DNA from: Prevotella sp.
GTDB taxonomy: Bacteria > Bacteroidota > Bacteroidia > Bacteroidales > Bacteroidaceae
Direction of reading: 5' to 3'
Assembly (NCBI GenBank): GCA_017554105.1
Contig: JAFZIY010000016.1
Span: forward strand, 60,166 to 124,165
Length of the DNA stretch: 64,000 bases
Positions within the stretch are counted from its first letter, which is position 1, and each line of letters opens with the position of its first letter. Under the pieces are notes generated by a model, which worked only from the letters and a program-made list of their open reading frames with translations, was not told the origin of the DNA and searched no databases. The translations under genes and the position numbers were made by a program. Of the stretch, positions 1 through 64,000 are shown piece by piece.

Positions 1-1
1 G

Positions 2-1648
2 GAAAAAGGCTTTGCTGATGCAAAGGAATATGACTACGCCCCAGTTGACCTGGGCGACGCCATCGAGAATTACAAGCAGATTCTTGATATCACTGGCGAC
101 GTGGCTGCTAACATCATTGCACCGAATGCTGAGGATGTTGACCTCGAAGGTCCACACCTTGAGAACGGCCGTATGATTTACGCAAGCAAGACCTACGAGA
201 ACCTCGATGCTACCCGCAAGGCTGGCCTTTGGGGTGTTTCTATGCCTCGTCGTTATGGCGGTCTAAACTTGCCTAACGCCGTGTTCTCCATGCTTTCTGA
301 AATGATTTCGGCTGCTGATGCTGGTTTCCAAAACATCTGGAGCTTGCAGAGTTGTATTGATACACTCTATGAGTTCGGTTCAGAGGAGCAGCGCCAGAAG
401 TACATCCCACGTGTTTGTGCAGGTGAAGGAATGTCAATGGACCTCACGGAGCCTGATGCTGGTTCTGACCTCCAGCGCGTGATGCTGAAGGCAACCTTTG
501 ACGAAAAAGAGAATTGCTGGCGCTTGAATGGAGTTAAGCGTTTCATCACCAATGGTGACTCAGACATCCACCTCGTGCTGGCTCGTTCAGAGGAGGGCAC
601 CAAGGACGGACGCGGCCTCTCAATGTTCATTTACGACAAGAAGCAGGGTGGTGTCAATGTACGTCATATTGAGCATAAGCTCGGTATTCATGGTTCACCT
701 ACTTGTGAGCTTACATATAAGAATGCAAAGGCAGAGCTTTGTGGAAGCACTCGTTTAGGTCTAATCAAATATGTGATGGCACTTATGAATGGTGCCCGTC
801 TGGGTATTGCAGCACAGAGTGTCGGCGTGGAGCAAGAGGCTTATAACGAGGCGTTGGCATATGCAAAGGAGCGTCAGCAGTTTGGTGACAAGATTATCAA
901 CTTCCCTGCTGTCTATGACATGCTTTCTCGTATGAAGGCAAAACTCGACGCTGGTCGTTCTTTGCTTTATGAGACAGCTGCCTATGTTGACGTTTACAAG
1001 TGCCTGGAAGATATCGAGCGCGACCGTAAGCTCACACCAGAGGAGCGTCAGGAAATGAAGAAATACCAGCGTCTTGCTGATGCCTTCACTCCATTGGCAA
1101 AGGGAATGAACTCTGAGTATGCCAACCAGAATGCCTATGATGCCATCAGCGTTCATGGTGGTTCGGGCTTCATTATGGAGTACAAGAGCCAACGCTTGTT
1201 CCGCGATGCTCGTATATTCTCTATTTACGAGGGAACTACACAGCTTCAGGTGGTTGCTGCAATCCGTTATATCTCTAACGGTACGATGCTTCAGAACATC
1301 AAGGATATGATTGCCGCACTGCCTGCAGAGGCTAATGCAACCCTGAAAGCACGTGTTGAGAAGCTGCTTCCTGTATATGAGGACGCACTCAACTATGCCA
1401 AGGGTCTTGACAATCAGGATGCTTTCGATTTCCTTGCCCGTCGCCTGTATGACATGACCGCAGAACTGGTAATGAGTCTGCTCATCATCCGCGATGCCGC
1501 CAAGGCTCCAGAGTTCTTTGCAAAGAGTGCTCAGGTATATGTACGCATGACGGAAGAGGATGTAATCGGCAAGTCTGCATACATCAAGAACTTCAATGCA
1601 GAAGACCTTGTTAGCTTCCGCGCAGCTTCTCAGGAAGATGCATGCTAA
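2..1648 (+). CDS. Acyl-CoA dehydrogenase (5' end outside the window)
   Basis: Flavin enzyme that oxidises acyl-CoA to enoyl-CoA and passes electrons to ETF. The open frame runs unbroken from base 2, so the true start lies before the window; a GTG at 101 is only an internal codon. Visible family marks are the FAD/substrate region DLTEPDAGSDLQ, RFITNGD, the helical part with ERQQFGDKI, and HGGSGFIMEYKSQRLFRDARIFSIYEGTTQ, the usual C-terminal ACAD signature, quoted here only by its parts. A further helical extension follows, as in long Bacteroidetes forms. An intrinsic terminator follows the stop. Upstream etfA/etfB genes would be expected from the family's usual context but are not in view. Confidence 0.93.
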   Translation, partial: EKGFADAKEYDYAPVDLGDAIENYKQILDITGDVAANIIAPNAEDVDLEGPHLENGRMIYASKTYENLDATRKAGLWGVSMPRRYGGLNLPNAVFSMLSEMISAADAGFQNIWSLQSCIDTLYEFGSEEQRQKYIPRVCAGEGMSMDLTEPDAGSDLQRVMLKATFDEKENCWRLNGVKRFITNGDSDIHLVLARSEEGTKDGRGLSMFIYDKKQGGVNVRHIEHKLGIHGSPTCELTYKNAKAELCGSTRLGLIKYVMALMNGARLGIAAQSVGVEQEAYNEALAYAKERQQFGDKIINFPAVYDMLSRMKAKLDAGRSLLYETAAYVDVYKCLEDIERDRKLTPEERQEMKKYQRLADAFTPLAKGMNSEYANQNAYDAISVHGGSGFIMEYKSQRLFRDARIFSIYEGTTQLQVVAAIRYISNGTMLQNIKDMIAALPAEANATLKARVEKLLPVYEDALNYAKGLDNQDAFDFLARRLYDMTAELVMSLLIIRDAAKAPEFFAKSAQVYVRMTEEDVIGKSAYIKNFNAEDLVSFRAASQEDAC

Positions 1649-1655
1649 TTGCTTG

Positions 1656-1674
1656 AAGGCTCGTTAAGAGCCTT
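1656..1674 (+). terminator. Small hairpin after the acyl-CoA dehydrogenase gene
   Basis: AAGGCTC and GAGCCTT form a perfect 7-bp stem around the loop GTTAA just after the stop codon. Only a short pyrimidine stretch follows, so on its own this is a weak terminator; the stronger one is the next hairpin. Confidence 0.4.
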
Positions 1675-1692
1675 TCTTCCAAAATAATAAAG

Positions 1693-1722
1693 TCCGGAGA
1701 ATTATTTCTTCGGATTTTTTTT
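1693..1722 (+). terminator. Intrinsic terminator of the acyl-CoA dehydrogenase gene
   Basis: TCCGGAGAA pairs with TTCTTCGGA (9 bp, one G-T pair) around the loop TTAT and is followed directly by eight T residues. It separates the acyl-CoA dehydrogenase from the next gene, which has its own promoter. Confidence 0.85.
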
Positions 1723-1755
1723 ATTAAAAAATTAGTGTATATCGTACAAATTAAT

Positions 1756-1763
1756 TATCTTTG
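1756..1763 (+). promoter_or_regulatory. Bacteroidetes -7 box (TATCTTTG)
   Basis: Matches TAnnTTTG and sits 23 bases upstream of the ATG at 1786. Its position rules out the upstream in-frame start codon at 1735 for the MGMT-like gene. Confidence 0.75.
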
Positions 1764-1785
1764 CAGCATTAATTCTATTAAGCCT

Positions 1786-2100
1786 ATGAAACCCATGCAT
1801 GAAGCTTTCTACAATGATGTCTATAATATTGTGAGTCAAATTCCTGAAGGAAAAGTTTTGACTTATGGTGTCATTGCCGACCTTACTGGATGGGGAAAGC
1901 ATCAGCGTATGGTGGGAAAAGCATTGAAGGAAGCTCCTGCAGAACTTAAGTTACCTTGTCATAGGGTAGTGAGCTCCAATGGCCGCACTGTTCCTGAATG
2001 GAATGAACAGATAGATATGTTACGTGATGAGGGCATTACATTCCGGAACTCCAATTGTGTTGACATCAAGCGACACATGTGGAGACCGGAAGAGTTTTAG
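1786..2100 (+). CDS. MGMT-family protein (alkyltransferase-like, active Cys present)
   Basis: Small 104-residue protein made only of the DNA-binding/active-site domain of O6-alkylguanine-DNA alkyltransferases. It has the arginine-finger helix (RMVG, about residues 41-44) and PCHRVV with Cys58. Short alkyltransferase-like (ATL) proteins usually carry Trp in place of this Cys and only bind lesions; here the Cys is kept, so transfer activity is possible. It lacks the Ada/MGMT N-terminal domain. The start at 1786 was chosen because the promoter lies just upstream; the Met at 1798 is an alternative. Single-gene unit, followed by the MscS gene after about 60 bases. Confidence 0.85.
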   Translation: MKPMHEAFYNDVYNIVSQIPEGKVLTYGVIADLTGWGKHQRMVGKALKEAPAELKLPCHRVVSSNGRTVPEWNEQIDMLRDEGITFRNSNCVDIKRHMWRPEEF

Positions 2101-2163
2101 AGTTTTTAAAGGTTATGGGGTCACTAAGGCAAGCATGGTTTGCGAAAATTAATCTCATAATAT

Positions 2164-3327
2164 ATGGAGAAAATTGTTGAGCTTGTTGAACGTTTGATAA
2201 ACTTTTGTGGACTTACGGGTGATGCTGTGCCTGTGGTGCGGCATATTTTATTGGTATTAATTGCCATTATCCTTGCTGCCGGCGCAGGTTTCCTATGCAA
2301 GAAGATAATTGTACCACTTATATTAAAGGCCACACGTAGGACTAAGGCAACGTGGGATGGTGTCATATTCAATGAGAGTGTACTCAACTCCGCGTGTCAT
2401 ATCGTGCCTGCTATCGTAGTATGGATGCTCCTTCCGTGGGTGTTCTATCAGTTCCCTACGGTGCGAATGATATTAGGACGCATCACAGCAATATACATCA
2501 CGGTGATGACTGTCATCACCATCATTGCCTTCATTGACTCATTCAAACTCTTCGAGGGAGAAAAACGCACGGCAACCCAGCAGTATCTATACACTTTCTG
2601 CGGACTCTTAAAGATAGTGATGATATTCATTGCCGTTATCATTGTCATTTCCATCGTTATCAACAAGAACCCGATGGTGTTGCTGGCTGGTCTCGGTGCG
2701 ACATCGGCAATTATGATGCTGGTGTTCCAGGATATCATAACAGGTCTTGTTGCTGGCGTGCGTCTCACGAGCAACGATATGTTGCAAAAGGGCGACTGGA
2801 TAACTGTTCCGAAGTCGGGCATTGACGGTATTGTGGAAGAGATGACGCTGACAACGGTCAAGGTGCGCAATTTTGACAACACGATAATGACCATTTCGCC
2901 AAAGACTCTTGTCGATGACTCATTCCAGAACTGGAAGGGAATGCAGGAGAGTGCGGGAAGAAAGGTGGTGAAGCGCATCTACTATGACTTCCGTAGTGTT
3001 GTTGTAGCCGACGAAAAAATGCGTGCCACAATTGTGGACAATGGTTATTTTGTAGATAAGGACATTGAACCTAAAGCGGTGAATGTCACTCTTTTGCGCC
3101 GTTATGTTGAACAATGGCTGAGCAAGGACGAGGCGGTGAACCCTGACATGACCATACTTGTGAAACAGGCAGAAGCCACCCAGAACGGTCTTGCCGTTGA
3201 ATTCGTCTTCTTCCTCAAGAACAAAGGAGGTGTGCCTTACGAGCACGACATCTCCAGGATAATGGAATACATCATTGCCATCACCCCCGATTTCGGTCTT
3301 AGGATTTATCAACAACAGGGAAACTGA
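2164..3327 (+). CDS. MscS-family mechanosensitive channel
   Basis: Inner-membrane tension-gated channel, 387 residues. The N-terminal half holds four to five hydrophobic segments. The pore-lining helix is followed by the MscS beta domain: GLGATSAIMMLVFQDIITGLVAG, given here as one stretch around residues 177-200, then LQKGDWITVP and the typical NFDNTIMTISPKTLVDDSFQNW region. The C-terminal soluble part resembles the YbdG/YnaI-type tail. Such channels release solutes on hypo-osmotic shock. It stands alone in its orientation group, with no obvious promoter box. Confidence 0.9.
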   Translation: MEKIVELVERLINFCGLTGDAVPVVRHILLVLIAIILAAGAGFLCKKIIVPLILKATRRTKATWDGVIFNESVLNSACHIVPAIVVWMLLPWVFYQFPTVRMILGRITAIYITVMTVITIIAFIDSFKLFEGEKRTATQQYLYTFCGLLKIVMIFIAVIIVISIVINKNPMVLLAGLGATSAIMMLVFQDIITGLVAGVRLTSNDMLQKGDWITVPKSGIDGIVEEMTLTTVKVRNFDNTIMTISPKTLVDDSFQNWKGMQESAGRKVVKRIYYDFRSVVVADEKMRATIVDNGYFVDKDIEPKAVNVTLLRRYVEQWLSKDEAVNPDMTILVKQAEATQNGLAVEFVFFLKNKGGVPYEHDISRIMEYIIAITPDFGLRIYQQQGN

Positions 3328-3399
3328 TAGTAGATAATCGTTAATTGACCATGTCATTAAGCGAAATAAAACATAGTTCGTAGTTCTTTCGTCATAATA

Positions 3400-4062
3400 A
3401 TGAATATCATAGTTACCCCAAACATACGTTCCGTTTGTCCAGATTTCGTAGGTGCAGCAGTCGAGGCATGGGTGCAGAACACCCCTTATTGTCCTGAATT
3501 ATGGGACGAGATAAATGCAATCTGTGAGGACTGTCGTAGTCGTTTTACCACAGTAACCATCAAGGAGATGGCAGCCATAGAAGCCACTAGAGGCATATAT
3601 CGTGCCTGTGGCAAGGATCCTTCGCGCTATCGTCCCGCTGCTGAGGCTCTCATACGTCGTGTTGTGCAGGGTAAGGAACTGTATCAGATTGACACACTTG
3701 TCGACCTCATCAACCTTGCCAGTATGAAATATGGTTATAGCATAGGTGGTTTCGATGCCGACAAATTTGTCGGAGATACGCTGACTCTTGGTGTTGGAGA
3801 ACCTGGCGAACCCTACGAGGGCATAGGTCGAGGCATGCTTAACATAGAAGGAATGCCCGTCTATCGTGATGGGCAGGGTGGAGTGGGAACACCAACAAGT
3901 GACAACGAACGCACGAAGATAGAACTCTCGACCACTCATGTACTGATTCTCATTAACGGATATGATGGCAATGCCGAGACAGTAGGGGCAAATGCCAACT
4001 TCCTCAAGTCACTTCTTGAGCGTTATGCGGCAGCGAAAAACGTGACGATAAAAACCTATTAA
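3400..4062 (+). CDS. B3/4 domain protein (PheT-like tRNA-editing fold)
   Basis: 220-residue protein matching the free-standing B3/B4 domain family, related to the editing module of phenylalanyl-tRNA synthetase beta. Seen features: the TRGIYRACGKDPSRYRPAAEAL segment (residues about 65-86) with arginines typical of the family, then LYQIDTLVDLINLASM and a beta-rich C-terminal half ending in ILINGYDG. Role in the cell is not established; hydrolysis of mischarged tRNA or binding of amino-acid-like ligands has been suggested for the family. No operon partner. Confidence 0.8.
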   Translation: MNIIVTPNIRSVCPDFVGAAVEAWVQNTPYCPELWDEINAICEDCRSRFTTVTIKEMAAIEATRGIYRACGKDPSRYRPAAEALIRRVVQGKELYQIDTLVDLINLASMKYGYSIGGFDADKFVGDTLTLGVGEPGEPYEGIGRGMLNIEGMPVYRDGQGGVGTPTSDNERTKIELSTTHVLILINGYDGNAETVGANANFLKSLLERYAAAKNVTIKTY

Positions 4063-4208
4063 ATCTCCCTTTCATAACTTCTTGGTTGACAATAAGTACC
4101 AAGTGGTTAAGCAATTTGGCATCAATTGCATTCCATTTTGCCGTTTATTGCAATCCCACTTGCCATAAATCGTATCCCAATTATTTTGTTGTTATCAACG
4201 TTTTTTAT

Positions 4209-4216
4209 TATCTTTG
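4209..4216 (+). promoter_or_regulatory. Bacteroidetes -7 box (TATCTTTG)
   Basis: TAnnTTTG match ending only 7 bases before the ATG at 4224, so the transcript of the glycosyltransferase gene would have an extremely short leader. Confidence 0.7.
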
Positions 4217-4223
4217 CACCATA

Positions 4224-5153
4224 ATGATGCTAAGTATTATCATACCTATATATAATGTAGAGCAGAGACTGGGGCAGTGTCTGCAAAGCATTGCGTCGCA
4301 GGGCCTGGACAACTGCGAGGTGATAATGGTTGATGACGGCTCTACTGACGGAAGTGGTGATATTTGTGAGCAATGGGCAACTCGTGACTTACGATTCCAT
4401 GTGGTTCATCAGACCAACAACGGCCTTAGCGCGGCGCGAAATACAGGTATCGATATGGCAAAGGGTGACTTGTTTACATTTATAGATTCTGATGACTATA
4501 TTGCGGAGGGAACGCTGAAGCCACTCGTTGAGCGCATGATGGCAGACGATGACATTTCAATACTGGAGTATAATGTCATGCGTCATGTAATCGGTAATGA
4601 CATCAAGCCACTTGGTATCGCTGATGCAGAATGGGAGAATATAGCCGATTACTGGTTTCAGGGACGTGCCTATGCGCATGCCTATGCATGGAATAAGGTG
4701 TTCAGACGTGATGTTTTCAATGGTGTGACATTTCCTGTCGGTAAGTGTTTTGAAGACGTGCATACGCTTCCAAAGTTGCTTGCGAATGTGAAGGGAAGGG
4801 TGGTGACGACCTCCCACGGCACCTATCACTATGTGGATAATCCAAAAGGAATCACACAGAATGCCAGTGCCGAGGACCATAGGAGTCTACTCGAAGCACA
4901 TATCGACTATTTGGAAAGCCACAAAGAAGAAATGAAACGACAACCTCTGTCGTTCGTTTCAGAGTATTATGCACACGTTCTAAACATACAAATTACCGCC
5001 ACTTCCAGATATAAAGTGCCTGTACTTTTGCTTGGTATGGACAAGTACGCAGGACAATGGGGCATCTTCTGTGGTAACATGTCATTTCCATCACGTTTGA
5101 AGATGCTCTTTGCCCGTGTGTTTGGGGTGAAATTATTGACGCAATTGCTTTAG
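4224..5153 (+). CDS. Family 2 glycosyltransferase
   Basis: GT-A fold glycosyltransferase (about 309 residues) acting on a nucleotide-sugar donor. It opens with LSIIIPIYNVEQRLGQCLQSI, then EVIMVDDGSTDGS, GLSAARNTGIDMAKGDLFTFIDSDDY with the metal-binding DxD-like acid pair, all typical of GT2. The start is at 4224 or the next codon 4227; both lie directly behind the promoter box, and longer in-frame starts upstream would precede transcription. The acceptor is unknown. It converges with the PBP4 gene and overlaps its end by 4 bases. Confidence 0.9.
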   Translation: MMLSIIIPIYNVEQRLGQCLQSIASQGLDNCEVIMVDDGSTDGSGDICEQWATRDLRFHVVHQTNNGLSAARNTGIDMAKGDLFTFIDSDDYIAEGTLKPLVERMMADDDISILEYNVMRHVIGNDIKPLGIADAEWENIADYWFQGRAYAHAYAWNKVFRRDVFNGVTFPVGKCFEDVHTLPKLLANVKGRVVTTSHGTYHYVDNPKGITQNASAEDHRSLLEAHIDYLESHKEEMKRQPLSFVSEYYAHVLNIQITATSRYKVPVLLLGMDKYAGQWGIFCGNMSFPSRLKMLFARVFGVKLLTQLL

Positions 5154-6361
5154 GGTCTGCATAGTGCAGCGCAGACTTGGTCTTGGAAATTACGTCCTGT
5201 AGCAGCCTGCCTTATCCCCATATTTATTATAGAGAAGCAGATGAAGTGATTGTTGGGCGCATATAGATAGCCGGCCAATGCACTAACGCCCGTCACAGTA
5301 CCGGTCTTTGCATGTACATTGCTCTCGGCATGTGTTCCGCGCATACGCTTTTCCAGTGTTCCGTCAACGCCAGCAATGGGAAGGGATGGATAGAGATGGT
5401 CGAATATCTCTTTGTGGTCGTAAGCATAACGCAGGAACATCACTTCCTCGTGAGGCGACACATAGTTGTAGAGCGACAGTCCACTACCATCGGCAACATA
5501 ATAGTCAGCCGGGTTAAGTCCCACTTTCTGAATTATTGCATTAACGTAAACTTTGGCTTGTTTTGATGTGCCTCCCAACTGGTAGAACATCGACTCTGCA
5601 TAAGTGTTGTCGCTGTTCTTCATCATTCGTTTCAGTATATGGTCAATGGAGTGTGTCACTATGTGCAACTGTCGTGCCGTGTGAGGTGTGTCGGCCTCGC
5701 CTGTTGAGCCATAGACTACAACCCCGCGTTGTCTTAACATTGAAGAGAAACGTTGAAGGAAGTTGTCTTTCTTGGCAACCATCAGTGGAGTCAGTGTTGG
5801 GTTATCGTCATCCCAGCACCATCCTTCGCCTAAACGGCCGTCGTCCTTGAAGTGAAGGTCGGCATAGATACCTCCTCTAATGGTATCTATTCCTGCTTCT
5901 ATTACGGCAGAAACAAAGGACTCAAGGTCTTCGGCATTGAATGCTGGGTCGAATCCTCCTATGCAGTATAGGTCTCCGTGAAGGCTGCCGTCGGCTATTT
6001 CACCATTATAATAGAGGCGAGTCTTGAATTCATAGTATCCTCCGAGACGGTCGAGTGCCGTAACAGCAGTAAGCACTTTTTGCGTACTTGCAGGACGCAT
6101 TGTCTGCTGCTCGTTATAGGTATAAAGCAGTTTGTTGTCAGTAATGTCATATACCTCAATACCAACGGTTGAAGTCTTGAAGATGCTGCTCTTCAGGAGT
6201 CCGTCCAATCGGTCAACAATTTTGTCTTCCCATGCCGGCTCTTCATAACTGCTTTGCTGGTTTTCTGGTGCTGTTGAGTCGTTAACCCAATATCCTTGTG
6301 CGGCGATGTTCGTAGTTGCCACGAACATTAATGCTGCTATTAAGATGCTTTTTGCTTTCAT
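5150..6361 (-). CDS. dacB: D-alanyl-D-alanine carboxypeptidase/endopeptidase (PBP4 family)
   Basis: Periplasmic peptidoglycan hydrolase of the S13 family, 403 residues with a signal peptide (MKAKSILIAALMFVATTNIAA region). The three penicillin-binding motifs are in place: SxxK as S92-T-Q-K95, SDN at 250-252 and KTG at 352-354. It trims D-Ala or cuts 4-3 cross-links during wall remodelling. It is somewhat shorter than the usual 450-480 residues, so the insert domain between SxxK and SDN is reduced. It is followed upstream, on the same strand, by the PH-domain gene, 21 bases away, likely one transcript. Confidence 0.92.
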   Translation of the reverse strand: MKAKSILIAALMFVATTNIAAQGYWVNDSTAPENQQSSYEEPAWEDKIVDRLDGLLKSSIFKTSTVGIEVYDITDNKLLYTYNEQQTMRPASTQKVLTAVTALDRLGGYYEFKTRLYYNGEIADGSLHGDLYCIGGFDPAFNAEDLESFVSAVIEAGIDTIRGGIYADLHFKDDGRLGEGWCWDDDNPTLTPLMVAKKDNFLQRFSSMLRQRGVVVYGSTGEADTPHTARQLHIVTHSIDHILKRMMKNSDNTYAESMFYQLGGTSKQAKVYVNAIIQKVGLNPADYYVADGSGLSLYNYVSPHEEVMFLRYAYDHKEIFDHLYPSLPIAGVDGTLEKRMRGTHAESNVHAKTGTVTGVSALAGYLYAPNNHFICFSIINMGIRQAATGRNFQDQVCAALCRP

Positions 6362-6382
6362 ATCTTGCTTATAGTTTATTGC

Positions 6383-6775
6383 TTACTTACTGTTTAGTGT
6401 TCTTGAATTAAGTGCTTTTATCAGGGAATCCTCGTTTATCGTGCTTATTGCAGCATGTTTCCTGCCAGAATACTCCACAAGGACATAGTGTGTGAAAAGC
6501 GTCTTAACCTTCTCCACGCGGTCTATGTCGCTCAGTTTTATCTCCTTTACCCTGCCGAAACGTCCCCACTTAATCGTAAGAGTGTCGTTGGCAACGGCGT
6601 ATGTGGTGTGCAACAGACGGTCGATGACCAATACCGTTAGTATCGTGAACGCACCGCCAGCGAATATACTAACAGGAGTGCGGTGCCAGAAAAACCACAA
6701 TGTAACCATCGCAAGCACCACCACACCTGCAATTTCTGCCAATGAAACACGATGTTCGAAACTCCTTATCATCAT
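6383..6775 (-). CDS. Small membrane protein with bacterial PH-like domain
   Basis: About 130 residues: two transmembrane helices at residues about 10-50 followed by a bacterial PH domain-like beta sheet (YAVANDTLTIKWGRFGRVKEI, IDRVEKVKT, HYVLVEYSG). Function unknown; such domains are common in envelope proteins. An ATG at 6784 lies too close to the promoter box at 6786-6793 to be transcribed, so 6775 or 6772 is the probable start with a near-leaderless message. Likely co-transcribed with dacB downstream. Confidence 0.75.
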   Translation of the reverse strand: MMIRSFEHRVSLAEIAGVVVLAMVTLWFFWHRTPVSIFAGGAFTILTVLVIDRLLHTTYAVANDTLTIKWGRFGRVKEIKLSDIDRVEKVKTLFTHYVLVEYSGRKHAAISTINEDSLIKALNSRTLNSK

Positions 6776-6785
6776 TATTCGCATG

Positions 6786-6793
6786 CAAAGATA
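6786..6793 (-). promoter_or_regulatory. Bacteroidetes -7 box (TATCTTTG on minus strand)
   Basis: TAnnTTTG on the minus strand, reading into the PH-domain gene and dacB. It is back-to-back with the nadB promoter. Confidence 0.7.
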
Positions 6794-6836
6794 ATTAAAA
6801 AAAATGGATTTTTTCGTTTGTTACGATGATTATTAT

Positions 6837-6844
6837 TATATTTG
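6837..6844 (+). promoter_or_regulatory. Bacteroidetes -7 box (TATATTTG) of nadB
   Basis: TAnnTTTG match 30 bases upstream of the nadB start codon. Confidence 0.75.
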
Positions 6845-6873
6845 CAGTCATATAATACTAAACATCATATACT

Positions 6874-8466
6874 ATGGTTTATAAATACGACTTTCTCGTT
6901 ATCGGTGCTGGAGTTGCAGGAATGAGTTATGCCCTGAAAGTGGCGTGTGCCAAGAAGGGTAGTGTATGTATGATTTGTAAAACGGCGCTCGATGAGGCAA
7001 ATACCTCCTTTGCACAGGGTGGTGTCGCTTCAGTTACTAATCTTGAAGTTGACAATTTTGAAAAACATATTGAAGACACAATGATTGCGGGCGACTATAT
7101 AAGTGACCGCGCTGCTGTTGAGCAGGTGGTTAAAAATGCGCCTGGTCAGATACAAGAGTTGGTAAATTGGGGTGTTAACTTCGACAAGAAAGAAGACGGC
7201 ACATTTGACCTTCATCGTGAGGGTGGACACTCTGAGTTCCGCATTCTTCACCATGCAGATGATACGGGTGCAGAGATACAGCGAGGACTGATGGAGGCTG
7301 TTCGCAATAACCCTGACATTGTCGTTAAGGAAAACCACTTCGCTGTTGAGATTATCACACAACACCATCTTGGTGCACGTGTTACCCGACGCACACCATA
7401 TATCAACTGTTATGGTGCATATGTGCTTAATCCAGACACGCAGAAGGTTGACACATATCTGTCTAAGATTACTTTGATGTGTACCGGAGGTTGTGGTGCA
7501 GTATATCAGACGACAACCAATCCAATCATTGCCACGGGTGATGGTGAGGCAATGGTATATCGAGCAAAGGGAACGGTACAGGACATGGAGTTCGTGCAGT
7601 TCCATCCGACAGCTCTCTATTCTCCAGGAGAGACTCATCCTGCCTTCCTTATTACTGAGGCCATGCGTGGTTATGGAGGCATCCTGCGTCTGCCTACAGG
7701 AGAGTCATTCATGGAGAAATATGATGAACGACTGTCATTGGCACCGCGTGACATAGTGGCTCGCGCCATTGACAAAGAGATGAAGATTCATGGAATACCA
7801 AATGTGTGTCTGGATGTAACACACAAAGATCCTGACGAAACCCGCCATCACTTCCCGAATATTTACGTTAAGTGCAAGACTCTTGGAATAGACATTACGA
7901 AAGACTATATACCAGTACGTCCTGCAGCACACTATATGTGTGGCGGAATAAAGGTTGACCTTAACGGATGTTCAAGTATTCAGAGGCTCTATGCTATTGG
8001 TGAGTGTTCATGCACAGGACTTCATGGTGGAAACCGTCTTGCAAGCAACTCGCTTATCGAGGCTGTGGTTTATGCCGATGTTGCGGCAAAACACTCGTTG
8101 GAGCATGTTGACCTATATGACTTTAACGACAAGATACCTGAGTGGAACGATGAGGGCACGATGACCAACGAAGAGAAGGTGCTCATTACACAGAGTGTTA
8201 AGGAAGTGGGCGAGATAATGTCCAACTATGTTGGTATCGTTCGTAGTGACCTTCGACTGAAGAGAGCGTGGGATCGTCTTGACATGTTGTATGAGGAAAC
8301 AGAAAACCTCTTCAAACGTGTTAAGGCGAGTCGTGATATTTGTGAACTGCGTAACATGATTAATGTGGGATATCTCATTACCCGTCAGGCGATAGAACGC
8401 AAGGAATGTCGTGGTCTTCACTTTACTATCGACTATCCTCACCATGCGTATGACGAGAAACTATAG
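6874..8466 (+). CDS. nadB: L-aspartate oxidase
   Basis: First enzyme of de novo NAD synthesis: FAD-dependent oxidation of L-aspartate to iminoaspartate, which NadA condenses to quinolinate. 530 residues, normal family length. Seen: N-terminal FAD-binding VIGAGVAGMSYAL, SFAQGGVASV, the HREGGHSEFRILHHADDTGAEI active-site stretch (about residues 119-141), EFVQFHPTALY, and the GECSCTGLHGGNRLASNSL FAD signature, then the helical C-terminal domain shared with succinate dehydrogenase flavoprotein. No nadA or nadC is nearby; it is a single-gene unit with its own promoter and a hairpin behind it. Confidence 0.96.
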   Translation: MVYKYDFLVIGAGVAGMSYALKVACAKKGSVCMICKTALDEANTSFAQGGVASVTNLEVDNFEKHIEDTMIAGDYISDRAAVEQVVKNAPGQIQELVNWGVNFDKKEDGTFDLHREGGHSEFRILHHADDTGAEIQRGLMEAVRNNPDIVVKENHFAVEIITQHHLGARVTRRTPYINCYGAYVLNPDTQKVDTYLSKITLMCTGGCGAVYQTTTNPIIATGDGEAMVYRAKGTVQDMEFVQFHPTALYSPGETHPAFLITEAMRGYGGILRLPTGESFMEKYDERLSLAPRDIVARAIDKEMKIHGIPNVCLDVTHKDPDETRHHFPNIYVKCKTLGIDITKDYIPVRPAAHYMCGGIKVDLNGCSSIQRLYAIGECSCTGLHGGNRLASNSLIEAVVYADVAAKHSLEHVDLYDFNDKIPEWNDEGTMTNEEKVLITQSVKEVGEIMSNYVGIVRSDLRLKRAWDRLDMLYEETENLFKRVKASRDICELRNMINVGYLITRQAIERKECRGLHFTIDYPHHAYDEKL

Positions 8467-8529
8467 GAAAAGGTATGACGATGCCATTGCCAGTTAGGTG
8501 TGGCATTGAATCGTAAATAACATAAAGAG

Positions 8530-8571
8530 TGCTCAAACGAGGCTGTAATTGTCTGGTATGAGCATTTTTTT
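8530..8571 (+). terminator. Probable terminator after nadB
   Basis: TGCTCA and TGAGCA form a 6-bp stem with a long 23-base loop and are followed by seven T residues. The long loop makes it less certain than the other terminators listed. Confidence 0.5.
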
Positions 8572-8626
8572 GTGTTTTCTCGTTGAAAAAAAGTTGTGGT
8601 CTCTTGGCAGATTAAATGGAAAGTTA

Positions 8627-8634
8627 TATATTTG
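8627..8634 (+). promoter_or_regulatory. Promoter of the hut operon (TATATTTG)
   Basis: TAnnTTTG match 31 bases before ftcD, with a TTGG about 20 bases upstream that fits the -33 element. It is the only promoter-like box seen before the four hut genes. Confidence 0.75.
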
Positions 8635-8665
8635 CAGAAAATATTCCGCATCTTAAATTTAATTT

Positions 8666-10375
8666 ATGGACAACATTAAACGCATTATCGAGTGCGTGCC
8701 GAACTTCAGCGAGGGGCGCGACTTGAGCGTAATAAGACAAATCACAGATGTGATAGAGAATGTTGACGGAGTGCGCTTGCTTGATGTTGACCCGGGCGAA
8801 GCGACAAACCGAACAGTTGTAACGTTCGTTGGTGAACCTGATGCTGTGGTGGAGGCTGCGTTTCGTAGTGTGAAAGTAGCCGGAGAGTTGATTGACATGC
8901 GTCAGCACCATGGGGCGCACCCTCGAATGGGTGCTACCGATGTGCTTCCTCTTATTCCTGTGGCAGGCGTGAGTCTTGAGGAGTGTGCGCAGATGGCTCG
9001 GGATTTGGCCAAGCGCATTGCTAAAGAACTTGAGATACCATGCTATTGCTATGAGGCAGCAGCTTTTACTGACGAAAGGCGTAATCTTGCCGTTTGTCGT
9101 GAAGGTGAGTATGAGGCATTAGGCGATAAGTTGTCAACACCAGGAAAACAGCCTGATTATGGTGTTCGACCTTTTGACGAACATATGGCTCGAACGGGAT
9201 GTACTGCCGTCGGCGCTCGTGATTTTCTCATTGCTGTGAACTTCAATCTTAATACAACATCAACGCGACGTGCCAATGCCATAGCCTTTGATGTGCGGGA
9301 AAAAGGCCGTCCAGTTAGAGAAGGGGATTCTATAATAGGTAAGCCAAAAGTTGATGCTGAAGGAAATGTCATCATGAAACCTGGCACTTTGAAATGCACA
9401 AAGGCGATAGGGTGGTTTATTGATGAGTATAAGATTGCGCAGGTATCGATGAACATCACGAATATCAACGTCACGCCATTGCACAAAGCATTTGAAGAGG
9501 TATGCCGCTGCGCTCAGAACAGAGGGGTGCGAGTCACAGGAACAGAGATTGTCGGACTCATTCCGAAACGTGTGCTGATAGAGGCAGGTCGCTATTTCCT
9601 TGAAAAGCAAAACCGCTCGACAGGCATTCCAGAGGAAGACATAGTACTTATTGCCGTCAAGTCGCTCGGACTTGAAGACCTCAAAGCGTTCAATCCGCGC
9701 GAGAAGGTGATTGAATATCTTCTTGAAGATGTGGATAAAAAACCTCAGTTAGTAGACTTGTCGGTGAAGGTTTTCGCTCATGAAACTTCGCGCGAGAGTC
9801 CTGCACCAGGAGGTGGGACTATCTCTGCATACATGGGAGCATTAGGTGCTGCCCTCGGCGCGATGGTTGCCAACCTTTCGTCTCATAAGGCAGGATGGGA
9901 CGACCGTTGTGGTGAGTTCTCTATGTGGGCAGAAAAGGGCCAAATGCTCATGGCTGAACTGATGCACCTCGTAGATGAAGACACTGAGGCTTTCAACCGC
10001 ATAATGGATGCTTTCGGTATGCCTAAGAAAACTGACGAGGAGAAGCTGTTGCGTGCTGAAGCGATACAGAAGGCGACTCTTTATGCCGCTGAAGTTCCAC
10101 TACATACCATGAAGGCATCTTATGGTGTGTTCGAGATTTGCAAGGCTATGGCAACGACAGGCAATCCGAACAGCGTGTCAGATGCCGGTGTGGGTGCATT
10201 GGCTGCACGTGCCGCAGTGCTGGGGGCTGGGCTTAACGTGAAAATAAATGCCGCATCGCTGAAAGACAGTGCCGTCGCAGACCATCTGATAGACGAAGCA
10301 AATCAACTTATAGAAAAGGCAAACGCTGAAGAAAAAGAGATATTAGGTATTGTCGAAAGTGTAATTAATAAGTAA
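8666..10375 (+). CDS. ftcD: Bifunctional glutamate formimidoyltransferase / formimidoyl-THF cyclodeaminase
   Basis: Last step of histidine breakdown: moves the formimino group of N-formiminoglutamate to tetrahydrofolate, then releases ammonia to give methenyl-THF. 569 residues, the length of the two-domain form. The N-terminal transferase domain starts with IIECVPNFSEGRD and has HHGAHPRMGATDVLPLIP; the cyclodeaminase part from about residue 370 has ETSRESPAPGGGTISAYMGALGAAL split here for brevity at SPAPGGG, and DAGVGALAARAA. First gene of the hut operon, 32 bases before hutU. Confidence 0.95.
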   Translation: MDNIKRIIECVPNFSEGRDLSVIRQITDVIENVDGVRLLDVDPGEATNRTVVTFVGEPDAVVEAAFRSVKVAGELIDMRQHHGAHPRMGATDVLPLIPVAGVSLEECAQMARDLAKRIAKELEIPCYCYEAAAFTDERRNLAVCREGEYEALGDKLSTPGKQPDYGVRPFDEHMARTGCTAVGARDFLIAVNFNLNTTSTRRANAIAFDVREKGRPVREGDSIIGKPKVDAEGNVIMKPGTLKCTKAIGWFIDEYKIAQVSMNITNINVTPLHKAFEEVCRCAQNRGVRVTGTEIVGLIPKRVLIEAGRYFLEKQNRSTGIPEEDIVLIAVKSLGLEDLKAFNPREKVIEYLLEDVDKKPQLVDLSVKVFAHETSRESPAPGGGTISAYMGALGAALGAMVANLSSHKAGWDDRCGEFSMWAEKGQMLMAELMHLVDEDTEAFNRIMDAFGMPKKTDEEKLLRAEAIQKATLYAAEVPLHTMKASYGVFEICKAMATTGNPNSVSDAGVGALAARAAVLGAGLNVKINAASLKDSAVADHLIDEANQLIEKANAEEKEILGIVESVINK

Positions 10376-10407
10376 CTATATAGTGTATTACCTTATTTCA
10401 AATAACT

Positions 10408-12429
10408 ATGACAAAAGCAGAATTCGCAAAAGAGATAAGTCTCGGCATACCGCATACTTTGCCGGAAATGCCGCCATACGATACAACCATCAACCATGCG
10501 CCCAAACGCAAGGACATATTGAATGCGGAGGAAAAAAAACTTGCCCTGCGCAATGCTTTGCGATATTTCCCGAAGGAGATGCATGCGGCACTTGCACCAG
10601 AGTTTGCTGATGAACTGAAGAAATATGGCCGCATCTATATGTATCGTTTCCGCCCGACATACGACATGCATGCCCGCCCTATTGATGAATATCCTCACCG
10701 CTCCGAGCAGGCTGCTGCTATCATGATGATGATTCAGAATAATCTTGACAAGGCTGTGGCACAACATCCACACGAGTTGATTACATACGGCGGCAATGGT
10801 GCGGTGTTCCAGAACTGGGCACAATATCGTCTTGTCATGAAATACTTGTCAGAGATGACCGACGAGCAGACACTGGTGATGTATAGTGGTCATCCTCTAG
10901 GACTTTTTCCATCGCACAAGACTGCACCGAGAGTAGTGGTCACAAATGGCATGGTGATACCTAATTACAGCAAACCTGACGATTGGGAACGCGACAACGC
11001 ACTCGGCGTGAGCCAGTATGGGCAGATGACGGCAGGGTCATATATGTATATCGGACCTCAGGGAATAGTTCACGGCACTACCATCACCGTGCTTAATGCT
11101 GCCCGTAAAGTGATGGGTGAACATCCGGAGCGTATCCCACTATTTGTCAGCAGCGGTCTCGGTGGAATGTCTGGTGCACAGCCCAAGGCAGGTAATATTG
11201 CAGGTGTTGTAAGTGTGGTGGCAGAGATTAACCCACTTGCGGCACAGAAAAGGTATGGCCAAGGATGGGTTGATGAGTTGCATGATAATCTTGATGAACT
11301 TATTCCTGCCATCAGCAAGGCCGTAAGTGAACATAGAGTCGTGTCTATGGCATATATCGGGAATGTCGTTGACTTATGGGAACGACTTGCTGAAGAAAAT
11401 ATCAAGGTTGATCTTGGCAGTGACCAAACGTCACTTCACAATGCATTTGCCGGTGGTTATTATCCTGTCGGCATGTCACTTGACGAGTCAAAGCAGATGA
11501 TGGCAGAACAACCTGACCTCTTCAAAGAAAGAGTTTTTGCCTCTCTCCGCCGTCAGGTTGATGCCATTAACAAGTTGACGGCTCGTGGAATGTATTTTTT
11601 CGACTATGGTAACGCATTTTTGCTTACGGCTGGAAGGGCAGGCGCAGATATTTGGGACGAAAATGTCACGGGTAGATTCCGTTATCCGTCGTATGTTCAG
11701 GATATCATGGGACCGATGTTCTTTGACTATGGCTTCGGACCGTTCCGCTGGGTATGCTCTTCATGCAAACCTGAGGATCTTGCTGTTACTGACCGTCTTG
11801 CAGCAGAAGTGTTAGATGATATGCTGAAATGTGCCCCCGATGACATTCGTGGACAGCTTGCCGACAATCTGCACTGGATTCGTGAGGCTGGTAAGAACCA
11901 TCTTGTGGTGGGTTCTCAGGCACGCATACTATATGCCGATGCAGAAGGCCGGACAAGGATAGCCCTTGCTTTCAACGATGCGATTCGTCGTGGTGAGATA
12001 ACCCGTCCTGTCATATTGGGAAGAGATCATCATGATGTGTCTGGAACTGACTCCCCGTTCCGTGAGACTTCTAACATATATGACGGTTCGCAGTTCTGTG
12101 CAGACATGGCGGTGCAGAACGTTATCGGTGACTCTTTCAGGGGAGCAACGTGGGTAAGCATTCATAATGGAGGCGGAGTTGGTTGGGGTGAAGTCATAAA
12201 CGGAGGCTTCGGTATGGTTATCGATGGAAGTGAAGAGTCGGAACGTAAGATTCGCGAGATGCTGTTCTGGGATGTCAACAATGGCATCGCCCGTCGTTCA
12301 TGGGCTCGCAACAAAGGTTCTATCGATGCTATAAAGAGAGAGATGGAACGAACCCCAGAACTGAAGGTGACACTCCCCAACCTTGTTGACGATGAAATAA
12401 TCAATAACCTCATAACCAATAACCCATAA
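10408..12429 (+). CDS. hutU: Urocanate hydratase
   Basis: Second step of histidine degradation: hydrates urocanate to imidazolonepropionate using tightly bound NAD. 673 residues, typical of the longer Bacteroidetes form (the Pseudomonas-type is about 555). Visible: ELITYGGNGAVFQNWAQY, YSGHPLGLFPSHKTAPR, MTAGSYMYIGPQGIVHGT, the GLGGMSGAQPKA NAD-binding stretch, and KYP-like C-terminal core HNGGGVGWGEVINGGFG. Second in ftcD-hutU-hutH-hutI, only 11 bases before hutH. Confidence 0.96.
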   Translation: MTKAEFAKEISLGIPHTLPEMPPYDTTINHAPKRKDILNAEEKKLALRNALRYFPKEMHAALAPEFADELKKYGRIYMYRFRPTYDMHARPIDEYPHRSEQAAAIMMMIQNNLDKAVAQHPHELITYGGNGAVFQNWAQYRLVMKYLSEMTDEQTLVMYSGHPLGLFPSHKTAPRVVVTNGMVIPNYSKPDDWERDNALGVSQYGQMTAGSYMYIGPQGIVHGTTITVLNAARKVMGEHPERIPLFVSSGLGGMSGAQPKAGNIAGVVSVVAEINPLAAQKRYGQGWVDELHDNLDELIPAISKAVSEHRVVSMAYIGNVVDLWERLAEENIKVDLGSDQTSLHNAFAGGYYPVGMSLDESKQMMAEQPDLFKERVFASLRRQVDAINKLTARGMYFFDYGNAFLLTAGRAGADIWDENVTGRFRYPSYVQDIMGPMFFDYGFGPFRWVCSSCKPEDLAVTDRLAAEVLDDMLKCAPDDIRGQLADNLHWIREAGKNHLVVGSQARILYADAEGRTRIALAFNDAIRRGEITRPVILGRDHHDVSGTDSPFRETSNIYDGSQFCADMAVQNVIGDSFRGATWVSIHNGGGVGWGEVINGGFGMVIDGSEESERKIREMLFWDVNNGIARRSWARNKGSIDAIKREMERTPELKVTLPNLVDDEIINNLITNNP

Positions 12430-12440
12430 CCTATTCTAAA

Positions 12441-13916
12441 ATGGTACATCAAATTAGTGCAGAACATCTTACAATAGAGAAAGTTGGTGAGATAATCTAT
12501 AACAACTGTAAGATTGAACTTGGTGAAGATGCCAAGCAGCGCATAAAGCGTTGCCGTAACTATCTTGACAAGAAGATTGAAAGAAACGGAGAGCCCATTT
12601 ATGGCGTTACAACGGGTTTCGGCTCATTGTGTAACGTCTCTATAGGAAAAGATCATCTCTCCCAACTGCAGATAAACCTGATAAAAAGTCATGCCTGCGG
12701 TGTGGGTGAGCGTGTGCCTAATGATATCGTGAAGATAATGCTATTGCTCAAGATACAATCGCTAAGTTATGGCTATTCTGGTTGTAAACTCGATACTGTG
12801 ATGCGTCTTGTGGCATTTTTCAATAACGACATCTATCCTGTGGTATATAAGCAGGGGTCATTGGGCGCATCAGGCGACCTTGTTCCACTTGCCCATCTGT
12901 GTCTCCCTATAGTCGGATTAGGCGAGGTAGAGTATCAAGGGCGAGTGATTTCTGGTGCGGAGATTCTTCGTCGTAAACGATGGAAACCGATAGAACTGGC
13001 AAGTAAGGAAGGACTGGCATTGCTCAATGGCACTCAGAATATGAGTGCTTTCGCCGTGTGGTCATTGCTTCAGGCACAGCGTCTCAGCGATTGGGCAGAC
13101 AAAATAGCCGCAATGTCTCTTGATGCGTATGACGGAAGGATAGAGCCTTTCACTGAGGTTGTTCATCTTGTGCGTCCTCACAAGGGACAATTGGAGACGG
13201 CGGCACGAATGAAAGAAATGCTTGAGGGCTCACAGATGATTGTAAACTCAAAGCCACATGTGCAAGACCCTTATTCATTCCGTTGTGTTCCGCAAGTGCA
13301 TGGAGCCGTGAAAGACACTCTTAGATATGTTAAGTCCGTGATAGACAAGGAAATAAACTCCGCCACTGATAATCCTATTATATGTCCTGAGGAGGATATC
13401 ATAATCTCTGCTGGAAACTTTCATGGCGAGCCCATCGCGTTGCCGATAGATTTCCTCTCCATCGCCATGAGCGAGCTTGCAAATATTTCTGAGCGGCGTA
13501 TATACCGACTAGTGTCGGGAACACGTGGACTTCCGAGTTACCTTGTCGCTAATCCTGGAGTCAATAGCGGCTTCATGATAACACAATACACAGCAGCATC
13601 GTGCGTATCGTTGAACAAGAGTCTTGCCATGCCATCGTCGGTGGATAGCATTCCATCGTGTCAAGACCAGGAAGACCATGTCAGCATGGGAGCCAATGCG
13701 GCCATAAAACTTTATAAGGTGATACTTAATACTGAGCGAGTGCTTGCCATCGAGTTGTTTAATGCAGCCCAGGCTCTTGACTTCCGCCTGCCGCTGAAGT
13801 CCTCACCCAAGATTATGGAGATTCACGATGAATACCGTAAAGTGGTGCCGTTCATCCTCAATGACGAACTGATGTATCCTTACATTGAACTCTCTATACA
13901 ATTTCTGCGTAGATGA
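12441..13916 (+). CDS. hutH: Histidine ammonia-lyase
   Basis: First step of histidine degradation: removes ammonia from L-histidine to give trans-urocanate. 491 residues. The MIO cofactor forms from Ala143-Ser144-Gly145 within GSLGASGDLVPLAHL; YGVTTGFGSL near residue 54 and the ATDNP and QDHVSMG-type segments (SATDNPII, QDQEDHVSMGANA) complete the active site. Overlaps hutI by 4 bases (ATGA), implying translational coupling. Confidence 0.97.
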   Translation: MVHQISAEHLTIEKVGEIIYNNCKIELGEDAKQRIKRCRNYLDKKIERNGEPIYGVTTGFGSLCNVSIGKDHLSQLQINLIKSHACGVGERVPNDIVKIMLLLKIQSLSYGYSGCKLDTVMRLVAFFNNDIYPVVYKQGSLGASGDLVPLAHLCLPIVGLGEVEYQGRVISGAEILRRKRWKPIELASKEGLALLNGTQNMSAFAVWSLLQAQRLSDWADKIAAMSLDAYDGRIEPFTEVVHLVRPHKGQLETAARMKEMLEGSQMIVNSKPHVQDPYSFRCVPQVHGAVKDTLRYVKSVIDKEINSATDNPIICPEEDIIISAGNFHGEPIALPIDFLSIAMSELANISERRIYRLVSGTRGLPSYLVANPGVNSGFMITQYTAASCVSLNKSLAMPSSVDSIPSCQDQEDHVSMGANAAIKLYKVILNTERVLAIELFNAAQALDFRLPLKSSPKIMEIHDEYRKVVPFILNDELMYPYIELSIQFLRR

Positions 13917-15160
13917 AATTACTGGTAAAGAATATAGGAACGCTAAGCGGACTAAATACGGAGAAAGTACGGAGAAGATACGGAGAGGATATGTCTGTAC
14001 TTCCCTCCATAAATAACGCGTGGCTTTCCGTCATTGATGGCAAATTCTCCGACTTCGGTCCTATGTGCAGCGATGACACCGCAGCACAGAGAACTGACGA
14101 CTATGATACCATTATTGATGCAGAGGGGGGAATGGTTTTGCCGTCTTTCTGCGACAGTCATACCCATCTTGTATATGCTGGCAGTCGCGAGCAGGAGTTT
14201 GTGGATAAGATAAACGGTCTCTCATATGCGGAGATAGCCCGAAGGGGAGGTGGAATACTGAATAGTGCCGACCGCCTGCACAGTCTTTCGGAAGATGAAC
14301 TATATGAACAGTCGATGACCCGCGTGCGCGAGATAATAAAGAAAGGAACGGGAGCAGTGGAGATAAAGAGCGGTTACGGCCTTTCTACTGAAGACGAACT
14401 GAAAATGCTACGCGTTATTCGACGAATAAAGGAAACTGCGCCATTGAAGGTGATGAGCACTTTTCTTGGTGCTCACGCTGTTGCCCGTGGAATGTCACAA
14501 TCCAGTTATGTAGATCTCGTTGTCAACGAGATGTTACCTGCTGTGGCAGCAGAAGGACTGGCAGACTTTATTGACGTCTTCTGTGACGAGGGCTTCTTTA
14601 CTCCAGAGGAGACATCACGGATTCTTGAAGCTGGGGCTCGTTATGGTCTGAAAGGTAAGATTCATGGTGAGGAACTGGCACCATCGGGTGTAGTGGAGGT
14701 GGCTGTGAAACATGGCGCACTCTCTGTTGACCATCTTGAGAGCATGACTGATGTGGACATAGAGATGCTTCGTTCGTCTGACACCATTCCTACAGCATTG
14801 CCAGGCACTTCGTTCTTCCTCAATATGCCTTTCGCACCAGCACGCAAGATGATAAGTGCAGGGTTCCCCCTTGCCATTGCAAGTGACTATAACCCAGGTT
14901 CAACGCCTTCGGGCGACATGAAATTTGTCGTGTCACTTGCATGTATCAAGATGCGTTTGATGCCGGAAGAGGCACTCAATGCTGCTACAATAAATGGTGC
15001 TGCGGCGATGGGGATAAGCAGAGAATACGGTTCAATAGGAAAAGGTATGATTGCAAATTTCTTCATAACCGATCCCATTCCTTCTATAGCATTCATTCCA
15101 TACGCTTACACGACACCCATCATCCGCCGTGTGTTTCTGGAAGGAAAAGAGATTGTTTGA
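13913..15160 (+). CDS. hutI: Imidazolonepropionase
   Basis: Third step of histidine degradation: metal-dependent ring opening of 4-imidazolone-5-propionate to N-formiminoglutamate. 415 residues of the amidohydrolase fold. Metal ligands are visible in DSHTHLVYAG (His83, His85), FLGAHAVARG, KIHGEELAPSG and ASDYNPGS. Its product is the substrate of FtcD, so the four-gene operon covers the whole histidine-to-glutamate route. It ends 10 bases from a convergent gene. Confidence 0.96.
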   Translation: MKLLVKNIGTLSGLNTEKVRRRYGEDMSVLPSINNAWLSVIDGKFSDFGPMCSDDTAAQRTDDYDTIIDAEGGMVLPSFCDSHTHLVYAGSREQEFVDKINGLSYAEIARRGGGILNSADRLHSLSEDELYEQSMTRVREIIKKGTGAVEIKSGYGLSTEDELKMLRVIRRIKETAPLKVMSTFLGAHAVARGMSQSSYVDLVVNEMLPAVAAEGLADFIDVFCDEGFFTPEETSRILEAGARYGLKGKIHGEELAPSGVVEVAVKHGALSVDHLESMTDVDIEMLRSSDTIPTALPGTSFFLNMPFAPARKMISAGFPLAIASDYNPGSTPSGDMKFVVSLACIKMRLMPEEALNAATINGAAAMGISREYGSIGKGMIANFFITDPIPSIAFIPYAYTTPIIRRVFLEGKEIV

Positions 15161-15170
15161 TATTAGATGG

Positions 15171-15515
15171 TTAGAGGAATGTTAATATTTTCCCCTGTAA
15201 TAATGACATGAAGTTTTGGCGATAGGCATCAGCCATTACATTGAATAAAGCCTCCGACACGCAGATATCTCGCATCGTGTCGGGGGTTATTTCGTTAGGT
15301 ATCTCCTGTGACAATCCGTTTATTTCTGCAATCTTGGGATAAACGGCCAGATGGAACTCAGTAGCCACTTCCTCATAGTGCTCAAGCATTGCCTGTTTAA
15401 GCGTCTTAGGTTCCAGTTGCTCTGGCATCTTACCTGTTTCAGATAGTGCTATCTTCCTTGTATATTCACGGAAGAACATATTCACAACGTCTCTTATTGC
15501 TTCTTCTTTGGTCAT
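15171..15515 (-). CDS. Small hypothetical protein next to queG
   Basis: 114 residues, predicted mostly alpha-helical, acidic, with no signal peptide, membrane segment or cysteine cluster; I do not recognise a family. It begins inside the end of queG (4-base overlap), so it is translated from the queG message. Its helix-loop layout gives no catalytic hint. Confidence 0.7.
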   Translation of the reverse strand: MTKEEAIRDVVNMFFREYTRKIALSETGKMPEQLEPKTLKQAMLEHYEEVATEFHLAVYPKIAEINGLSQEIPNEITPDTMRDICVSEALFNVMADAYRQNFMSLLQGKILTFL

Positions 15516-16513
15516 TTCTTTGTCATCTTTTTAATATTCCTCATCAGTCCTTCATATTTCGCACGTTTCACGGCACTTCCCTTAAAAAGACGGCGGTAGT
15601 CTTCTTCGCTCAGCGATTGCCATTGCTCGCGTGTCATCTCCATTAGTTCTTCTTTTGGCTGTAATAGAGGCTCATTGGTCGGTTGGGCGAATCGGTTCCA
15701 GGGACACGCTTGCTGGCAACGGTCACATCCATATATGGTATCTCCCATTTCCTTTGCAATTTCTTCGGGTATGTCACCACGATTCTCTATTGTCTGGTAG
15801 GAGAGACATTTATCTGCTGCAAAGGTCCTTTGCGGAGAAATCAAACTATGTTGGCCAGACGGTTTCCCTGTTTCTGAGGATATGGTGTCAGGGTTAAGAC
15901 ATCCTGTTGGACATGCTTCAATGCACTTGTTACAGTTACCGCAATGTGACTCCATGGGTTTGTCATACTCCAATTCTATAGGCAAAAACAGTTCTCCGAG
16001 GAAGAACATGCTACCGGCACGTGGGATTATGAGTTGGTGGTTTTTTCCCACCCATCCTAGTCCTGCCTTCACTGCCCAGTAACGTTCGAGAATAGGTGCG
16101 CTGTCGGAGAATGCCCTCACTCCTTCTGATGTGTCGTCCTCTTTCGATAATGCTGATATCTCGGGTATTCTGCTTGCCATTTCGCGCAGCTTTCCTTTCA
16201 CGATGTCGTGGTAGTCTTGTCCTAATGCGTATGCTGCTATCTGATACTCTCCTTCAGGCAATCGTGAGGCGGGAGCATAGTTGAGTGCCACAGAAACGAT
16301 ACTCATAGTTCCTGGTACTAGTTTCCGAGGATCGAGTCGCTTCTCAAGATGGTTCTCCATATATGCCATTGTGGCATGCCCTCCGTGTTGCAGCCAAGCC
16401 ATGAATCCCTCCGCCACGTCAGAACTTACTGGCTCGGCGCGCGCTATGCCACAAGCAGAAAAGCCAAGGCTTAGTGCCTCGGCTTTTATTCTATTCGAAA
16501 GTTCGGAATTCAT
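15512..16513 (-). CDS. queG: Epoxyqueuosine reductase
   Basis: Cobalamin- and Fe-S-dependent enzyme that reduces epoxyqueuosine to queuosine at tRNA position 34. 333 residues. Two 4Fe-4S clusters are evident: C191xxCxxC197xxxC201P and C263xxC266xxxC270P, with Cys236 between them; the conserved SDSAPILER stretch carries the putative proton donor Asp137. The start ATG at 16513 lies 23 bases inside the upstream polysaccharide deacetylase gene, so the three leftward genes are an operon. Confidence 0.95.
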   Translation of the reverse strand: MNSELSNRIKAEALSLGFSACGIARAEPVSSDVAEGFMAWLQHGGHATMAYMENHLEKRLDPRKLVPGTMSIVSVALNYAPASRLPEGEYQIAAYALGQDYHDIVKGKLREMASRIPEISALSKEDDTSEGVRAFSDSAPILERYWAVKAGLGWVGKNHQLIIPRAGSMFFLGELFLPIELEYDKPMESHCGNCNKCIEACPTGCLNPDTISSETGKPSGQHSLISPQRTFAADKCLSYQTIENRGDIPEEIAKEMGDTIYGCDRCQQACPWNRFAQPTNEPLLQPKEELMEMTREQWQSLSEEDYRRLFKGSAVKRAKYEGLMRNIKKMTKK

Positions 16514-17102
16514 AACCTTGTTCTTTTAACCACTTCAATGCTTCGGGAAGCGCGTAGTGCAGTTTGCCGATGCTCTTAAGTGAATCATGGAATGTTATTA
16601 TGGAGCCGTTGCGTGTGTAACGCTTCACATTCTCAAGCACCTCCTCGGCCGTCAGACGAGTGGAGTAGTCGCGGGTAACGACATCCCACATCACCACTTT
16701 GTAGTATTTGCTGAGCCAGTAGTATGGACTATGTCGCATCCATCCGTGCGGAGGACGGAAGAGATGGGCATGTATCAGTTCGTTTGCCTGATAGGTGTTG
16801 ATGATATATGTCGTAGTCCAATGCCTGAAACCTCCGATATGGTTCATTGTATGGTTGCCCACCTGATGGCCTTCTGCTACAATACGCTCATAAAGTTCGG
16901 GGTGTTTCTTTACATTGTCACCCACCATGAAGAACGTTGCCTTCGCACCAAGTTCCTTTAGTGTGTCGAGGATAAATGGCGTGGCCTCGGGGATAGGACC
17001 GTCGTCAAAGGTCAGATAAACCGCTCTGACGTTTTTGTCCATTCTCCATGTTGCTTTAGGGTAAAGCCATCGCAACCATCTGGCAGGCTGTTCTATGAAC
17101 AT
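16491..17102 (-). CDS. Polysaccharide deacetylase family protein (NodB domain)
   Basis: Carbohydrate esterase family 4-type metal deacetylase, 203 residues. Seen: motif 1 YLTFDDGPIPEAT with the catalytic/metal Asp pair, motif 2 GNHTMNH with metal histidines, motif 3 FRPPHGW, and a late ITFHDS. No clear signal peptide, only a basic N-terminus (PARWLRWLYPKATWR), so it is probably membrane-associated or cytoplasmic; the substrate could be peptidoglycan or an exported glycan. Overlaps queG. Confidence 0.88.
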   Translation of the reverse strand: MFIEQPARWLRWLYPKATWRMDKNVRAVYLTFDDGPIPEATPFILDTLKELGAKATFFMVGDNVKKHPELYERIVAEGHQVGNHTMNHIGGFRHWTTTYIINTYQANELIHAHLFRPPHGWMRHSPYYWLSKYYKVVMWDVVTRDYSTRLTAEEVLENVKRYTRNGSIITFHDSLKSIGKLHYALPEALKWLKEQGYEFRTFE

Positions 17103-17122
17103 ATTTCTTTTCTTTAGTTGAC

Positions 17123-17227
17123 GAGTTAACTAGTTGACAAGTTGACGAGTTAATAGTTTAGAGTTTATGGTTTATTGCTTAAAGGCAACAAAACAATCAA
17201 CTTGTTAACTTGTCAACTTGTTAACTC
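17123..17227. repeat. Large inverted repeat of GTTGACAAGTT-type units
   Basis: A left arm at 17123-17152 and a right arm at 17198-17227 are reverse complements over 30 positions with about 3 mismatches. Each arm is itself built of short alternating units (GTTAAC, GTTGAC, AAGTTGACAAG). It lies between the deacetylase gene and the large GT117 gene and could fold as a long hairpin in RNA. Confidence 0.7.
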
Positions 17228-17229
17228 AT

Positions 17230-20200
17230 TTATTCATACCCTGTTCTTTTCTTGAATTCTTCACCCAATTTCAGATATCGGTCTTCAAGATTCATCTTGT
17301 ATTTCTCACCATATGCATCTGCTATTTCGATGCACTTGCTCATGATATACAAGTGGTTCATACAGTCTTGTGTGGATTGCATGAAGCGGTTGTCATTGAG
17401 CGAAAGGAACCACTTGACATACTGTTCTGCATTCTTGAACGTCTCTTCCAGCCAAGGCTTAGCCTTTGCTGTGTTGCCTGCGAGAATGTATGCCCGTGCG
17501 AACTCATATCCGCCACCCATATAGTTGATGGGCACGTTATATGGTGGAATTACCTTTTCTCCACGATCAAGTACTTCTATGGCCTTGTCTTTCTTTCCCT
17601 CCTCAATGAGGTTCAATGCCAACTGTCCGAAGAGACGACGGTGTGTGTAGCACATACGCATCACGGTCTCGTCAATGTAGATGCCTTTCTTGTCAACACC
17701 ACCATACTTGAAGCGGGTCATTATGTTCTTGTAAACACGTTCCGTGTCAAAGTCCTTCATTCCCTCGACTCTCTTTCCCTCAACACTTGTCTGGAAAGGA
17801 GTGATGCGATGGGTAAGACCTTCCTGTACGAAATTGTCACCAAGGCTCATGTAGTTGCTGCCGCCAACAGTAGTGGCAACGTAGATTGGACGCTCCCAGT
17901 TGCATTGCATCAGCATCTCGAGAATCATAAGGTCAGCCTTAGACAGTCCACGTCTTCCTGCGAGTGAGATGTTCATAACATCTGGTATGGAGTCGCTTGG
18001 CATAAACATTCCACTACGTCTCACGGCTTCCTTGTCAACTTTTAAGTGCAGGGTGTCGGTAGGTATGATACGCATATCGGGGTCCTCGTTGTGCAGCCAG
18101 TACTTGAAGATGTTCGATATCTCGAAAGGATCATCGCCCAACTGCTTGCGTGCTGCCTCAGGATTCTTTTGGAAGAACTCGCGTATTTGTTCCTTGCCGT
18201 TAGGATCAATGAGAACCCAGTCGTTGGTTCCACTCTCATAGTTTATTCGAGCCCATGAAATAGGTACTGATGGCGAGTCGTATGCGGGACGTTTCATCTG
18301 GTCGATATACCAGTCGGTTTGCAGGTAACTGAGGTTGCATACCCTTGCGTCAGTCCTTATGCCTTCCGTCTCTTGGTCGTACCACAACGGGAAGGTGTCA
18401 TTGTCGCCATTGGTGAATATTATCGGGTAATTATTCTCTTGCAGAGACATCAGATAGTTCTGTCCGAAGTCACGGCAGGTATAGCGGTCTGAACGGTCGT
18501 GGTCGTCCCAGTTCTGGAATGCCATCAGAATTGGCACGCAGAGAGCAGCAAGACCCACAACGGCGGCAGGTATGATGCCCTTAATCTTTATGCGTCCGAG
18601 CAAATCTGTTATTGCTGCCACTCCGATACCGCACCACATAGCGAAGGCATAGAACGAACCTGCGTAAGCATAGTCACGTTCACGTGGCTGTAGAGGAGTC
18701 TGGTTAAGGTAGATGACGATGGCAAGACCTGTCATGAAGAACAGGAAGAATACCACCCAGAACTGACGTATACCGACAGGATCAACCTCTTCTGTTACCT
18801 TTCCATTGACGTTAACCTTGCGCTTGCGCTGGTAGAATGCCTGCCAGAACAGACCTATTAGACCGAGTAACAATGGCAGACAGTAGTAAACGTTGTGTCC
18901 CTTGTTGTCCTTTAACTCATCTGGCAACAGGTCTTGGTCACCAAGACGCCAGTTGTCGATAGCCTTGATACCAGTTAGCCAGTTGCCATGTTCCAGTTCT
19001 CCGTTACCCTGTACGTCATTCTGTCGTCCAGCGAAGTTCCACATGAAGTAACGCCAGTACATGAAGTTGCACTGATAAGAGAGGAAGAACTGAATGTTCT
19101 CCATTTGTGTAGGAATCTTGATGTTGTCGCCAAACTGTCCTGGAACAATCCTTCCGTCAACGCCTCCCATCCAACTTTCGTATGCTTCAGTATGACTTGA
19201 ATCGTACATGCGTGGGAATAGCATATTCTGCTCGAAGAGATAGTTTGTCTTGTAGGAAACAATGAAATACTTATCCTTCTCGTCTGCCGATGCTTTCTCC
19301 TTACGCTGGTATATAGGAGCACCGTCTGACTGTACTGCATATCCCTTGGTATCGCGTTTTACCTCTGATGTGTAAGCCTGTCCATAGAACAAAGGACGGT
19401 CGCCATACTGGTCACGGCTAAGATATGAGCCCAGCGTGAAGATGTCCTCAGGAGAGTTCTGGTCCATTGGAGGGTTGGCTGCCGAGCGAATAACAATCAC
19501 TGCGTATGTGCTATATCCAATCATGAGCATCAGCATGCAGAGCAGAGTAGTATTCTTGAAGCGTGTTGTGACGAATACTTTTCCATTGCGCTTATAGTTG
19601 AGGATAAAGGCAAGTATCGCAAGTACAATAACGCCTATGAAGAAAGCCTTCCATCCGTAACTGTAGAAAGGTATTCCAAGCATGCCGACAGATGCAATGT
19701 ATGCGATGTTCTGACGTTTATGGCTGTGGTCTGTATATGTTTCCCATATAGCCCAAAGCACGATAGCGATGAGAAGTATAAAATATACGATTGTGCCAGA
19801 GTTGAAAGGCATTCCAAGCGTGTTCACGAAGAACAACTCAAACCATCCTCCAACAGTAATGATACCAGGAACAACACCATAGAGTATCGCAGCAACAATT
19901 ACAAACGATATGAACAATGCGATGAGCGAACCCTTAAGGTTGGCGTTGGGGAAACGGCGGTAGTAATATACCAGCACTATGGCAGGTACGCAAAGGAGGT
20001 TCAGCAAGTGAACACCTATTGATAGTCCTGTCATATATGTGATAAGCACTAGCCAACGGTCGCTATGAGGCTCGTCGGCATGGTCTTCCCATTTCAGTAT
20101 AAGCCAGAATACTATGGCGGTGAAAGCTGAAGAATATGCATAAACCTCAGCCTCTACGGCAGAGAACCAGAACGTGTCGCTGAATGTGTAGATGAGTGCC

Positions 20201-20580
20201 CCCACCATACCACTTGCCTCGATGGTTATCAATTGAGACAACGTCATCTCGCCGATATCGCGCACGAGAAGTTTCCTTACAAGGTGTGTGATGCTCCAGA
20301 AGAGGAACAGGATACATGTTGCTGAGAGCAATGCACTCATGGTATTTACCATACGAGCCACCTGCGTCACATCGCTTGCGAAATGCGAGAAAAGGTTTGC
20401 TGTAAGCATGAAGAACGGTGCGCCAGGCGGGTGACCGATTTCAAGTTTATAACCAGTCGTGATAAACTCAGGACAGTCCCAGAAACTGGCTGTCGGTTCA
20501 ATGGTCATACAATATGTTATGGCTGCAACGGCAAATGCCACCCAACCAAACACGTTGTCAACCAGTCTAAATCTTTTCAT
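17230..20580 (-). CDS. DUF2723 / GT117 family integral membrane glycosyltransferase
   Basis: 1116-residue protein of the large Bacteroidetes family PF11028, linked to protein O-glycosylation in the envelope. The N-terminal half holds about a dozen transmembrane helices; the short catalytic-looking loop FWDCPEFITTGYKLEIGHPP (residues about 34-53) resembles the acidic first loop of GT-C enzymes such as protein O-mannosyltransferases. The C-terminal third is soluble and helical, with TPR-like elements (KKDKAIEVLDRGEKVIP, FARAYILAGNTAKAKPWLEE). The substrate is inferred. Own promoter about 70 bases upstream. Confidence 0.88.
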   Translation of the reverse strand: MKRFRLVDNVFGWVAFAVAAITYCMTIEPTASFWDCPEFITTGYKLEIGHPPGAPFFMLTANLFSHFASDVTQVARMVNTMSALLSATCILFLFWSITHLVRKLLVRDIGEMTLSQLITIEASGMVGALIYTFSDTFWFSAVEAEVYAYSSAFTAIVFWLILKWEDHADEPHSDRWLVLITYMTGLSIGVHLLNLLCVPAIVLVYYYRRFPNANLKGSLIALFISFVIVAAILYGVVPGIITVGGWFELFFVNTLGMPFNSGTIVYFILLIAIVLWAIWETYTDHSHKRQNIAYIASVGMLGIPFYSYGWKAFFIGVIVLAILAFILNYKRNGKVFVTTRFKNTTLLCMLMLMIGYSTYAVIVIRSAANPPMDQNSPEDIFTLGSYLSRDQYGDRPLFYGQAYTSEVKRDTKGYAVQSDGAPIYQRKEKASADEKDKYFIVSYKTNYLFEQNMLFPRMYDSSHTEAYESWMGGVDGRIVPGQFGDNIKIPTQMENIQFFLSYQCNFMYWRYFMWNFAGRQNDVQGNGELEHGNWLTGIKAIDNWRLGDQDLLPDELKDNKGHNVYYCLPLLLGLIGLFWQAFYQRKRKVNVNGKVTEEVDPVGIRQFWVVFFLFFMTGLAIVIYLNQTPLQPRERDYAYAGSFYAFAMWCGIGVAAITDLLGRIKIKGIIPAAVVGLAALCVPILMAFQNWDDHDRSDRYTCRDFGQNYLMSLQENNYPIIFTNGDNDTFPLWYDQETEGIRTDARVCNLSYLQTDWYIDQMKRPAYDSPSVPISWARINYESGTNDWVLIDPNGKEQIREFFQKNPEAARKQLGDDPFEISNIFKYWLHNEDPDMRIIPTDTLHLKVDKEAVRRSGMFMPSDSIPDVMNISLAGRRGLSKADLMILEMLMQCNWERPIYVATTVGGSNYMSLGDNFVQEGLTHRITPFQTSVEGKRVEGMKDFDTERVYKNIMTRFKYGGVDKKGIYIDETVMRMCYTHRRLFGQLALNLIEEGKKDKAIEVLDRGEKVIPPYNVPINYMGGGYEFARAYILAGNTAKAKPWLEETFKNAEQYVKWFLSLNDNRFMQSTQDCMNHLYIMSKCIEIADAYGEKYKMNLEDRYLKLGEEFKKRTGYE

Positions 20581-20651
20581 TGACTCGATTAATTATATTA
20601 ATGTCACAAATTACTTTCTCTTTCCTTCCTCCTGATTCCACTTTCAACTTG

Positions 20652-20659
20652 CAAAGATA
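20652..20659 (-). promoter_or_regulatory. Bacteroidetes -7 box (TATCTTTG on minus strand)
   Basis: TAnnTTTG on the minus strand, 72 bases upstream of the GT117 start. Confidence 0.7.
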
Positions 20660-20734
20660 CTATATTAAATGGAGAGTAAGGCTATCATACATGTTCTTTT
20701 TTATTTTTTTAAGTATAAAGGAAAGATTACTTGT

Positions 20735-20842
20735 GGCTGGTAATAGTGTCACCAATGGCTGGTGACGTGCTTACATGTATCTGGTAAGGTGGTCACCAAT
20801 GGCTGGTGGCATGATTACAAGTGCCTTGTAAGACGATTACCA
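20735..20842. repeat. Array of five imperfect hairpin units (TGGTAA/TTACCA type)
   Basis: Between the GT117 gene and the YqaA-like gene, about 108 bases consist of five units of 20-24 bases. Each begins with a variant of GGCTGGTAA or CTGGTGA and ends with CACCAA, TTACA or TTACCA, so each unit is a small imperfect palindrome. No coding potential. The last unit merges into the hairpin at 20837-20864. Confidence 0.7.
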
Positions 20843-20864
20843 AAAACCGTTGCCTTTTTGGTAA
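20837..20864 (-). terminator. Perfect 10-bp hairpin behind the YqaA-like gene
   Basis: TTACCAAAAA and TTTTTGGTAA pair perfectly around an 8-base loop, 11 bases beyond the stop codon of the leftward membrane-protein gene. The A/T-rich arm supplies the T tract, so it may work as a terminator. Confidence 0.5.
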
Positions 20865-20874
20865 ATAACAAATG

Positions 20875-21327
20875 TTATGTAAAAAGGCTCGCACCATAGA
20901 TAAGCAAGACGTAACGGAGCACTTTGCCGATGGTAATGCTCAAAATGGACAAAGGCATGTTGGCTCGCATCAGTCCAAGCAATACGGTAATGGCACTACC
21001 AAGTACAGGCAGGAAAGCAAAGAAACCCATCAGCGCTCCGCGGTTGCCCATGAAGCGCTTGGCACGGTCCATGTTCTTCTTGCTGATGTGCAGGTATCGC
21101 TCAAACCACTCTGTCTTTCCCATTCTGCCCACACTATAGTTGAACATACTGCCCGCCACGTTGCCGATGCTGCCATATACAATCAGTTGCACAGGGTCGA
21201 GACCTGCCGCCAAGAGTGCAAGCATTATCGCCTCGCTGCTGAACGGGAACACACTTCCAGCAAGGAATGCCGCAAAGAGCAAACCCCAGTAGCCGTATCC
21301 TATCAGAAAGTCAGTGAGGGCGTCCAC
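20875..21327 (-). CDS. YqaA/DedA-like small membrane protein
   Basis: About 150 residues with three to four hydrophobic segments, of the DedA/SNARE-associated (VTT) superfamily, YqaA branch: FAAFLAGSVFPFSSEAIMLAL, GSIGNVAGSMFNYSVGR, and MGFFAFLPVLGSAITVLLG as conserved stretches. These proteins are proposed lipid flippases or transport factors. A GTG at 21327 is chosen since the family domain begins there; it overlaps the end of the upstream gene by 25 bases, so translation is coupled. Confidence 0.8.
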   Translation of the reverse strand: MDALTDFLIGYGYWGLLFAAFLAGSVFPFSSEAIMLALLAAGLDPVQLIVYGSIGNVAGSMFNYSVGRMGKTEWFERYLHISKKNMDRAKRFMGNRGALMGFFAFLPVLGSAITVLLGLMRANMPLSILSITIGKVLRYVLLIYGASLFT

Positions 21328-22253
21328 AGGCCTAAGAAATAAGTTACTATTGGGATTAATGCCGCAATACACATAAGCACTATCGACGTGATGTTGGTCA
21401 ACTTGGTGTTGGTGAGTGAGATGAAATGACCAATGAGTGTACTTGTGTTTATGATGGCAATGCGTATTAGGATGTCGAAATGCTGTGGTTGCATCACGAT
21501 AAACACTATCGTGGCGATGTTTATCGTGATGAACATCTCGTAAATCATTCGTGTTCTGATTTTGTCCTTGCTGCTGTTACGGAGGAAATGCACCGTTCCG
21601 ATGATTGCACATATCATCACGAATGCGAACGTTATTATCTGATAAATGCTCACGCAGGTTATGTCGGCTATTCTACCGAATTCCGCGATGGATGTGAAAT
21701 GTGATACGAAATCCGTGAAGTTGCCGATATAGGCATAATAGCCAGCAAGGAACCAATAGGGTAGTATCAGTCCGAAAAGTGACGCAAAGAATGTCCGCCA
21801 ACTCATAGCCACCATGTTCGTGGCGAGCAACACCCATAGCAGAGGCACATAGAACAGCGTCTGAACGAATAGCACACTTGATAGTCCAACGCAGAAGAAG
21901 GCGTAGAACACCCGTCCCGTTGCCTCGCGGTCCTGGAACGAATGGAGAAACAAGACATAGAACAAAACAGCGCAAACCGCTATCATTCCGCCTCTTACGG
22001 ATGGGAAGAGATAGACCGAACTGCAAACGAATGCTATGAAAGCACACGATATCATTCGACTATATATACGTATCAGGGAATTAGCGTTGTTCAGTTCCAC
22101 CATCAGGAAAGTGGCAACAGCAAAACATACGAACGGTAGCCACAAATGCAACTGCACCAGTCCGTATACCAGCCATACCGCCAACGCTATCACACATGCG
22201 ACAGGCAGCGTCTTTCTGCTTTCCGTTATCTTGTTCTGAAACCGCCTAACCAT
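21303..22253 (-). CDS. Multi-pass membrane protein of unknown function
   Basis: 316 residues with roughly nine to ten hydrophobic helices and short polar loops, including a basic loop (NKITESRKTL) at the N-terminus. I do not recognise a defined family. It overlaps the YqaA-like gene at its 3' end and follows purD after a 138-base gap that is rich in short repeats. It could be an envelope polymer or lipid transporter, but nothing in the sequence decides this. Confidence 0.7.
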   Translation of the reverse strand: MVRRFQNKITESRKTLPVACVIALAVWLVYGLVQLHLWLPFVCFAVATFLMVELNNANSLIRIYSRMISCAFIAFVCSSVYLFPSVRGGMIAVCAVLFYVLFLHSFQDREATGRVFYAFFCVGLSSVLFVQTLFYVPLLWVLLATNMVAMSWRTFFASLFGLILPYWFLAGYYAYIGNFTDFVSHFTSIAEFGRIADITCVSIYQIITFAFVMICAIIGTVHFLRNSSKDKIRTRMIYEMFITINIATIVFIVMQPQHFDILIRIAIINTSTLIGHFISLTNTKLTNITSIVLMCIAALIPIVTYFLGLWTPSLTF

Positions 22254-22359
22254 TCTTTTAATGTTGAATTATGAATTTTGAATGTTGAGTGGTCGTCTAT
22301 GGCGATTATCAATGAAGAACTCTTAATTGAATAATTCTTAATCGCAGCGAAGCGAGAAC

Positions 22360-22392
22360 AACTCGTAATTCCTAACTCGTAACTCCTAACTC
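22360..22392. repeat. Short tandem repeat of CTAACTC/CGTAACTC units
   Basis: Four to five copies of a 7-8-base unit (AACTCGT, AATTCCT, AACTCGT, AACTCCT, AACTC) directly behind the purD stop codon. The same kind of unit occurs at 45299-45331 and 49451-49482. Confidence 0.65.
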
Positions 22393-23660
22393 TAAAGGTC
22401 TTTTCCAATATCGGAACGGAAATACTTATCGGTGAAACGTATCTTCTGTGCTTCACAGAACGACTTTGCCAAAGCCTCTTCCTTATCGTTTCCGTATGAA
22501 GAAACCGCGATTACGCGACCGCCATTGGTAACCACCTGTCCGTCTTTAAGTGCAGTACCCGAATGGAAGACAATGCTTCCCTCCACGTCATCGATTCCCT
22601 CGATGGGGTAGCCCTTCTTGTATTCCTGAGGATAACCGCCGCTGACAAGCATCACACATACTGCTGAACGCTCGTCAAACTCTATTGTTTTCTCGTTGAG
22701 ATTACCGTTTGCAACACCCTCGAAGAGGTCAACGATGTCACTCTTCAGTCGAAGCATCACACTCTCAGTCTCGGGGTCTCCCATGCGGCAGTTATATTCA
22801 ATCACCATTGGCTCGCCCTCAACATTAATGAGTCCAAAGAAAATGAAACCCTTATAATCGATGTTCTCGGCTGCCAGACCATCAACGGTCGGTTTTATTA
22901 TACGGTCTTCCACCTTTTTCATCCACTCCTTTGTGGCAAATGGCACAGGAGTGACACTACCCATACCGCCTGTGTTCAGACCAGTGTCGTGCTCGCCGAT
23001 GCGTTTGTAGTCCTTTGCCTCAGGTAGAATCTTGTAGTTCTTGCCGTCGGTAAGCACGAAAACGGAACATTCGATGCCGCTGAGGAATTCCTCGATAACC
23101 ACCTGTGCCGATGCGTTGCCGAACATACCACCGAGCATTTCCTTGAGTTCTTTCTTCGCCTCGTCGAGTGTAGGCAGTATAAGCACTCCCTTGCCGGCGC
23201 ACAGACCATCCGCTTTCAGCACGTAAGGTGCCTTCAGCGTCTCGAGGAATTTCAGTCCTTCGTCAATTGTGGTGCCGTCGAAAGTGCGGTATTTGGCTGT
23301 AGGGATGTTGTGACGCTGCATGAAACCCTTGGCAAAGTCCTTTGAACCTTCAAGTACTGCACCCTTCTTCGATGGTCCTATCACAGGGATGCTCTTTGTA
23401 CGCTCATCGTTAATGAACTCATCGTATATGCCTTTTACGAGTGGGTCTTCTGGACCAACCACAACCATGTTGATGCCGTTGTCAATCACGAAGTCCTTCA
23501 GTTTGTCGAACTCGTTGACTCCTATTGGCACATTCTCACCTACATTGCTTGTTCCGGCATTGCCAGGAGCAATAAAAAGTTTCTCACACTTTGCGCTTTG
23601 CGCTATCTTCCATGCCAGTGCGTGCTCACGTCCGCCTGACCCTAACAGTAATATCTTCAT
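22392..23660 (-). CDS. purD: Phosphoribosylamine-glycine ligase
   Basis: Second step of purine synthesis: joins glycine to 5-phosphoribosylamine with ATP, giving GAR. 422 residues, ATP-grasp fold. Seen: [18 protein letters not shown] at the N-terminus, [12 protein letters not shown], the [15 protein letters not shown]-binding loop, GFIFFGLI and [12 protein letters not shown] start at 23660 begins exactly at the family N-terminus; Met at 23669 is possible. Longer starts precede the promoter box. A single biosynthetic gene without other pur genes around. Confidence 0.96.
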
Positions 23661-23683
23661 TGCTTTCATTTTCTTAATGGCTG

Positions 23684-23691
23684 CAAAGTTA
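23684..23691 (-). promoter_or_regulatory. Bacteroidetes -7 box (TAACTTTG on minus strand) of purD
   Basis: TAnnTTTG on the minus strand, 24 bases ahead of the purD start at 23660. Confidence 0.75.
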
Positions 23692-23769
23692 CGATTAAGT
23701 GAGCGAAAAAACAAATATTATTTGATTTTTTCCGAGCATGAGTAAGTTCGACCTAAGGTCAAAGTTCTT

Positions 23770-23837
23770 GCAAATTGAAGACAATACAAAATATAATTGT
23801 TTTTATTTTTATTGTTGAAATGCAGCCTAAGTTATCA
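23770..23837. repeat. 68-bp direct repeat, copy 1
   Basis: Starts GCAAATTGAAGACAATAC and ends CCTAAGTTATCA. Copy 2 lies exactly 190 bases downstream with two mismatches. No gene lies in 23692-24037; the stretch is repeats and hairpins only. Confidence 0.85.
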
Positions 23838-23896
23838 AAAGTTACGAATAAACGAGCGAAATGCAAAAGAAAAACATTTTTCTTTTCATTTCCGAG

Positions 23897-23930
23897 TGCA
23901 AGAAACTTCGACGAAGTCAAAGTTCTTGCA
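23897..23930. repeat. Imperfect hairpin TGCAAGAA...TTCTTGCA
   Basis: TGCAAGAAACTT pairs with AAGTTCTTGCA over 11 bp with one bulged A. Half of it (TCAAAGTTCTTGCAAA) is also present at 23758-23773, before the first 68-bp repeat copy. Confidence 0.6.
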
Positions 23931-23938
23931 AAAGCAAG

Positions 23939-23952
23939 CGACGCAAGCGTCG
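23939..23952. repeat. Perfect GC-rich hairpin CGACGC-AA-GCGTCG
   Basis: Six base pairs of pure G/C stem around AA in otherwise AT-rich sequence, located between the two 68-bp repeat copies. Confidence 0.6.
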
Positions 23953-23959
23953 AGCGAGT

Positions 23960-24027
23960 GCAAATTGAAGACAATACAAAATATAATCGTTTTTATTTTT
24001 ATTGTTGAAATGTAGCCTAAGTTATCA
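23960..24027. repeat. 68-bp direct repeat, copy 2
   Basis: Matches 23770-23837 at 66 of 68 positions. It ends 10 bases before the stop codon of the leftward gene at 24038. Confidence 0.85.
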
Positions 24028-24037
24028 GAATTCCCTT

Positions 24038-24661
24038 TTATCCCCAAATAAGAGAGACTAAGGCTTTTTCTGCCTCGTCACTATCACTACATCTATAATT
24101 CTCTTTTGCCTTCTTGATATATCCAAGTTGTTCGTAAGCATATCCGCGAATGAAATACAGATCGCTATTGACATTTCCTGGTACCAAAGATGCAGTGTTG
24201 GCATTTTCAATCACGTCCTGCCATCTGCCGTTGTTATATGCATCTAAAGCCAAATTGTAGAAGTGTTTATAGAAAGTATAAGGAGAATTCAACATACTCA
24301 TAATCTCTTGCAAACATTCTGCACTTCCGCTGCGGAATTTTAAGGGTAGTGTACGCAATTGCTCTTCCGTAATGAAGAATGAGAATCCTTGCAGTCTGGT
24401 GAAAAGATCTTCATACTCGACTTTTACCTGTTGCTCCATCTTATTGTACAGTTCTTCATTATCTTCTACTAAGTGCATATACAAAGCATCTGCTCTCATT
24501 GGACCATGAGGTGCAAAGGCTGTTCCCTTAGGTACAATACATTTATCAGCCCCTGTGAATGGAGCTGCGAAATGTACCAGATACTCCAGTTCGGTGTCCT
24601 CTGCCAGTTCAAATACATTCTCGTCAATTTTCAATGCTTCAATTTGTTCACGCGTAGCCAT
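24038..24661 (-). CDS. Hypothetical protein with C-terminal TPR-like helical repeat
   Basis: 207 residues, cytoplasmic. The last 70 residues form a helix-rich TPR-like unit (AYNNGRWQDVIENANTAS, DLYFIRGYAYEQLGYIKKAKENY). This part is clearly paralogous to the C-terminal part of the exported protein at 33331-33750. The N-terminal part is acidic and unrecognised. The start at 24661 was chosen because the promoter box at 24683-24690 covers the earlier ATG at 24685. It is divergent to the kinase operon and begins the AT-rich island. Confidence 0.7.
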   Translation of the reverse strand: MATREQIEALKIDENVFELAEDTELEYLVHFAAPFTGADKCIVPKGTAFAPHGPMRADALYMHLVEDNEELYNKMEQQVKVEYEDLFTRLQGFSFFITEEQLRTLPLKFRSGSAECLQEIMSMLNSPYTFYKHFYNLALDAYNNGRWQDVIENANTASLVPGNVNSDLYFIRGYAYEQLGYIKKAKENYRCSDSDEAEKALVSLIWG

Positions 24662-24682
24662 TTCAATAATTGTTTGTTGTTG

Positions 24683-24690
24683 CAAAATTA
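24683..24690 (-). promoter_or_regulatory. Bacteroidetes -7 box (TAATTTTG on minus strand)
   Basis: TAnnTTTG on the minus strand, 22 bases before the start of the TPR-like gene. A CAAGGCTTG palindrome lies 33 bases upstream of it. Confidence 0.7.
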
Positions 24691-24723
24691 TTTGTTTTTT
24701 ATCGATATGTAAATAAAACTGCG

Positions 24724-24738
24724 TTCACAAGGCTTGCG
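24724..24738 (-). promoter_or_regulatory. Island palindrome, copy 1 (CAAGGCTTG core)
   Basis: TTCACAAGGCTTGCG; matches the other two copies (33820-33834, 34829-34843) at 14 of 15 positions in reverse orientation. The core CAAG-S-CTTG is an odd-length palindrome. It lies just upstream of where the -33 box of the leftward gene should be. Confidence 0.45.
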
Positions 24739-24784
24739 AAAAAAAATATTATTCTAAAAACGGTGTTGTTATAATAAAAAGTAG

Positions 24785-24792
24785 TATATTTG
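24785..24792 (+). promoter_or_regulatory. Promoter of the kinase-DarT operon (TATATTTG)
   Basis: TAnnTTTG match, 22 bases before the kinase start ATG at 24815. No other such box was seen in the tightly packed genes up to 32620. Confidence 0.75.
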
Positions 24793-24814
24793 CAGATAAA
24801 ATGTTTAACAATCC

Positions 24815-27655
24815 ATGAACTATCCTTTAATATCAGAATATGTCGAGGCCATTAAGTCAGCAGAAGACAACCTCAAGGAGTTGACAAATCTTCGACCAGT
24901 GCTTAGTGATGATGGTCAGCCACTGATGACGAGTGGCAATTTTGCTGTGGTATTCAAGATGCAGGATTTTGAAACGAGTAAATTCTATGCACTAAAATGC
25001 TTTATAAAAGATCAAGAAGGGTGAGAAGAGGCTTATCACCAGATAGCAGAAGAATTGAAGGATGTTGATTCACCTTATCTCGTCTCCATTAGTTATTTGG
25101 AAAAGGAGTTGTTTGTGGATTCTACACAAATAGAAGAAACAGAATTTCCTGTATTGCTGATGGATTGGGTGGAAGGCAAAACGCTCGATAAATATCTACG
25201 TGAAAACCTTGATGATAAGTATGCCCTCGAAATGCTGGCATATCGTTTTAGTCAATTGGCTCTATGGCTTATCCCCCAGCCCTTTGCTCATGGTGACTTA
25301 AAACCTGACAATATACTTGTTCGTGAAGATGGAACTCTCGTTCTCGTAGATTATGATGGTATGTATGTGCCAGCCATGAAGGGTCAAAAAACTCGTGAAA
25401 TTGGTTCACCAGATTTCCAACATCCAAATCGAACAGAGTTTCTTTTTAATGAGTATATTGATGATTTTTCTATAGCCACTATTTTTTTTTCATTAAATCA
25501 TATTGCAAAGACTCCTTCTTTATTAAACAAATATGGAGCATGTGATAGATTATTATTCTGTAAGGACGATTATTATAATTTTGAAGAATCCGAAATTATT
25601 CAATTTCTATATCCTGCAGATGACTTTATAGATTCTAACTATTCCATTTTGAAGTTAGCATTAGATGATGGTTATTTCAAAAACGTAGACTTATCGTGGT
25701 TCCGCATACCAAACAAGTCATTTGAATTAATCGACAAAACTATTCCCCAAAAAATTAAAGTTTTGTACAATGGTTCCTGCTTCAATATGATATATGTTGA
25801 AGGAGGATCCTTTTATAAGGGAGCACAAAATAATAACTCGAGATTGCCTAATTATGATTATGAAGCTGAGATTGATGAAGGTCCTGTTGAAAAATGTACA
25901 GTAGATGATTTTTGGATTTCTGAATCATTGATAACAATGGATATCTGGCCTTGGTTTGGAGATAATCCAGACGGCGTTCACCCATATAATATAAGAGAAC
26001 GTCGTGATGATGATAATAAGAATGCTGTATATGGTGTTAGTTATAAAGATTGTGTTGAGTTTATACGGGGATTAAGTAAGGCGACAAATGTCAAATTTGA
26101 TTTTCCAACTGAAGTAGAATGGGAATACGCCGCTCGTGGTGGAAAATATTCAAAAGGCTACAAGTATTCCGGTTCAGATTCACTAGGGGAAATCGCATTA
26201 TATGGTAAAGAAACTGACGGGTATAGTTTTCCTTTGTGTAAAGTAAGAACAAAAAAACCGAATGAGCTAGGCATTTATGATATGTCAGGAGGGCTTTATG
26301 AATGGTGCAAGAATGATTATTCCCCAGAAGACTTTATCGAATTTGACAAGAGCTTAATACCATACTTATTAGACAATCCTATAATACATGTAAAAAGAGG
26401 AGGTTGCATTACAAGCAATGCACATGAATGTCGAATAACAAATAGAAGAAGAGACAACTTCTTTAAAATCGCAGCAGACGAAGAGCGTCGGACTTATTAT
26501 GAGGGAGGAGATGATTATTATCCATCCGTCTATTGGTGGCAGGTTGGACTACGATTAGTTGCTCATAATATAGATTTAAATTCTATAGAGAATAATGAGA
26601 TTAAGTCTTTCTCTAGCGGAATATCAGAAGCTGAAAGAAATAGTAAGATTATTGATGCTTTCGGAGCCGAATACTCAGATGATAAATTAATCAAAGTTCC
26701 TGATGATATTGTAGAATATTCTGTAAAAGAAGGAACAAGAATTGTTACACGTGATATTTTTCATGATTTAAGGGAGAAAAAAATCCAGAATGTGTATTTC
26801 CCCTTATCTCTAAAGGTAATTGGGTCGAATGCCTTTTGGGAATGCAAGTATTTACAGGATCTTACGATTCCTGGTGAAGTGTTTCGAATTGGAGTTGGAG
26901 CTTTTACTAGCTGCGAATCCCTATCTAGGATTGTATTGCCATCTTCTATTAAATATATAGAGAATGGTGCATTCTCCCACTGCTACTCTTTACGTGAGAT
27001 AACAATTCCTGACGGTGTTGATACTTTGGAAAATGATATATTCTCTTGTTGTAGTAATTTAGAAGAGGTGATAATACCGAGTAGTATCATTACAATTTGT
27101 GAGGATGTTTTTTGGAACTGTACAAAACTAAGGTCAATAACAATTCCTGAAAATGTTAAAGAGATAAAAAGAAATCCTTTTAGAGGTAGTGGTATAGAGG
27201 AAGTTATTTGTGAGTCACCAAACTATGTTTTTGAGAATGGACTATTAATGACTGCTGATAGAAAAGAACTAATAGCATGTTTAACAAACAAAAGGTATGT
27301 TTTAGTTCCTTCAACCATTAAAGTGATTCGTGATTATGCTTTTAATGGATGCAAGAGCATAAAGCAAATATTTTTACCTGATGGCCTTACTGATATAATG
27401 GACTCAGCTATTAGTGATTGTGCCTCTCTCTCTGAGTTAACAATTCCAAGTTCCGTAAGAGTGATTCATAGAGGTTTTTTGTCTGAATGCGGGAATTTTA
27501 AACGACTTATAATTCAAAGTAAAGATGTGTGGTTTGAAGATAATACATCATTTTATAAGTCAGAATCTATATCTCAGATTATTGTTCCCCAGGAAGTAAA
27601 GGAATCTTTTTGCAAAAATTTTCCGAATTATTCAAATATTATGGAGGATTATTGA
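24815..27655 (+). pseudogene. Protein kinase-FGE-sulfatase-LRR fusion interrupted by an in-frame TGA
   Basis: 946-codon frame. Residues 38-300 are a Ser/Thr kinase: GNFAVVFKM glycine loop, YALKCF with Lys61, catalytic HGDLKPDNIL (from residue 159; HRD is HGD) and metal DYDG at 179-182. Residues about 320-600 are a formylglycine-generating-enzyme-type (SUMF1) domain: FPTEVEWEYAARGG, LGIYDMSGGLYEWC, KRGGC, VGLRLV. From about 650 come BspA-type LRR_5 repeats (IGSNAFWECKYLQDLTIP and similar). Codon 70 at 25022-25024 is TGA; the frame reads on with kinase-like sequence on both sides. Restart at 25055 would lack the glycine loop and Lys61. A real mutation, readthrough or a sequencing error are all possible. 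First gene of the operon; the next begins 2 bases after its stop. Confidence 0.8.
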
Positions 27656-27656
27656 A

Positions 27657-28460
27657 ATGGCAAGATTTATTTTTGACAATATTGAAGGCGAAAATATTAT
27701 TCTTGAGTTTAAGTGTAAGAAATGCTTCTCACTTACAAAGACAGGATTGTTAGATGTTCCAGAGATGGACTTAGATAACTTAACTACTGCAAAACGTCTG
27801 TTTAAACATGAATGTCAATGTGGAGCCTGTTATTCAATAGAAATATATAATGGATTATACAATAGTTATGGAATAATTCAAGGGTTAGATAGTGAAGAGG
27901 AAGATGTTTTCGTACATGAAATACCAGATGTGCAGTATAATAAAGATACTATTTATGTAGACACGATAAACACTTTTTATAAAATAGAGTCTATAATAAA
28001 CTCCGTCGATAGTTTCGGTGATGAAGAAAGGTCTTTTGTTTATGGTTTGTTGTTTACTAATCTAATAACAGTTTTCGACTCTTTTATTAAGATTTATACA
28101 GAGCCAATAATCCTATCAGATAACGTATTAGTTGAAAGGTTTTCTAATTCCTTTGATATAAGAAATGGGGATATTGAGGAAAAAAAGCAAAAAATTAGAC
28201 ATTTTTATAGTAAAAGATCATTCCAGACAATTGCGACACAAAAGAAGTTGTTTAAGGAGGTCTTTAACATAGAAGTTGATATTGATGATAGAATAAAGCA
28301 ATATGTCGCAATTAGAGATGTTATTATTCATAGAAATGCTATTGATCCCGGAGGATATATCCAAAAGATTAATAAGAATCAATTATTAGCAGCATTGGAG
28401 GTTGTTAAATCTCATGTTAGTGTTATTAATATGGCTTTGTTTAATTATGAAACTGATTAA
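27657..28460 (+). CDS. Zinc-ribbon plus HEPN-like protein
   Basis: 267 residues. The N-terminal part has a treble of cysteines typical of a zinc ribbon: C20xxC23 and C53xC55xxC58. The C-terminal half is all helical and ends with VAIRDVIIHRNAI, giving R220-x4-H225, the R-[N/D/H]-x3-H motif of HEPN ribonuclease domains, preceded by a FDSFIK helix as in RiboL-PSP/MAE_28990-type HEPN. HEPN proteins are common RNase toxins or effectors of conflict systems. The family call is from motif only; RNase activity is inferred. Second gene of the operon. Confidence 0.65.
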   Translation: MARFIFDNIEGENIILEFKCKKCFSLTKTGLLDVPEMDLDNLTTAKRLFKHECQCGACYSIEIYNGLYNSYGIIQGLDSEEEDVFVHEIPDVQYNKDTIYVDTINTFYKIESIINSVDSFGDEERSFVYGLLFTNLITVFDSFIKIYTEPIILSDNVLVERFSNSFDIRNGDIEEKKQKIRHFYSKRSFQTIATQKKLFKEVFNIEVDIDDRIKQYVAIRDVIIHRNAIDPGGYIQKINKNQLLAALEVVKSHVSVINMALFNYETD

Positions 28461-28510
28461 AAAGAATGTATGCTAAAATGGATTCAACAATATAACATAA
28501 AAGAAGGACC

Positions 28511-29164
28511 ATGATTGTAATAGAATCAAAACGAAAAAAGTCTGCCACGATATATAATAAATACCCAAATGCAATTTTAGCAGATGTGACGAGTGGTGCG
28601 AAAGATGGGCTTGTGAAGTTTAGCCCTTTTTATCCGCATGGTGGTATACCTGTTCCATTTAGTGAGGGTTATACTGCAACATGTGTGGAGGCTGTATGGC
28701 AAGGTTTGAAAGTTTTTAAAGGGCATGATGTTGACATCTCACTTTTCCAGAATGACACGATGAAAGGGATTAAACGGACTGCTCGACGTTTTGGAAAGCC
28801 ATTAGGACATCGAAAAGGTGTACATGGTAAAGAACTATTAAGTTATATTGAGGCTCGCAAGCAGATATATATTCCTACTTACAAGTGGGTATTGGAAAAT
28901 AAGGTGGTAGATATCATTGAGCGATTAAGAGAAGCAAGCAAAGCAAAGACTATTGTATTGTTAGATTACGATACGAACGACGATGTTGAGAATGTGAAAA
29001 AACCACTGTCCCATGCATCACTGATAAAGGCATACGTGGAAGGGATATATCCTTATGGGGATAAAATGGAATCAAAAGCAAAGGAAACAAGGAAGAGACA
29101 CAATATTGTTGAGCAAGATTTGTTTAATCAGATAGAGGAGGTCGATTATGGAAAAGAAAAGTAA
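28511..29164 (+). CDS. DUF6939-like protein
   Basis: 217 residues, no signal peptide or membrane helix. The segment ATIYNKYPNAILADVTS, then KFSPFYPHGGIPVPFS, VEAVWQGLKVF and a RRFGKPLGHRKG stretch match, from memory, the DUF6939 family of unknown function, which I recall in bacteria near ADP-ribosylation genes. Conserved Ser, Pro-His and Arg residues suggest a nucleotide or nucleic-acid ligand, but this is a guess. A good ribosome site (AGAAGGA) precedes the ATG. Its end overlaps the DarT-vWA gene by 17 bases. Confidence 0.6.
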   Translation: MIVIESKRKKSATIYNKYPNAILADVTSGAKDGLVKFSPFYPHGGIPVPFSEGYTATCVEAVWQGLKVFKGHDVDISLFQNDTMKGIKRTARRFGKPLGHRKGVHGKELLSYIEARKQIYIPTYKWVLENKVVDIIERLREASKAKTIVLLDYDTNDDVENVKKPLSHASLIKAYVEGIYPYGDKMESKAKETRKRHNIVEQDLFNQIEEVDYGKEK

Positions 29165-30596
29165 TTGGCAGGAGTATAAGACTATCCTTGACCAGCATGG
29201 GATCGTGAAACTCTATCACTTTACAGATAGGGATAACCTTGAGTCAATCATTAAAAATGGTGGATTGTATTCATGGGGCGATTGCGAGGACAGAGGTATC
29301 AAGATTGCGAAGCCTGGAGGTGGTCTTTTGTCAAGAGACCTTGACAGAAGAGACCACTTACAGCATTATGTTAGGTTGAGTTTCACCACACAGCATCCTA
29401 TGATGTATGTGGCTATGCAGGATGGTCGTTTGTCGAATCCTGTTATTCTAGAAATAGATCCGGAAGTAATATTTTGGCAAGACAGCAAGTATGCCAATAT
29501 GAATGCTACGAGGTTGGGAGCACATAAAGGAGGTACATTGGATGATTTCAAAATGATTCACTTCCAATCGATAAAGGCTCGTAAGCATTTTGATTTGCCA
29601 GAAGAAGAGCAGCCATTTTTTCAGGCTGAAGTGTTGGTAAAGAACTTCATTCCACTGGAGTATATCAAGAATATCGGCAACTTTGGTATCCCAGTTCCTT
29701 CAAAACCAATGGCCCTGCAAATAAAGAATCCATATACTGCTCAAATTACAAGGAATACTCCCACCGCATTTATCTTTATGGTAGACCAATCTATCTCGAT
29801 GAGTCGGAAGATTTTTTTCAAAGGAGAAATTATTTCCATGGCAGATGCTGTGGCAAGAATTGTAAATAATCAGATTAATGAGTTGGTTTATAGGTGTGTC
29901 AAAACGAATGAGGTCAGACATTACTATGACATTGCTGTAATTGGCTATGGTGATGATGCATGTTATGGTTGGAATGGGACATTGGCTGGTCGTGATTTCG
30001 TTTCTCCGGAAGAACTAAAAAACAATCCCTACAAAAAGATAATTGTTAAAGAGGAAAAACGAACTCGAAAGGGAGTACAATTGAAAGAGATAGAGAAAGT
30101 CCAGTGGTTAATACCCGTTGCTGTTGGGAAGTATACGCGTGCCGATAAGGCATTTAACTTAGCAAAGGTTTTATTGGATAAATGGATGAAAGAACATCAT
30201 GAAAAGGATTGTTATCCTCCAACCATTATAAATATTACTGATGGTGCTTTCAATGGAATCCCCAATCCTCGTGAAGTCAACACACAACTTGCAAACGAAC
30301 TAAAAGCCATGTTTACGAATGATGGTAATGTACTACTATGGAATATTCATATAACGCCAAATGACCAAGAACAGATTCTTTTACCTATTAGCAAGAGTGA
30401 GTTAAAAGATGACAAGTACTCCGAATGGCTTTACGATATGTCGAGTTTGCTCCCTTCAAGATATAATCAACCCATTGGTGATTTGCGTGGCGATGCAGAG
30501 AATACAAGGCACGTAGCTATGGCAACCAATACGGATTTATCAACTCTGATACAATTAATGGATATTGGAACTCCCACAAATATTAGTCCCCAATGA
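29148..30596 (+). CDS. DarT-like ADP-ribosyltransferase fused to a vWA domain
   Basis: 482 residues. Residues 18-180 fit the DarT (DUF4433) family, which attaches ADP-ribose from NAD to thymidine in DNA: KLYHFTDRDNLESIIKNGGL (His24, Thr26), arginines at 63-68, HPMMYVAMQDG, and QAEVLV with Glu161, at the position expected for the catalytic Glu. From about 205 follows a von Willebrand A domain with a MIDAS motif D213-Q-S215-I-S217, then DIAVIGYGDD and PPTIINITDG. The fusion suggests a protein-protein or assembly role. The base-level target (DNA, RNA or protein) cannot be told from sequence. It overlaps the next gene, PP2C, by 4 bases. Confidence 0.78.
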   Translation: MEKKSNWQEYKTILDQHGIVKLYHFTDRDNLESIIKNGGLYSWGDCEDRGIKIAKPGGGLLSRDLDRRDHLQHYVRLSFTTQHPMMYVAMQDGRLSNPVILEIDPEVIFWQDSKYANMNATRLGAHKGGTLDDFKMIHFQSIKARKHFDLPEEEQPFFQAEVLVKNFIPLEYIKNIGNFGIPVPSKPMALQIKNPYTAQITRNTPTAFIFMVDQSISMSRKIFFKGEIISMADAVARIVNNQINELVYRCVKTNEVRHYYDIAVIGYGDDACYGWNGTLAGRDFVSPEELKNNPYKKIIVKEEKRTRKGVQLKEIEKVQWLIPVAVGKYTRADKAFNLAKVLLDKWMKEHHEKDCYPPTIINITDGAFNGIPNPREVNTQLANELKAMFTNDGNVLLWNIHITPNDQEQILLPISKSELKDDKYSEWLYDMSSLLPSRYNQPIGDLRGDAENTRHVAMATNTDLSTLIQLMDIGTPTNISPQ

Positions 30597-31375
30597 GAGC
30601 ATTATCATTAGCAAAGTTTGAAGAAGGAATCATCAATGAGGATGCAACCATCGCCAAAGAGAACGTAATAGCGGTGTCGGATGGTGCTGGTGGGGGAGGC
30701 GTGTTCGCTGAATGTTGGTCTCGGTATTTGGTAGAAAAACTGCCAGATAAACCAATTAAGAACTATAAGTCATTCGATAAATGGATAGAAGGAATATGGG
30801 AACCTTTCTATAACGAATGTGAGGATAAGGCTAAGTCTGTTGGCGGAATGTTCTTGAATAAGTTCTATGATGAGGGTTCTTTTGCTACTTTAGTAGCTGT
30901 ATGGAAAAATGGGCAATGGGTGAGTTACGGTGACAGTGTGGCTTTTTGTTACAATAAGAAAACTGGTGAGTTGCATCATTCATTCACTTGTTTGCCCGAT
31001 TTTAATAATGCTCCATATTTGATTAACTGCAAAGACCCATTAGATGAGAAGGGATTCAGATGCGGAAAGTTTAAGATAACGAAAGATTGTATTGTATTTG
31101 TGGCTAGTGATACACTGGCTCATTATATATTAATGATGTATGAAGTGGCTCATTCTGATAATTATACGGAGGAGTTGAAAGAGACAGTCAATGCTAAGAC
31201 AAAGAACAGCAATTTCGTTAATACTGCTATGGCATTGACAAGTGTTGACTTTGGGAAAGATGTGATTCGGAAATTGAAGAACTGCTATCAGTCTTTTCTT
31301 CTTAGAAATCATATTAAGGGCTTGAGGAAGAAAGGCCTAATAGGTCATGACGATTATTCAATTGCAATAATGTAG
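30593..31375 (+). CDS. PP2C-family protein phosphatase
   Basis: 260 residues, metal-dependent Ser/Thr phosphatase. Motifs: INEDA (residues 14-18), AVSDGAGGGG (Asp30), GSFATLVAVW, SYGDSVAF, VASDTLAHYI (Asp173) and a terminal HDDYSIAI with Asp253/254. The fourth motif has SDT rather than the usual SDG. Overlap with the DarT-vWA gene by 4 bases and the kinase at the head of the operon suggest it reverses phosphorylation of the same target. Kinase, PP2C and vWA together recall the TerY-P triad described by Anantharaman, Iyer and Aravind. Confidence 0.8.
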   Translation: MRALSLAKFEEGIINEDATIAKENVIAVSDGAGGGGVFAECWSRYLVEKLPDKPIKNYKSFDKWIEGIWEPFYNECEDKAKSVGGMFLNKFYDEGSFATLVAVWKNGQWVSYGDSVAFCYNKKTGELHHSFTCLPDFNNAPYLINCKDPLDEKGFRCGKFKITKDCIVFVASDTLAHYILMMYEVAHSDNYTEELKETVNAKTKNSNFVNTAMALTSVDFGKDVIRKLKNCYQSFLLRNHIKGLRKKGLIGHDDYSIAIM

Positions 31376-31378
31376 AAT

Positions 31379-32620
31379 ATGGAAGAGAAAAAGCATTTGG
31401 GTTATACCCCCGAGTATATAGACAGACTACTACCAAATCAAATCTTTGTTTTTGGTAGTAACGTATTAGGTTATCATACAGGAGGAGCCTCTGGTACGGC
31501 TCGTAAGAGATTTGGTGCCGTATGGGGACAAGCAGAAGGAATACAAGGACAAAGCTATGCCATACCTGTAGATTTTGGCAAGGGCAATGTGACTCCAGAC
31601 ATACAACCTTATGTCGACAGATTTATTGTCTATGCAAAAGCACATCCAGAGAATCACTTTTTGGTAACTCGTGTGGGCTGTGGCATAGCGGGGTTCACAG
31701 ACAAAGAGATGGCAGAGCACTTTCGTGATGCTTTGACGATGAATAACATAAGCCTTCCTCGTAGCTTTGTAAATGCCTTGCAGAATGATGCTGAACAAGA
31801 TTTTGATTTAGAAAGATTTGTAAAAGCACAAGAAGGGCATTGTTCATACAATGAGGCACTGGATGAAATCAAGTCTGGTCGTAAATATGGACATTGGATT
31901 TGGTATGTATTTCCGCAAATCAAAGGACTAGGGCATAGCTATTACTCAGAATATTATGGTATCAGTGGTGAGGATGAGGCTCGTGCCTATTTGAATCATC
32001 ATATACTTGGGACGAGGCTTAGAGAGATTACAAAAGCACTTCTAGATTTAGAGGGACATTCTGCCTATTCTATCTTGGGATGTCCTGATGACATAAAAGT
32101 ACGATCATGTATGACTCTCTTTGATTTGGTATCCCCTAATGATATTTTTGCTGATGTCCTCAACAAGTATTATGATGGTATACGTTGCCAGAAAACTACA
32201 ATGAGAATAGGGATTAGGCAGGCAAAACCAAAATTAAAAAAACTTACCATCACCAAACATTACCATATAATGTTAGGTGATAAGGAGATAAAAATGGAGC
32301 CGATTGTTAAGGCCGTATATCTGCTGTTCTTGAGACATCCCGAGGGAATTGTCTTTAAGTCACTCCCTGACTATCGTGAAGAAATAACAAGTATCTATTC
32401 TGATTTGAAACCGCATGGAATGAATGATAGAGTTATCAAAAGTATAGAGGATGTAACAAATCCATTACTCAATTCCATTAACGAGAAATGTGCGCGTATC
32501 CGTTCTTTATTTGCGAATGAATTCGACGAGTCTCTTGCCAAGAATTATTATGTGACAGGAGAGCGTGGAGAGGCAAAAAGAATAACTCTTTCTCGCGATA
32601 TGGTAACTTGGGAGAAGTAG
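31379..32620 (+). CDS. Macro-like (A1S_2505-type)/DUF1810 fusion protein
   Basis: 413 residues in three parts. Residues 20-130 match the phage A1S_2505-like macro-domain group: IFVFGSNVLGYHTGGASGTAR, here cited by its start IFVFGSN, with QAEGIQGQSYAIPV and TRVGCGIAGF; macro domains bind or remove ADP-ribose. Residues 144-275 are DUF1810: FVKAQEG, GRKYGHWIWYVFPQIKGLGHS, ILGCPDDIKVRSCMTLF. Residues about 290-413 are helical with a winged-helix look (KAVYLLFLRHPEGIVFKSL). In this operon a role in reading or removing ADP-ribose marks made by DarT is plausible; this is inference. Last gene of the operon. Confidence 0.72.
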   Translation: MEEKKHLGYTPEYIDRLLPNQIFVFGSNVLGYHTGGASGTARKRFGAVWGQAEGIQGQSYAIPVDFGKGNVTPDIQPYVDRFIVYAKAHPENHFLVTRVGCGIAGFTDKEMAEHFRDALTMNNISLPRSFVNALQNDAEQDFDLERFVKAQEGHCSYNEALDEIKSGRKYGHWIWYVFPQIKGLGHSYYSEYYGISGEDEARAYLNHHILGTRLREITKALLDLEGHSAYSILGCPDDIKVRSCMTLFDLVSPNDIFADVLNKYYDGIRCQKTTMRIGIRQAKPKLKKLTITKHYHIMLGDKEIKMEPIVKAVYLLFLRHPEGIVFKSLPDYREEITSIYSDLKPHGMNDRVIKSIEDVTNPLLNSINEKCARIRSLFANEFDESLAKNYYVTGERGEAKRITLSRDMVTWEK

Positions 32621-32684
32621 AATACACAATTTGACAAGGTTTGTGTGGTCTTTTATAAGTGAGGTGTAACTCGATTGTGTATTC
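32620..32684. repeat. 11-bp perfect inverted repeat behind the operon
   Basis: GAATACACAAT (32620-32630, overlapping the stop codon) pairs with ATTGTGTATTC (32674-32684) across a 43-base loop. No T tract follows, so it is not a standard terminator; it could protect the 3' end or be a structured RNA. Confidence 0.55.
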
Positions 32685-32706
32685 AGTATACCCCCCAAAA
32701 TTGCTA

Positions 32707-32742
32707 AACGACAAAGGAGACGTAATTGCCTCCTTTGCCGTT
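32707..32742. terminator. Hairpin between convergent genes
   Basis: CAAAGGAG and CTCCTTTG form an 8-bp stem, extended by AACG/CGTT beyond one mismatch. It lies between the operon end and the leftward tandem-repeat gene and may end transcription from both sides. Confidence 0.5.
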
Positions 32743-32758
32743 GTGTTTATATGCTTTT

Positions 32759-33292
32759 TTACCAGGTCCAGATGGATGTGTTGCTATTATTACTCTGCTG
32801 TTGGGTATTGCGGTTGCCGAAATAGTCAGTAGAGGTGGTTGACGTTCCTTGCGTCTGACCATACGGGTTCCGATAGGTGGTCGTTGTGTTGCCGAAGTAA
32901 TCGGTAGATGTGGTTGATGAACCTGTGGAACGACCGTAGGAATCGGTATAGGTTGTATTGGTGTTTCCAAAATAATCGGTGCTAGATGTCGCTGTTCCTG
33001 TTGTGTTGCCATAACTGTCGCGATGTGTTGTCGTTGTGTTTCCGAAGTAGTCGGTTGTTGTGGTGGATGTCCCTGTCACTTGTCCATACTGATTTCGATG
33101 GGTTGTTTCCTGGTTGCCGAAGTAGTCAGTTGTCGTTGTGGATGTTCCTGTTATCTGTCCATACTGATTCCGATGGGTTGTTTCCTGATTACCGAAATAG
33201 TCGGTTGTTGTCGTAGATGTTCCCACGTTGTACTGTGCGTTTGCTGTGATGGCAAAAACGATTGCCAAAACTGTTATTATAATTTTTTTCAT
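32759..33292 (-). CDS. Exported protein of six 25-residue tandem repeats
   Basis: 177 residues: signal peptide (MKKIIITVLAIVFAITANA, cleavage before Q), then six copies of a Thr/Ser/Asn/Gly-rich 25-residue unit centred on TDYFGN with RNQYGQ variants, ending in NTSIWTW. DNA shows the matching 75-bp period. No catalytic residues; a cell-surface or periplasmic structural or adhesive role is possible. It follows the gene at 33331-33750 on the same strand after 38 bases, so the two are likely co-transcribed. Confidence 0.75.
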   Translation of the reverse strand: MKKIIITVLAIVFAITANAQYNVGTSTTTTDYFGNQETTHRNQYGQITGTSTTTTDYFGNQETTHRNQYGQVTGTSTTTTDYFGNTTTTHRDSYGNTTGTATSSTDYFGNTNTTYTDSYGRSTGSSTTSTDYFGNTTTTYRNPYGQTQGTSTTSTDYFGNRNTQQQSNNSNTSIWTW

Positions 33293-33330
33293 AATGGTTT
33301 GATTTTATGTGTTAATAATGTTGTTGAATA

Positions 33331-33750
33331 TCATTTCTTTTTCTTCTTGGCTTTCAGTGATTCAAGTGCCATTGCTGCATTCATGCTGCCATTCTTACTG
33401 CCTCTTTTGTAATCCTTCTTGGCATCTGAGGTATAACCGAGTTGTTCGAAAGCGAACCCTCGGATGAAATATAAATCACCGCTGACATAGTCTGTGCTAA
33501 ATGCATTGTTAACATAAGTAATAACGTCAACCCATCGATGGTTATAATAGGCTTCTACGGCCAGATTGCTGTAGTAATTATACAATTCCAGTCTTTGGGC
33601 TGCCGTTTCTCTGACGGCCCTTATATGCTCCATCATCAAATTGGTGTCATACAGATCCCTTGTGGGATATTCCAGTCCCTGCCAATACTGTGCATTGCAA
33701 TTCATTGCCATCGTGCACATCAATGCCGTTGCAAAAATGATTCTTTTCAT
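33331..33750 (-). CDS. Exported small protein with TPR-like repeat
   Basis: 139 residues: signal peptide ending at MNCNA-Q, a short middle part and a C-terminal TPR-like helix pair (YYNHRWVDVITYVNNAF, DLYFIRGFAFEQLGYTSDAKKDY) that is paralogous to the cytoplasmic protein at 24038-24661. Ends in a lysine run. First gene of a leftward pair with the tandem-repeat protein. Its promoter has both elements, TTTG and TATTTTTG, with 20 bases between. Confidence 0.7.
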   Translation of the reverse strand: MKRIIFATALMCTMAMNCNAQYWQGLEYPTRDLYDTNLMMEHIRAVRETAAQRLELYNYYSNLAVEAYYNHRWVDVITYVNNAFSTDYVSGDLYFIRGFAFEQLGYTSDAKKDYKRGSKNGSMNAAMALESLKAKKKKK

Positions 33751-33776
33751 AGTCGATACATTTTTTTGTTTGTCCG

Positions 33777-33784
33777 CAAAAATA
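33777..33784 (-). promoter_or_regulatory. Bacteroidetes promoter (TATTTTTG on minus strand)
   Basis: TAnnTTTG on the minus strand with TTTG (33805-33808) as the -33 element, spacer 20 bases, the ideal layout. Drives the two exported-protein genes. Confidence 0.75.
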
Positions 33785-33819
33785 AAACTCTTATTCTAAT
33801 TCTCCAAATAAAAACAAAT

Positions 33820-33834
33820 CGCAAGCCTTGTGGA
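33820..33834 (+). promoter_or_regulatory. Island palindrome, copy 2 (CAAGCCTTG core)
   Basis: CGCAAGCCTTGTGGA, identical to copy 3 at 34829-34843. It lies 11 bases upstream of the -33 box of the leftward promoter at 33777-33808, a position typical for an activator site. Confidence 0.5.
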
Positions 33835-33879
33835 AAATAAATTTATCTTATAGGTCATTGTCTTTTTAAGATTACAATG

Positions 33880-33887
33880 TATATTTG
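33880..33887 (+). promoter_or_regulatory. Bacteroidetes -7 box (TATATTTG)
   Basis: TAnnTTTG match with a TTG about 19 bases upstream; 83 bases before the first DnaB-C-like gene. The leader 33888-33970 shows no other feature. Confidence 0.65.
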
Positions 33888-33970
33888 CAAACAAATACTG
33901 ATTCCACTGTTATCAAGAACTATTTGGATAAAGATGGTGGGAAGGTTGGCAAAATATAAGGATTAATGAT

Positions 33971-34756
33971 ATGAACGCAACGATTATATCTGGTTATACT
34001 AAGTTGGACAAGTATGTTCCGAACTGGAGCAAAACTCGTACCGTTATTGTTGCAGGGAGACCTGCTTTAGGGAAAACAGCTTTTATGGTATCGCTGGCAA
34101 GAAGCATTGCAATAGATCAAAATATTCCGTTAGCTTTATTCTCTATGGAAGAGTCTGAGAAGAAATTGAAATGTCGCTTCATTAGTAACATCTGCGAGTT
34201 GGATTATAGAAAGATAGACAACAATACTTTGAATGAAGAAGAAAAGGCGATATACAAAATAGGACTCGAGAAATTCGATGATAGTCCTGTCATTATAGAG
34301 GATTCTCCCAGATTGTTAGTTTCTGATTTTTCATCAAAAGCAAAGCATGCAGTATTTGATTTAGGTGCCAAAATTATTTTTATCGATTACCTCCAATTAA
34401 TGAACATCGGTCAGGATTTAATAAGTGAACGAAAGGAGTTTTCTTCCATCATGCATTCTATTAGGGAAGTTGCAGAAGAATTGGATGTTCCTATTATTGT
34501 TAATACATATCTGCCTGATAGAAAGAGATATTCAAGAATTGTTCCTTGTTTGGCTGATATAGAGAGGGTTGGTAATATCGGAAGAGAATCTGATGTGATA
34601 TTGTTATTACATCGTCCAGAGTACTACTGTGTTGTAAGCGATATGCCGAAGTACAAAGGTATTGCCAAAATAATAGTGGCCAAAAACATCTATGGAGAGA
34701 AGGGTAGTTTCCTATTGGGGTTTATGCCTGAATTCGGTCGCTTTTATAACCTATAA
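33971..34756 (+). CDS. DnaB-C-like RecA-fold ATPase (intact active site)
   Basis: 261 residues, equal to the C-terminal helicase domain of replicative DnaB without the N-terminal domain. Walker A is GRPALGKT (29-36), the catalytic Glu is in FSMEES (Glu60), and Walker B is IIFIDYLQLM (Asp139); IERVGNIGRESDVILLLHRPEYY holds the arginine-finger region. It lacks the primase-binding N-domain, so it is not a normal replicative helicase. It may act as a small DNA- or protein-remodelling ATPase, perhaps with the related gene 177 bases downstream. Confidence 0.8.
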   Translation: MNATIISGYTKLDKYVPNWSKTRTVIVAGRPALGKTAFMVSLARSIAIDQNIPLALFSMEESEKKLKCRFISNICELDYRKIDNNTLNEEEKAIYKIGLEKFDDSPVIIEDSPRLLVSDFSSKAKHAVFDLGAKIIFIDYLQLMNIGQDLISERKEFSSIMHSIREVAEELDVPIIVNTYLPDRKRYSRIVPCLADIERVGNIGRESDVILLLHRPEYYCVVSDMPKYKGIAKIIVAKNIYGEKGSFLLGFMPEFGRFYNL

Positions 34757-34828
34757 TGCCGTGAGTGTCCACAATAAAGGATGCGAGATGTATAGACCTC
34801 GTAATCTGGGAATAGATCTTTTCATTTC

Positions 34829-34843
34829 CGCAAGCCTTGTGGA
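34829..34843 (+). promoter_or_regulatory. Island palindrome, copy 3 (CAAGCCTTG core)
   Basis: CGCAAGCCTTGTGGA, 9 bases upstream of the TTTG -33 box of the promoter at 34853-34884. Confidence 0.5.
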
Positions 34844-34876
34844 GCATAAACGTTTGGAGGCAAAGGTTCAAGTTCG

Positions 34877-34884
34877 TATCTTTG
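34877..34884 (+). promoter_or_regulatory. Bacteroidetes promoter (TATCTTTG with TTTG at 34853-34856)
   Basis: TAnnTTTG with a TTTG element 20 bases upstream, 48 bases before the second DnaB-C-like gene. Confidence 0.75.
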
Positions 34885-34932
34885 CCATTGATTTTGTATT
34901 GAAATATATATTGATACCTAATAACTGCAAAG

Positions 34933-36003
34933 ATGAATGAGATGATGAATGACGACTATATCAACATACGGGAGATGTTGAGTGATTGCTTATCTGATGT
35001 ACGGGTAAGGGCTGCAAAAAAAGGTGCGATGGGAATCCCCACGGGGTTTCAGCCTTTAGACGATTTGATAGGTGGCTTCGAGAAAGGAAAAGTATATGTG
35101 ATTGGTGGAAGACCTTGCATGGGAAAGGAAGAATTCATGCTGTCAATGATGATAAACATCATTTTAGAAAGCAAATTGCCCGTCTTGGCTTTCTCTACGA
35201 ATCACATGAAGTCTGACTATGTACAAAGACTTTTGGCCATGTACTGTGACATACCTGTTATGCACTTGTTTCAAGGCAATATGGAAATCCAAGAGTGGAA
35301 AAGGCTGGATAAGCGATTAGGTGATTTGCTTGATGCACCGCTTTTTATGCATGACAGTTTGGATTTGCCACTTAACGAATTGACTGAAACTGCACGGAAT
35401 TGTATCAGAGAAAAGGATATACATATCATCTTCATAGATTGCCTGCAAATGATAGATTTTACCAATGAAGGCGATAATCCTTCTGATAGAGTTGCAAAGG
35501 TGATGCTTTCGTTAAAGCAATTTGCTCATCTAAACAAAGTGCCTATTATAGTAGGATCTATGTTGAGTAGAGGAATAGAATACCGAGATGGGTTTGAAGG
35601 CAAGCGGCCTCAATTGATGGATTTAATGAACTCCAGTTTTATCGAAGGCCTTGCTGATGTTATCATGATGGTGCATCGCCCCGAGTATTACCACTTCTAT
35701 CAAGATGAAATAGGACGAGACCTGTGTGGGCGGATAGAAATCATTGTGAAAAAGAATGCCTTAAAGCCTTTGGACAGCATTTTCCTGAACTATAATGATA
35801 AAACGGGTGTAGTTTGCGTACGGAAGAAACGTAAAAGTACTAATGATGAAAATTTTGACATCATAAAACCCGATGTGGTTTGCGTACGGAAAAATAGTAA
35901 AAGTACTTTAAAGCCAATCAGTCTGAAGGATTTGAATTCAGATAATGAAGCTGTGAAAAAGTTAATCAAGGCTTTTGACCTTGAAGAAGAAATACCATTT
36001 TAA
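34933..36003 (+). CDS. DnaB-C-like protein with degenerate ATPase site
   Basis: 356 residues. The domain is entered by GIPTGFQPLDDLIGGFEKG, the usual start of the DnaB C-domain. Walker A reads GRPCMGKE (59-66): the essential Thr/Ser is Glu66. The catalytic Glu motif reads FSTNHM, with Asn90 in the Glu place. Walker B (IDCLQM) is kept. So it probably binds but does not hydrolyse ATP, or has lost both. A C-terminal tail (from about 290) contains a duplicated VVCVRK..KST segment. Likely a structural partner of the intact paralogue upstream; this is inferred. Confidence 0.78.
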   Translation: MNEMMNDDYINIREMLSDCLSDVRVRAAKKGAMGIPTGFQPLDDLIGGFEKGKVYVIGGRPCMGKEEFMLSMMINIILESKLPVLAFSTNHMKSDYVQRLLAMYCDIPVMHLFQGNMEIQEWKRLDKRLGDLLDAPLFMHDSLDLPLNELTETARNCIREKDIHIIFIDCLQMIDFTNEGDNPSDRVAKVMLSLKQFAHLNKVPIIVGSMLSRGIEYRDGFEGKRPQLMDLMNSSFIEGLADVIMMVHRPEYYHFYQDEIGRDLCGRIEIIVKKNALKPLDSIFLNYNDKTGVVCVRKKRKSTNDENFDIIKPDVVCVRKNSKSTLKPISLKDLNSDNEAVKKLIKAFDLEEEIPF

Positions 36004-36050
36004 CGTAAAAAAAGGAAGGTGTGACTGATGGATATAGATAGAGGTGAGAT

Positions 36051-36650
36051 ATGAAAAATACTGTACTTTGCATGTTGTTGCCGTTCTTTGCGTTGCTTAG
36101 TTGTAAAAACAATATATCGTCTAATGATAGGGTAGTCGCGACAACGAGTGATGAGGTTGAGATGGATTCCTTGAGTCCTTATTTGTATGACAAGAACCAG
36201 AGGGAGGTGACGTTCTCGGAGAGTGGGGATACGCTATTACGTTATCCGCATGATGTTGAGGTGGACGAATATGTGGTTCCTGCCTCGGTGAAGTGCATCT
36301 TTGAAAGGGCATTTCAGGGGTGCCGGAATCTGAAGAAGGTGGTTGTTCCTGAAACGGTGAGGCATATAGAAATGGCGGTGTTCAACGGATGTGAGGACTT
36401 GAGGCAGGTGTTCTTATATGCTCCGTTGGACACAATGCCTTATCGACTACTGAATGGCTGCGACAAACTGAGGGAGATTTACATTGCGAGTGAGGCGCCT
36501 CCTGTTGTTGAGGAGTATGAAGAGGACGAGATGTATAGTTTCCGTATTGTCTTCGGTAATGCAGACCTTGACTCTCTTGTACTGTATGTGCCTCGCGATG
36601 CGATTCAAAAATATAAAAGGCATACGGGTGGAGGATATTCAAAAATATAG
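36051..36650 (+). CDS. Lipoprotein with BspA-type leucine-rich repeats
   Basis: 199 residues. Signal peptide II with lipobox LLSC (Cys18). Two to three LRR_5 units: VDEYVVPASVKCIFERAFQGC, here named by its first part VDEYVVPAS, then NLKKVVVPETVRHIEMAVFNGC and DLRQVFLYAP. BspA-like repeats mediate surface binding. It shares the repeat type with the kinase fusion at 24815. It starts 48 bases after the second DnaB-C-like gene. Confidence 0.75.
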   Translation: MKNTVLCMLLPFFALLSCKNNISSNDRVVATTSDEVEMDSLSPYLYDKNQREVTFSESGDTLLRYPHDVEVDEYVVPASVKCIFERAFQGCRNLKKVVVPETVRHIEMAVFNGCEDLRQVFLYAPLDTMPYRLLNGCDKLREIYIASEAPPVVEEYEEDEMYSFRIVFGNADLDSLVLYVPRDAIQKYKRHTGGGYSKI

Positions 36651-36676
36651 TTAATTTGCAGACAAATAATTGACCT

Positions 36677-37513
36677 ATGGACAAAGAAACGATAGATGAG
36701 ATGATTCGGAAACAAGTCGTCTATGAAGTCACGTATAAGAAGGATGTGGATGCAAAAAAACTGCACATCTCGTGTGTTATGTATTCACAAGAATATGGTG
36801 ACAATTATATTTGTGCCTACTGCTATGAGGCATCTAAAAAACTTGTTTTCAGTATTAGTAAGATTGTGTCTGTCAAGGAGTATTGGGTCGGAATTATGTC
36901 AAGGGATGTAACAGTTCCTGCAGACGGTCTGTATCTTATAGCCTACGTGCGACCTGGTGGAGTGTTATTTGCCATAGATTATGAATTACATGAATTGAAG
37001 GAAGGTTGCTTGTTTGTTGGTAGAGATAATTCAATTGCCAAACCTATAGCCTATCACTATGTCCCTTCGTTTGATATGTACAATGAAGAATGGATAGATA
37101 AGTATGTTGTCTTAAGAAAATGGGAAAATGAAATAATTCCAGCACCCGTGAAGGGTATCCCAATTATTGCATATAAAGAGCCAAGGGGAAAGAAAGAATC
37201 AAATGTCAATAATGCAATTAATTATTGGATTGGTAACGACTGGCGTGGCAAGGAACTTCTCCATTACATGAGGAATGGGATAAGTATGGTATATGAAGGA
37301 GTAAAGAAGAATGATGACATTTCAATTTGCTTTAAGGAATATGATAACAGCGGACCTTTTGGATGGTCCGATTGCTGGGAAGGATATGAAATCATTGGAT
37401 TTACGATGGTGTGTGAATATGATGTATATACTGGTATGCAACACGTAAAAAACAGGTTGAATATGGAACCTGATTTTTTATGGGGAAATGATATGATCTT
37501 TGTGTGGAGTTAA
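36677..37513 (+). CDS. Hypothetical protein, WYL-like N-terminal part
   Basis: 278 residues, no signal or membrane segment. Residues about 14-70 (VTYKKDVDAKKLHISCVMYS, YICAYCYEASKKLVFSISKI) resemble a WYL-type beta domain, which binds ligands or nucleic acid in defence and repair regulators, but the match is weak. The C-terminal half is unrecognised and rich in aromatic residues (NYWIGNDWRGKELLHYM, FGWSDCWEGYE). It sits just before the ADP-ribosylglycohydrolase pair on the same strand. Confidence 0.55.
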   Translation: MDKETIDEMIRKQVVYEVTYKKDVDAKKLHISCVMYSQEYGDNYICAYCYEASKKLVFSISKIVSVKEYWVGIMSRDVTVPADGLYLIAYVRPGGVLFAIDYELHELKEGCLFVGRDNSIAKPIAYHYVPSFDMYNEEWIDKYVVLRKWENEIIPAPVKGIPIIAYKEPRGKKESNVNNAINYWIGNDWRGKELLHYMRNGISMVYEGVKKNDDISICFKEYDNSGPFGWSDCWEGYEIIGFTMVCEYDVYTGMQHVKNRLNMEPDFLWGNDMIFVWS

Positions 37514-37579
37514 AGGTATTTGTTTATGGTGAGTTATCGACAAATATTAGATATATGGAATAAACAGCGGGAATAAATT

Positions 37580-38380
37580 ATGAAAAATTATCTGATCAGC
37601 GAGGCTATAGGAGATATTGCAGGGAGCGTTTATGAAGGAAAGGATAAGCGCATAAAGGATTATGATAAGGTGAAGTTGTTTGGTACAGACGCTCATTTTA
37701 CGGATGATACTGTGCTGACATTCGCTTGTGCAGAGGCTTTTATCGACCATCTCGATATGACAATGAACCTATGGAAATGTGCTAACGAGCATCGCCATGC
37801 AGGGTTTAGCAAAAGGTTTAAAGAATGGATGGCAAGTCATAAACCACAGCCGTACCGTAGTCTTGGCAACGGTTCTGCCATGCGTTGCTCTTCGGCAGGA
37901 TGGTTGGCGAAGACTGAAGAGGAATGCGTGGGAATGGCAACAGAGACAGCAATGCCGACGCACAACCACCCTGAGAGTATTAAGGGCGCGGTGGCAACGG
38001 CACTTGCAATATTCCATCTAAAGAACGGTAAGGATAAGGACTTCGTTCGTGAGAATGTACTGAATGAGTATTATCCAGAGTGGGCGAACAAGAAATACGA
38101 TGAGTTCCATGATGAATATTCTTTTTATTCGACATGTGCCGGAACCGTAGGTCCTGCTATTATATGTTTCTTGGAATCGAAGGACTATGTTGACTGCATA
38201 AAACTCGCCATTTCTCTTGGTGGCGATGCCGACACGCTTGCTGCTATTGCTGGTCCTATGGCATACGCTTATTATCGGTCGATGCCTGACACGCTCGTCT
38301 ATCAGGCTCTGAAGAAACTGCCTGACTGGATGGTTGATGTGAGTGAGCGTTTTGATGATGTGGTAAACAGAATGATATAA
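37580..38380 (+). CDS. ADP-ribosylglycohydrolase (DraG/ARH family), first copy
   Basis: 266 residues. Removes ADP-ribose from modified substrates using two Mg ions. Motifs: ISEAIGDIAGS, FTDDTVLT (Asp42, Asp43), LGNGSAMR, and SLGGDADTLAAIAG (214-219), all metal- or ribose-binding. The C-terminus KLPDWMVDVSERFDDVV is duplicated in a relic at 39451-39528. The acceptor (protein, DNA or RNA) is not given by the sequence. A DarT-type transferase in the same island makes reversal of its marks plausible. Confidence 0.88.
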   Translation: MKNYLISEAIGDIAGSVYEGKDKRIKDYDKVKLFGTDAHFTDDTVLTFACAEAFIDHLDMTMNLWKCANEHRHAGFSKRFKEWMASHKPQPYRSLGNGSAMRCSSAGWLAKTEEECVGMATETAMPTHNHPESIKGAVATALAIFHLKNGKDKDFVRENVLNEYYPEWANKKYDEFHDEYSFYSTCAGTVGPAIICFLESKDYVDCIKLAISLGGDADTLAAIAGPMAYAYYRSMPDTLVYQALKKLPDWMVDVSERFDDVVNRMI

Positions 38381-38490
38381 TGAAATGACTATTTGGCAAA
38401 GAACTATTATATTTTCGGATGGAGAGGACAAGAAAAGAAAATATCTTTAGACAGAAATCTGGTTGAATGGGAAAGTAACTTGTGAATATT

Positions 38491-39447
38491 ATGGAAACAA
38501 AGATTATTAAGACTTTTGAAGACAAACTGAAAGGAACCATATATGGTCAGGCAATAGGTGATGCGCTCGGTCTTGGCACGGAGGGTATGACCGATGAGGA
38601 TATGGCATGGAAATATCCAAATGGAATAAGGCATTATGACGAGATATTTCAGGACAGGCACCGTAAAAGATGGAAGAAAGGGGACTGGACTGATGACACC
38701 GACATGATGTTATGCATAGCAAATGCTGTCATAAAGGACAAGGGCGTGAACCTTAATACAATTGCTCAGAACTTTAAGGACTGGGCAGATGGGGATCCAA
38801 TGGGTATCGGGCTGAATACATATAAAGTATTAAGTATAGGCGATTATGTGAAAAAGCCCCTTGAGGTATCAAAACTTGTATGGGAAATGAGCCGTAAGCA
38901 GGCTGCAGCAAATGGAGGACTGATGAGAACATCGGTTGTCGGACTTTTCCCGAAAGATGTTGAGGTATGTGCAGAGAATATATGCCGGCTCACTCATTAT
39001 GACCCACGTTGTGTCGGTTCATGTGTCATTGTTTCTAATCTGATACATGCATTGGTGTATGATTTGCCCAAACCTACATATCACCAGATGATAGATATCG
39101 GTCGCAAATACGACGAACGTATTACAGAGTTTATAGATTTGTCGTTGAATACAGATATTCGTGCATTGGAGTTACAGGATGAAGATTCTGTTGGTTATAC
39201 GCTAAAAACACTGGCTGCTGGTCTTTGGGCGTATTGGAATGCTACATCTTTTGAAGAAGGACTGCTATCTGTAGTCTGTGCTGGTGGCGATGCAGATACA
39301 AATGCTGCTGTCGCATGTGCCATACTTGGTGCGAAGTATGGTTTCTCTTCGATTCCGCAGGAGTATGTCGAGGGGTTGATTTATAGAGCACAACTTGAAG
39401 ATGTTGTGTCTGAATTATTAAGGATAGTGGGAGATGCTAATGGTTAA
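38491..39447 (+). CDS. ADP-ribosylglycohydrolase (DraG/ARH family), second copy
   Basis: 318 residues. Motifs: IYGQAIGDALGLGTEGM, DWTDDTDMML with the metal-binding Thr-Asp-Asp-Thr, NGGLMRTS, and CAGGDADTNAAVACAILG. All catalytic acids are kept. It is clearly a different subgroup from the first copy, not a recent duplicate. The ATG at 38491 is preferred over a GTG at 38482. It is followed at once by a relic of the other copy's C-terminus. Confidence 0.88.
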   Translation: METKIIKTFEDKLKGTIYGQAIGDALGLGTEGMTDEDMAWKYPNGIRHYDEIFQDRHRKRWKKGDWTDDTDMMLCIANAVIKDKGVNLNTIAQNFKDWADGDPMGIGLNTYKVLSIGDYVKKPLEVSKLVWEMSRKQAAANGGLMRTSVVGLFPKDVEVCAENICRLTHYDPRCVGSCVIVSNLIHALVYDLPKPTYHQMIDIGRKYDERITEFIDLSLNTDIRALELQDEDSVGYTLKTLAAGLWAYWNATSFEEGLLSVVCAGGDADTNAAVACAILGAKYGFSSIPQEYVEGLIYRAQLEDVVSELLRIVGDANG

Positions 39448-39450
39448 GTC

Positions 39451-39528
39451 ATGACGAAACTTCCAGACTGGATGGTTGATGCAAGTGAGCGTTTTGATGA
39501 AATAGTGAGTGGCAACGTTATATTATAG
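39451..39528 (+). pseudogene. Relic of a third ADP-ribosylglycohydrolase (C-terminal end only)
   Basis: 25 codons reading KLPDWMVDASERFDEIV after an ATG, closely matching the C-terminus of the gene at 37580-38380 (KLPDWMVDVSERFDDVV). It ends with a stop codon at 39526-39528. It shows that the second intact copy was inserted between a copy and its tail, or that a duplicate was deleted. Confidence 0.75.
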
Positions 39529-39553
39529 ATGAATTATTAATTGAGATAATATT

Positions 39554-40276
39554 ATGAAGCGTTTAAGTGCTGACGAGTCATTGCTAAAAGAAGAGGAGTA
39601 TATTCATTTCTTATATGTTGGAAGAAGAAAACTTCATACCGGTAAGAAACGAGATATGCCTTCTAAAAAGAAAAAAACATTAGATTTATTGTTTCGTTTG
39701 ACACGAAGAATACTTATTGGTGACGTACAGGATATTGAAAGACGTGGTTGGCCTGAGTATCTGCCGTGTGACACACTTGTACCGGTATTAAACAATAATG
39801 TGATGAACCGTGCTGTGCACGAACTGTTTGAGTTAGGGGAGTATTATGCTGTGGATGATTTCTTTGGATGGAATCATAAAGTCATATGGAAGTATAATAC
39901 GCTTTACAGGACAGATACAAATGAATTAAATGATAATAACGGGCGAGAAATTCCAAGTTTATCATGGTTTTGCTATGGTTGTTTGGAAAACAAATACAAG
40001 CATTTAGGCGACATTGTCGATGGATCGGAATACGACGGTAATTACGATATCGAGGTTGAAGAAAAAAAGAATGAAAATGAAGCAAAGGAAGCAAAGAAAA
40101 CAGATCATGTGCTGACAACAGAAGAAAAGGAAGCTTTTCTAAACAAGTTGGAGAATAATGAAGTTGTTTCTGCTCTTCGTGACAAATTAGATTTAGCAGA
40201 TGTAGTCTCTGTTGATGTTCAGCCAAGTCTTTTCAAATCACGGTTATATCCATACGATACGGAATTCTCTTATTAA
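39554..40276 (+). CDS. Hypothetical protein at the end of the island
   Basis: 240 residues, soluble. I do not recognise a family. The first 150 residues are mixed helix and strand with aromatic clusters (RGWPEYLPCDTLVPVL, YYAVDDFFGWNHKVIWKY). From about 170 comes a Glu/Lys-rich linker (EVEEKKNENEAKEAKKT) and a short helical C-terminal part. It ends by overlapping the convergent flavoprotein gene by 4 bases, marking the right edge of the AT-rich region. Confidence 0.6.
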   Translation: MKRLSADESLLKEEEYIHFLYVGRRKLHTGKKRDMPSKKKKTLDLLFRLTRRILIGDVQDIERRGWPEYLPCDTLVPVLNNNVMNRAVHELFELGEYYAVDDFFGWNHKVIWKYNTLYRTDTNELNDNNGREIPSLSWFCYGCLENKYKHLGDIVDGSEYDGNYDIEVEEKKNENEAKEAKKTDHVLTTEEKEAFLNKLENNEVVSALRDKLDLADVVSVDVQPSLFKSRLYPYDTEFSY

Positions 40277-41544
40277 TGTGCAGCGTTCTCGCCTGCTACA
40301 TAACCCATTGTCCATGCTGCTTGGAGGTTGAAGCCACCAGTGATTGCATCGACATCGGTAACTTCGCCAGCGAAGAAAAGGCCTGGGACATGCTTGCTTT
40401 CAAGAGTGGTGGGATTAAGGGCGTTTAGGGAGATACCTCCGCATGTTACGAATTCCTCGCGCCAACTGCTTTTTCCTTCTACGTGGTAGATGTCGTTTAC
40501 TAGTACTTCGACAATCTTGTTCTGCCATTTCTTGCCTGTTTCGTTCCATCTCTTGTCGGTAGGCATGCCGATTTTCTGCATGAGATAGTCCCAAAGTCGG
40601 GTAGGGAAGGCCCGGGGGAAAGAATTAACAAATCCTCTCTTGTCCTCAATGTGGGGGAGGAGTGGTTGAGCATTGGTGACAAGTTTGGAAGCATTTGCTT
40701 CAGCAGTATTCTTAATTAATTCAGCAACAATAGATGTATTTGTTTCGCCTATCCAGTTTATAGAAACGTTGAAGCGGTATTGACGCTCATGTGAGAAACG
40801 TGCCGCGTATGATGACAACTTAAGAACTGCGGGACCGCTCAATCCCCAATGTGTAATTAGAATTGGACCGTTCGCACGCATCTTTTCACCAACAACGCTT
40901 ATCGTGGCATTCTCCACCACAGTACCCATGAGATTGCGAAGAGCCTTATCGTTGATATTGAATGTGAAGAGCGACGGGATAGGGGCAGATATCTCATGTC
41001 CTAATTGTGCAAGATATTCAAATGAAAAGTGTTTGGGATGTCCGCCAGTCGTGATGATAACACGCTCTGCCTCAATTTGTTTATTGTTGTCGTTAAATAA
41101 AAGAAACGTCTTGTTTTCTTCTCTTTTAATGCCTGTAAGGTTATGTCTCGTGACGATGCTTATCCCCAGTCGCCGTGCCTCATTGGTAAGGCATTTCACT
41201 ATTGACTGAGCATCCTGTGACCGGGGGAAAACGCATTCGTCTTCTTGTGTCACCAGAGGGACGCCATGACTCTCAAACCAACGGATGGTATCTTGGTGGT
41301 CAAAAGTCTTGAATAGCCTCTTCATCAGTTTGTCTCCACGTGGATAAACTTTCTTGAGGTCTGTGACTTGAGCAAAAGAATTGGTGAGGTTACACCTGCC
41401 GCCGCCCGTAATGGCGACCTTGGCAAGTGGTTTCTCACCTTTCTCGTAGATGGTGACTATGGCTTCAGGATTTACTTCCTTAGCCCTTATTGCGGCAAAA
41501 AAGCCTGCCGCACCACCTCCGATGACTGCTATCCTTTGAGGCAT
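40273..41544 (-). CDS. HI0933-like NAD(P)/FAD-dependent oxidoreductase
   Basis: 423-residue flavoprotein of the HI0933/YhiN (BaiN) family. Rossmann start IAVIGGGAAGFFAA, then KVAITGGGRCNLTN, the inserted beta domain, and the C-terminal FAGEVTDVDAITGGFNLQAAWTMG FAD signature, cited by its parts. The physiological substrate is unknown. It is last in a leftward operon and starts 2 bases after the peptidase gene. Confidence 0.92.
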   Translation of the reverse strand: MPQRIAVIGGGAAGFFAAIRAKEVNPEAIVTIYEKGEKPLAKVAITGGGRCNLTNSFAQVTDLKKVYPRGDKLMKRLFKTFDHQDTIRWFESHGVPLVTQEDECVFPRSQDAQSIVKCLTNEARRLGISIVTRHNLTGIKREENKTFLLFNDNNKQIEAERVIITTGGHPKHFSFEYLAQLGHEISAPIPSLFTFNINDKALRNLMGTVVENATISVVGEKMRANGPILITHWGLSGPAVLKLSSYAARFSHERQYRFNVSINWIGETNTSIVAELIKNTAEANASKLVTNAQPLLPHIEDKRGFVNSFPRAFPTRLWDYLMQKIGMPTDKRWNETGKKWQNKIVEVLVNDIYHVEGKSSWREEFVTCGGISLNALNPTTLESKHVPGLFFAGEVTDVDAITGGFNLQAAWTMGYVAGENAAH

Positions 41545-41546
41545 TT

Positions 41547-43724
41547 TTAGAAGCCCCCCTTAAGATAATCCTCAAAATACTGTGTTATGCGTTCGTGCAG
41601 ATGCACGCTCTGATGACCTCTCATGTTATGAGGCTCGCCAGGATATACGTAGAAATCAGGTTGTGTTCCTGCCTCGGTGCATGCCTTGATGAACGAGAGA
41701 CAATGTTGCGGAACTACAGTCTTGTCGTTGTAGCCAGTGATTATCTGTAACTTACCTTTAAGGTCTTTAGCTCTTGATATGAGTGATGTCTTCTCATAGC
41801 CTTCAGGATTAGTCTGCGGAGTGTCCATATAACGCTCGCCGTACATCACCTCGTACCATTTCCAGTCGATTACAGGACCGCCGGCAACTCCCACCTTAAA
41901 TACTTCGGGATGGTTCACCATAAGCGAGATGGTCATGAATCCTCCGAAACTCCATCCGTGAACACCAATCCTGTCTTGATCGACGTAGGGTAGTGACTTA
42001 AGGAACCCGATGCCTTTCATCTGGTCCTCCATCTCTATCTGTCCCAGTTGTCGGAACGTGGCTTGCTCGAAGTCTCGTCCGCGGTTCTCACTTCCTCGGT
42101 TGTCAAGGATGAAAAGCACGTAGCCCTTCTGTGCCATGTATGTTTCCCACGAGCGGCTGCACCAGTGCCAGCGTGCGTCAACATTGTGCGCGTGTGGACC
42201 ACCATAGACATAAACCACGGTTGGATATTTCTTGGTAGCATCAAAGTTTGCTGGCTTTACCATACGGTAATAGAGATCGGTCACACCATCTGCAGCCTTG
42301 ATTGTGCCTGATGAGAAATCTGGCACTTGATAACCTTCCCATGGATTGGGAGAGGTGAAGAAAGCGCCCCCCTCTTGTCCCCCCTGGGGGGGAAGGGCTT
42401 TTGTTGCTGCAATAGTTATAACACGTGGGACGTCGGGTTCGGAATAGTTGTCGTAAAGCCATGAACCTGATTCGGACAAGAAAGCGTTGTGCCATCCGCG
42501 TCCGTTGTCGATACGTGTCATCTTTCCGTTGCTGATGCTCACGCTATAGATGTTCTTCTGGATGGGATTGGTCTCGTTAGCAGCGATTATCACCGCCTTG
42601 TTCTTCTTGTCGAAGCCATACATCTCCATCACCACCCAGTTGCCTTTGGTGAGTTGCTTTAACTGTTTCCCATCCTTGTTGAAGAGATATAGATGGTTGT
42701 ATCCGTCCTTTTGACTCTGCATTATGAACTTCGAGTTATCCCAGGGCAGGAATACTATCGGGTTCAGCGGTTCTACATATTTCTCTGATGTCTCACGGAA
42801 TATTTCGGCAATGCGCTCTCCTGTTGCGGCATCGTAACTAACCAGACGGCAGTCGTTCTGGTCGCGGTTGAGTTCAAATATGTAGATGGTCTTGTTGTCT
42901 GGCGACCATGAGATGTTTGTGAAATACCTGTCCGTTGGATCGCCTGCCTTCAGGTAAACGGTTTCTTTAGTCTTAAGGTCATATACACCCACGGTTACCT
43001 TATGTGATGTCTCGCCAGCCATAGGGTATTTGTCCGGCTCACATTTTGCTATTCTTGTGTCTATGTTTACTTGGGGATAGTCGGTCACCATTGACTGGTC
43101 CATTCGATAGAATGCCAGTTTTGAACCGTCATTACTCCAGAAAGTTCCTTTAGTAATGCCAAACTCATCGCGGTGAACACTCTGTCCATATACTATCTCA
43201 CGAGAACCGTCGGTGGACAGTTGATGCTCAATATTATCTGAATCGCGCACATAAAGCTGGTTATCCTTAACGTAGGCAACGGCACGGCTATCCTTGTTCC
43301 ATTCCTCGTTGTTCTCATCCCGGCACGACTGACGCCACACCACGTTGTGCTCATTAAAGTCGATGAGCATACGCTCATTCACGTTCTGCATCATCACATA
43401 TGGCTTGTCACCATAAGGGAATGTGGCATAATAGAAATGACGGAACATCAGCGAGTCGCTCGTTCCTGCCCAATTGTTTATGTCTTCTATGCCTATCAGC
43501 AGTTTTTCGCTGTTTGTCTTCTTGTCAACAATATAGCAGCCTTCGATGTCGAGACGTACAAGTTCGTCGCCCCACCACTCAAACCACTTGTTCTCTGGCG
43601 TCATATTGTGATAGTTGGTGCCGCCGTAGTTGAGGTCTTCAAGCGTGAAGAGTTTATCTTGTGACATCGCTGTTATTGTTGAAAAAAACACTGCAAGAAG
43701 AATTAGTATGCTTCTAATCTTCAT
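41547..43724 (-). CDS. S9 family peptidase (dipeptidyl peptidase IV-like)
   Basis: 725 residues with signal peptide (MKIRSILILLAVFFSTITAMS). N-terminal beta-propeller followed by the alpha/beta hydrolase domain with GWSFGG nucleophile serine, GYNDKTVVP aspartate and GEPHNMRG histidine. Removes dipeptides from peptide N-termini in the periplasm. The ATG at 43724 (or 43727) has a strong AGGAGG site; it overlaps the methyltransferase end by about 11 bases. Longer upstream frame inside the methyltransferase gene is a shadow. Confidence 0.93.
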   Translation of the reverse strand: MKIRSILILLAVFFSTITAMSQDKLFTLEDLNYGGTNYHNMTPENKWFEWWGDELVRLDIEGCYIVDKKTNSEKLLIGIEDINNWAGTSDSLMFRHFYYATFPYGDKPYVMMQNVNERMLIDFNEHNVVWRQSCRDENNEEWNKDSRAVAYVKDNQLYVRDSDNIEHQLSTDGSREIVYGQSVHRDEFGITKGTFWSNDGSKLAFYRMDQSMVTDYPQVNIDTRIAKCEPDKYPMAGETSHKVTVGVYDLKTKETVYLKAGDPTDRYFTNISWSPDNKTIYIFELNRDQNDCRLVSYDAATGERIAEIFRETSEKYVEPLNPIVFLPWDNSKFIMQSQKDGYNHLYLFNKDGKQLKQLTKGNWVVMEMYGFDKKNKAVIIAANETNPIQKNIYSVSISNGKMTRIDNGRGWHNAFLSESGSWLYDNYSEPDVPRVITIAATKALPPQGGQEGGAFFTSPNPWEGYQVPDFSSGTIKAADGVTDLYYRMVKPANFDATKKYPTVVYVYGGPHAHNVDARWHWCSRSWETYMAQKGYVLFILDNRGSENRGRDFEQATFRQLGQIEMEDQMKGIGFLKSLPYVDQDRIGVHGWSFGGFMTISLMVNHPEVFKVGVAGGPVIDWKWYEVMYGERYMDTPQTNPEGYEKTSLISRAKDLKGKLQIITGYNDKTVVPQHCLSFIKACTEAGTQPDFYVYPGEPHNMRGHQSVHLHERITQYFEDYLKGGF

Positions 43725-45261
43725 CATCGAATCCTCCTCTTTCTCTAAAGTTTCGTTTCCCTTTTCCCTTAAGAGGTCTGTCGCCCCCTCTGAATGGTTT
43801 GTCACCACCCCTGAAAGGCTTGTCGCCTCCTTTACGGCGTGGTCTTGCATCGTCATTGTCACGACGGAATCCTCTGTCACGACCTTCACGTTTTCTCTCT
43901 CGGTCACGGGCATTGCGCTCGCGTTCTATCCTTTCACGTCTTTGCTGTGCTATCTCGTATGCAGGATGGTGCTTGAAAGTGAATGTGCGAATGTCGCCGG
44001 CTTCCATTTCCGCATCCTCGTTTATTCTTTTCTTGAACTCACGATGCTCCTTGAAGCGGTGCTTCTCTGCCATCGCTGCCTTTTCCTCCTCAGTCTTTAT
44101 CTCGTTGCCTTCCTTGCGGAAATCGCGGAATTTTCCCTCAAACATCTGGTATTTGCGGAACTCGCATTCCAGAGAACCGTTGAATACAGGGATTTTTATT
44201 GACGGTTTCAGTCCTATCTGGTCGAAGCACTCCTCTCTGTAAGAAAGCACCCATGCGTTGTTACCCTTGAAAGCATTCTTCAGGCGCTCGCCAATCATCT
44301 TATAGGTCGCCAAAAGATTTGGTGTGCTGATGCGTTCACCGTATGGTGGGTTAGTGACGATAATTGCTTTTTCCTCTGGCTGTGTGAAGTCCTTGAAGTC
44401 CTTCTGCTCGATGGTAATGTCATTCGTCAGTCCTGCCGCCTTTACGTTCAGTCTTGCCTTTGCCACGGCTTTCATGTCAACGTCATAGCCGTAGATGTGA
44501 TGTTCGAAATCACGCTCTGCTGAGTCATCGTTATAGATATTGTCGAACAGTTCCTTATCGAAGTCAGCCCATTTCTCAAAGGCATATTCCTTGCGGAACA
44601 CTCCAGGCGAAATGTTACGTGCAATGAGAGCAGCCTCGATAGGCAATGTTCCGGAACCGCACATCGGGTCGATGAAGTCGGTCTCACCTCTCCATCCTGT
44701 CATCAATATCATTCCTGCGGCAAGAACCTCGTTGAGAGGTGCTTCAACTGATTCCTGACGATAGCCGCGACGATGCAGGCTCTCGCCCGAAGAGTCAAGG
44801 CACAAGGTGGCATCCTCGTCAGCGATATGTATATGCAGGCGCAGGTCAGGATTCGCTACCGACACATTAGGTCTCTCACCTGTTGTCTCACGGAACTGAT
44901 CAACAATGGCATCTTTTACCTTGTATGCCACAAACTTAGAATGGCGGAACTCTTCAGAGAACACCACGGAGTCGACAGCGAAGGTCATCTTGTTGTTCAT
45001 CAGTTTGCTCCAGTCAAATTCCTTTACCTTGTCATATACATCGTCAGCGCTCCGAGCCTTGAATTTCTTTATCGGTTTAAGTATTCTTATTGCGGTGTGC
45101 AACTGGAAATTGGCGCGATACATCATTTCCTTGTCGCCGGTGAATGATACCATACGACGTCCAATCTCAACGTTATTGGCACCCATATTGGTCAACTCTT
45201 CTGCCAGTACAGGCTCAAGTCCCATGAATGTTTTGGCAATGAGTTCAAATTCTTCGTTCAT
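43714..45261 (-). CDS. THUMP-domain class I RNA methyltransferase with basic tail
   Basis: 515 residues. N-terminal THUMP region (FELIAKTFMGLEPVLAEEL), then the Rossmann methyltransferase core: DPMCGSGTLPIEAAL SAM motif and IVTNPPYGERI catalytic motif IV. This is the RlmL-N/Trm14-like family that makes m2G in rRNA or tRNA. The last 75 residues are a low-complexity tail rich in Arg, Gly, Lys and Asp with three GGDKPF/GGDRPL repeats, likely RNA-binding. It overlaps the peptidase gene start. Confidence 0.9.
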   Translation of the reverse strand: MNEEFELIAKTFMGLEPVLAEELTNMGANNVEIGRRMVSFTGDKEMMYRANFQLHTAIRILKPIKKFKARSADDVYDKVKEFDWSKLMNNKMTFAVDSVVFSEEFRHSKFVAYKVKDAIVDQFRETTGERPNVSVANPDLRLHIHIADEDATLCLDSSGESLHRRGYRQESVEAPLNEVLAAGMILMTGWRGETDFIDPMCGSGTLPIEAALIARNISPGVFRKEYAFEKWADFDKELFDNIYNDDSAERDFEHHIYGYDVDMKAVAKARLNVKAAGLTNDITIEQKDFKDFTQPEEKAIIVTNPPYGERISTPNLLATYKMIGERLKNAFKGNNAWVLSYREECFDQIGLKPSIKIPVFNGSLECEFRKYQMFEGKFRDFRKEGNEIKTEEEKAAMAEKHRFKEHREFKKRINEDAEMEAGDIRTFTFKHHPAYEIAQQRRERIERERNARDRERKREGRDRGFRRDNDDARPRRKGGDKPFRGGDKPFRGGDRPLKGKGKRNFRERGGFDDED

Positions 45262-45298
45262 ATTATGTTTAGTGTATTATTTTATTGTATAAATTTTA

Positions 45299-45331
45299 AA
45301 CTCCTAACTCCTAATTCCTAACTTCTAACTC
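45299..45331. repeat. Short tandem repeat of CTAACTC-type units
   Basis: Five 7-base units (CCTAACT, CCTAATT, CCTAACT, TCTAACT) between the methyltransferase and acetyltransferase genes. Related copies at 22360-22392 and, reversed, at 49451-49482. Confidence 0.65.
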
Positions 45332-45334
45332 TTT

Positions 45335-46276
45335 TTATATTCCACCTCCGTCAAGGTACTCGAAGTCTATATTGTCAGACTTGACTTGTTTGTACTTCTT
45401 GGTATTTGGCGCAAGGCTTTGTGTCACCCATACGTTGGCTCCCACAATGCTGTTCATGCCTATGGTGATGCGTCCCAAGATGGTTGCATTGGCATAGATA
45501 ATCACGTTGTCCTCAATAATAGGATGGCGTGGAATACCCTTGATAGGATTACCGTTCTCGTCGAGTCGGAAACTCTTCGCTCCGAGTGTGACACCTTGAT
45601 AAAGTTTCACGTTGTTGCCTATAATACATGTGGCACCAATAACAACACCAGTACCGTGGTCGATGGTGAAATGGTCGCCAATGGTTGCGGCTGGATGGAT
45701 GTCGATACCTGTTTCAGAGTGTGCCATCTCAGTGATAATCCTTGGGATGAGAGGTACACCAAGTTCCACAAGTTCATGAGCGATACGATAGTTCGTAAGT
45801 GCCTTGATAACCGGATAGCATGAAATAATCTCCCCGAAGCTCTCGGCGGCAGGGTCTCCGTTATATGCTGCTTCCACGTCAGTAGCAAGAACTTTCCGTA
45901 TCTTGGGGAATCGCTCTATTAGTAGTGCGGCAAGACTTTTCGCTTCTGTGCGGCACTGCTCCTGGTCGCTGTCCATCACGTTGCAGTCGCAGCGGTTGAA
46001 GCACAGTCCTGCCATTATCTGGTCGGTGAGCAGTTTGTGAAGCCGCTCGATGTTTACTCCTATGTGGTATTTTATTGTTTGGCTATTCACGGTCGACTTC
46101 CCGAAATAGCCGGGGAAAAGAATAGAACGGGAGAGTTCAATAATCTCTCCGAGTGCCTTGCTTGATGGCAGAGGGTCGCCCTCGCGGTGCTGATGGAAGA
46201 TACCTTCCAGTGATTCACTTGCCGATAGTTGTTCTATCGCCTGCGTAAGAGTCTGATTTAATCTGTCAGTGCTCAT
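45335..46276 (-). CDS. cysE: Serine O-acetyltransferase
   Basis: Makes O-acetylserine for cysteine synthesis. 313 residues. The C-terminal left-handed beta-helix of hexapeptide repeats is obvious: GIDIHPAATIGDHFTIDHGTGVVIGATC, cited by its key part DHGTGVVIG, then KLYQGVTLGAKS and NATILGRITIG. The N-terminal helical domain is longer than in CysE of E. coli, as usual in Bacteroidetes. The ATG at 46276 is preferred over TTG at 46291. Single-gene unit with own promoter. Confidence 0.93.
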   Translation of the reverse strand: MSTDRLNQTLTQAIEQLSASESLEGIFHQHREGDPLPSSKALGEIIELSRSILFPGYFGKSTVNSQTIKYHIGVNIERLHKLLTDQIMAGLCFNRCDCNVMDSDQEQCRTEAKSLAALLIERFPKIRKVLATDVEAAYNGDPAAESFGEIISCYPVIKALTNYRIAHELVELGVPLIPRIITEMAHSETGIDIHPAATIGDHFTIDHGTGVVIGATCIIGNNVKLYQGVTLGAKSFRLDENGNPIKGIPRHPIIEDNVIIYANATILGRITIGMNSIVGANVWVTQSLAPNTKKYKQVKSDNIDFEYLDGGGI

Positions 46277-46307
46277 CTCTTTGTGTGTCAATAAATGAAA
46301 TAGGGTG

Positions 46308-46315
46308 CAAAGTTA
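46308..46315 (-). promoter_or_regulatory. Bacteroidetes -7 box (TAACTTTG on minus strand) of cysE
   Basis: TAnnTTTG on the minus strand, 32 bases before the cysE start. Confidence 0.7.
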
Positions 46316-46451
46316 CCGATTTTCTCTGACAATGCAAAATAAATGAAGAAAAACAAGCCAATAAAAACATAGTTTTTGTTGTCATCTTCCATTTTAGACG
46401 AGAAAAGCATCTTTTTTTGCCATATTTCTTGACAACGTCTATTATAATTTG

Positions 46452-46459
46452 TACCTTTG
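46452..46459 (+). promoter_or_regulatory. Bacteroidetes -7 box (TACCTTTG)
   Basis: TAnnTTTG match 27 bases before the ATG at 46487; it rules out the in-frame TTG at 46457 as start. Confidence 0.75.
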
Positions 46460-46486
46460 CTTCATCATTTGAAAAAACACATAAAT

Positions 46487-47806
46487 ATGACCAAGAAGTA
46501 TCTTTTAGTAGTTATAGCCGCCATTATGGCTATGATGGATGTCTGTGCGCAGGAGACAGTCGTGCCATATTCCACAACAGATGAGTTTACCGATAGCGTA
46601 AAGTCCCTCAGAGATGCTATCGCATGCGACTCTATGATGGACTATCCCCGTGCTGAATGGTCACGTGCGGGTGTCATCCTGATGCATACTCCAGGTGAAG
46701 AATTGTTTAACGGTGTCATCCATCCTTTGGCCGCTCTTTTCGAGGATTACTTCGATGTTGAGGAGGCAGCGAAGGAACATCGCGGCTATATAGAAATGCT
46801 TGAGGCAAATGGTATTAAAGTACTAACAGTAAGGGATATACTTAACGAGATATGTATTGATAGTCTACGTTCATTGGCTGGCAAAGTGCTTGTCTATGAC
46901 ACTAGTGCATTGGGCGACGAAGATGAGTCCGGCAGTGAGGCATATCGTCAGGAGGTTCTTAGTCGGATGAGTAGGGGAGACCTTATTCGCTGCATTCTGT
47001 TTCAGCCTACGGTGAAGTTGTCGAAGACAGACAACAACACAGGCCTCGAGGCGCAGTATATTCAGAATCCCCTGATGAACCTTTATTTCACTCGCGACCA
47101 AAGCATCACAACACCTCGTGGACATGTTCTTTGCAGGATGAATAGCAGCCAACGTGCTGCGGAGACCGATATCATAGAACTCTGCTACGACCATCTCGGT
47201 CTGAGGCCTGTCCTGCGCATAGAGGGGGAAGGACGTCTTGAGGGCGGTGACTATATTCCTGCGGGCAATATCTCGCTGATAGGCTGCGGTATGAGGACCA
47301 ATGACGAGGGAATAAGACAGATGATGGAAGCCGATGCTTTCGGTCACGATACTGTTGTTGTCGTTCGCGACCATAAGTTGTGGCAGATGCAGATGCATCT
47401 TGACACCCATTTCAACATCATCGACAAAGACCTCTGTACTATGGTAAGCAGCCGACTCTACGCCCAGCCCGGCGATGCGGAGTATAACACCTGTGACATC
47501 TGGGCTCGACGTCCAGGCACAAAGAAGTACACTATGATTAGCAGTGGTCTCTCTTTTGTGGAATACATAAAGTCGCGAGGTTTTGAGATTATCCCCGTTG
47601 ACCGCGATGATGAGTTGCACTATGCCAACAACTACCTTGCCATCGCCCCTCGTCACATTATGGCTGTAGGTGGTCAGTCGGAGACATTCAGACGCCGGTT
47701 GAGCGATGCTGGCGTGACGGTGGAGTGGGTTCCGCTGGAGAGTCTTATCGACGGTTATGGTGCGGCCCACTGCATGACTCAGGTACTGAAAAGGGAGAGA
47801 TATTAG
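46487..47806 (+). CDS. Exported arginine deiminase-like amidinotransferase-fold enzyme
   Basis: 439 residues with a signal peptide (LLVVIAAIMAMMDVCA-Q). The rest follows arginine deiminase: FTRDQSITTPRG (Asp), RLEGGDYIPAGN (Glu/Asp), MHLDTHFNIID (His) and a terminal AHCMTQ with the nucleophile Cys429. All catalytic residues are present. Usual arginine deiminases are cytoplasmic and lie with arcB and arcC; here it is alone and exported, so it may act on arginine or guanidino compounds in the periplasm. It has its own promoter. Confidence 0.82.
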   Translation: MTKKYLLVVIAAIMAMMDVCAQETVVPYSTTDEFTDSVKSLRDAIACDSMMDYPRAEWSRAGVILMHTPGEELFNGVIHPLAALFEDYFDVEEAAKEHRGYIEMLEANGIKVLTVRDILNEICIDSLRSLAGKVLVYDTSALGDEDESGSEAYRQEVLSRMSRGDLIRCILFQPTVKLSKTDNNTGLEAQYIQNPLMNLYFTRDQSITTPRGHVLCRMNSSQRAAETDIIELCYDHLGLRPVLRIEGEGRLEGGDYIPAGNISLIGCGMRTNDEGIRQMMEADAFGHDTVVVVRDHKLWQMQMHLDTHFNIIDKDLCTMVSSRLYAQPGDAEYNTCDIWARRPGTKKYTMISSGLSFVEYIKSRGFEIIPVDRDDELHYANNYLAIAPRHIMAVGGQSETFRRRLSDAGVTVEWVPLESLIDGYGAAHCMTQVLKRERY

Positions 47807-47884
47807 TCCTTTTCCGTTAGTGTTTTAATAATTAAGGAAAACCAAAAATATTATAAAAAGTTTCCTCCTTAGACGAATTATTAA

Positions 47885-47892
47885 TAACTTTG
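47885..47892 (+). promoter_or_regulatory. Promoter of the lipid-type operon (TAACTTTG)
   Basis: TAnnTTTG match 51 bases before the first gene of the five-gene set. Confidence 0.75.
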
Positions 47893-47943
47893 CAGAAATT
47901 TATACATTAGGAAGAAAAGCCTGATGGCTGTAATTGAGCGATA

Positions 47944-48675
47944 ATGAGATATGCGATAATAGCGGCTGGCGAAGGCTCGCGCCTTGCTCAGGAAGGTGTT
48001 AAGGAGCCGAAGCCACTTGTAAGGGTGGGGAATGAGAGACTGATTGATCGTCTGCTTCGCATTTTCATGGACAATAATGCGGAGGAGATTGTCGTTATAT
48101 GTAATGACATTACATCGCTTGTGAGCCGACATCTTGAGGAGGTACGGCAACAAGGTATAGGCGGTAGGCATGTTCCGCTGCGCTATATCGTGAAGTCAAC
48201 CCCCAGCAGTCTGCACAGTTTTCACGAACTGACGTCACTCCTGGGCGATGGAAAGTTCGTGCTTACCACAGTTGACACGGTATTCAGCGAGGAGGAGTTT
48301 TCGCGCTATGTCAATGCTTTCGAGGAGAGTGATGCTGACGGTTATTTCCCTGTGACAGACTATATTGACGATGAGAAGCCTCTATATGTCGGTGTTGGGG
48401 ATGATATGACCATCACTGGATTCTATGACGAGCCTCATGGTTGCCGTTATGTCAGTGCGGGCATCTATGGACTTTCGGCTAAGGCGAAGGATGTGGCGAG
48501 ACGGCAGATAGAGCAGGGTACGAGTCGCATGCGCAACTTTCAGCGTGCCCTTGTGGCTGCGGGCTTCAATATAAAGGCCCATCCGTTCACCAAAGTGCTT
48601 GATATCGACCATAAGGAGGACGTGTCTAAAGCGGAGGATTTTTTAAACCTAAATACTCAGGAGGCATCTAAATGA
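47944..48675 (+). CDS. Sugar-phosphate/alcohol nucleotidyltransferase
   Basis: 243 residues, GT-A-like nucleotidyltransferase. Signature IIAAGEGSRLAQEG (residues 5-18) and EPKPLVRVGN with the Lys that contacts phosphates; VLTTVDTVF holds the metal Asp. It would activate a phosphorylated alcohol or sugar with NTP (probably CTP). The operon contains a CDP-alcohol phosphatidyltransferase, so the product may be a CDP-activated head group. It overlaps the next gene by 4 bases (ATGA). Confidence 0.82.
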   Translation: MRYAIIAAGEGSRLAQEGVKEPKPLVRVGNERLIDRLLRIFMDNNAEEIVVICNDITSLVSRHLEEVRQQGIGGRHVPLRYIVKSTPSSLHSFHELTSLLGDGKFVLTTVDTVFSEEEFSRYVNAFEESDADGYFPVTDYIDDEKPLYVGVGDDMTITGFYDEPHGCRYVSAGIYGLSAKAKDVARRQIEQGTSRMRNFQRALVAAGFNIKAHPFTKVLDIDHKEDVSKAEDFLNLNTQEASK

Positions 48676-49463
48676 AGAAGGTTTTGATGGTCTATCGTGC
48701 ATCACAGTTTTCTCCGAACAGCGTTGACAAGGACAAGAAGATCCTGGAGGCTGTCGGTGAGGAGTTATGGAACAGAGGTGACGACGTGACTTATGTCGCA
48801 GAGGAGAACCTCAGTGACGATGATGATGCCGATGTTATTTTTTCGATGGGACGACTGCCTGAGACCATTGAATGGCTCGCACGGAAAGAGGGTGAAGGCA
48901 AGCGTACGGTGAACAGTAGTCGTGGAGTACGGAATGCACAGCGTTCCGTAATTGAAAGGCTAATGCGCCAGAACGCGATTCCTGCTGCTCCCCTTGATGG
49001 TGATAATGGCTATTGGCTGAAACGTGGTGACGGTGCCGCTCAGCAGGAGGGAGACGTGAAGTATGCCCGTGATGCAGAGGAAAGGGACCGTGTGAAGGCA
49101 GAATTCAACTCGAGAGGAATAACCGATGTCGTGGTAACTGCACATGTCGTAGGCGACCTTGTGAAGTTCTATGGCATACGAGGCACGGGATTCTTCAAGT
49201 GCTTTTATCCCACTGACGACGGGGATAGTAAATTCGGAGATGAACGGGTGAACGGTGCGGCTCACCATTATGCCTATGACGAGAAGAGTCTTATGACAAC
49301 TGTCGAAAGGCTTGCCGACATTGTTGGCCTTGACATATATGGAGGCGACTGCATTGTGCGCGATGATGGAACCTTCGCTATTATCGACTTTAACGACTGG
49401 CCTAGTTTCTCGCGATGTCGGGAAGAAGCGGCAGGAGCGATAGCGGGCCTAGTTAGGAGTTAG
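48672..49463 (+). CDS. ATP-grasp-like protein
   Basis: 263 residues. The N-terminus (KKVLMVYRASQFSPNSVDKD) is Rossmann-like. The C-terminal part has IYGGDCIVRDDGTFAIIDFN, the Mg-binding end of an ATP-grasp fold, then DWPSFSRC. An ATP-dependent ligase or kinase acting on the precursor of the head group is likely. Overlaps the nucleotidyltransferase gene. I do not know a named family. Confidence 0.6.
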   Translation: MKKVLMVYRASQFSPNSVDKDKKILEAVGEELWNRGDDVTYVAEENLSDDDDADVIFSMGRLPETIEWLARKEGEGKRTVNSSRGVRNAQRSVIERLMRQNAIPAAPLDGDNGYWLKRGDGAAQQEGDVKYARDAEERDRVKAEFNSRGITDVVVTAHVVGDLVKFYGIRGTGFFKCFYPTDDGDSKFGDERVNGAAHHYAYDEKSLMTTVERLADIVGLDIYGGDCIVRDDGTFAIIDFNDWPSFSRCREEAAGAIAGLVRS

Positions 49464-49482
49464 GAATTAGGAGTTAGGAGTT
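49451..49482. repeat. Short tandem repeat of GAGTTAG-type units
   Basis: AGTTAGGAGTTAGGAATTAG and following unit, reverse of the CTAACTC family at 22360 and 45299. It covers the end of the ATP-grasp gene and the gap to the phosphatidyltransferase. Confidence 0.65.
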
Positions 49483-49493
49483 GATTGATTATT

Positions 49494-50423
49494 ATGGCAA
49501 CATTCAAGGAGATGCTTCAGGCATCATTTAAGAGTAAGGACACTGAGGAGTGGCTCGATGTTTATTTCACCCGTCCGATAGGACTGGTGTTTGCCATCTT
49601 ATGGAATAAACTGGGCATTCATCCCAATGTCATTACTATATTGTCTATTTTTCTGGGTGTCGGAGCAGGTGTGATGTTCGGATATACCGACCTATGGCAC
49701 AACATTGCCGGTGTTTTGCTGCTTATGTTTGCCAACTTCTGCGACAGCACCGACGGTCAGATGGCCCGCCTGACAGGTAAGAAGACCTTGATAGGCAGGA
49801 TGCTTGACGGCTTTTCTGGCGACGTGTGGTTCGTAGCAATATATAGTGCAATTTGCATACGCCTGTTCAATCAGAACATTCCCGGCACGGATGTTCACTG
49901 GCATTTCCTAATATGGGTACTTGCATTCGTGGCGGGTGTGATGTGCCACTCGCCCCAGAGTTCGCTTGCGGACTATTACCGGCAGATACACCTGCTGTTC
50001 ATAAAGGGAAAGGAAGGCAGCGAACTGGACAACTATGCCCAGCAGCGACAAATCTACGAGAACCTTCCGAAGAGCAAATGGCTCGACCGCCTTTTCTTCT
50101 ATAACTATGCCAATTACTGCAAGAGTCAGGAGAAGCGGACACCGAAGTTCCAGAAGATGATGGAAATGATAAAGGAACAGTATGGCGGTGTGGAGAATAT
50201 GCCTTCGGATTTGAAGGAACAGTTCATCAAGGGCAGTCGCCCTCTGATGAAATATACCAACATCCTCACATTCAATGTCAGGGCGATAACCTTATACGTC
50301 ACATGTCTGTTGAACTGTCCGTGGGTATATCTCCTCGTGGAGATAATCGTTCTGAACGTTATATATATATACATGCACAAGAAGCACGAGGCGCTTTGCA
50401 AAATGATAATTGACAAAGGATAA
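49494..50423 (+). CDS. CDP-alcohol phosphatidyltransferase family protein
   Basis: 309 residues, inner-membrane enzyme with about six helices. The family motif is at D84xxD87G88xxA91R92, then eight residues, G101xxxD105 and a last Asp110 four residues on. The canonical spacing before the last Asp is three, so this member has one extra residue. It should join a CDP-linked unit to an alcohol, or a head group to CDP-diacylglycerol. Start ATG 49494 follows the repeat. Third gene of the operon. Confidence 0.85.
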   Translation: MATFKEMLQASFKSKDTEEWLDVYFTRPIGLVFAILWNKLGIHPNVITILSIFLGVGAGVMFGYTDLWHNIAGVLLLMFANFCDSTDGQMARLTGKKTLIGRMLDGFSGDVWFVAIYSAICIRLFNQNIPGTDVHWHFLIWVLAFVAGVMCHSPQSSLADYYRQIHLLFIKGKEGSELDNYAQQRQIYENLPKSKWLDRLFFYNYANYCKSQEKRTPKFQKMMEMIKEQYGGVENMPSDLKEQFIKGSRPLMKYTNILTFNVRAITLYVTCLLNCPWVYLLVEIIVLNVIYIYMHKKHEALCKMIIDKG

Positions 50424-50430
50424 TTGGCAG

Positions 50431-51156
50431 ATGAATACTAAGGGACTGATATTCGACTATGGCGGCACCATAGACACGCGCGGAGACCACTGGGGTAAAG
50501 TGCTGTGGAAAGGTTATGAGCGTTGCGCCATCCCTGTTACTGAGGAGCAGTTCCGTGAGGCTTACGTGCATGCGGAGCGGACTCTCGGGCGCAATCCTAT
50601 CATACAGCCGTCATATACTTTCCGGAAAACGCTCGACATGAAGTTGCGCATCGAAATGGAATACTTGATGACGCAGGGTTATTGGAATGTCAGCGAAAAG
50701 GAATATGTCGCAAAGCATGACCAAGTGCTTGACCTTCTATATGGAGAGGTGTGCCAGGTGGTTTCTGAGAGCCGTCAGGTACTCGATGAACTTAAGGCAG
50801 AGCATCCTATGGTGCTGGTCTCGAACTTCTATGGTAACATATCAACGGTACTGAAGGAGTTCTCCCTTGACGGATATTTCAAGACCATAATTGAGAGCGC
50901 GGTGGTGGGAATAAGAAAACCCGACCCGAGAATCTTCACCCTTGGAGTGGAGGCTTTAGGACTGCCAGCGAGTGATGTCACCGTAGTGGGCGACAGTTTC
51001 TACAAGGATATCCTTCCTGCCCTGAAGGCCGGATGTCATGCTATCTGGATTAAGGGCATGGGATGGACGGATGAACAATATGACGAGACGCTGCCCGACA
51101 GGGTTATAACGCGACTCGATGAATTAATAAATATCTTTAAGGTAAATAAAGGATAA
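50431..51156 (+). CDS. HAD-superfamily hydrolase
   Basis: 241 residues. Motif I is FDYGGTIDT: the nucleophile Asp is present, but the second Asp of DxD is Gly. Motif II SNFYG, motif III RKPDPRIF and motif IV VVGDSFYKD are standard. The Gly for Asp change suggests altered acid-base catalysis. Probably a phosphatase for a phosphorylated head-group intermediate. 8 bases after the phosphatidyltransferase gene and 14 before the DUF5686 gene. Confidence 0.85.
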   Translation: MNTKGLIFDYGGTIDTRGDHWGKVLWKGYERCAIPVTEEQFREAYVHAERTLGRNPIIQPSYTFRKTLDMKLRIEMEYLMTQGYWNVSEKEYVAKHDQVLDLLYGEVCQVVSESRQVLDELKAEHPMVLVSNFYGNISTVLKEFSLDGYFKTIIESAVVGIRKPDPRIFTLGVEALGLPASDVTVVGDSFYKDILPALKAGCHAIWIKGMGWTDEQYDETLPDRVITRLDELINIFKVNKG

Positions 51157-51169
51157 CGACAGAGAATAG

Positions 51170-53752
51170 ATGAAGAAAACATTTTTGACACTCATGGTGA
51201 TTATCATCGCCATAGGAGTTAAGGCACAGAACATCACAGGACAGATTATCGATGCTTCCACAGGTGACAGCATTCCATATGCAAGCGCCATCTATAAGGG
51301 GCATCATGTGATGGTGTCGAGTGACGGTGGTGGCCGTTTCACCATTGCAAGGCATAATGGATGGGCTTTAACATTCAGTGCCGTAGGGTATAAGCCGCAG
51401 AAGGTGACCATCAACGCAAACACCATCGGGAATCTTGTTATTAAACTTCAACCATCGGAGGCGCAAGCCCTTCAGGGTGTGACGGTACGGTCTAAGCGAA
51501 AGAAGTATTCCCGTAAGGACAATCCTGCGGTGGAACTTATGAAGAGGGTAGTGGAGGCAAAGAAACGCACCGACCTTGCCAATCACGACTATTATCAGTA
51601 TAATAAGTACCAGAAGATTACGCTTGCCTTCAACGACCTTAAGCCAGCGGAACTGGAGAGTGAGTTCTTCCAGAAGAAGAAATGGCTTCTCAATCAGGTG
51701 GAACCGAGTCCCTACACCGGAAAACTGATACTTCCTATCAGTGTTGACGAGACGGTGACGAAGAAGATTTACCGTAAGGACCCCAAGTCGGAGAAGGACA
51801 TTATAATAGGACAGCACTCAACGGGTATTAACGACCTCATCGAGACGGGTGACATCCTTAACGTTGTGCTTAAGGATATCTTTACCGATGTTGACCTATA
51901 CGATGACCAGATAAGGCTTCTGCAGTATCCTTTCACCTCTCCAATAGGAAAGAATGCCGTCGCTTTCTACCGTTTCTATATAGAGGACACGGTAAAGGTG
52001 GGCAATGACTCGTGCTATCATCTTCAGTTCATTCCCAACAACCAGCAAGACTTCGGCTTCCGTGGTGAGTTGTTTATTATTGCCGACTCAACGCTGCACG
52101 TCAAGAAATGTAATCTCACGATACCCAAGAAAAGTGACGTGAACTTCGTCGATAACCTGCAGATAGCACAGGAATATACCCAGTTGCCAAATGGAGAATG
52201 GGTGCTGACGGTTGACGATATGTTCGTTGAGTTGTCGCTTACCAAGTTCCTGTCCAAGGCGGTCGTGATGAGAACCACACGCCAGAGTGAATATGCTTTC
52301 GATGAGATTCCGAAGAAACTCTTCAAGGGAAAGGCGCGAGAACGACGGGAGGCGGATGCTATGATGCGCGACCAGGCCTTCTGGGAACAGTATCGTGCTG
52401 TTGACCTCTCGAAGAGTGAGAGTTCGATGGGCGATTTCATCAAGGGCATGGAGAACATGAAGGGATATAAGTTCATCATCTTTGCTGCAAAGGCCCTGAT
52501 AGAAAACTTCGTGGAGACAGGAAGCAAGAAACATCCCAGCAAGGTCGATATCGGCCCTGTGAACACCATGATAACAAAGAACTTTGTTGACGGTCTCCGT
52601 ACTCGTATCAGTGCCCAGACAACGGCAAATCTCAGCAAGCACTGGTTCCTGTCAGGATATTATGCACATGGATGGAAGAGCAAGAAGAACTATTATAAGG
52701 GAGAACTCACTTACAGTTTCAATAAGAAGGATTATCTGCCGAGAGAGTTCCCGCGTCGTACCTTGACATTCACCAGTACCTACGACGTATGCTCGCCAAG
52801 TGACAAGTTCGTCAATACTGATAAGGATAATGTGTTCACGGCTTTCAAGTGGAGCAAGGTCGATAAGATGATGTTCTACAACAGGCAGAAACTGGCCTTT
52901 GAATATGAGATTGAGGGAGGACTGAAACTGGAGGCAGGAGTGAAGGCTGAGCAACTTGAGGCTACAGGAAACCTTTTCTTCACGCCGATGAACCTCGAAG
53001 AACAATTGCCCGATCCCAATATCACAGAATATTTCCATGGGCATGGGAAGTTGCGCACCACTGAGCTTAGCTTTGGAGTGAGATTCGCACCTGGTGAGAC
53101 CTACATCAACACCAAGCAGAGGCGAACCCCGATAAACCTCGACGCCCCCGTATTCTACCTGTCGCATACTATAGGAATGAAGGGATTCCTCGGTGGCGAG
53201 CATGCATATCACTTCTCTGAGATAAAGATGTACAAACGCATATGGCTGAACAGTTGGGGAAAGATAGACATGTTCGTAAAGGGTGGAATACAATGGAGCA
53301 AGGTGCCATATCCGCTGCTTATCGCTCCTGCTGCAAACCTCTCGTATATCGTGGAGGACGAGACATTCAACCTCGTAAACAATATGGAGTTCCTCAACGA
53401 CCGCTATGCTTCACTTGATATTGCATGGGACATGAACGGCAAGATATTCAACCGTATTCCGTTGCTTCACAAGTTGAAGTGGAGGGAGTATATCGGCGTG
53501 AAGTGTCTTTGGGGTGCTTTGTCCGACAAGAACAATCCGTTCCTGGAGCAGAATGCAGGTGATGCAGGTCTGATGTATTTCCCTGAGGGAGTGTCGGTGA
53601 TGGACAAGAAACGTCCATACGTGGAACTGGTGGCAGGTATCCATAACATCTTCAAGTTGCTGCATGTGGAGTATGTGCGCCGCCTCAACTATCTTGACCT
53701 TCCCACGGCACATAAGCATGGTGTCAGGTTTATGCTCCGCATGACTTTCTAA
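51170..53752 (+). CDS. DUF5686 / carboxypeptidase-regulatory-like outer-membrane protein
   Basis: 860 residues. Signal peptide (MKKTFLTLMVIIIAIGVKA-Q). Residues 22-110 form a CarboxypepD_reg-like domain (ITGQIIDASTGDSIPYASAIYK, VKLQP-like end). From about 120 the DUF5686 region follows and the last part is a predicted beta-barrel ending in MLRMTF, as outer-membrane proteins do. Function unknown; it is found across Bacteroidetes. Last gene of the operon. Confidence 0.82.
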   Translation: MKKTFLTLMVIIIAIGVKAQNITGQIIDASTGDSIPYASAIYKGHHVMVSSDGGGRFTIARHNGWALTFSAVGYKPQKVTINANTIGNLVIKLQPSEAQALQGVTVRSKRKKYSRKDNPAVELMKRVVEAKKRTDLANHDYYQYNKYQKITLAFNDLKPAELESEFFQKKKWLLNQVEPSPYTGKLILPISVDETVTKKIYRKDPKSEKDIIIGQHSTGINDLIETGDILNVVLKDIFTDVDLYDDQIRLLQYPFTSPIGKNAVAFYRFYIEDTVKVGNDSCYHLQFIPNNQQDFGFRGELFIIADSTLHVKKCNLTIPKKSDVNFVDNLQIAQEYTQLPNGEWVLTVDDMFVELSLTKFLSKAVVMRTTRQSEYAFDEIPKKLFKGKARERREADAMMRDQAFWEQYRAVDLSKSESSMGDFIKGMENMKGYKFIIFAAKALIENFVETGSKKHPSKVDIGPVNTMITKNFVDGLRTRISAQTTANLSKHWFLSGYYAHGWKSKKNYYKGELTYSFNKKDYLPREFPRRTLTFTSTYDVCSPSDKFVNTDKDNVFTAFKWSKVDKMMFYNRQKLAFEYEIEGGLKLEAGVKAEQLEATGNLFFTPMNLEEQLPDPNITEYFHGHGKLRTTELSFGVRFAPGETYINTKQRRTPINLDAPVFYLSHTIGMKGFLGGEHAYHFSEIKMYKRIWLNSWGKIDMFVKGGIQWSKVPYPLLIAPAANLSYIVEDETFNLVNNMEFLNDRYASLDIAWDMNGKIFNRIPLLHKLKWREYIGVKCLWGALSDKNNPFLEQNAGDAGLMYFPEGVSVMDKKRPYVELVAGIHNIFKLLHVEYVRRLNYLDLPTAHKHGVRFMLRMTF

Positions 53753-53782
53753 CACGCGTGTACATAATTTTATTTAATACAT

Positions 53783-53816
53783 CTTTCGCAGGTTTCAGTA
53801 ATGGAACTTGCGAAAG
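53783..53816 (+). terminator. Hairpin behind the DUF5686 gene
   Basis: CTTTCGCAGGTT pairs with AACTTGCGAAAG (12 bp, one G-T pair) around a 10-base loop, with TCTTTATTA behind. Probable terminator of the five-gene operon. Confidence 0.65.
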
Positions 53817-53834
53817 TCTTTATTATAGGGCATG

Positions 53835-53867
53835 AAAAAACCGAGAGAGTTTCACAACTGTCCCGGT
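53835..53867 (-). terminator. Intrinsic terminator on the minus strand
   Basis: Read on the minus strand, ACCGGGACAGTT pairs with AAACTCTCTCGGT (one mismatch, one G-T pair) around GTG(A) and ends in six T residues. No protein gene precedes it on this strand; it fits the end of a short RNA. Confidence 0.7.
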
Positions 53868-53917
53868 CCATTTCTAACTAACTTATTATCAACTATTCAT
53901 TACTCATTTGTTTCTTC
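53835..53917 (-). ncRNA. Candidate small RNA
   Basis: A minus-strand TAnnTTTG box (53923-53930) and a strong terminator (53835-53867) enclose about 80 bases without a real gene; only a very short ATG frame (M-S-N-E) is possible. The RNA would be free-standing between the convergently ending DUF5686 gene and the LacI-type gene. No known family recognised. The rest of 53753-54157 has the LacI operator and promoter. Confidence 0.5.
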
Positions 53918-53922
53918 GGTTG

Positions 53923-53930
53923 CAAAGTTA
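53923..53930 (-). promoter_or_regulatory. Bacteroidetes -7 box (TAACTTTG on minus strand)
   Basis: TAnnTTTG on the minus strand with no protein gene in front of it; drives the candidate small RNA. Confidence 0.6.
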
Positions 53931-53972
53931 TGGAAAAATAATTAACAAACAAGGAATTATCTGTAAAATTTA

Positions 53973-53986
53973 CGTAAACGTTTACG
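53973..53986. promoter_or_regulatory. LacI-type operator palindrome
   Basis: CGTAAACGTTTACG is a perfect 14-bp palindrome with the central CG of LacI/GalR-family operators. It lies between the small-RNA promoter and the LacI gene promoter, so autoregulation is likely. Confidence 0.65.
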
Positions 53987-54036
53987 AAAAACTGCAATTT
54001 TCTTTCCATTTTGTTTTGAATTACAATTATTTTGTT

Positions 54037-54044
54037 TATTTTTG
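54037..54044 (+). promoter_or_regulatory. Bacteroidetes -7 box (TATTTTTG) of the LacI-type gene
   Basis: TAnnTTTG match with TTTG at 54015-54018 as possible -33 element. The leader of about 110 bases before the ATG holds no other gene. Confidence 0.7.
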
Positions 54045-54157
54045 CAACAAATTATCAACATTGGACTTTGCTCCCTCGCGACCTCACCTGAGTGAGGAGA
54101 GGCGGATGAGGGGTTTGCGGCTTACAGTTTACGGTGGCATAGTAATCGAAAATCAAA

Positions 54158-55171
54158 ATGAAACAACGGAGGACATCATTAAAGGATTTGGCAGAGCAAC
54201 TTGGAGTTAGCATTGCCACTGTGTCTCGTGCTTTGAGAAACTCTCATGAGGTAGGCGACGACATGAAGAAGCGTGTTCAGGAACTGGCAAAAAAACTGAA
54301 CTACAGACCAAATCCCTTTGCTCAGAGTCTTCGCAAAGAGGCGCCGAGAATCATCGGAGTGGTGCTACCCAACATGGTGACACACTACTATGCTGCCGTG
54401 CTCGACGGAATAGAGGACTATGCCTCCAAGCAAGGCTATTCGGTAATCAGCGCCAATAGCCACGAGGACCATACCAGAGAGGAGTCAGCCATTGACAACT
54501 TCGTTAGCATGCACGTTGAGGGAATCATTGCATGTCTCGCACAGGACACCGTCGATTACTCCCACTTCAAGGAACTTCATGATATGGGCATACCCCTTGT
54601 ATTCTTTGCAAGGACATGTCTTCCCGAACTGTTCTCGTGTGTGGTGGCAAATGGCGACGAGGCGGCACAAGAAGCCACGCAGCACCTCATAGACCACGGT
54701 AGCAAGCGTATAGCATTTCTCGGAGGGCCCAACCACCTCGACATGGTGCGCCGCCGTAAGCACGGCTATCTCGAGGCCCTTAAGGAGAACCGCATTCCCA
54801 TCGACCGTACCCTTGTGGCATGCGGTAAGATAGACTATGACGTTGCCAAGGCCGCCGCAAAGGAGATGCTTATGCGTGAGGACAGGCCCGATGCCATCCT
54901 CGCCTTCAACGACATCGTAACCTATGCCGCCTTCGATGCCATCAAGGAACTCAACCTCAACATTCCCAAGGATGTGGCGATAATAGGTTTTAGCGACGGC
55001 GATACCTCCGCATACGTCACTCCTCGCCTTAGTGTCATTGCGGATCAGGCGCACGAGCAGGGGCAGAAAGTGTGTGAACTGCTGCTCAATCACATTGCAG
55101 GTGACCATAAGATACGCAAGATAGTTGTGCCTATGATTCTCAAAATACGTGAATCAAGCGATAAGACATGA
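54158..55171 (+). CDS. LacI-family transcriptional regulator
   Basis: 337 residues. N-terminal helix-turn-helix TSLKDLAEQLGVSIATVSRAL and the LNYRPNPFAQSLR hinge helix, then a periplasmic-binding-like sugar domain (IIGVVLPNM, FLGGPNHLD, AILAFNDIVTYAAFDAI, IIGFSDGD). It stands directly ahead of the SusC gene on the same strand and probably senses a sugar and controls the glucan locus or its own gene. Such loci more often use hybrid two-component or SusR regulators, so a LacI type is worth noting. Confidence 0.93.
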   Translation: MKQRRTSLKDLAEQLGVSIATVSRALRNSHEVGDDMKKRVQELAKKLNYRPNPFAQSLRKEAPRIIGVVLPNMVTHYYAAVLDGIEDYASKQGYSVISANSHEDHTREESAIDNFVSMHVEGIIACLAQDTVDYSHFKELHDMGIPLVFFARTCLPELFSCVVANGDEAAQEATQHLIDHGSKRIAFLGGPNHLDMVRRRKHGYLEALKENRIPIDRTLVACGKIDYDVAKAAAKEMLMREDRPDAILAFNDIVTYAAFDAIKELNLNIPKDVAIIGFSDGDTSAYVTPRLSVIADQAHEQGQKVCELLLNHIAGDHKIRKIVVPMILKIRESSDKT

Positions 55172-55371
55172 TGTTTTATTGGCCATGTGATTTTTTTTAA
55201 TGTTTTACAATAATAATTATTTCAATATGTTAGTCGTGTTGTCGGTTGTTGACGGCACGATTTCTTTTTAATATTGCTCCGACTTGTTGTTATTGGCAAT
55301 TCTGCATCAGAAATAACTATGACAATTTGTGTTGTTTTATATTTTCTGAAATAGTAAAAACGCTCAAAGTA

Positions 55372-55411
55372 GTACATGTCTTAATAGTATAATCTTTGCA
55401 AAAACATGTAC
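55372..55411. promoter_or_regulatory. Paired GTACATGT sites upstream of susC
   Basis: GTACATGT (55372-55379) and ACATGTAC (55404-55411) are inverted copies with centres 32 bases apart, about three helical turns. They lie about 60-100 bases upstream of the SusC -7 box. Possible regulator binding pair. The rest of 55172-55553 is AT-rich without a gene. Confidence 0.4.
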
Positions 55412-55469
55412 AATCTTGACATTTCTTGAAAAAAAACAGAAAAAAAAATTATATTTGGAAAAAATTATT

Positions 55470-55477
55470 TAACTTTG
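55470..55477 (+). promoter_or_regulatory. Bacteroidetes -7 box (TAACTTTG) of the susC operon
   Basis: TAnnTTTG match 85 bases before the ATG at 55563; no good -33 element at the usual distance, which fits a regulated promoter. Confidence 0.6.
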
Positions 55478-55562
55478 CCTACTGAAAAGACAAACTGCAT
55501 ATTTTTTTATTGGGAAAAACTACTGTATTTAATAACTGTTATATGAAAGAAACGTGGATTTT

Positions 55563-58500
55563 ATGAAAGAAACATGTTCAAAAAAGAGTCGTGGGCTTGC
55601 TATGTGCAGGCGCATCACTCTCATGCTGTTATTGTTCATTCCTCTCTGCGCTTTTGCCCAGAATGTGAATGTTCATGGAACCGTTACCGATGGCGCCACA
55701 GGCGAAGAAGTAATCGGTGCGACGGTTAAAGTGAAGGGTTCCACCGGAGGTACAATAACTGATGCGATGGGTAACTACTCCATCTCTGTTGCTCCCGGTT
55801 CCACCCTTGAGTTCTCTTACGTTGGCTACAACACCACTACAGCCAAAGTCACTAAAGGAGGTGTCATAGACATCAAGCTCACCGAAAATGCCACGATGAT
55901 GGACGAGGTCGTTGTCGTTGGTTATGGTGTGATGAAACGCTCCGACCTTACAGGATCTGTGTCTTCTATCGATGAGAAAGCCATCAAGCAAGGTGTCAAC
56001 ACCTCTATCGAACAAGCGATGCAGGGACGTATTGCCGGTGTCCAGGTTACCCAGAACTCTGGTGCCCCTGGCGGTGGTATCTCTGTGCAGGTGCGTGGTA
56101 TCAACTCTCTGAACGGCAACGAGCCTCTTTACGTTATTGACGGTGTCGCAATGTCAGGCCAGACAGGTGATAACTCTTCTGTATTGAGCACTCTGAACCC
56201 TTCAGACATCACCTCTCTTGAGGTATTGAAGGATGCTTCCGCAACCGCCATCTACGGCTCTCGTGCCTCTAATGGTGTTGTTCTTATCACGACGAAGAAA
56301 GGACAGGAAGGTAAGCCGAAGGTCGTCTATGAGGGCATGATGGGTTGGCAAGCGCTGCCAAAGCATCTTGACATGATGAATCTGAAGCAGTATGCCCAGT
56401 TCTACAACTCACGTGCCGAGCTTTGGGGCTGGGGCGCTTTGGAGCAATATAAAGACCCATCTCTTCTTACTGAGGGTACCGACTGGCAGGACGAGCTTTT
56501 CCGTACCGCATTCATGCATCAGCATCAGCTTGGCGTGAGCGGTGGTACAAAGGACATGAACTACAACCTCTCTGGCGGTTATCTCGACCAAGAGGGTATA
56601 GGTGTCGGCTCAGGCTTTACCCGCGCCAGCTTCCGCGCCAATGTCGAGACAAATGTCAACAAATGGCTTAAGATAGGCGCCAACGGCTATTTCGCGCGCA
56701 CCCGACAAATCATCACTTTCGATGATGCCGACGGCCAGGGAGGAACGGTTATCCGCGATGCCATCTCTATGACTCCTGATGTGGCCGCCCGCAATGCCGA
56801 CGGCAGTTATGACTCAGGTGCCGAGAACGAGTTCAACTACACCGAGAATCCTCTGTTCAAGGCTCAGATGATTGACAATCACTCTAAGAAGTCGCAGCTC
56901 GATTACAACCTCTACGCCAACCTCACCCCGATAAAAAATCTCTCGCTCCGCGTTGAATACGGTGGTAGTTTCTCATGGACCAATTCCTACTATTTCCGTC
57001 CAGAGTACACTTACGGCTCAAACAACCAGAGGGTGGAGTCTTTGGGTTCGCGCTCTTCTGCCGACAACAAGTATCATAGTTTCAAGCAATATGCCACATA
57101 TGATTTCGCCCCGATGAAGGACAATCATCTTCAGATAATGTTAGGTCATGAGTCGCAGTGGGGTAGTTGGTCAAATCTCTCGGGTACGAGAAAGGGTTAT
57201 ATTTCCGACGGTATCCATTCGCTTCATGTGGGTGATGCCACAACTGCCACCAATAATGAGCAAGGCAGCGAGTGGAGCATCGAGTCATACTTCGGACGTT
57301 TCAACTACAATCTTCTCGAGCGCTACCTTCTGACTGCCACGTTGCGTGCCGACGGTTCTTCTTCGTTCGGTCCCAACAACCGCTGGGGATGGTTCCCTTC
57401 TGTGGCCCTCGCCTGGCGCATTTCTCAGGAGCCGTTCATGAAAGACCTGACATGGCTCAGCAACGCCAAGCTGCGTCTCGGATGGGGACTCGTGGGTAAC
57501 CAGAGCGCAGGTTCTTATGCCTATGGTGTCGCTATGAGTACTGTGGCCACAGCCTGGGGTAACGGCTACTATGCCGGCAACTACGCTAACCCCGATTTGA
57601 AGTGGGAGAGCACAAAGGCTTGGAACGTAGGTCTCGACCTTTCATTCTTCAAAAACCGCATCGAGTTCATCGTCGACGCATACTATAAGAACACCTCCAA
57701 CCTTCTGATGTATGCAGTCCTTCCTACATACCTCATCGACGAGGAGGGATATCAGTGGTATTTCGGCGCCAAGCCTCCTTATGTGAATGCAGGCGCAATA
57801 CGCAACAAGGGTATCGAGTTCACCCTCAACACCGTCAATGTCTCCAACAAGGACTGGCAGTGGCGCACGGGTGCCACCATCTCGTTCAACCGCAACAAGC
57901 TGACCCGTCTGAACAGCGAGGACTCCTCGTTGCAGGGACGCGTGGGCAGCGAGCCTTACACCCTTTCCGAGGTAGGCGGTCCTGTGGGCCGTTTTTACGG
58001 ATACAACGTTATCGGAATGTATACCAAGGAGGACGACTTCTATCAGAAAGACCCCAACGGTGCGTTTATGATAGACAAGGACGGTAACCGCATTCCCGTG
58101 GCTCGTCCTGCTGACAGCGACGGTAACATGTACGACATCAAGCAGAACGGCATCTGGGTAGGTGACTATATCTATGAGGACATCAATGGCGACGGCAAGA
58201 TAACCGAGTCCGACCGCACATATATTGGTAATCCTAACCCGAAGTTCACTTTCGGTATTAACAATACCATCACTTGGAAAGACTTCGAGCTTTCATTCTT
58301 CCTCAGTGGTTCTTACGGCAACGACGTTTACAACGTGCTTCGCCAGACCAAGACCGACCCGAAGGGATGGGGCAACAAGATGGCCTATGTTGCCAACTGC
58401 GCCCATATATCGATGTACGACCCCGAAGGATCATTGAGTGACATCTCTAACGTTTACATCTCAAACGCAAACTCTGCCGAGTGTTGGCGAATCGAGCCTT

Positions 58501-58799
58501 CAGGCGGCGGTCAAAACTCCAATAACCGCGTCTCTTCAGTATTTGTCGAGGATGGCTCATACATCCGCCTGAAGTCGCTCTCCCTTGCTTGGAACGTTCC
58601 TAAGCGCTGGATTTCATTGATTGGTGTCGACTGGTGTCAGGTATATGCCAACATCCAGAACTTGTTCACCATCACTGGCTACAACGGTTACGATCCTGAA
58701 ATTGGTGCCCAGGGACAGAGTGTGATACTCCAGGGACTTGATAACGGACGTTATCCCTCACAGCGCATATATAACTTCGGTCTCAAACTCAATTTCTAA
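55563..58799 (+). CDS. SusC-family TonB-linked outer-membrane transporter
   Basis: 1078 residues; imports oligosaccharides through the outer membrane with SusD as lid. Signal peptide (LMLLLFIPLCAFA), CarboxypepD_reg-like domain (VNVHGTVTDGATGEEVIGATV, about residues 35-115), plug domain with the SusC-type VVVVGYGVMKRSDLTGSVSS-type start and AIYGSRASNGVVLITTKKG, cited by its parts, then the 22-strand barrel ending in LKLNF. A short upstream ATG frame (M-K-E-T-W-I-L) overlaps the start with ATGA. GTG at 55554 is a possible alternative. First gene of the locus. Confidence 0.95.
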   Translation: MKETCSKKSRGLAMCRRITLMLLLFIPLCAFAQNVNVHGTVTDGATGEEVIGATVKVKGSTGGTITDAMGNYSISVAPGSTLEFSYVGYNTTTAKVTKGGVIDIKLTENATMMDEVVVVGYGVMKRSDLTGSVSSIDEKAIKQGVNTSIEQAMQGRIAGVQVTQNSGAPGGGISVQVRGINSLNGNEPLYVIDGVAMSGQTGDNSSVLSTLNPSDITSLEVLKDASATAIYGSRASNGVVLITTKKGQEGKPKVVYEGMMGWQALPKHLDMMNLKQYAQFYNSRAELWGWGALEQYKDPSLLTEGTDWQDELFRTAFMHQHQLGVSGGTKDMNYNLSGGYLDQEGIGVGSGFTRASFRANVETNVNKWLKIGANGYFARTRQIITFDDADGQGGTVIRDAISMTPDVAARNADGSYDSGAENEFNYTENPLFKAQMIDNHSKKSQLDYNLYANLTPIKNLSLRVEYGGSFSWTNSYYFRPEYTYGSNNQRVESLGSRSSADNKYHSFKQYATYDFAPMKDNHLQIMLGHESQWGSWSNLSGTRKGYISDGIHSLHVGDATTATNNEQGSEWSIESYFGRFNYNLLERYLLTATLRADGSSSFGPNNRWGWFPSVALAWRISQEPFMKDLTWLSNAKLRLGWGLVGNQSAGSYAYGVAMSTVATAWGNGYYAGNYANPDLKWESTKAWNVGLDLSFFKNRIEFIVDAYYKNTSNLLMYAVLPTYLIDEEGYQWYFGAKPPYVNAGAIRNKGIEFTLNTVNVSNKDWQWRTGATISFNRNKLTRLNSEDSSLQGRVGSEPYTLSEVGGPVGRFYGYNVIGMYTKEDDFYQKDPNGAFMIDKDGNRIPVARPADSDGNMYDIKQNGIWVGDYIYEDINGDGKITESDRTYIGNPNPKFTFGINNTITWKDFELSFFLSGSYGNDVYNVLRQTKTDPKGWGNKMAYVANCAHISMYDPEGSLSDISNVYISNANSAECWRIEPSGGGQNSNNRVSSVFVEDGSYIRLKSLSLAWNVPKRWISLIGVDWCQVYANIQNLFTITGYNGYDPEIGAQGQSVILQGLDNGRYPSQRIYNFGLKLNF

Positions 58800-58814
58800 T
58801 ATGGTAAACAGAAT

Positions 58815-60650
58815 ATGAAAAAACTTAATATATTGCTGATGGGAGTATCCCTTGTCGTTATGGGAACGTTGACCACAAGTTGTGGAGAGGATTTCCTTGA
58901 TAAGGCACCCCAGCATGACTATACAGCAGACACATATTACGCATCAGACGAGGCAGTTCTGAAAGCCGTTGAGCCACTCTACAACTACGCCTGGTTCAAC
59001 TACAACTACCGCGCCATGATAGGTATGGGCTCCGCACGCGCCAATGATGGATGGAACCCCTACAACAACCCTGAGTGGGCCACATTCCAGGTGACCGGTC
59101 TCGACGCCAACCTCGCTAATGCGTGGAAGTCGTTCTATCTCGTCATCTCGATGTCCAACCAGCTCATCTCCGACATCAACCAGTACTGCACAAGCGAGGT
59201 AAGCCAGACTGCGAAGAACCTCGCTCTTGGCGAGGCATATCTCATGCGCGGTACGGCATATTTCTTCCTTGTGCGCCTCTGGGGCGATGTGATAGTATAT
59301 GAGGACAATGTGGCGATGACACAGAACCCCGTCATACCTCTCACTAAAGAGGAGGACGTGCTGAAGTTCGTCATCCGCGATTTCCGACGCGCCATTGAGT
59401 TGCTGCCCAAGGGAAGCACTAGCATGCACGCCACGAAGTACACCGCCGAGGGAATGCTCGCCAAGGCACTTCTCGCGCTAAGCGGATGGAACAACGGAGG
59501 CACCCGCGACCAGTCTATGCTCAACGAGGTGGTGGAGCTTTGCGACGACATTATCAACAACGGTTCTTATTCTTTGATGGAGAATTACGCCGACCTGTTC
59601 AAGTATGACCATAACAACTTCTCGATGCAGAACGCCGAGACACTCTTCGCCCTTCACTGGGCCGACCCGCTTACAGCAGAGTGGGGCGAGAAGAGTGCCA
59701 ACTTCTCCGACCTTGCGTGGAGTGGTTCGTCAGACATCACCGCATGGGGTGGCATCTACGCCTCTGTCGATATGCTCGACCTCTACAACGAGGACATCAG
59801 CGACTCCATTCGTTTCCAGGCCACTTTCTGCCTTCCAGGCATCTACTATGACTATTGGGACACTGGCAACGACCTTGTGTCAGCTGCCGACAAAACCCCG
59901 GAGAATGGCTATAAGAACGCTTACGGATATGTATATACCAAGAAGTTCTGCCAGCTGAAGAAGTGGGTGGTAGGAACCAAGGCTGACTGCAACGGCCACC
60001 TCGCCGATATGGCTTCCCCGCTGAATACCTATATCCAGCGTCTGGCCGATATTTACCTTATCAAGGCAGAGGCCATCCTGGGCAACTCCGAGAGTACCTC
60101 CGATGCCGAGGGACTTGCCGCCATCAACGCCATACGTCAGCGCGCCAAGGTACGCGACATGCTCACCTCATACACTCTCGAGGACATCATCAAAGAGCGT
60201 CGCAAGGAGTTCTGTATGGAGTTCCAAAACTGGTATGATATGGTCACATGGTACCGTTGGAAGCCGCAGTATATGCTCGACTTCTTCAACAACAAGCAGC
60301 ACCGCGCGTTCATGATAAATCAGGGTGACGTGCTTTTCAACGAAGACCGCACCATCTCTTACCGCACATTCCCCAACCGTCAGTCCAGTCCTTGGTACTT
60401 CTACGACGAGGAAATGTCTCCGCGTGGATGTTACTGGAACGACTGCATGCGTGAGGAAGACTCTGAGACGGTCATCAAGACCAGGGACCAAGGATATGTT
60501 TACGACCTCGACGCATTATGCCGCTCGAAGGACGGCTACGACCCTGTCACGCTGAGCGAGTCGAACATCTTCCTACCTTATCCTGAGTCTGACGTGCTTC
60601 GTAACCATTACTTCAACGAGCCGGCACAGAACTATGATTTCGGTGAATAG
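58815..60650 (+). CDS. SusD-family outer-membrane lipoprotein
   Basis: 611 residues. Lipobox TTSC (Cys24), then EDFLDKAPQ, the standard SusD start. Helical TPR-like body with EAYLMRGTAYFFLVRLWGDV and a late DIYLIKAEAILGNSES; KERRKEFCMEFQNWYDM near the end is typical. Binds glycan at the surface over the SusC barrel. 15 bases after susC, so co-transcribed. Confidence 0.95.
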   Translation: MKKLNILLMGVSLVVMGTLTTSCGEDFLDKAPQHDYTADTYYASDEAVLKAVEPLYNYAWFNYNYRAMIGMGSARANDGWNPYNNPEWATFQVTGLDANLANAWKSFYLVISMSNQLISDINQYCTSEVSQTAKNLALGEAYLMRGTAYFFLVRLWGDVIVYEDNVAMTQNPVIPLTKEEDVLKFVIRDFRRAIELLPKGSTSMHATKYTAEGMLAKALLALSGWNNGGTRDQSMLNEVVELCDDIINNGSYSLMENYADLFKYDHNNFSMQNAETLFALHWADPLTAEWGEKSANFSDLAWSGSSDITAWGGIYASVDMLDLYNEDISDSIRFQATFCLPGIYYDYWDTGNDLVSAADKTPENGYKNAYGYVYTKKFCQLKKWVVGTKADCNGHLADMASPLNTYIQRLADIYLIKAEAILGNSESTSDAEGLAAINAIRQRAKVRDMLTSYTLEDIIKERRKEFCMEFQNWYDMVTWYRWKPQYMLDFFNNKQHRAFMINQGDVLFNEDRTISYRTFPNRQSSPWYFYDEEMSPRGCYWNDCMREEDSETVIKTRDQGYVYDLDALCRSKDGYDPVTLSESNIFLPYPESDVLRNHYFNEPAQNYDFGE

Positions 60651-60674
60651 TAACATTTTAACGATGACAATGAT

Positions 60675-62330
60675 ATGAAAAAGATAATAAGAATAAGAAA
60701 AGAAGTCCTGATGGCAGTTCTTCTTGCCGTCATCACATTCGGTTTCACCGCATGTAGCGACGACGATGGTGGCGGTGGCGGACAGCCACAGATAACCGGT
60801 GTGCGCGTCTGCGACCCGGCAAAGGCCGATAGCTTATTCACAAAGTCCGCACAGGGACAGGTGATAGCCATCATCGGTAAGAACCTCAACAACGCCACAG
60901 CCGTATATATAAATGACCAGAGAGTGGGATTCAGCTCTACGATGAACACCGACCACAGCATCATAGTGACAGTGCCTTCGGAGACTGACGGCTTCCAGCT
61001 GACGGCATTCAACTCTGAACTGAAGGACGAGATACGCGTCGAGACGACACACGGAACGGCTACATATGCCTTCAAGGTGTTGGGAGCCTATCCTTCCATC
61101 ACGCGCATTCAGGGATCCTACCCGCGCTCGGCAGGCGACATCCTCAACGTCTACGGTCTCAACCTCATTAGCATCGAGGACATGTACTTCACCGACGCCA
61201 CATATGAGGAGCTCTCCACCACAACATGGGATGAGGTGCCTGGCAACCACTACGCCATCGACAACTACGACGTGGTGAAACAAGACCGCTATCTCAACTC
61301 CAAGCAAGTGTATGAGGTGGCATCGCAGATTGCACTCACCACTCCCGACCTCCCGTTCGATGAGGGTTGCCTCGTTATCGAGTGTGCCGCAGGCATCGTC
61401 TATCTGCCTTACACCAAGGTGCCAGGCAAACCTGTAATCACCGATATCAGCACCGACATGCCTATCCCAGGAACCGACTTCATCATCAAGGGACGTGAGT
61501 TCGTTCAGGTGGAGAGCGTTACCTTTGGTGACATCACCCTCAGTCCCGACCAGTTCACAGTTGCTGAGTCTGAAGACCAAATCACGATAGCATTCACCAG
61601 CGACATGAAGCCTACACCGGGCTCGGGCATAACGCTCAAAGTTATCACTCCTGGTGGCGTTGCAACATACGAACGCTTCTATGACTCTTCAGGCTTGTTG
61701 CTCAGTTTTGAGAGTGGATATCAGTCAGATATGGGATGGTCTCCTTACGGAGATATTCTTAATCAGGCAACATCTTCTTCATTGCCATTTACAAGCGACG
61801 GCAATTACTATCACATCAAGTCGAGCGACAACGGCTGGAACTGGTGGGCTACGATGTGCTACTTCTGCCACCATGTAGATTGGGTGAACGACAATCCTGT
61901 CTATACTCCGTTCCCACTTCCTTCCTACGACGTTATTCCTTCTACAGCATCTACCAGCGAAGTATATCTCGCTATGGAGGTATGGGACAACAATACCGAC
62001 TTCGGTGATGCACAATATCCGTTCATACATTATCAGATTGAGACGAAGGACAATGCCGCGACTTACTCGTTTGCCAATTTCATACAAAATGAGGTGGTAT
62101 ATAAGGAGAAGGCACTCCGTGCTATCGACAACACCCAGCCGAAGCAACAGTGGTATCGCCACGTCGTTCCACTGAGCAACTTCGACGGATATGCCGGCAA
62201 GACCTATGCTGATGTCGTTGCAGAGGGAATCAACACGGTGCGCCTGATGCACATGAACTGGACAGGCAACGCATCTTCTGTTGACATCTATCTTGATAAC
62301 GTCCGCCTGATTTATGTTCCCGCTGAGTAA
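60675..62330 (+). CDS. Surface glycan-binding lipoprotein (SGBP-B type)
   Basis: 551 residues. Lipobox TAC (Cys27) followed by an acidic and Gly-rich linker (SDDDGGGGG). Two to three IPT/TIG Ig-like domains (ITGVRVCDPAKADSLF, VIAIIGKNLNNATAVYIND, ILNVYGLNLISIEDMYF, FIIKGREFVQVESVTFG). The C-terminal part from about residue 345 is a beta-sandwich binding domain like that of xyloglucan-locus SGBP-B proteins (WNWWATMCYF, YPFIHYQIET). It holds polymer at the surface for the GH5 enzyme. It lies 24 bases after susD. Confidence 0.85.
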   Translation: MKKIIRIRKEVLMAVLLAVITFGFTACSDDDGGGGGQPQITGVRVCDPAKADSLFTKSAQGQVIAIIGKNLNNATAVYINDQRVGFSSTMNTDHSIIVTVPSETDGFQLTAFNSELKDEIRVETTHGTATYAFKVLGAYPSITRIQGSYPRSAGDILNVYGLNLISIEDMYFTDATYEELSTTTWDEVPGNHYAIDNYDVVKQDRYLNSKQVYEVASQIALTTPDLPFDEGCLVIECAAGIVYLPYTKVPGKPVITDISTDMPIPGTDFIIKGREFVQVESVTFGDITLSPDQFTVAESEDQITIAFTSDMKPTPGSGITLKVITPGGVATYERFYDSSGLLLSFESGYQSDMGWSPYGDILNQATSSSLPFTSDGNYYHIKSSDNGWNWWATMCYFCHHVDWVNDNPVYTPFPLPSYDVIPSTASTSEVYLAMEVWDNNTDFGDAQYPFIHYQIETKDNAATYSFANFIQNEVVYKEKALRAIDNTQPKQQWYRHVVPLSNFDGYAGKTYADVVAEGINTVRLMHMNWTGNASSVDIYLDNVRLIYVPAE

Positions 62331-62351
62331 TAATTTAATAATAAAAGAATT

Positions 62352-63836
62352 ATGAACAAAAAGAATATATTTAACGTCGCACTCCTGCTGCTCCTCGCCT
62401 TCGTGGCAGGAGCATGCAGCGACAGCGACACCACAAGGAAGGTGGATAACGGGCGCCGCAGTGGTGCTGCCACAAGGATGGCGCTGCTCGACGGCGACGA
62501 GAACGAGATCTCAACGTTGACACTATCCCTCGGAGCAAGCAACTATATCATAGGCATCGACTGCGACGGCGACTGGACAGCATCGGTGGACGCCGACTGG
62601 GTGACGCTCTCCAACTATGCAGGCTACGGCTTCACCAACAAGTTGAGCTACGACAAGATATCGCTCACCAAGAACCAGGGCGACGAGCGTACAGCAACCG
62701 TCACTTTCAAGTCGGGCAATATCACACGCACGCTCACCATTATACAGAAAGGCTCCAACACTGACCCGGGCGACACCTTCATGAGCGCCTTCGAGTTCAT
62801 AGAGAACCTTAAGATGGGATATAACCTCGGTAACACTCTCGACTGCGACCCTGACATCACCGACCCCAATACCGCCAGCTGGTTCAATCCATCGAGTGAC
62901 CTCGACTGGGAGACTGTTTGGGGACAGCCAAAGACGACACAGGAGATTATCGACGCTATCGCGGCCAAGGGATTTAATGTCATACGTATTCCTGTGACAT
63001 GGTTCCCCCATATGGACGCCGATGGCAATGTCAACGAGGTGTGGATGGCACGTGTACAGGAGGTAGTCGACTATGTCATCGCCTCGGGATGCTTCTGCAT
63101 TCTCAACACCCAGCACGACACAGGAACACGTGGCTCGCGCACCGACGGCGCAGGCTGGATACAGGCCAATATGGATGAGTATCCTTCCACCAGTCCTAAG
63201 TTCAAGAAACTGTGGACACAGATAGCCACTCGTTTCCGCGACTATGGTGACCATCTGCTCTTCGAGGCGTTCAACGAGATTCTTGACAACGAGGATAACT
63301 GGGGCGATCCCGCCGACGCCTCTGCATATACTGCGGTGACACGTCTTGAACAAGACTTCGTAGATGCCGTGAGAGCCACAGGAGGAAACAATGAGTTCCG
63401 CAACCTCATCGTCAACCCGTACACCGCAGGTACTTCAACAGCCAAACTCGAAGGCTTCCAGTGCCCCAACGACATCCATTCCGCACACCTGCTCGCATCC
63501 GTCCACAGCTACGACCCATACTGGTTCTGCAACGACGACAACAACTCAAAGGACTATTACATAAATATGTTCGATGACAACTGTCAGGCTGAGATTGATG
63601 GCATCTTCCAGCGTGTTGAGAAACGCTTCCTCACCGAGCTCGGAATGCCATACTTCTTCGGAGAGTTCGGTGCTATAGGTACACATCCAGCTATAGCCGA
63701 GCGCATTAAGTACGCCAAGTACTTCAAGCAGAAGTTCAACCAGTACAGTACCGCAGGACTCTGGTGGATGGGACTCTACGACCGCAAGAAGGGCGAGTGG
63801 TATGAGGACGAGATTGCAACTGCACTCTTCGAATAA
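62352..63836 (+). CDS. BACON-GH5 endoglucanase-type lipoprotein
   Basis: 494 residues. Lipobox GAC (Cys22). BACON domain at residues 60-134 (DCDGDWTASVDADWVTLS, RTLTIIQKG). GH5 catalytic domain from 145: MGYNLGNTLD, RIPVTWFPH, LNTQHD, FEAFNEI with acid/base Glu309, SVHSYDP and FFGEFG with nucleophile Glu438. The order SusC-SusD-SGBP-BACON-GH5 equals that of the Bacteroides ovatus xyloglucan locus, so xyloglucan or mixed-linkage beta-glucan is the likely target. It acts at the cell surface. Confidence 0.93.
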   Translation: MNKKNIFNVALLLLLAFVAGACSDSDTTRKVDNGRRSGAATRMALLDGDENEISTLTLSLGASNYIIGIDCDGDWTASVDADWVTLSNYAGYGFTNKLSYDKISLTKNQGDERTATVTFKSGNITRTLTIIQKGSNTDPGDTFMSAFEFIENLKMGYNLGNTLDCDPDITDPNTASWFNPSSDLDWETVWGQPKTTQEIIDAIAAKGFNVIRIPVTWFPHMDADGNVNEVWMARVQEVVDYVIASGCFCILNTQHDTGTRGSRTDGAGWIQANMDEYPSTSPKFKKLWTQIATRFRDYGDHLLFEAFNEILDNEDNWGDPADASAYTAVTRLEQDFVDAVRATGGNNEFRNLIVNPYTAGTSTAKLEGFQCPNDIHSAHLLASVHSYDPYWFCNDDNNSKDYYINMFDDNCQAEIDGIFQRVEKRFLTELGMPYFFGEFGAIGTHPAIAERIKYAKYFKQKFNQYSTAGLWWMGLYDRKKGEWYEDEIATALFE

Positions 63837-63860
63837 TTTCTTCACCTAACATGCTTATAT

Positions 63861-63892
63861 AAAGGGACTTGCCGCAAGGCGGGTCCCTTTTT
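63861..63892 (+). terminator. Strong intrinsic terminator of the glucan locus
   Basis: AAAGGGACTTGCC pairs with GGCGGGTCCCTTT (13 bp, two G-T pairs) around a GCAA tetraloop, and the T run continues. It closes the susC-susD-SGBP-GH5 operon; no further locus gene is seen in the window. Confidence 0.9.
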
Positions 63893-63905
63893 GGGGTGAT
63901 GGGTG

Positions 63906-63947
63906 ACAACAATAGTCAACAAAGTCAACAAAGTCAACAGTCAACAA
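63906..63947. repeat. Short tandem repeat of AGTCAACAA units
   Basis: Four to five 8-9-base units (AGTCAACAA, AGTCAACA) behind the terminator. The unit has the same GTCAAC core as the inverted repeat at 17123-17227. Confidence 0.65.
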
Positions 63948-64000
63948 ATGCCCTTTCGGAACTCACGTTTTTAGGTGTCTTATTCTTTATATTATATATA

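Follow-up and report, generated by a model that had tools for sequence, protein, structure and literature searches.

Within the window, the 64,000-nucleotide stretch of DNA analysed here, positions 24815-32620 of the plus strand carry six genes in the same direction. An earlier note had described these genes, and the 50-base gap, 17-base overlap, 4-base overlap, and 3-base gap that it gave for the last four junctions hold, but the first gap is 1 base rather than 2. Nor is the kinase gene at the head of the run intact, as had been assumed: 69 codons into the frame 24815-27652 comes its single stop, a TGA at 25022-25024, and the kinase of the window therefore consists of two pieces. The first (24815..25024, +) ends at that in-frame TGA, includes by eye the N-lobe lysine region, and matches positions 1-67 of the PADLOC model STK_OB (E 2.6e-5); its start has a homologous counterpart in relatives of the locus. 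The second (25025..27655, +, with its ORF listed from 25055) holds the kinase remainder, with the motifs HGDLKPDN and DYDG and a match to positions 82-264 of 562 of STK_OB (E 3.1e-38), followed by a tail made up of an FGE-sulfatase domain (25784..26452, +; residues 244-466, PF03781 E 1e-26) and a BspA-type leucine-rich repeat region (26612..27652, +; LRR_5, PF13306 E 1.9e-63, in three stretches, the best at residues 612-727). Downstream lie a 267-aa gene of variable cargo type (27657..28460, +); a DUF6939 gene (28511..29164, +; PF22075 E 3.3e-77); a gene at 29148-30596 that joins a DarT ADP-ribosyltransferase domain (29148..29717, +; PF14487 E 6.1e-34) to a TerY-type vWA domain (29733..30593, +; PADLOC TerY E 7.1e-48), hereafter DarT.vWA; a PP2C-type phosphatase gene (30593..31375, +; PADLOC PP2C E 3.6e-10); and a macro-DUF1810 gene, which encodes a macro-like A1S_2505 N-terminal domain (31379..31783, +; NCBIfam NF049995 E 5.1e-37), a DUF1810 domain (31802..32203, +; PF08837 E 1.7e-52), and a C-terminal domain to which no family is given (32216..32620, +).

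Clusters of this kind occur in gut and rumen bacteria: searching with the whole DarT.vWA fusion yielded 29 related loci, one of which (L046) is cut inside the vWA domain. The order DUF6939, DarT.vWA, PP2C is kept in all of them where it is visible, with a gene inserted in two loci. DUF6939 lies upstream of DarT in 28/28 evaluable relatives (in L043, the copy beside DarT is a fragment), PP2C is the next gene after DarT.vWA in 28/28, and the 4-base overlap between these two genes is found in 26/28. Because this core gene order recurs in other species, the operon is not a chance arrangement. The TerY-P triad, which is antiphage, consists of a TerY vWA protein, a PP2C phosphatase, and a Ser/Thr kinase, and one part of the earlier note's interpretation is supported: a DarT ADP-ribosyltransferase is here joined to a TerY-P-like set of kinase, vWA, and PP2C and conserved together with it.

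The note's own check, conservation of the genes together in other strains, holds for four of the six: the kinase, DUF6939, DarT.vWA, and PP2C genes recur together in other species, whereas the macro-DUF1810 gene is optional (14/28 evaluable relatives) and the gene proposed as a HEPN component occurs in 0/29 related loci and is not supported as part of the system. The product of the latter is HEPN-like by eye only, carrying an RxxxxH motif (RDVIIH) that we take to be the HEPN motif; Pfam, NCBIfam, and PADLOC gave it no match up to E 1, and its PHROG matches are weak and uninformative. For the last gene of the run, the DUF1810 assignment is confirmed by PF08837 and by a solved relative (2jek RV1873, E 5e-35). 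The A1S_2505 part has no Pfam Macro match but does match the NCBIfam A1S_2505_Nterm model, aligns with five macro proteins at an hhalign probability of 78.7% (P 1.7e-5), and also matches phrog_2072. Related loci also have the C-terminal domain of this protein separately, within different genes.

The assignment of the 29148-30596 product as an ADP-ribosyltransferase rests on sequence profiles. The best PDB match of its DarT part is 8baq (E 6.6e-9), ahead of 7omu (1.8e-5), a 406-aa chain containing a macro domain, and of 7omv (1.5e-3), presumably the Thermus DarT2. As judged from these matches, the domain is nearer to the guanine-modifying DarT1 than to DarT2, and the thymidine-modifying activity suggested previously is probably wrong. 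In an alignment of 29 sequences (the window and 28 of the 29 relatives), Glu161, Asn119, Ser78, and Met85 of the DarT part are invariant; the putative catalytic E161 aligns with the position of E152, which is Ala in the crystallised mutant chain. N119 stands at a base-contacting position, aligned with the guanine-contacting N104, but it is not diagnostic of guanine specificity because 7omu also has Asn there. In the same 29 sequences, the vWA MIDAS residues D213, S215, S217, and D365 are invariant; D30, D114, D173, D253, and D254 of PP2C are invariant in 20/20 aligned sequences. The catalytic motifs of DarT, vWA, and PP2C are intact. DarT1 residues R52 and D54, by contrast with the invariant positions, are not matched in all 29, and the aligned stretch varies (SRDLDRRD vs SRQLDSGR), as might be expected if the DarT part were an inactive ADP-ribose or NAD sensor for the triad rather than an enzyme. 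We regard that as improbable, in view of the four invariant residues and of the probable hydrolase antitoxin encoded upstream in 28/28 evaluable relatives (counting the fragment in L043).

This probable antitoxin is DUF6939 (PF22075), a Pfam family of unknown function that a literature search found nowhere mentioned. The NADAR protein of Geobacter lovleyi, a DarT1 antitoxin, came first and well apart from the rest both in a profile search of 177,635 PDB sequences with DUF6939 and in a Foldseek search with a confident DUF6939 model, although the Foldseek match fails E 0.001 and the tool cautions that a middling Z may reflect an arrangement common in helical proteins. Residues E60 and K67 of DUF6939 (E-x6-K), invariant in 28/28 sequences of the family alignment (A12), align with NADAR E88 and K95 (C7 numbering). 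The invariant D152 falls near the third NADAR catalytic residue, D171, in one MAFFT alignment, with uncertain placement. Roles for E88 and K95 are given in PMC11543638. In hhalign, DUF6939 matches NADAR profiles weakly (probabilities of 0.1%, 5%, and 9%), and the window protein has no Pfam match to PF08719 or PF22397 up to E 1, while of three phage relatives scanned from a divergent DUF6939 group, two match PF22397 below the cut-off (E 0.014 and 0.075) and one does not. We predict from sequence and model together that DUF6939 has the YbiA/NADAR fold, previously unrecognised in this family, and it probably acts on the DarT part as its antitoxin and as an ADP-ribosyl hydrolase, a role that the first reading missed. 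DUF6939 is also paired with a vWA-less DarT in three loci (L055, L071, and L096); the family occurs in Bacteroidota and jumbo phages, as well as in an actinomycete and on a plasmid of a proteobacterium.

Upstream of the core, the related loci carry one to four kinases that share a common catalytic part (H79, G80, D81, K83, N86, D99, D101, and G102 are invariant in 44 aligned) and have unrelated tails. A kinase is present in 21/21 relatives with 6 kb of upstream sequence, and at least two are present in 15/21. Among the 25 of 29 Pfam families listed for the tails of 44 kinases, LRR_5 occurs in 22, Sel1 in 10, WG in 7, and FGE in 1, the last being the window kinase; by sequence profile, the window tail is FGE plus LRR_5, and a zinc ribbon or OB-fold tail of the TerY-P type is absent. 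The kinases form an exchangeable array, which had been overlooked. One could suppose that the kinases and PP2C constitute a toxin-antitoxin pair of their own, with DarT.vWA and DUF6939 as a second, separately controlled pair in the same operon; the frequent presence of multiple kinases would suit such a scheme, and there is precedent in the kinase-kinase-phosphatase defence module KKP, in which, according to the part of PMC11341870 available, toxic kinases are released once a phage inhibits the phosphatase. Yet the window and 29/29 relatives have DarT fused to vWA (the search having been made with the whole fusion, and L046 being cut inside vWA), which together with the 4-base overlap with PP2C in 26/28 argues for one machine, and we consider two separate pairs rather unlikely.

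All 39 relative kinases listed have both kinase pieces in one open frame, and a search of the window's own genome with the kinase piece returned only the window gene and no second such kinase. Because the TGA interrupts the sole kinase gene of this kind that was found, this genome's copy probably cannot signal as written. We see an even chance that the window copy is decaying, the nonsense codon having removed the kinase and left a DarT/DUF6939 toxin-antitoxin pair without input. Against decay, the other five genes are open, the motifs of DarT, vWA, PP2C, and DUF6939 are conserved, and the interruption is read from one draft assembly, in which a sequence error or recoding may account for it.

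The surroundings of the operon lack the appearance of a defence island. Across 80 proteins of the downstream flanks, each of the PADLOC families listed (25 of 32) matched a single protein at most, and the Pfam families were mainly housekeeping or generic among the 25 of 100 listed, with Zeta_toxin in two. Such ordinary-looking flanks would sit comfortably with a stress or DNA-repair regulator that reversibly ADP-ribosylates guanine under envelope or metabolic signals and has no antiphage role, as would the link of TerY-P to tellurite resistance and its proposed metal sensing (in the portion of PMC11090510 available) and the regulation of growth by DarT in some bacteria (likewise for PMC12170906). 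We nevertheless hold this to be unlikely, if less so than two separate pairs: occurrence is sporadic (of 395 phylum genomes, only the window's own matched over both the DarT and vWA domains), the variable kinase tails and the DarT/vWA mosaicism suggest an arms race, and DUF6939 relatives are carried by phages.

The reading that we favour, by a little over even, is a TerY-P-like phospho-signalling module with exchangeable sensor kinases that captured a DarT1/NADAR-type pair as its effector; the phospho-gating and the role in phage defence are both inferred. The kinase tails (LRR, Sel1, WG, and here FGE plus LRR) would sense an invader or damage signal, and the kinase would then phosphorylate either DarT.vWA itself or some partner bound to its vWA domain, freeing DarT from DUF6939. 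Freed DarT would ADP-ribosylate guanine in single-stranded DNA and so stop replication; PP2C would reset the switch, DUF6939 would remove the ADP-ribose mark, and the optional macro-DUF1810 protein would remove or read residual ADP-ribose. More tentatively, at somewhat less than even confidence, the operon may be an immune-receptor array, in which interchangeable sensor kinases, each with a repeat-type receptor tail of its own, converge on a single fixed DNA ADP-ribosylating effector gated by phosphorylation; the sensors and the toxin and scaffold domains of the effector would be shuffled independently between strains, and DUF6939 would be a new NADAR subfamily serving both as eraser and as a jumbo-phage counter-defence gene. 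We know of no earlier case, and found none, of a nucleic-acid ADP-ribosylating toxin under the control of protein phosphorylation, and a literature search returned no description of this operon. If the favoured reading is true, TerY-P and DarTG, two separate lines of bacterial immunity, become linked. DUF6939, a family without an assigned function, gains a testable one, and the array of kinases is a natural experiment in how a single effector comes to be connected to many sensors.

The DarTG1 system is a DarT1-NADAR toxin-antitoxin pair that acts by guanine ADP-ribosylation, and it likewise sets a DarT1-like ADP-ribosyltransferase beside a NADAR-fold protein. Its toxin is a stand-alone gene, whereas here the toxin is fused to a vWA scaffold in the window and in all 29 relatives recovered with that fusion, and the predicted antitoxin is the divergent DUF6939, placed first and, in the window, without a match to the Pfam NADAR models. 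TerY-P likewise unites a vWA protein, a PP2C phosphatase, and a Ser/Thr kinase in a single operon, as reflected in the matches to PADLOC TerY, PP2C, and STK_OB, but here vWA is fused to DarT, several kinases are present, and a gene of predicted NADAR fold is added; the TerY-P kinase tail is a zinc ribbon or OB fold, in contrast to the LRR, Sel1, WG, or FGE tails found here. KKP also combines multiple Ser/Thr kinases with PP2C under toxin-antitoxin logic, but the available part of PMC11341870 mentions no vWA, DarT, or NADAR part and filters KKP kinase genes to 900-1300 bp. GAP1-N2-type GTPase systems similarly attach a kinase-PP2C-vWA trio to another conflict system, with a stand-alone vWA and no DarT named in the text available (PMC7159879). 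In CoCoNuT types II and III-A, as far as the available text of PMC11090510 goes, TerY-P likewise serves as a cassette that controls an effector of another kind, in that case a restriction complex of nuclease/helicase type, whereas here the effector would be a DNA ADP-ribosyltransferase.

In the draft genome that carries the window (3.12 Mb, 32 contigs), gene calls fill 24815-32620 with six genes, all on the + strand: a kinase, a HEPN candidate, DUF6939, a DarT–vWA fusion (DarT.vWA), PP2C and macro-DUF1810. This bears out the six same-strand genes described in the earlier note; the spacings (in order, a 1-base gap, a 50-base gap, a 17-base overlap, a 4-base overlap and a 3-base gap) agree with those given there except for the first, which had been put at 2 bases. 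The kinase gene is interrupted by an in-frame TGA at 25022-25024, overlooked there, which is the single stop of the frame 24815-27652. We treated the two pieces separately: the first (24815-25024, +) holds the start of the kinase N-lobe, and the piece after the TGA holds the catalytic loop. Both form one open frame in each of the 39 relative kinases listed, and a genome search found no further kinase of the same kind in the window's own genome. Signal input in this genome is probably broken.

To gauge conservation, we used a pattern scan of one genome per species (84,980 species), whose reach is limited to close relatives and which yielded 29 loci (L handles below) encoding a protein closely related to DarT.vWA. 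The nearest are Bacteroidales, by label mostly rumen Prevotella-like; two labelled Lachnospiraceae and Clostridia may be binning errors. Gene order was counted over these loci and the window. DUF6939 lies upstream of DarT.vWA in 28 of 28 evaluable relatives (leaving out L036, which has too little sequence), at most 200 b away in 26; a YhcG nuclease-type gene stands between the two in L026 and L032, and the copy adjoining DarT in L043 is a 112-aa fragment. PP2C directly follows DarT.vWA in 28/28 (leaving out L046, whose sequence ends before that point), with the identical 4-base overlap in 26. A same-strand kinase is found upstream in all 21 relatives with at least 6 kb of upstream sequence (one kinase in 6, two in 10, three in 4 and four in 1), and L037 has one downstream. 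Of the set proposed as an operon from sequence alone, kinase, DUF6939, DarT.vWA and PP2C are kept together elsewhere, whereas the HEPN gene occurs in 0 of 29 related loci and the macro-DUF1810 gene follows PP2C in 14 of 28. Among 395 sampled genomes of the phylum DarT.vWA is rare, with 20 matching some part and both domains present only in the window's own; DUF6939 occurs in 4.

Other genes lie near these cassettes. An FtsZ-type gene (by eye) at L028:17881-19212 belongs to a protein cluster of five loci, and Tubulin/FtsZ matched 4 of 80 downstream proteins scanned, perhaps reflecting a shared insertion neighbourhood. In the window, two ADP-ribosylglycohydrolase genes (37580-38380 and 38482-39447, +; PF03747, E 2.3e-29 and 1.6e-62) lie on the operon's strand about 5 kb downstream; in the locus clustering, no protein cluster containing them reached four loci. 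Adjacent genes at 33971-34756 and 34933-36003 (+) each have a DnaB_C helicase domain as their only recognised DnaB part, and 32759-33292 (-) encodes a secreted-looking protein with near-identical repeats around TSTTTTDYFGN.

The kinases share a conserved front and diverge behind it. Across 44 proteins, mean pairwise identity in 20-residue blocks numbered along one reference starts at 0.59-0.84 for residues 1-220, falls to 0.43-0.44 for 221-260 and beyond that is mostly 0.17-0.25, reaching 0.39 in thinly covered blocks; Pfam assigns the tails to LRR_5 (22), Sel1 (10), WG (7) and FGE (1). Because identity within one locus (mean 0.67, 25 pairs) is essentially no higher than between loci (0.66, 878 pairs), the array kinases do not resemble recent local copies. 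The genes between kinases and DarT also vary: in the 20 scanned out of 32 listed (short or near-duplicate ones left out), we found Schlafen AlbA_2 in three, YhcG nuclease in two, and trypsin-like, AAA_13, SprT-like and RhuM in one each. The window's HEPN candidate is one of these varied genes. A separate kinase class (L022:6200-9358, L023:6105-9317, L025:6073-9243, L027:6182-9355 and L040:4607-7840), with a kinase start 46-49% identical to the window's, is extended at the N-terminus, where Pfam finds WG repeats in L022, and by eye shows hydrophobic tail stretches; it adjoins DUF6939 in four of the five loci.

Within the operon, Pfam recognises DUF6939 (E 3.3e-77), DarT (E 6.1e-34), FGE-sulfatase, LRR_5 and DUF1810; neither the HEPN candidate nor the PP2C gene has a Pfam match. 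PADLOC models match the kinase part (STK_OB), the latter half of the DarT.vWA gene (TerY, E 7.1e-48) and the phosphatase gene (PP2C, E 3.6e-10). In the last gene, the leading part matches NCBIfam A1S_2505_Nterm (E 5.1e-37) and resembles macro domains at an hhalign probability of 78.7% (10 sequences against 5). Invariant residues include HGDLKPDN/DYDG of the kinases (n = 44), the PP2C aspartates (n = 20) and, in an alignment of the window's protein with 28 of the 29 relatives, DarT Glu161 and Asn119 and the vWA MIDAS residues.

The closest PDB relative of the DarT part is E. coli C7 DarT1 (8baq, E 6.6e-9), followed by 7omu (1.8e-5), a chain of 406 aa that contains a macro domain, and by 7omv (1.5e-3), which we take to be Thermus DarT2. 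Asn119 falls on the guanine-contacting N104, a position at which 7omu carries Asn too, and it therefore does not establish base specificity. RNA is a possible substrate, since NADARs act on guanosine in RNA as well, according to PMC11833690. Fifteen plasmid records match the protein; of four opened, one is unannotated, one is the Parabacteroides DUF6939 pair and two have the DarT1-NADAR partner PF22397, and a DarT match also adjoins a PF22397 gene in G144, a genome of the same phylum. Sharing differs between the two halves: 94% over DarT versus 61% over vWA for L022 and L045, 72% versus 93% for L027 and L029, and 89% versus 62% for the window and L045. By these comparisons the halves are shuffled against each other. 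Stand-alone DarT relatives at L055:7795-8748 and L096:7739-8998 have a long N-terminal stretch before the DarT domain, in L055 hydrophobic and then highly charged by eye, and there probably a coiled coil.

Outside the operon, DUF6939 lies downstream of a vWA-less DarT gene in L055, L096 (a Parabacteroides plasmid) and L071 (a viral contig), that is, in 3 of 12 closer-group loci (L055-L057, L071-L075, L095-L098; L074 and L075 have an identical DUF6939 protein). In L056 and L057 it is clustered with ADP-ribosylglycohydrolase, NADAR, calcineurin-like phosphoesterase, KptA and macro genes (L056 by Pfam; Sir2-like genes, further copies and L057 by eye). The cluster, which looks like an NAD/ADP-ribose repair island, spans L056:4420-15748 and L057:3210-15956 and adjoins a nicotinamide phosphoribosyltransferase-like gene. 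L095 has an annotated ADP-ribosylglycohydrolase, a NUDIX gene and two DUF1810 genes divergent beside DUF6939. On a small Bartonella plasmid (L098:933-6549), DUF6939 occupies the place of an immunity gene, preceded by an Rhs gene and a small one of 97 aa. Relatives also occur in 49 phage records (Erwinia 39, Dickeya 8, uncultured 2); divergent ones in Erwinia/Dickeya jumbo phages and large environmental phage contigs (L099, L100, L101, L107-L121), some weakly matching the DarT1-associated NADAR model, have a possible role in counter-defence.

On the likeliest reading, the DarT effector would be gated by phosphorylation and DUF6939 would act as its eraser. We infer every regulatory step of this scheme by joining three precedents: phage protection of Pseudomonas by TerY-P (PMC10889362), DarT1/NADAR as a guanine toxin–antitoxin pair (PMC11543638), and a kinase/PP2C balance able to serve as a phage-triggered toxin–antitoxin switch (PMC11341870). 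The operon's parts are of known kinds; the literature searched contained no description of their combination, and what appears to be new is the fusion of DarT to vWA, the sensor array and the assignment of DUF6939 to NADAR. One defining feature of TerY-P is a zinc ribbon or OB kinase tail, which a profile test found to be absent from the operon kinases, and in DarTG1 the toxin is a separate gene, whereas the operon's DarT is fused to vWA; the operon is therefore TerY-P-like and DarTG1-like, and a member of neither.
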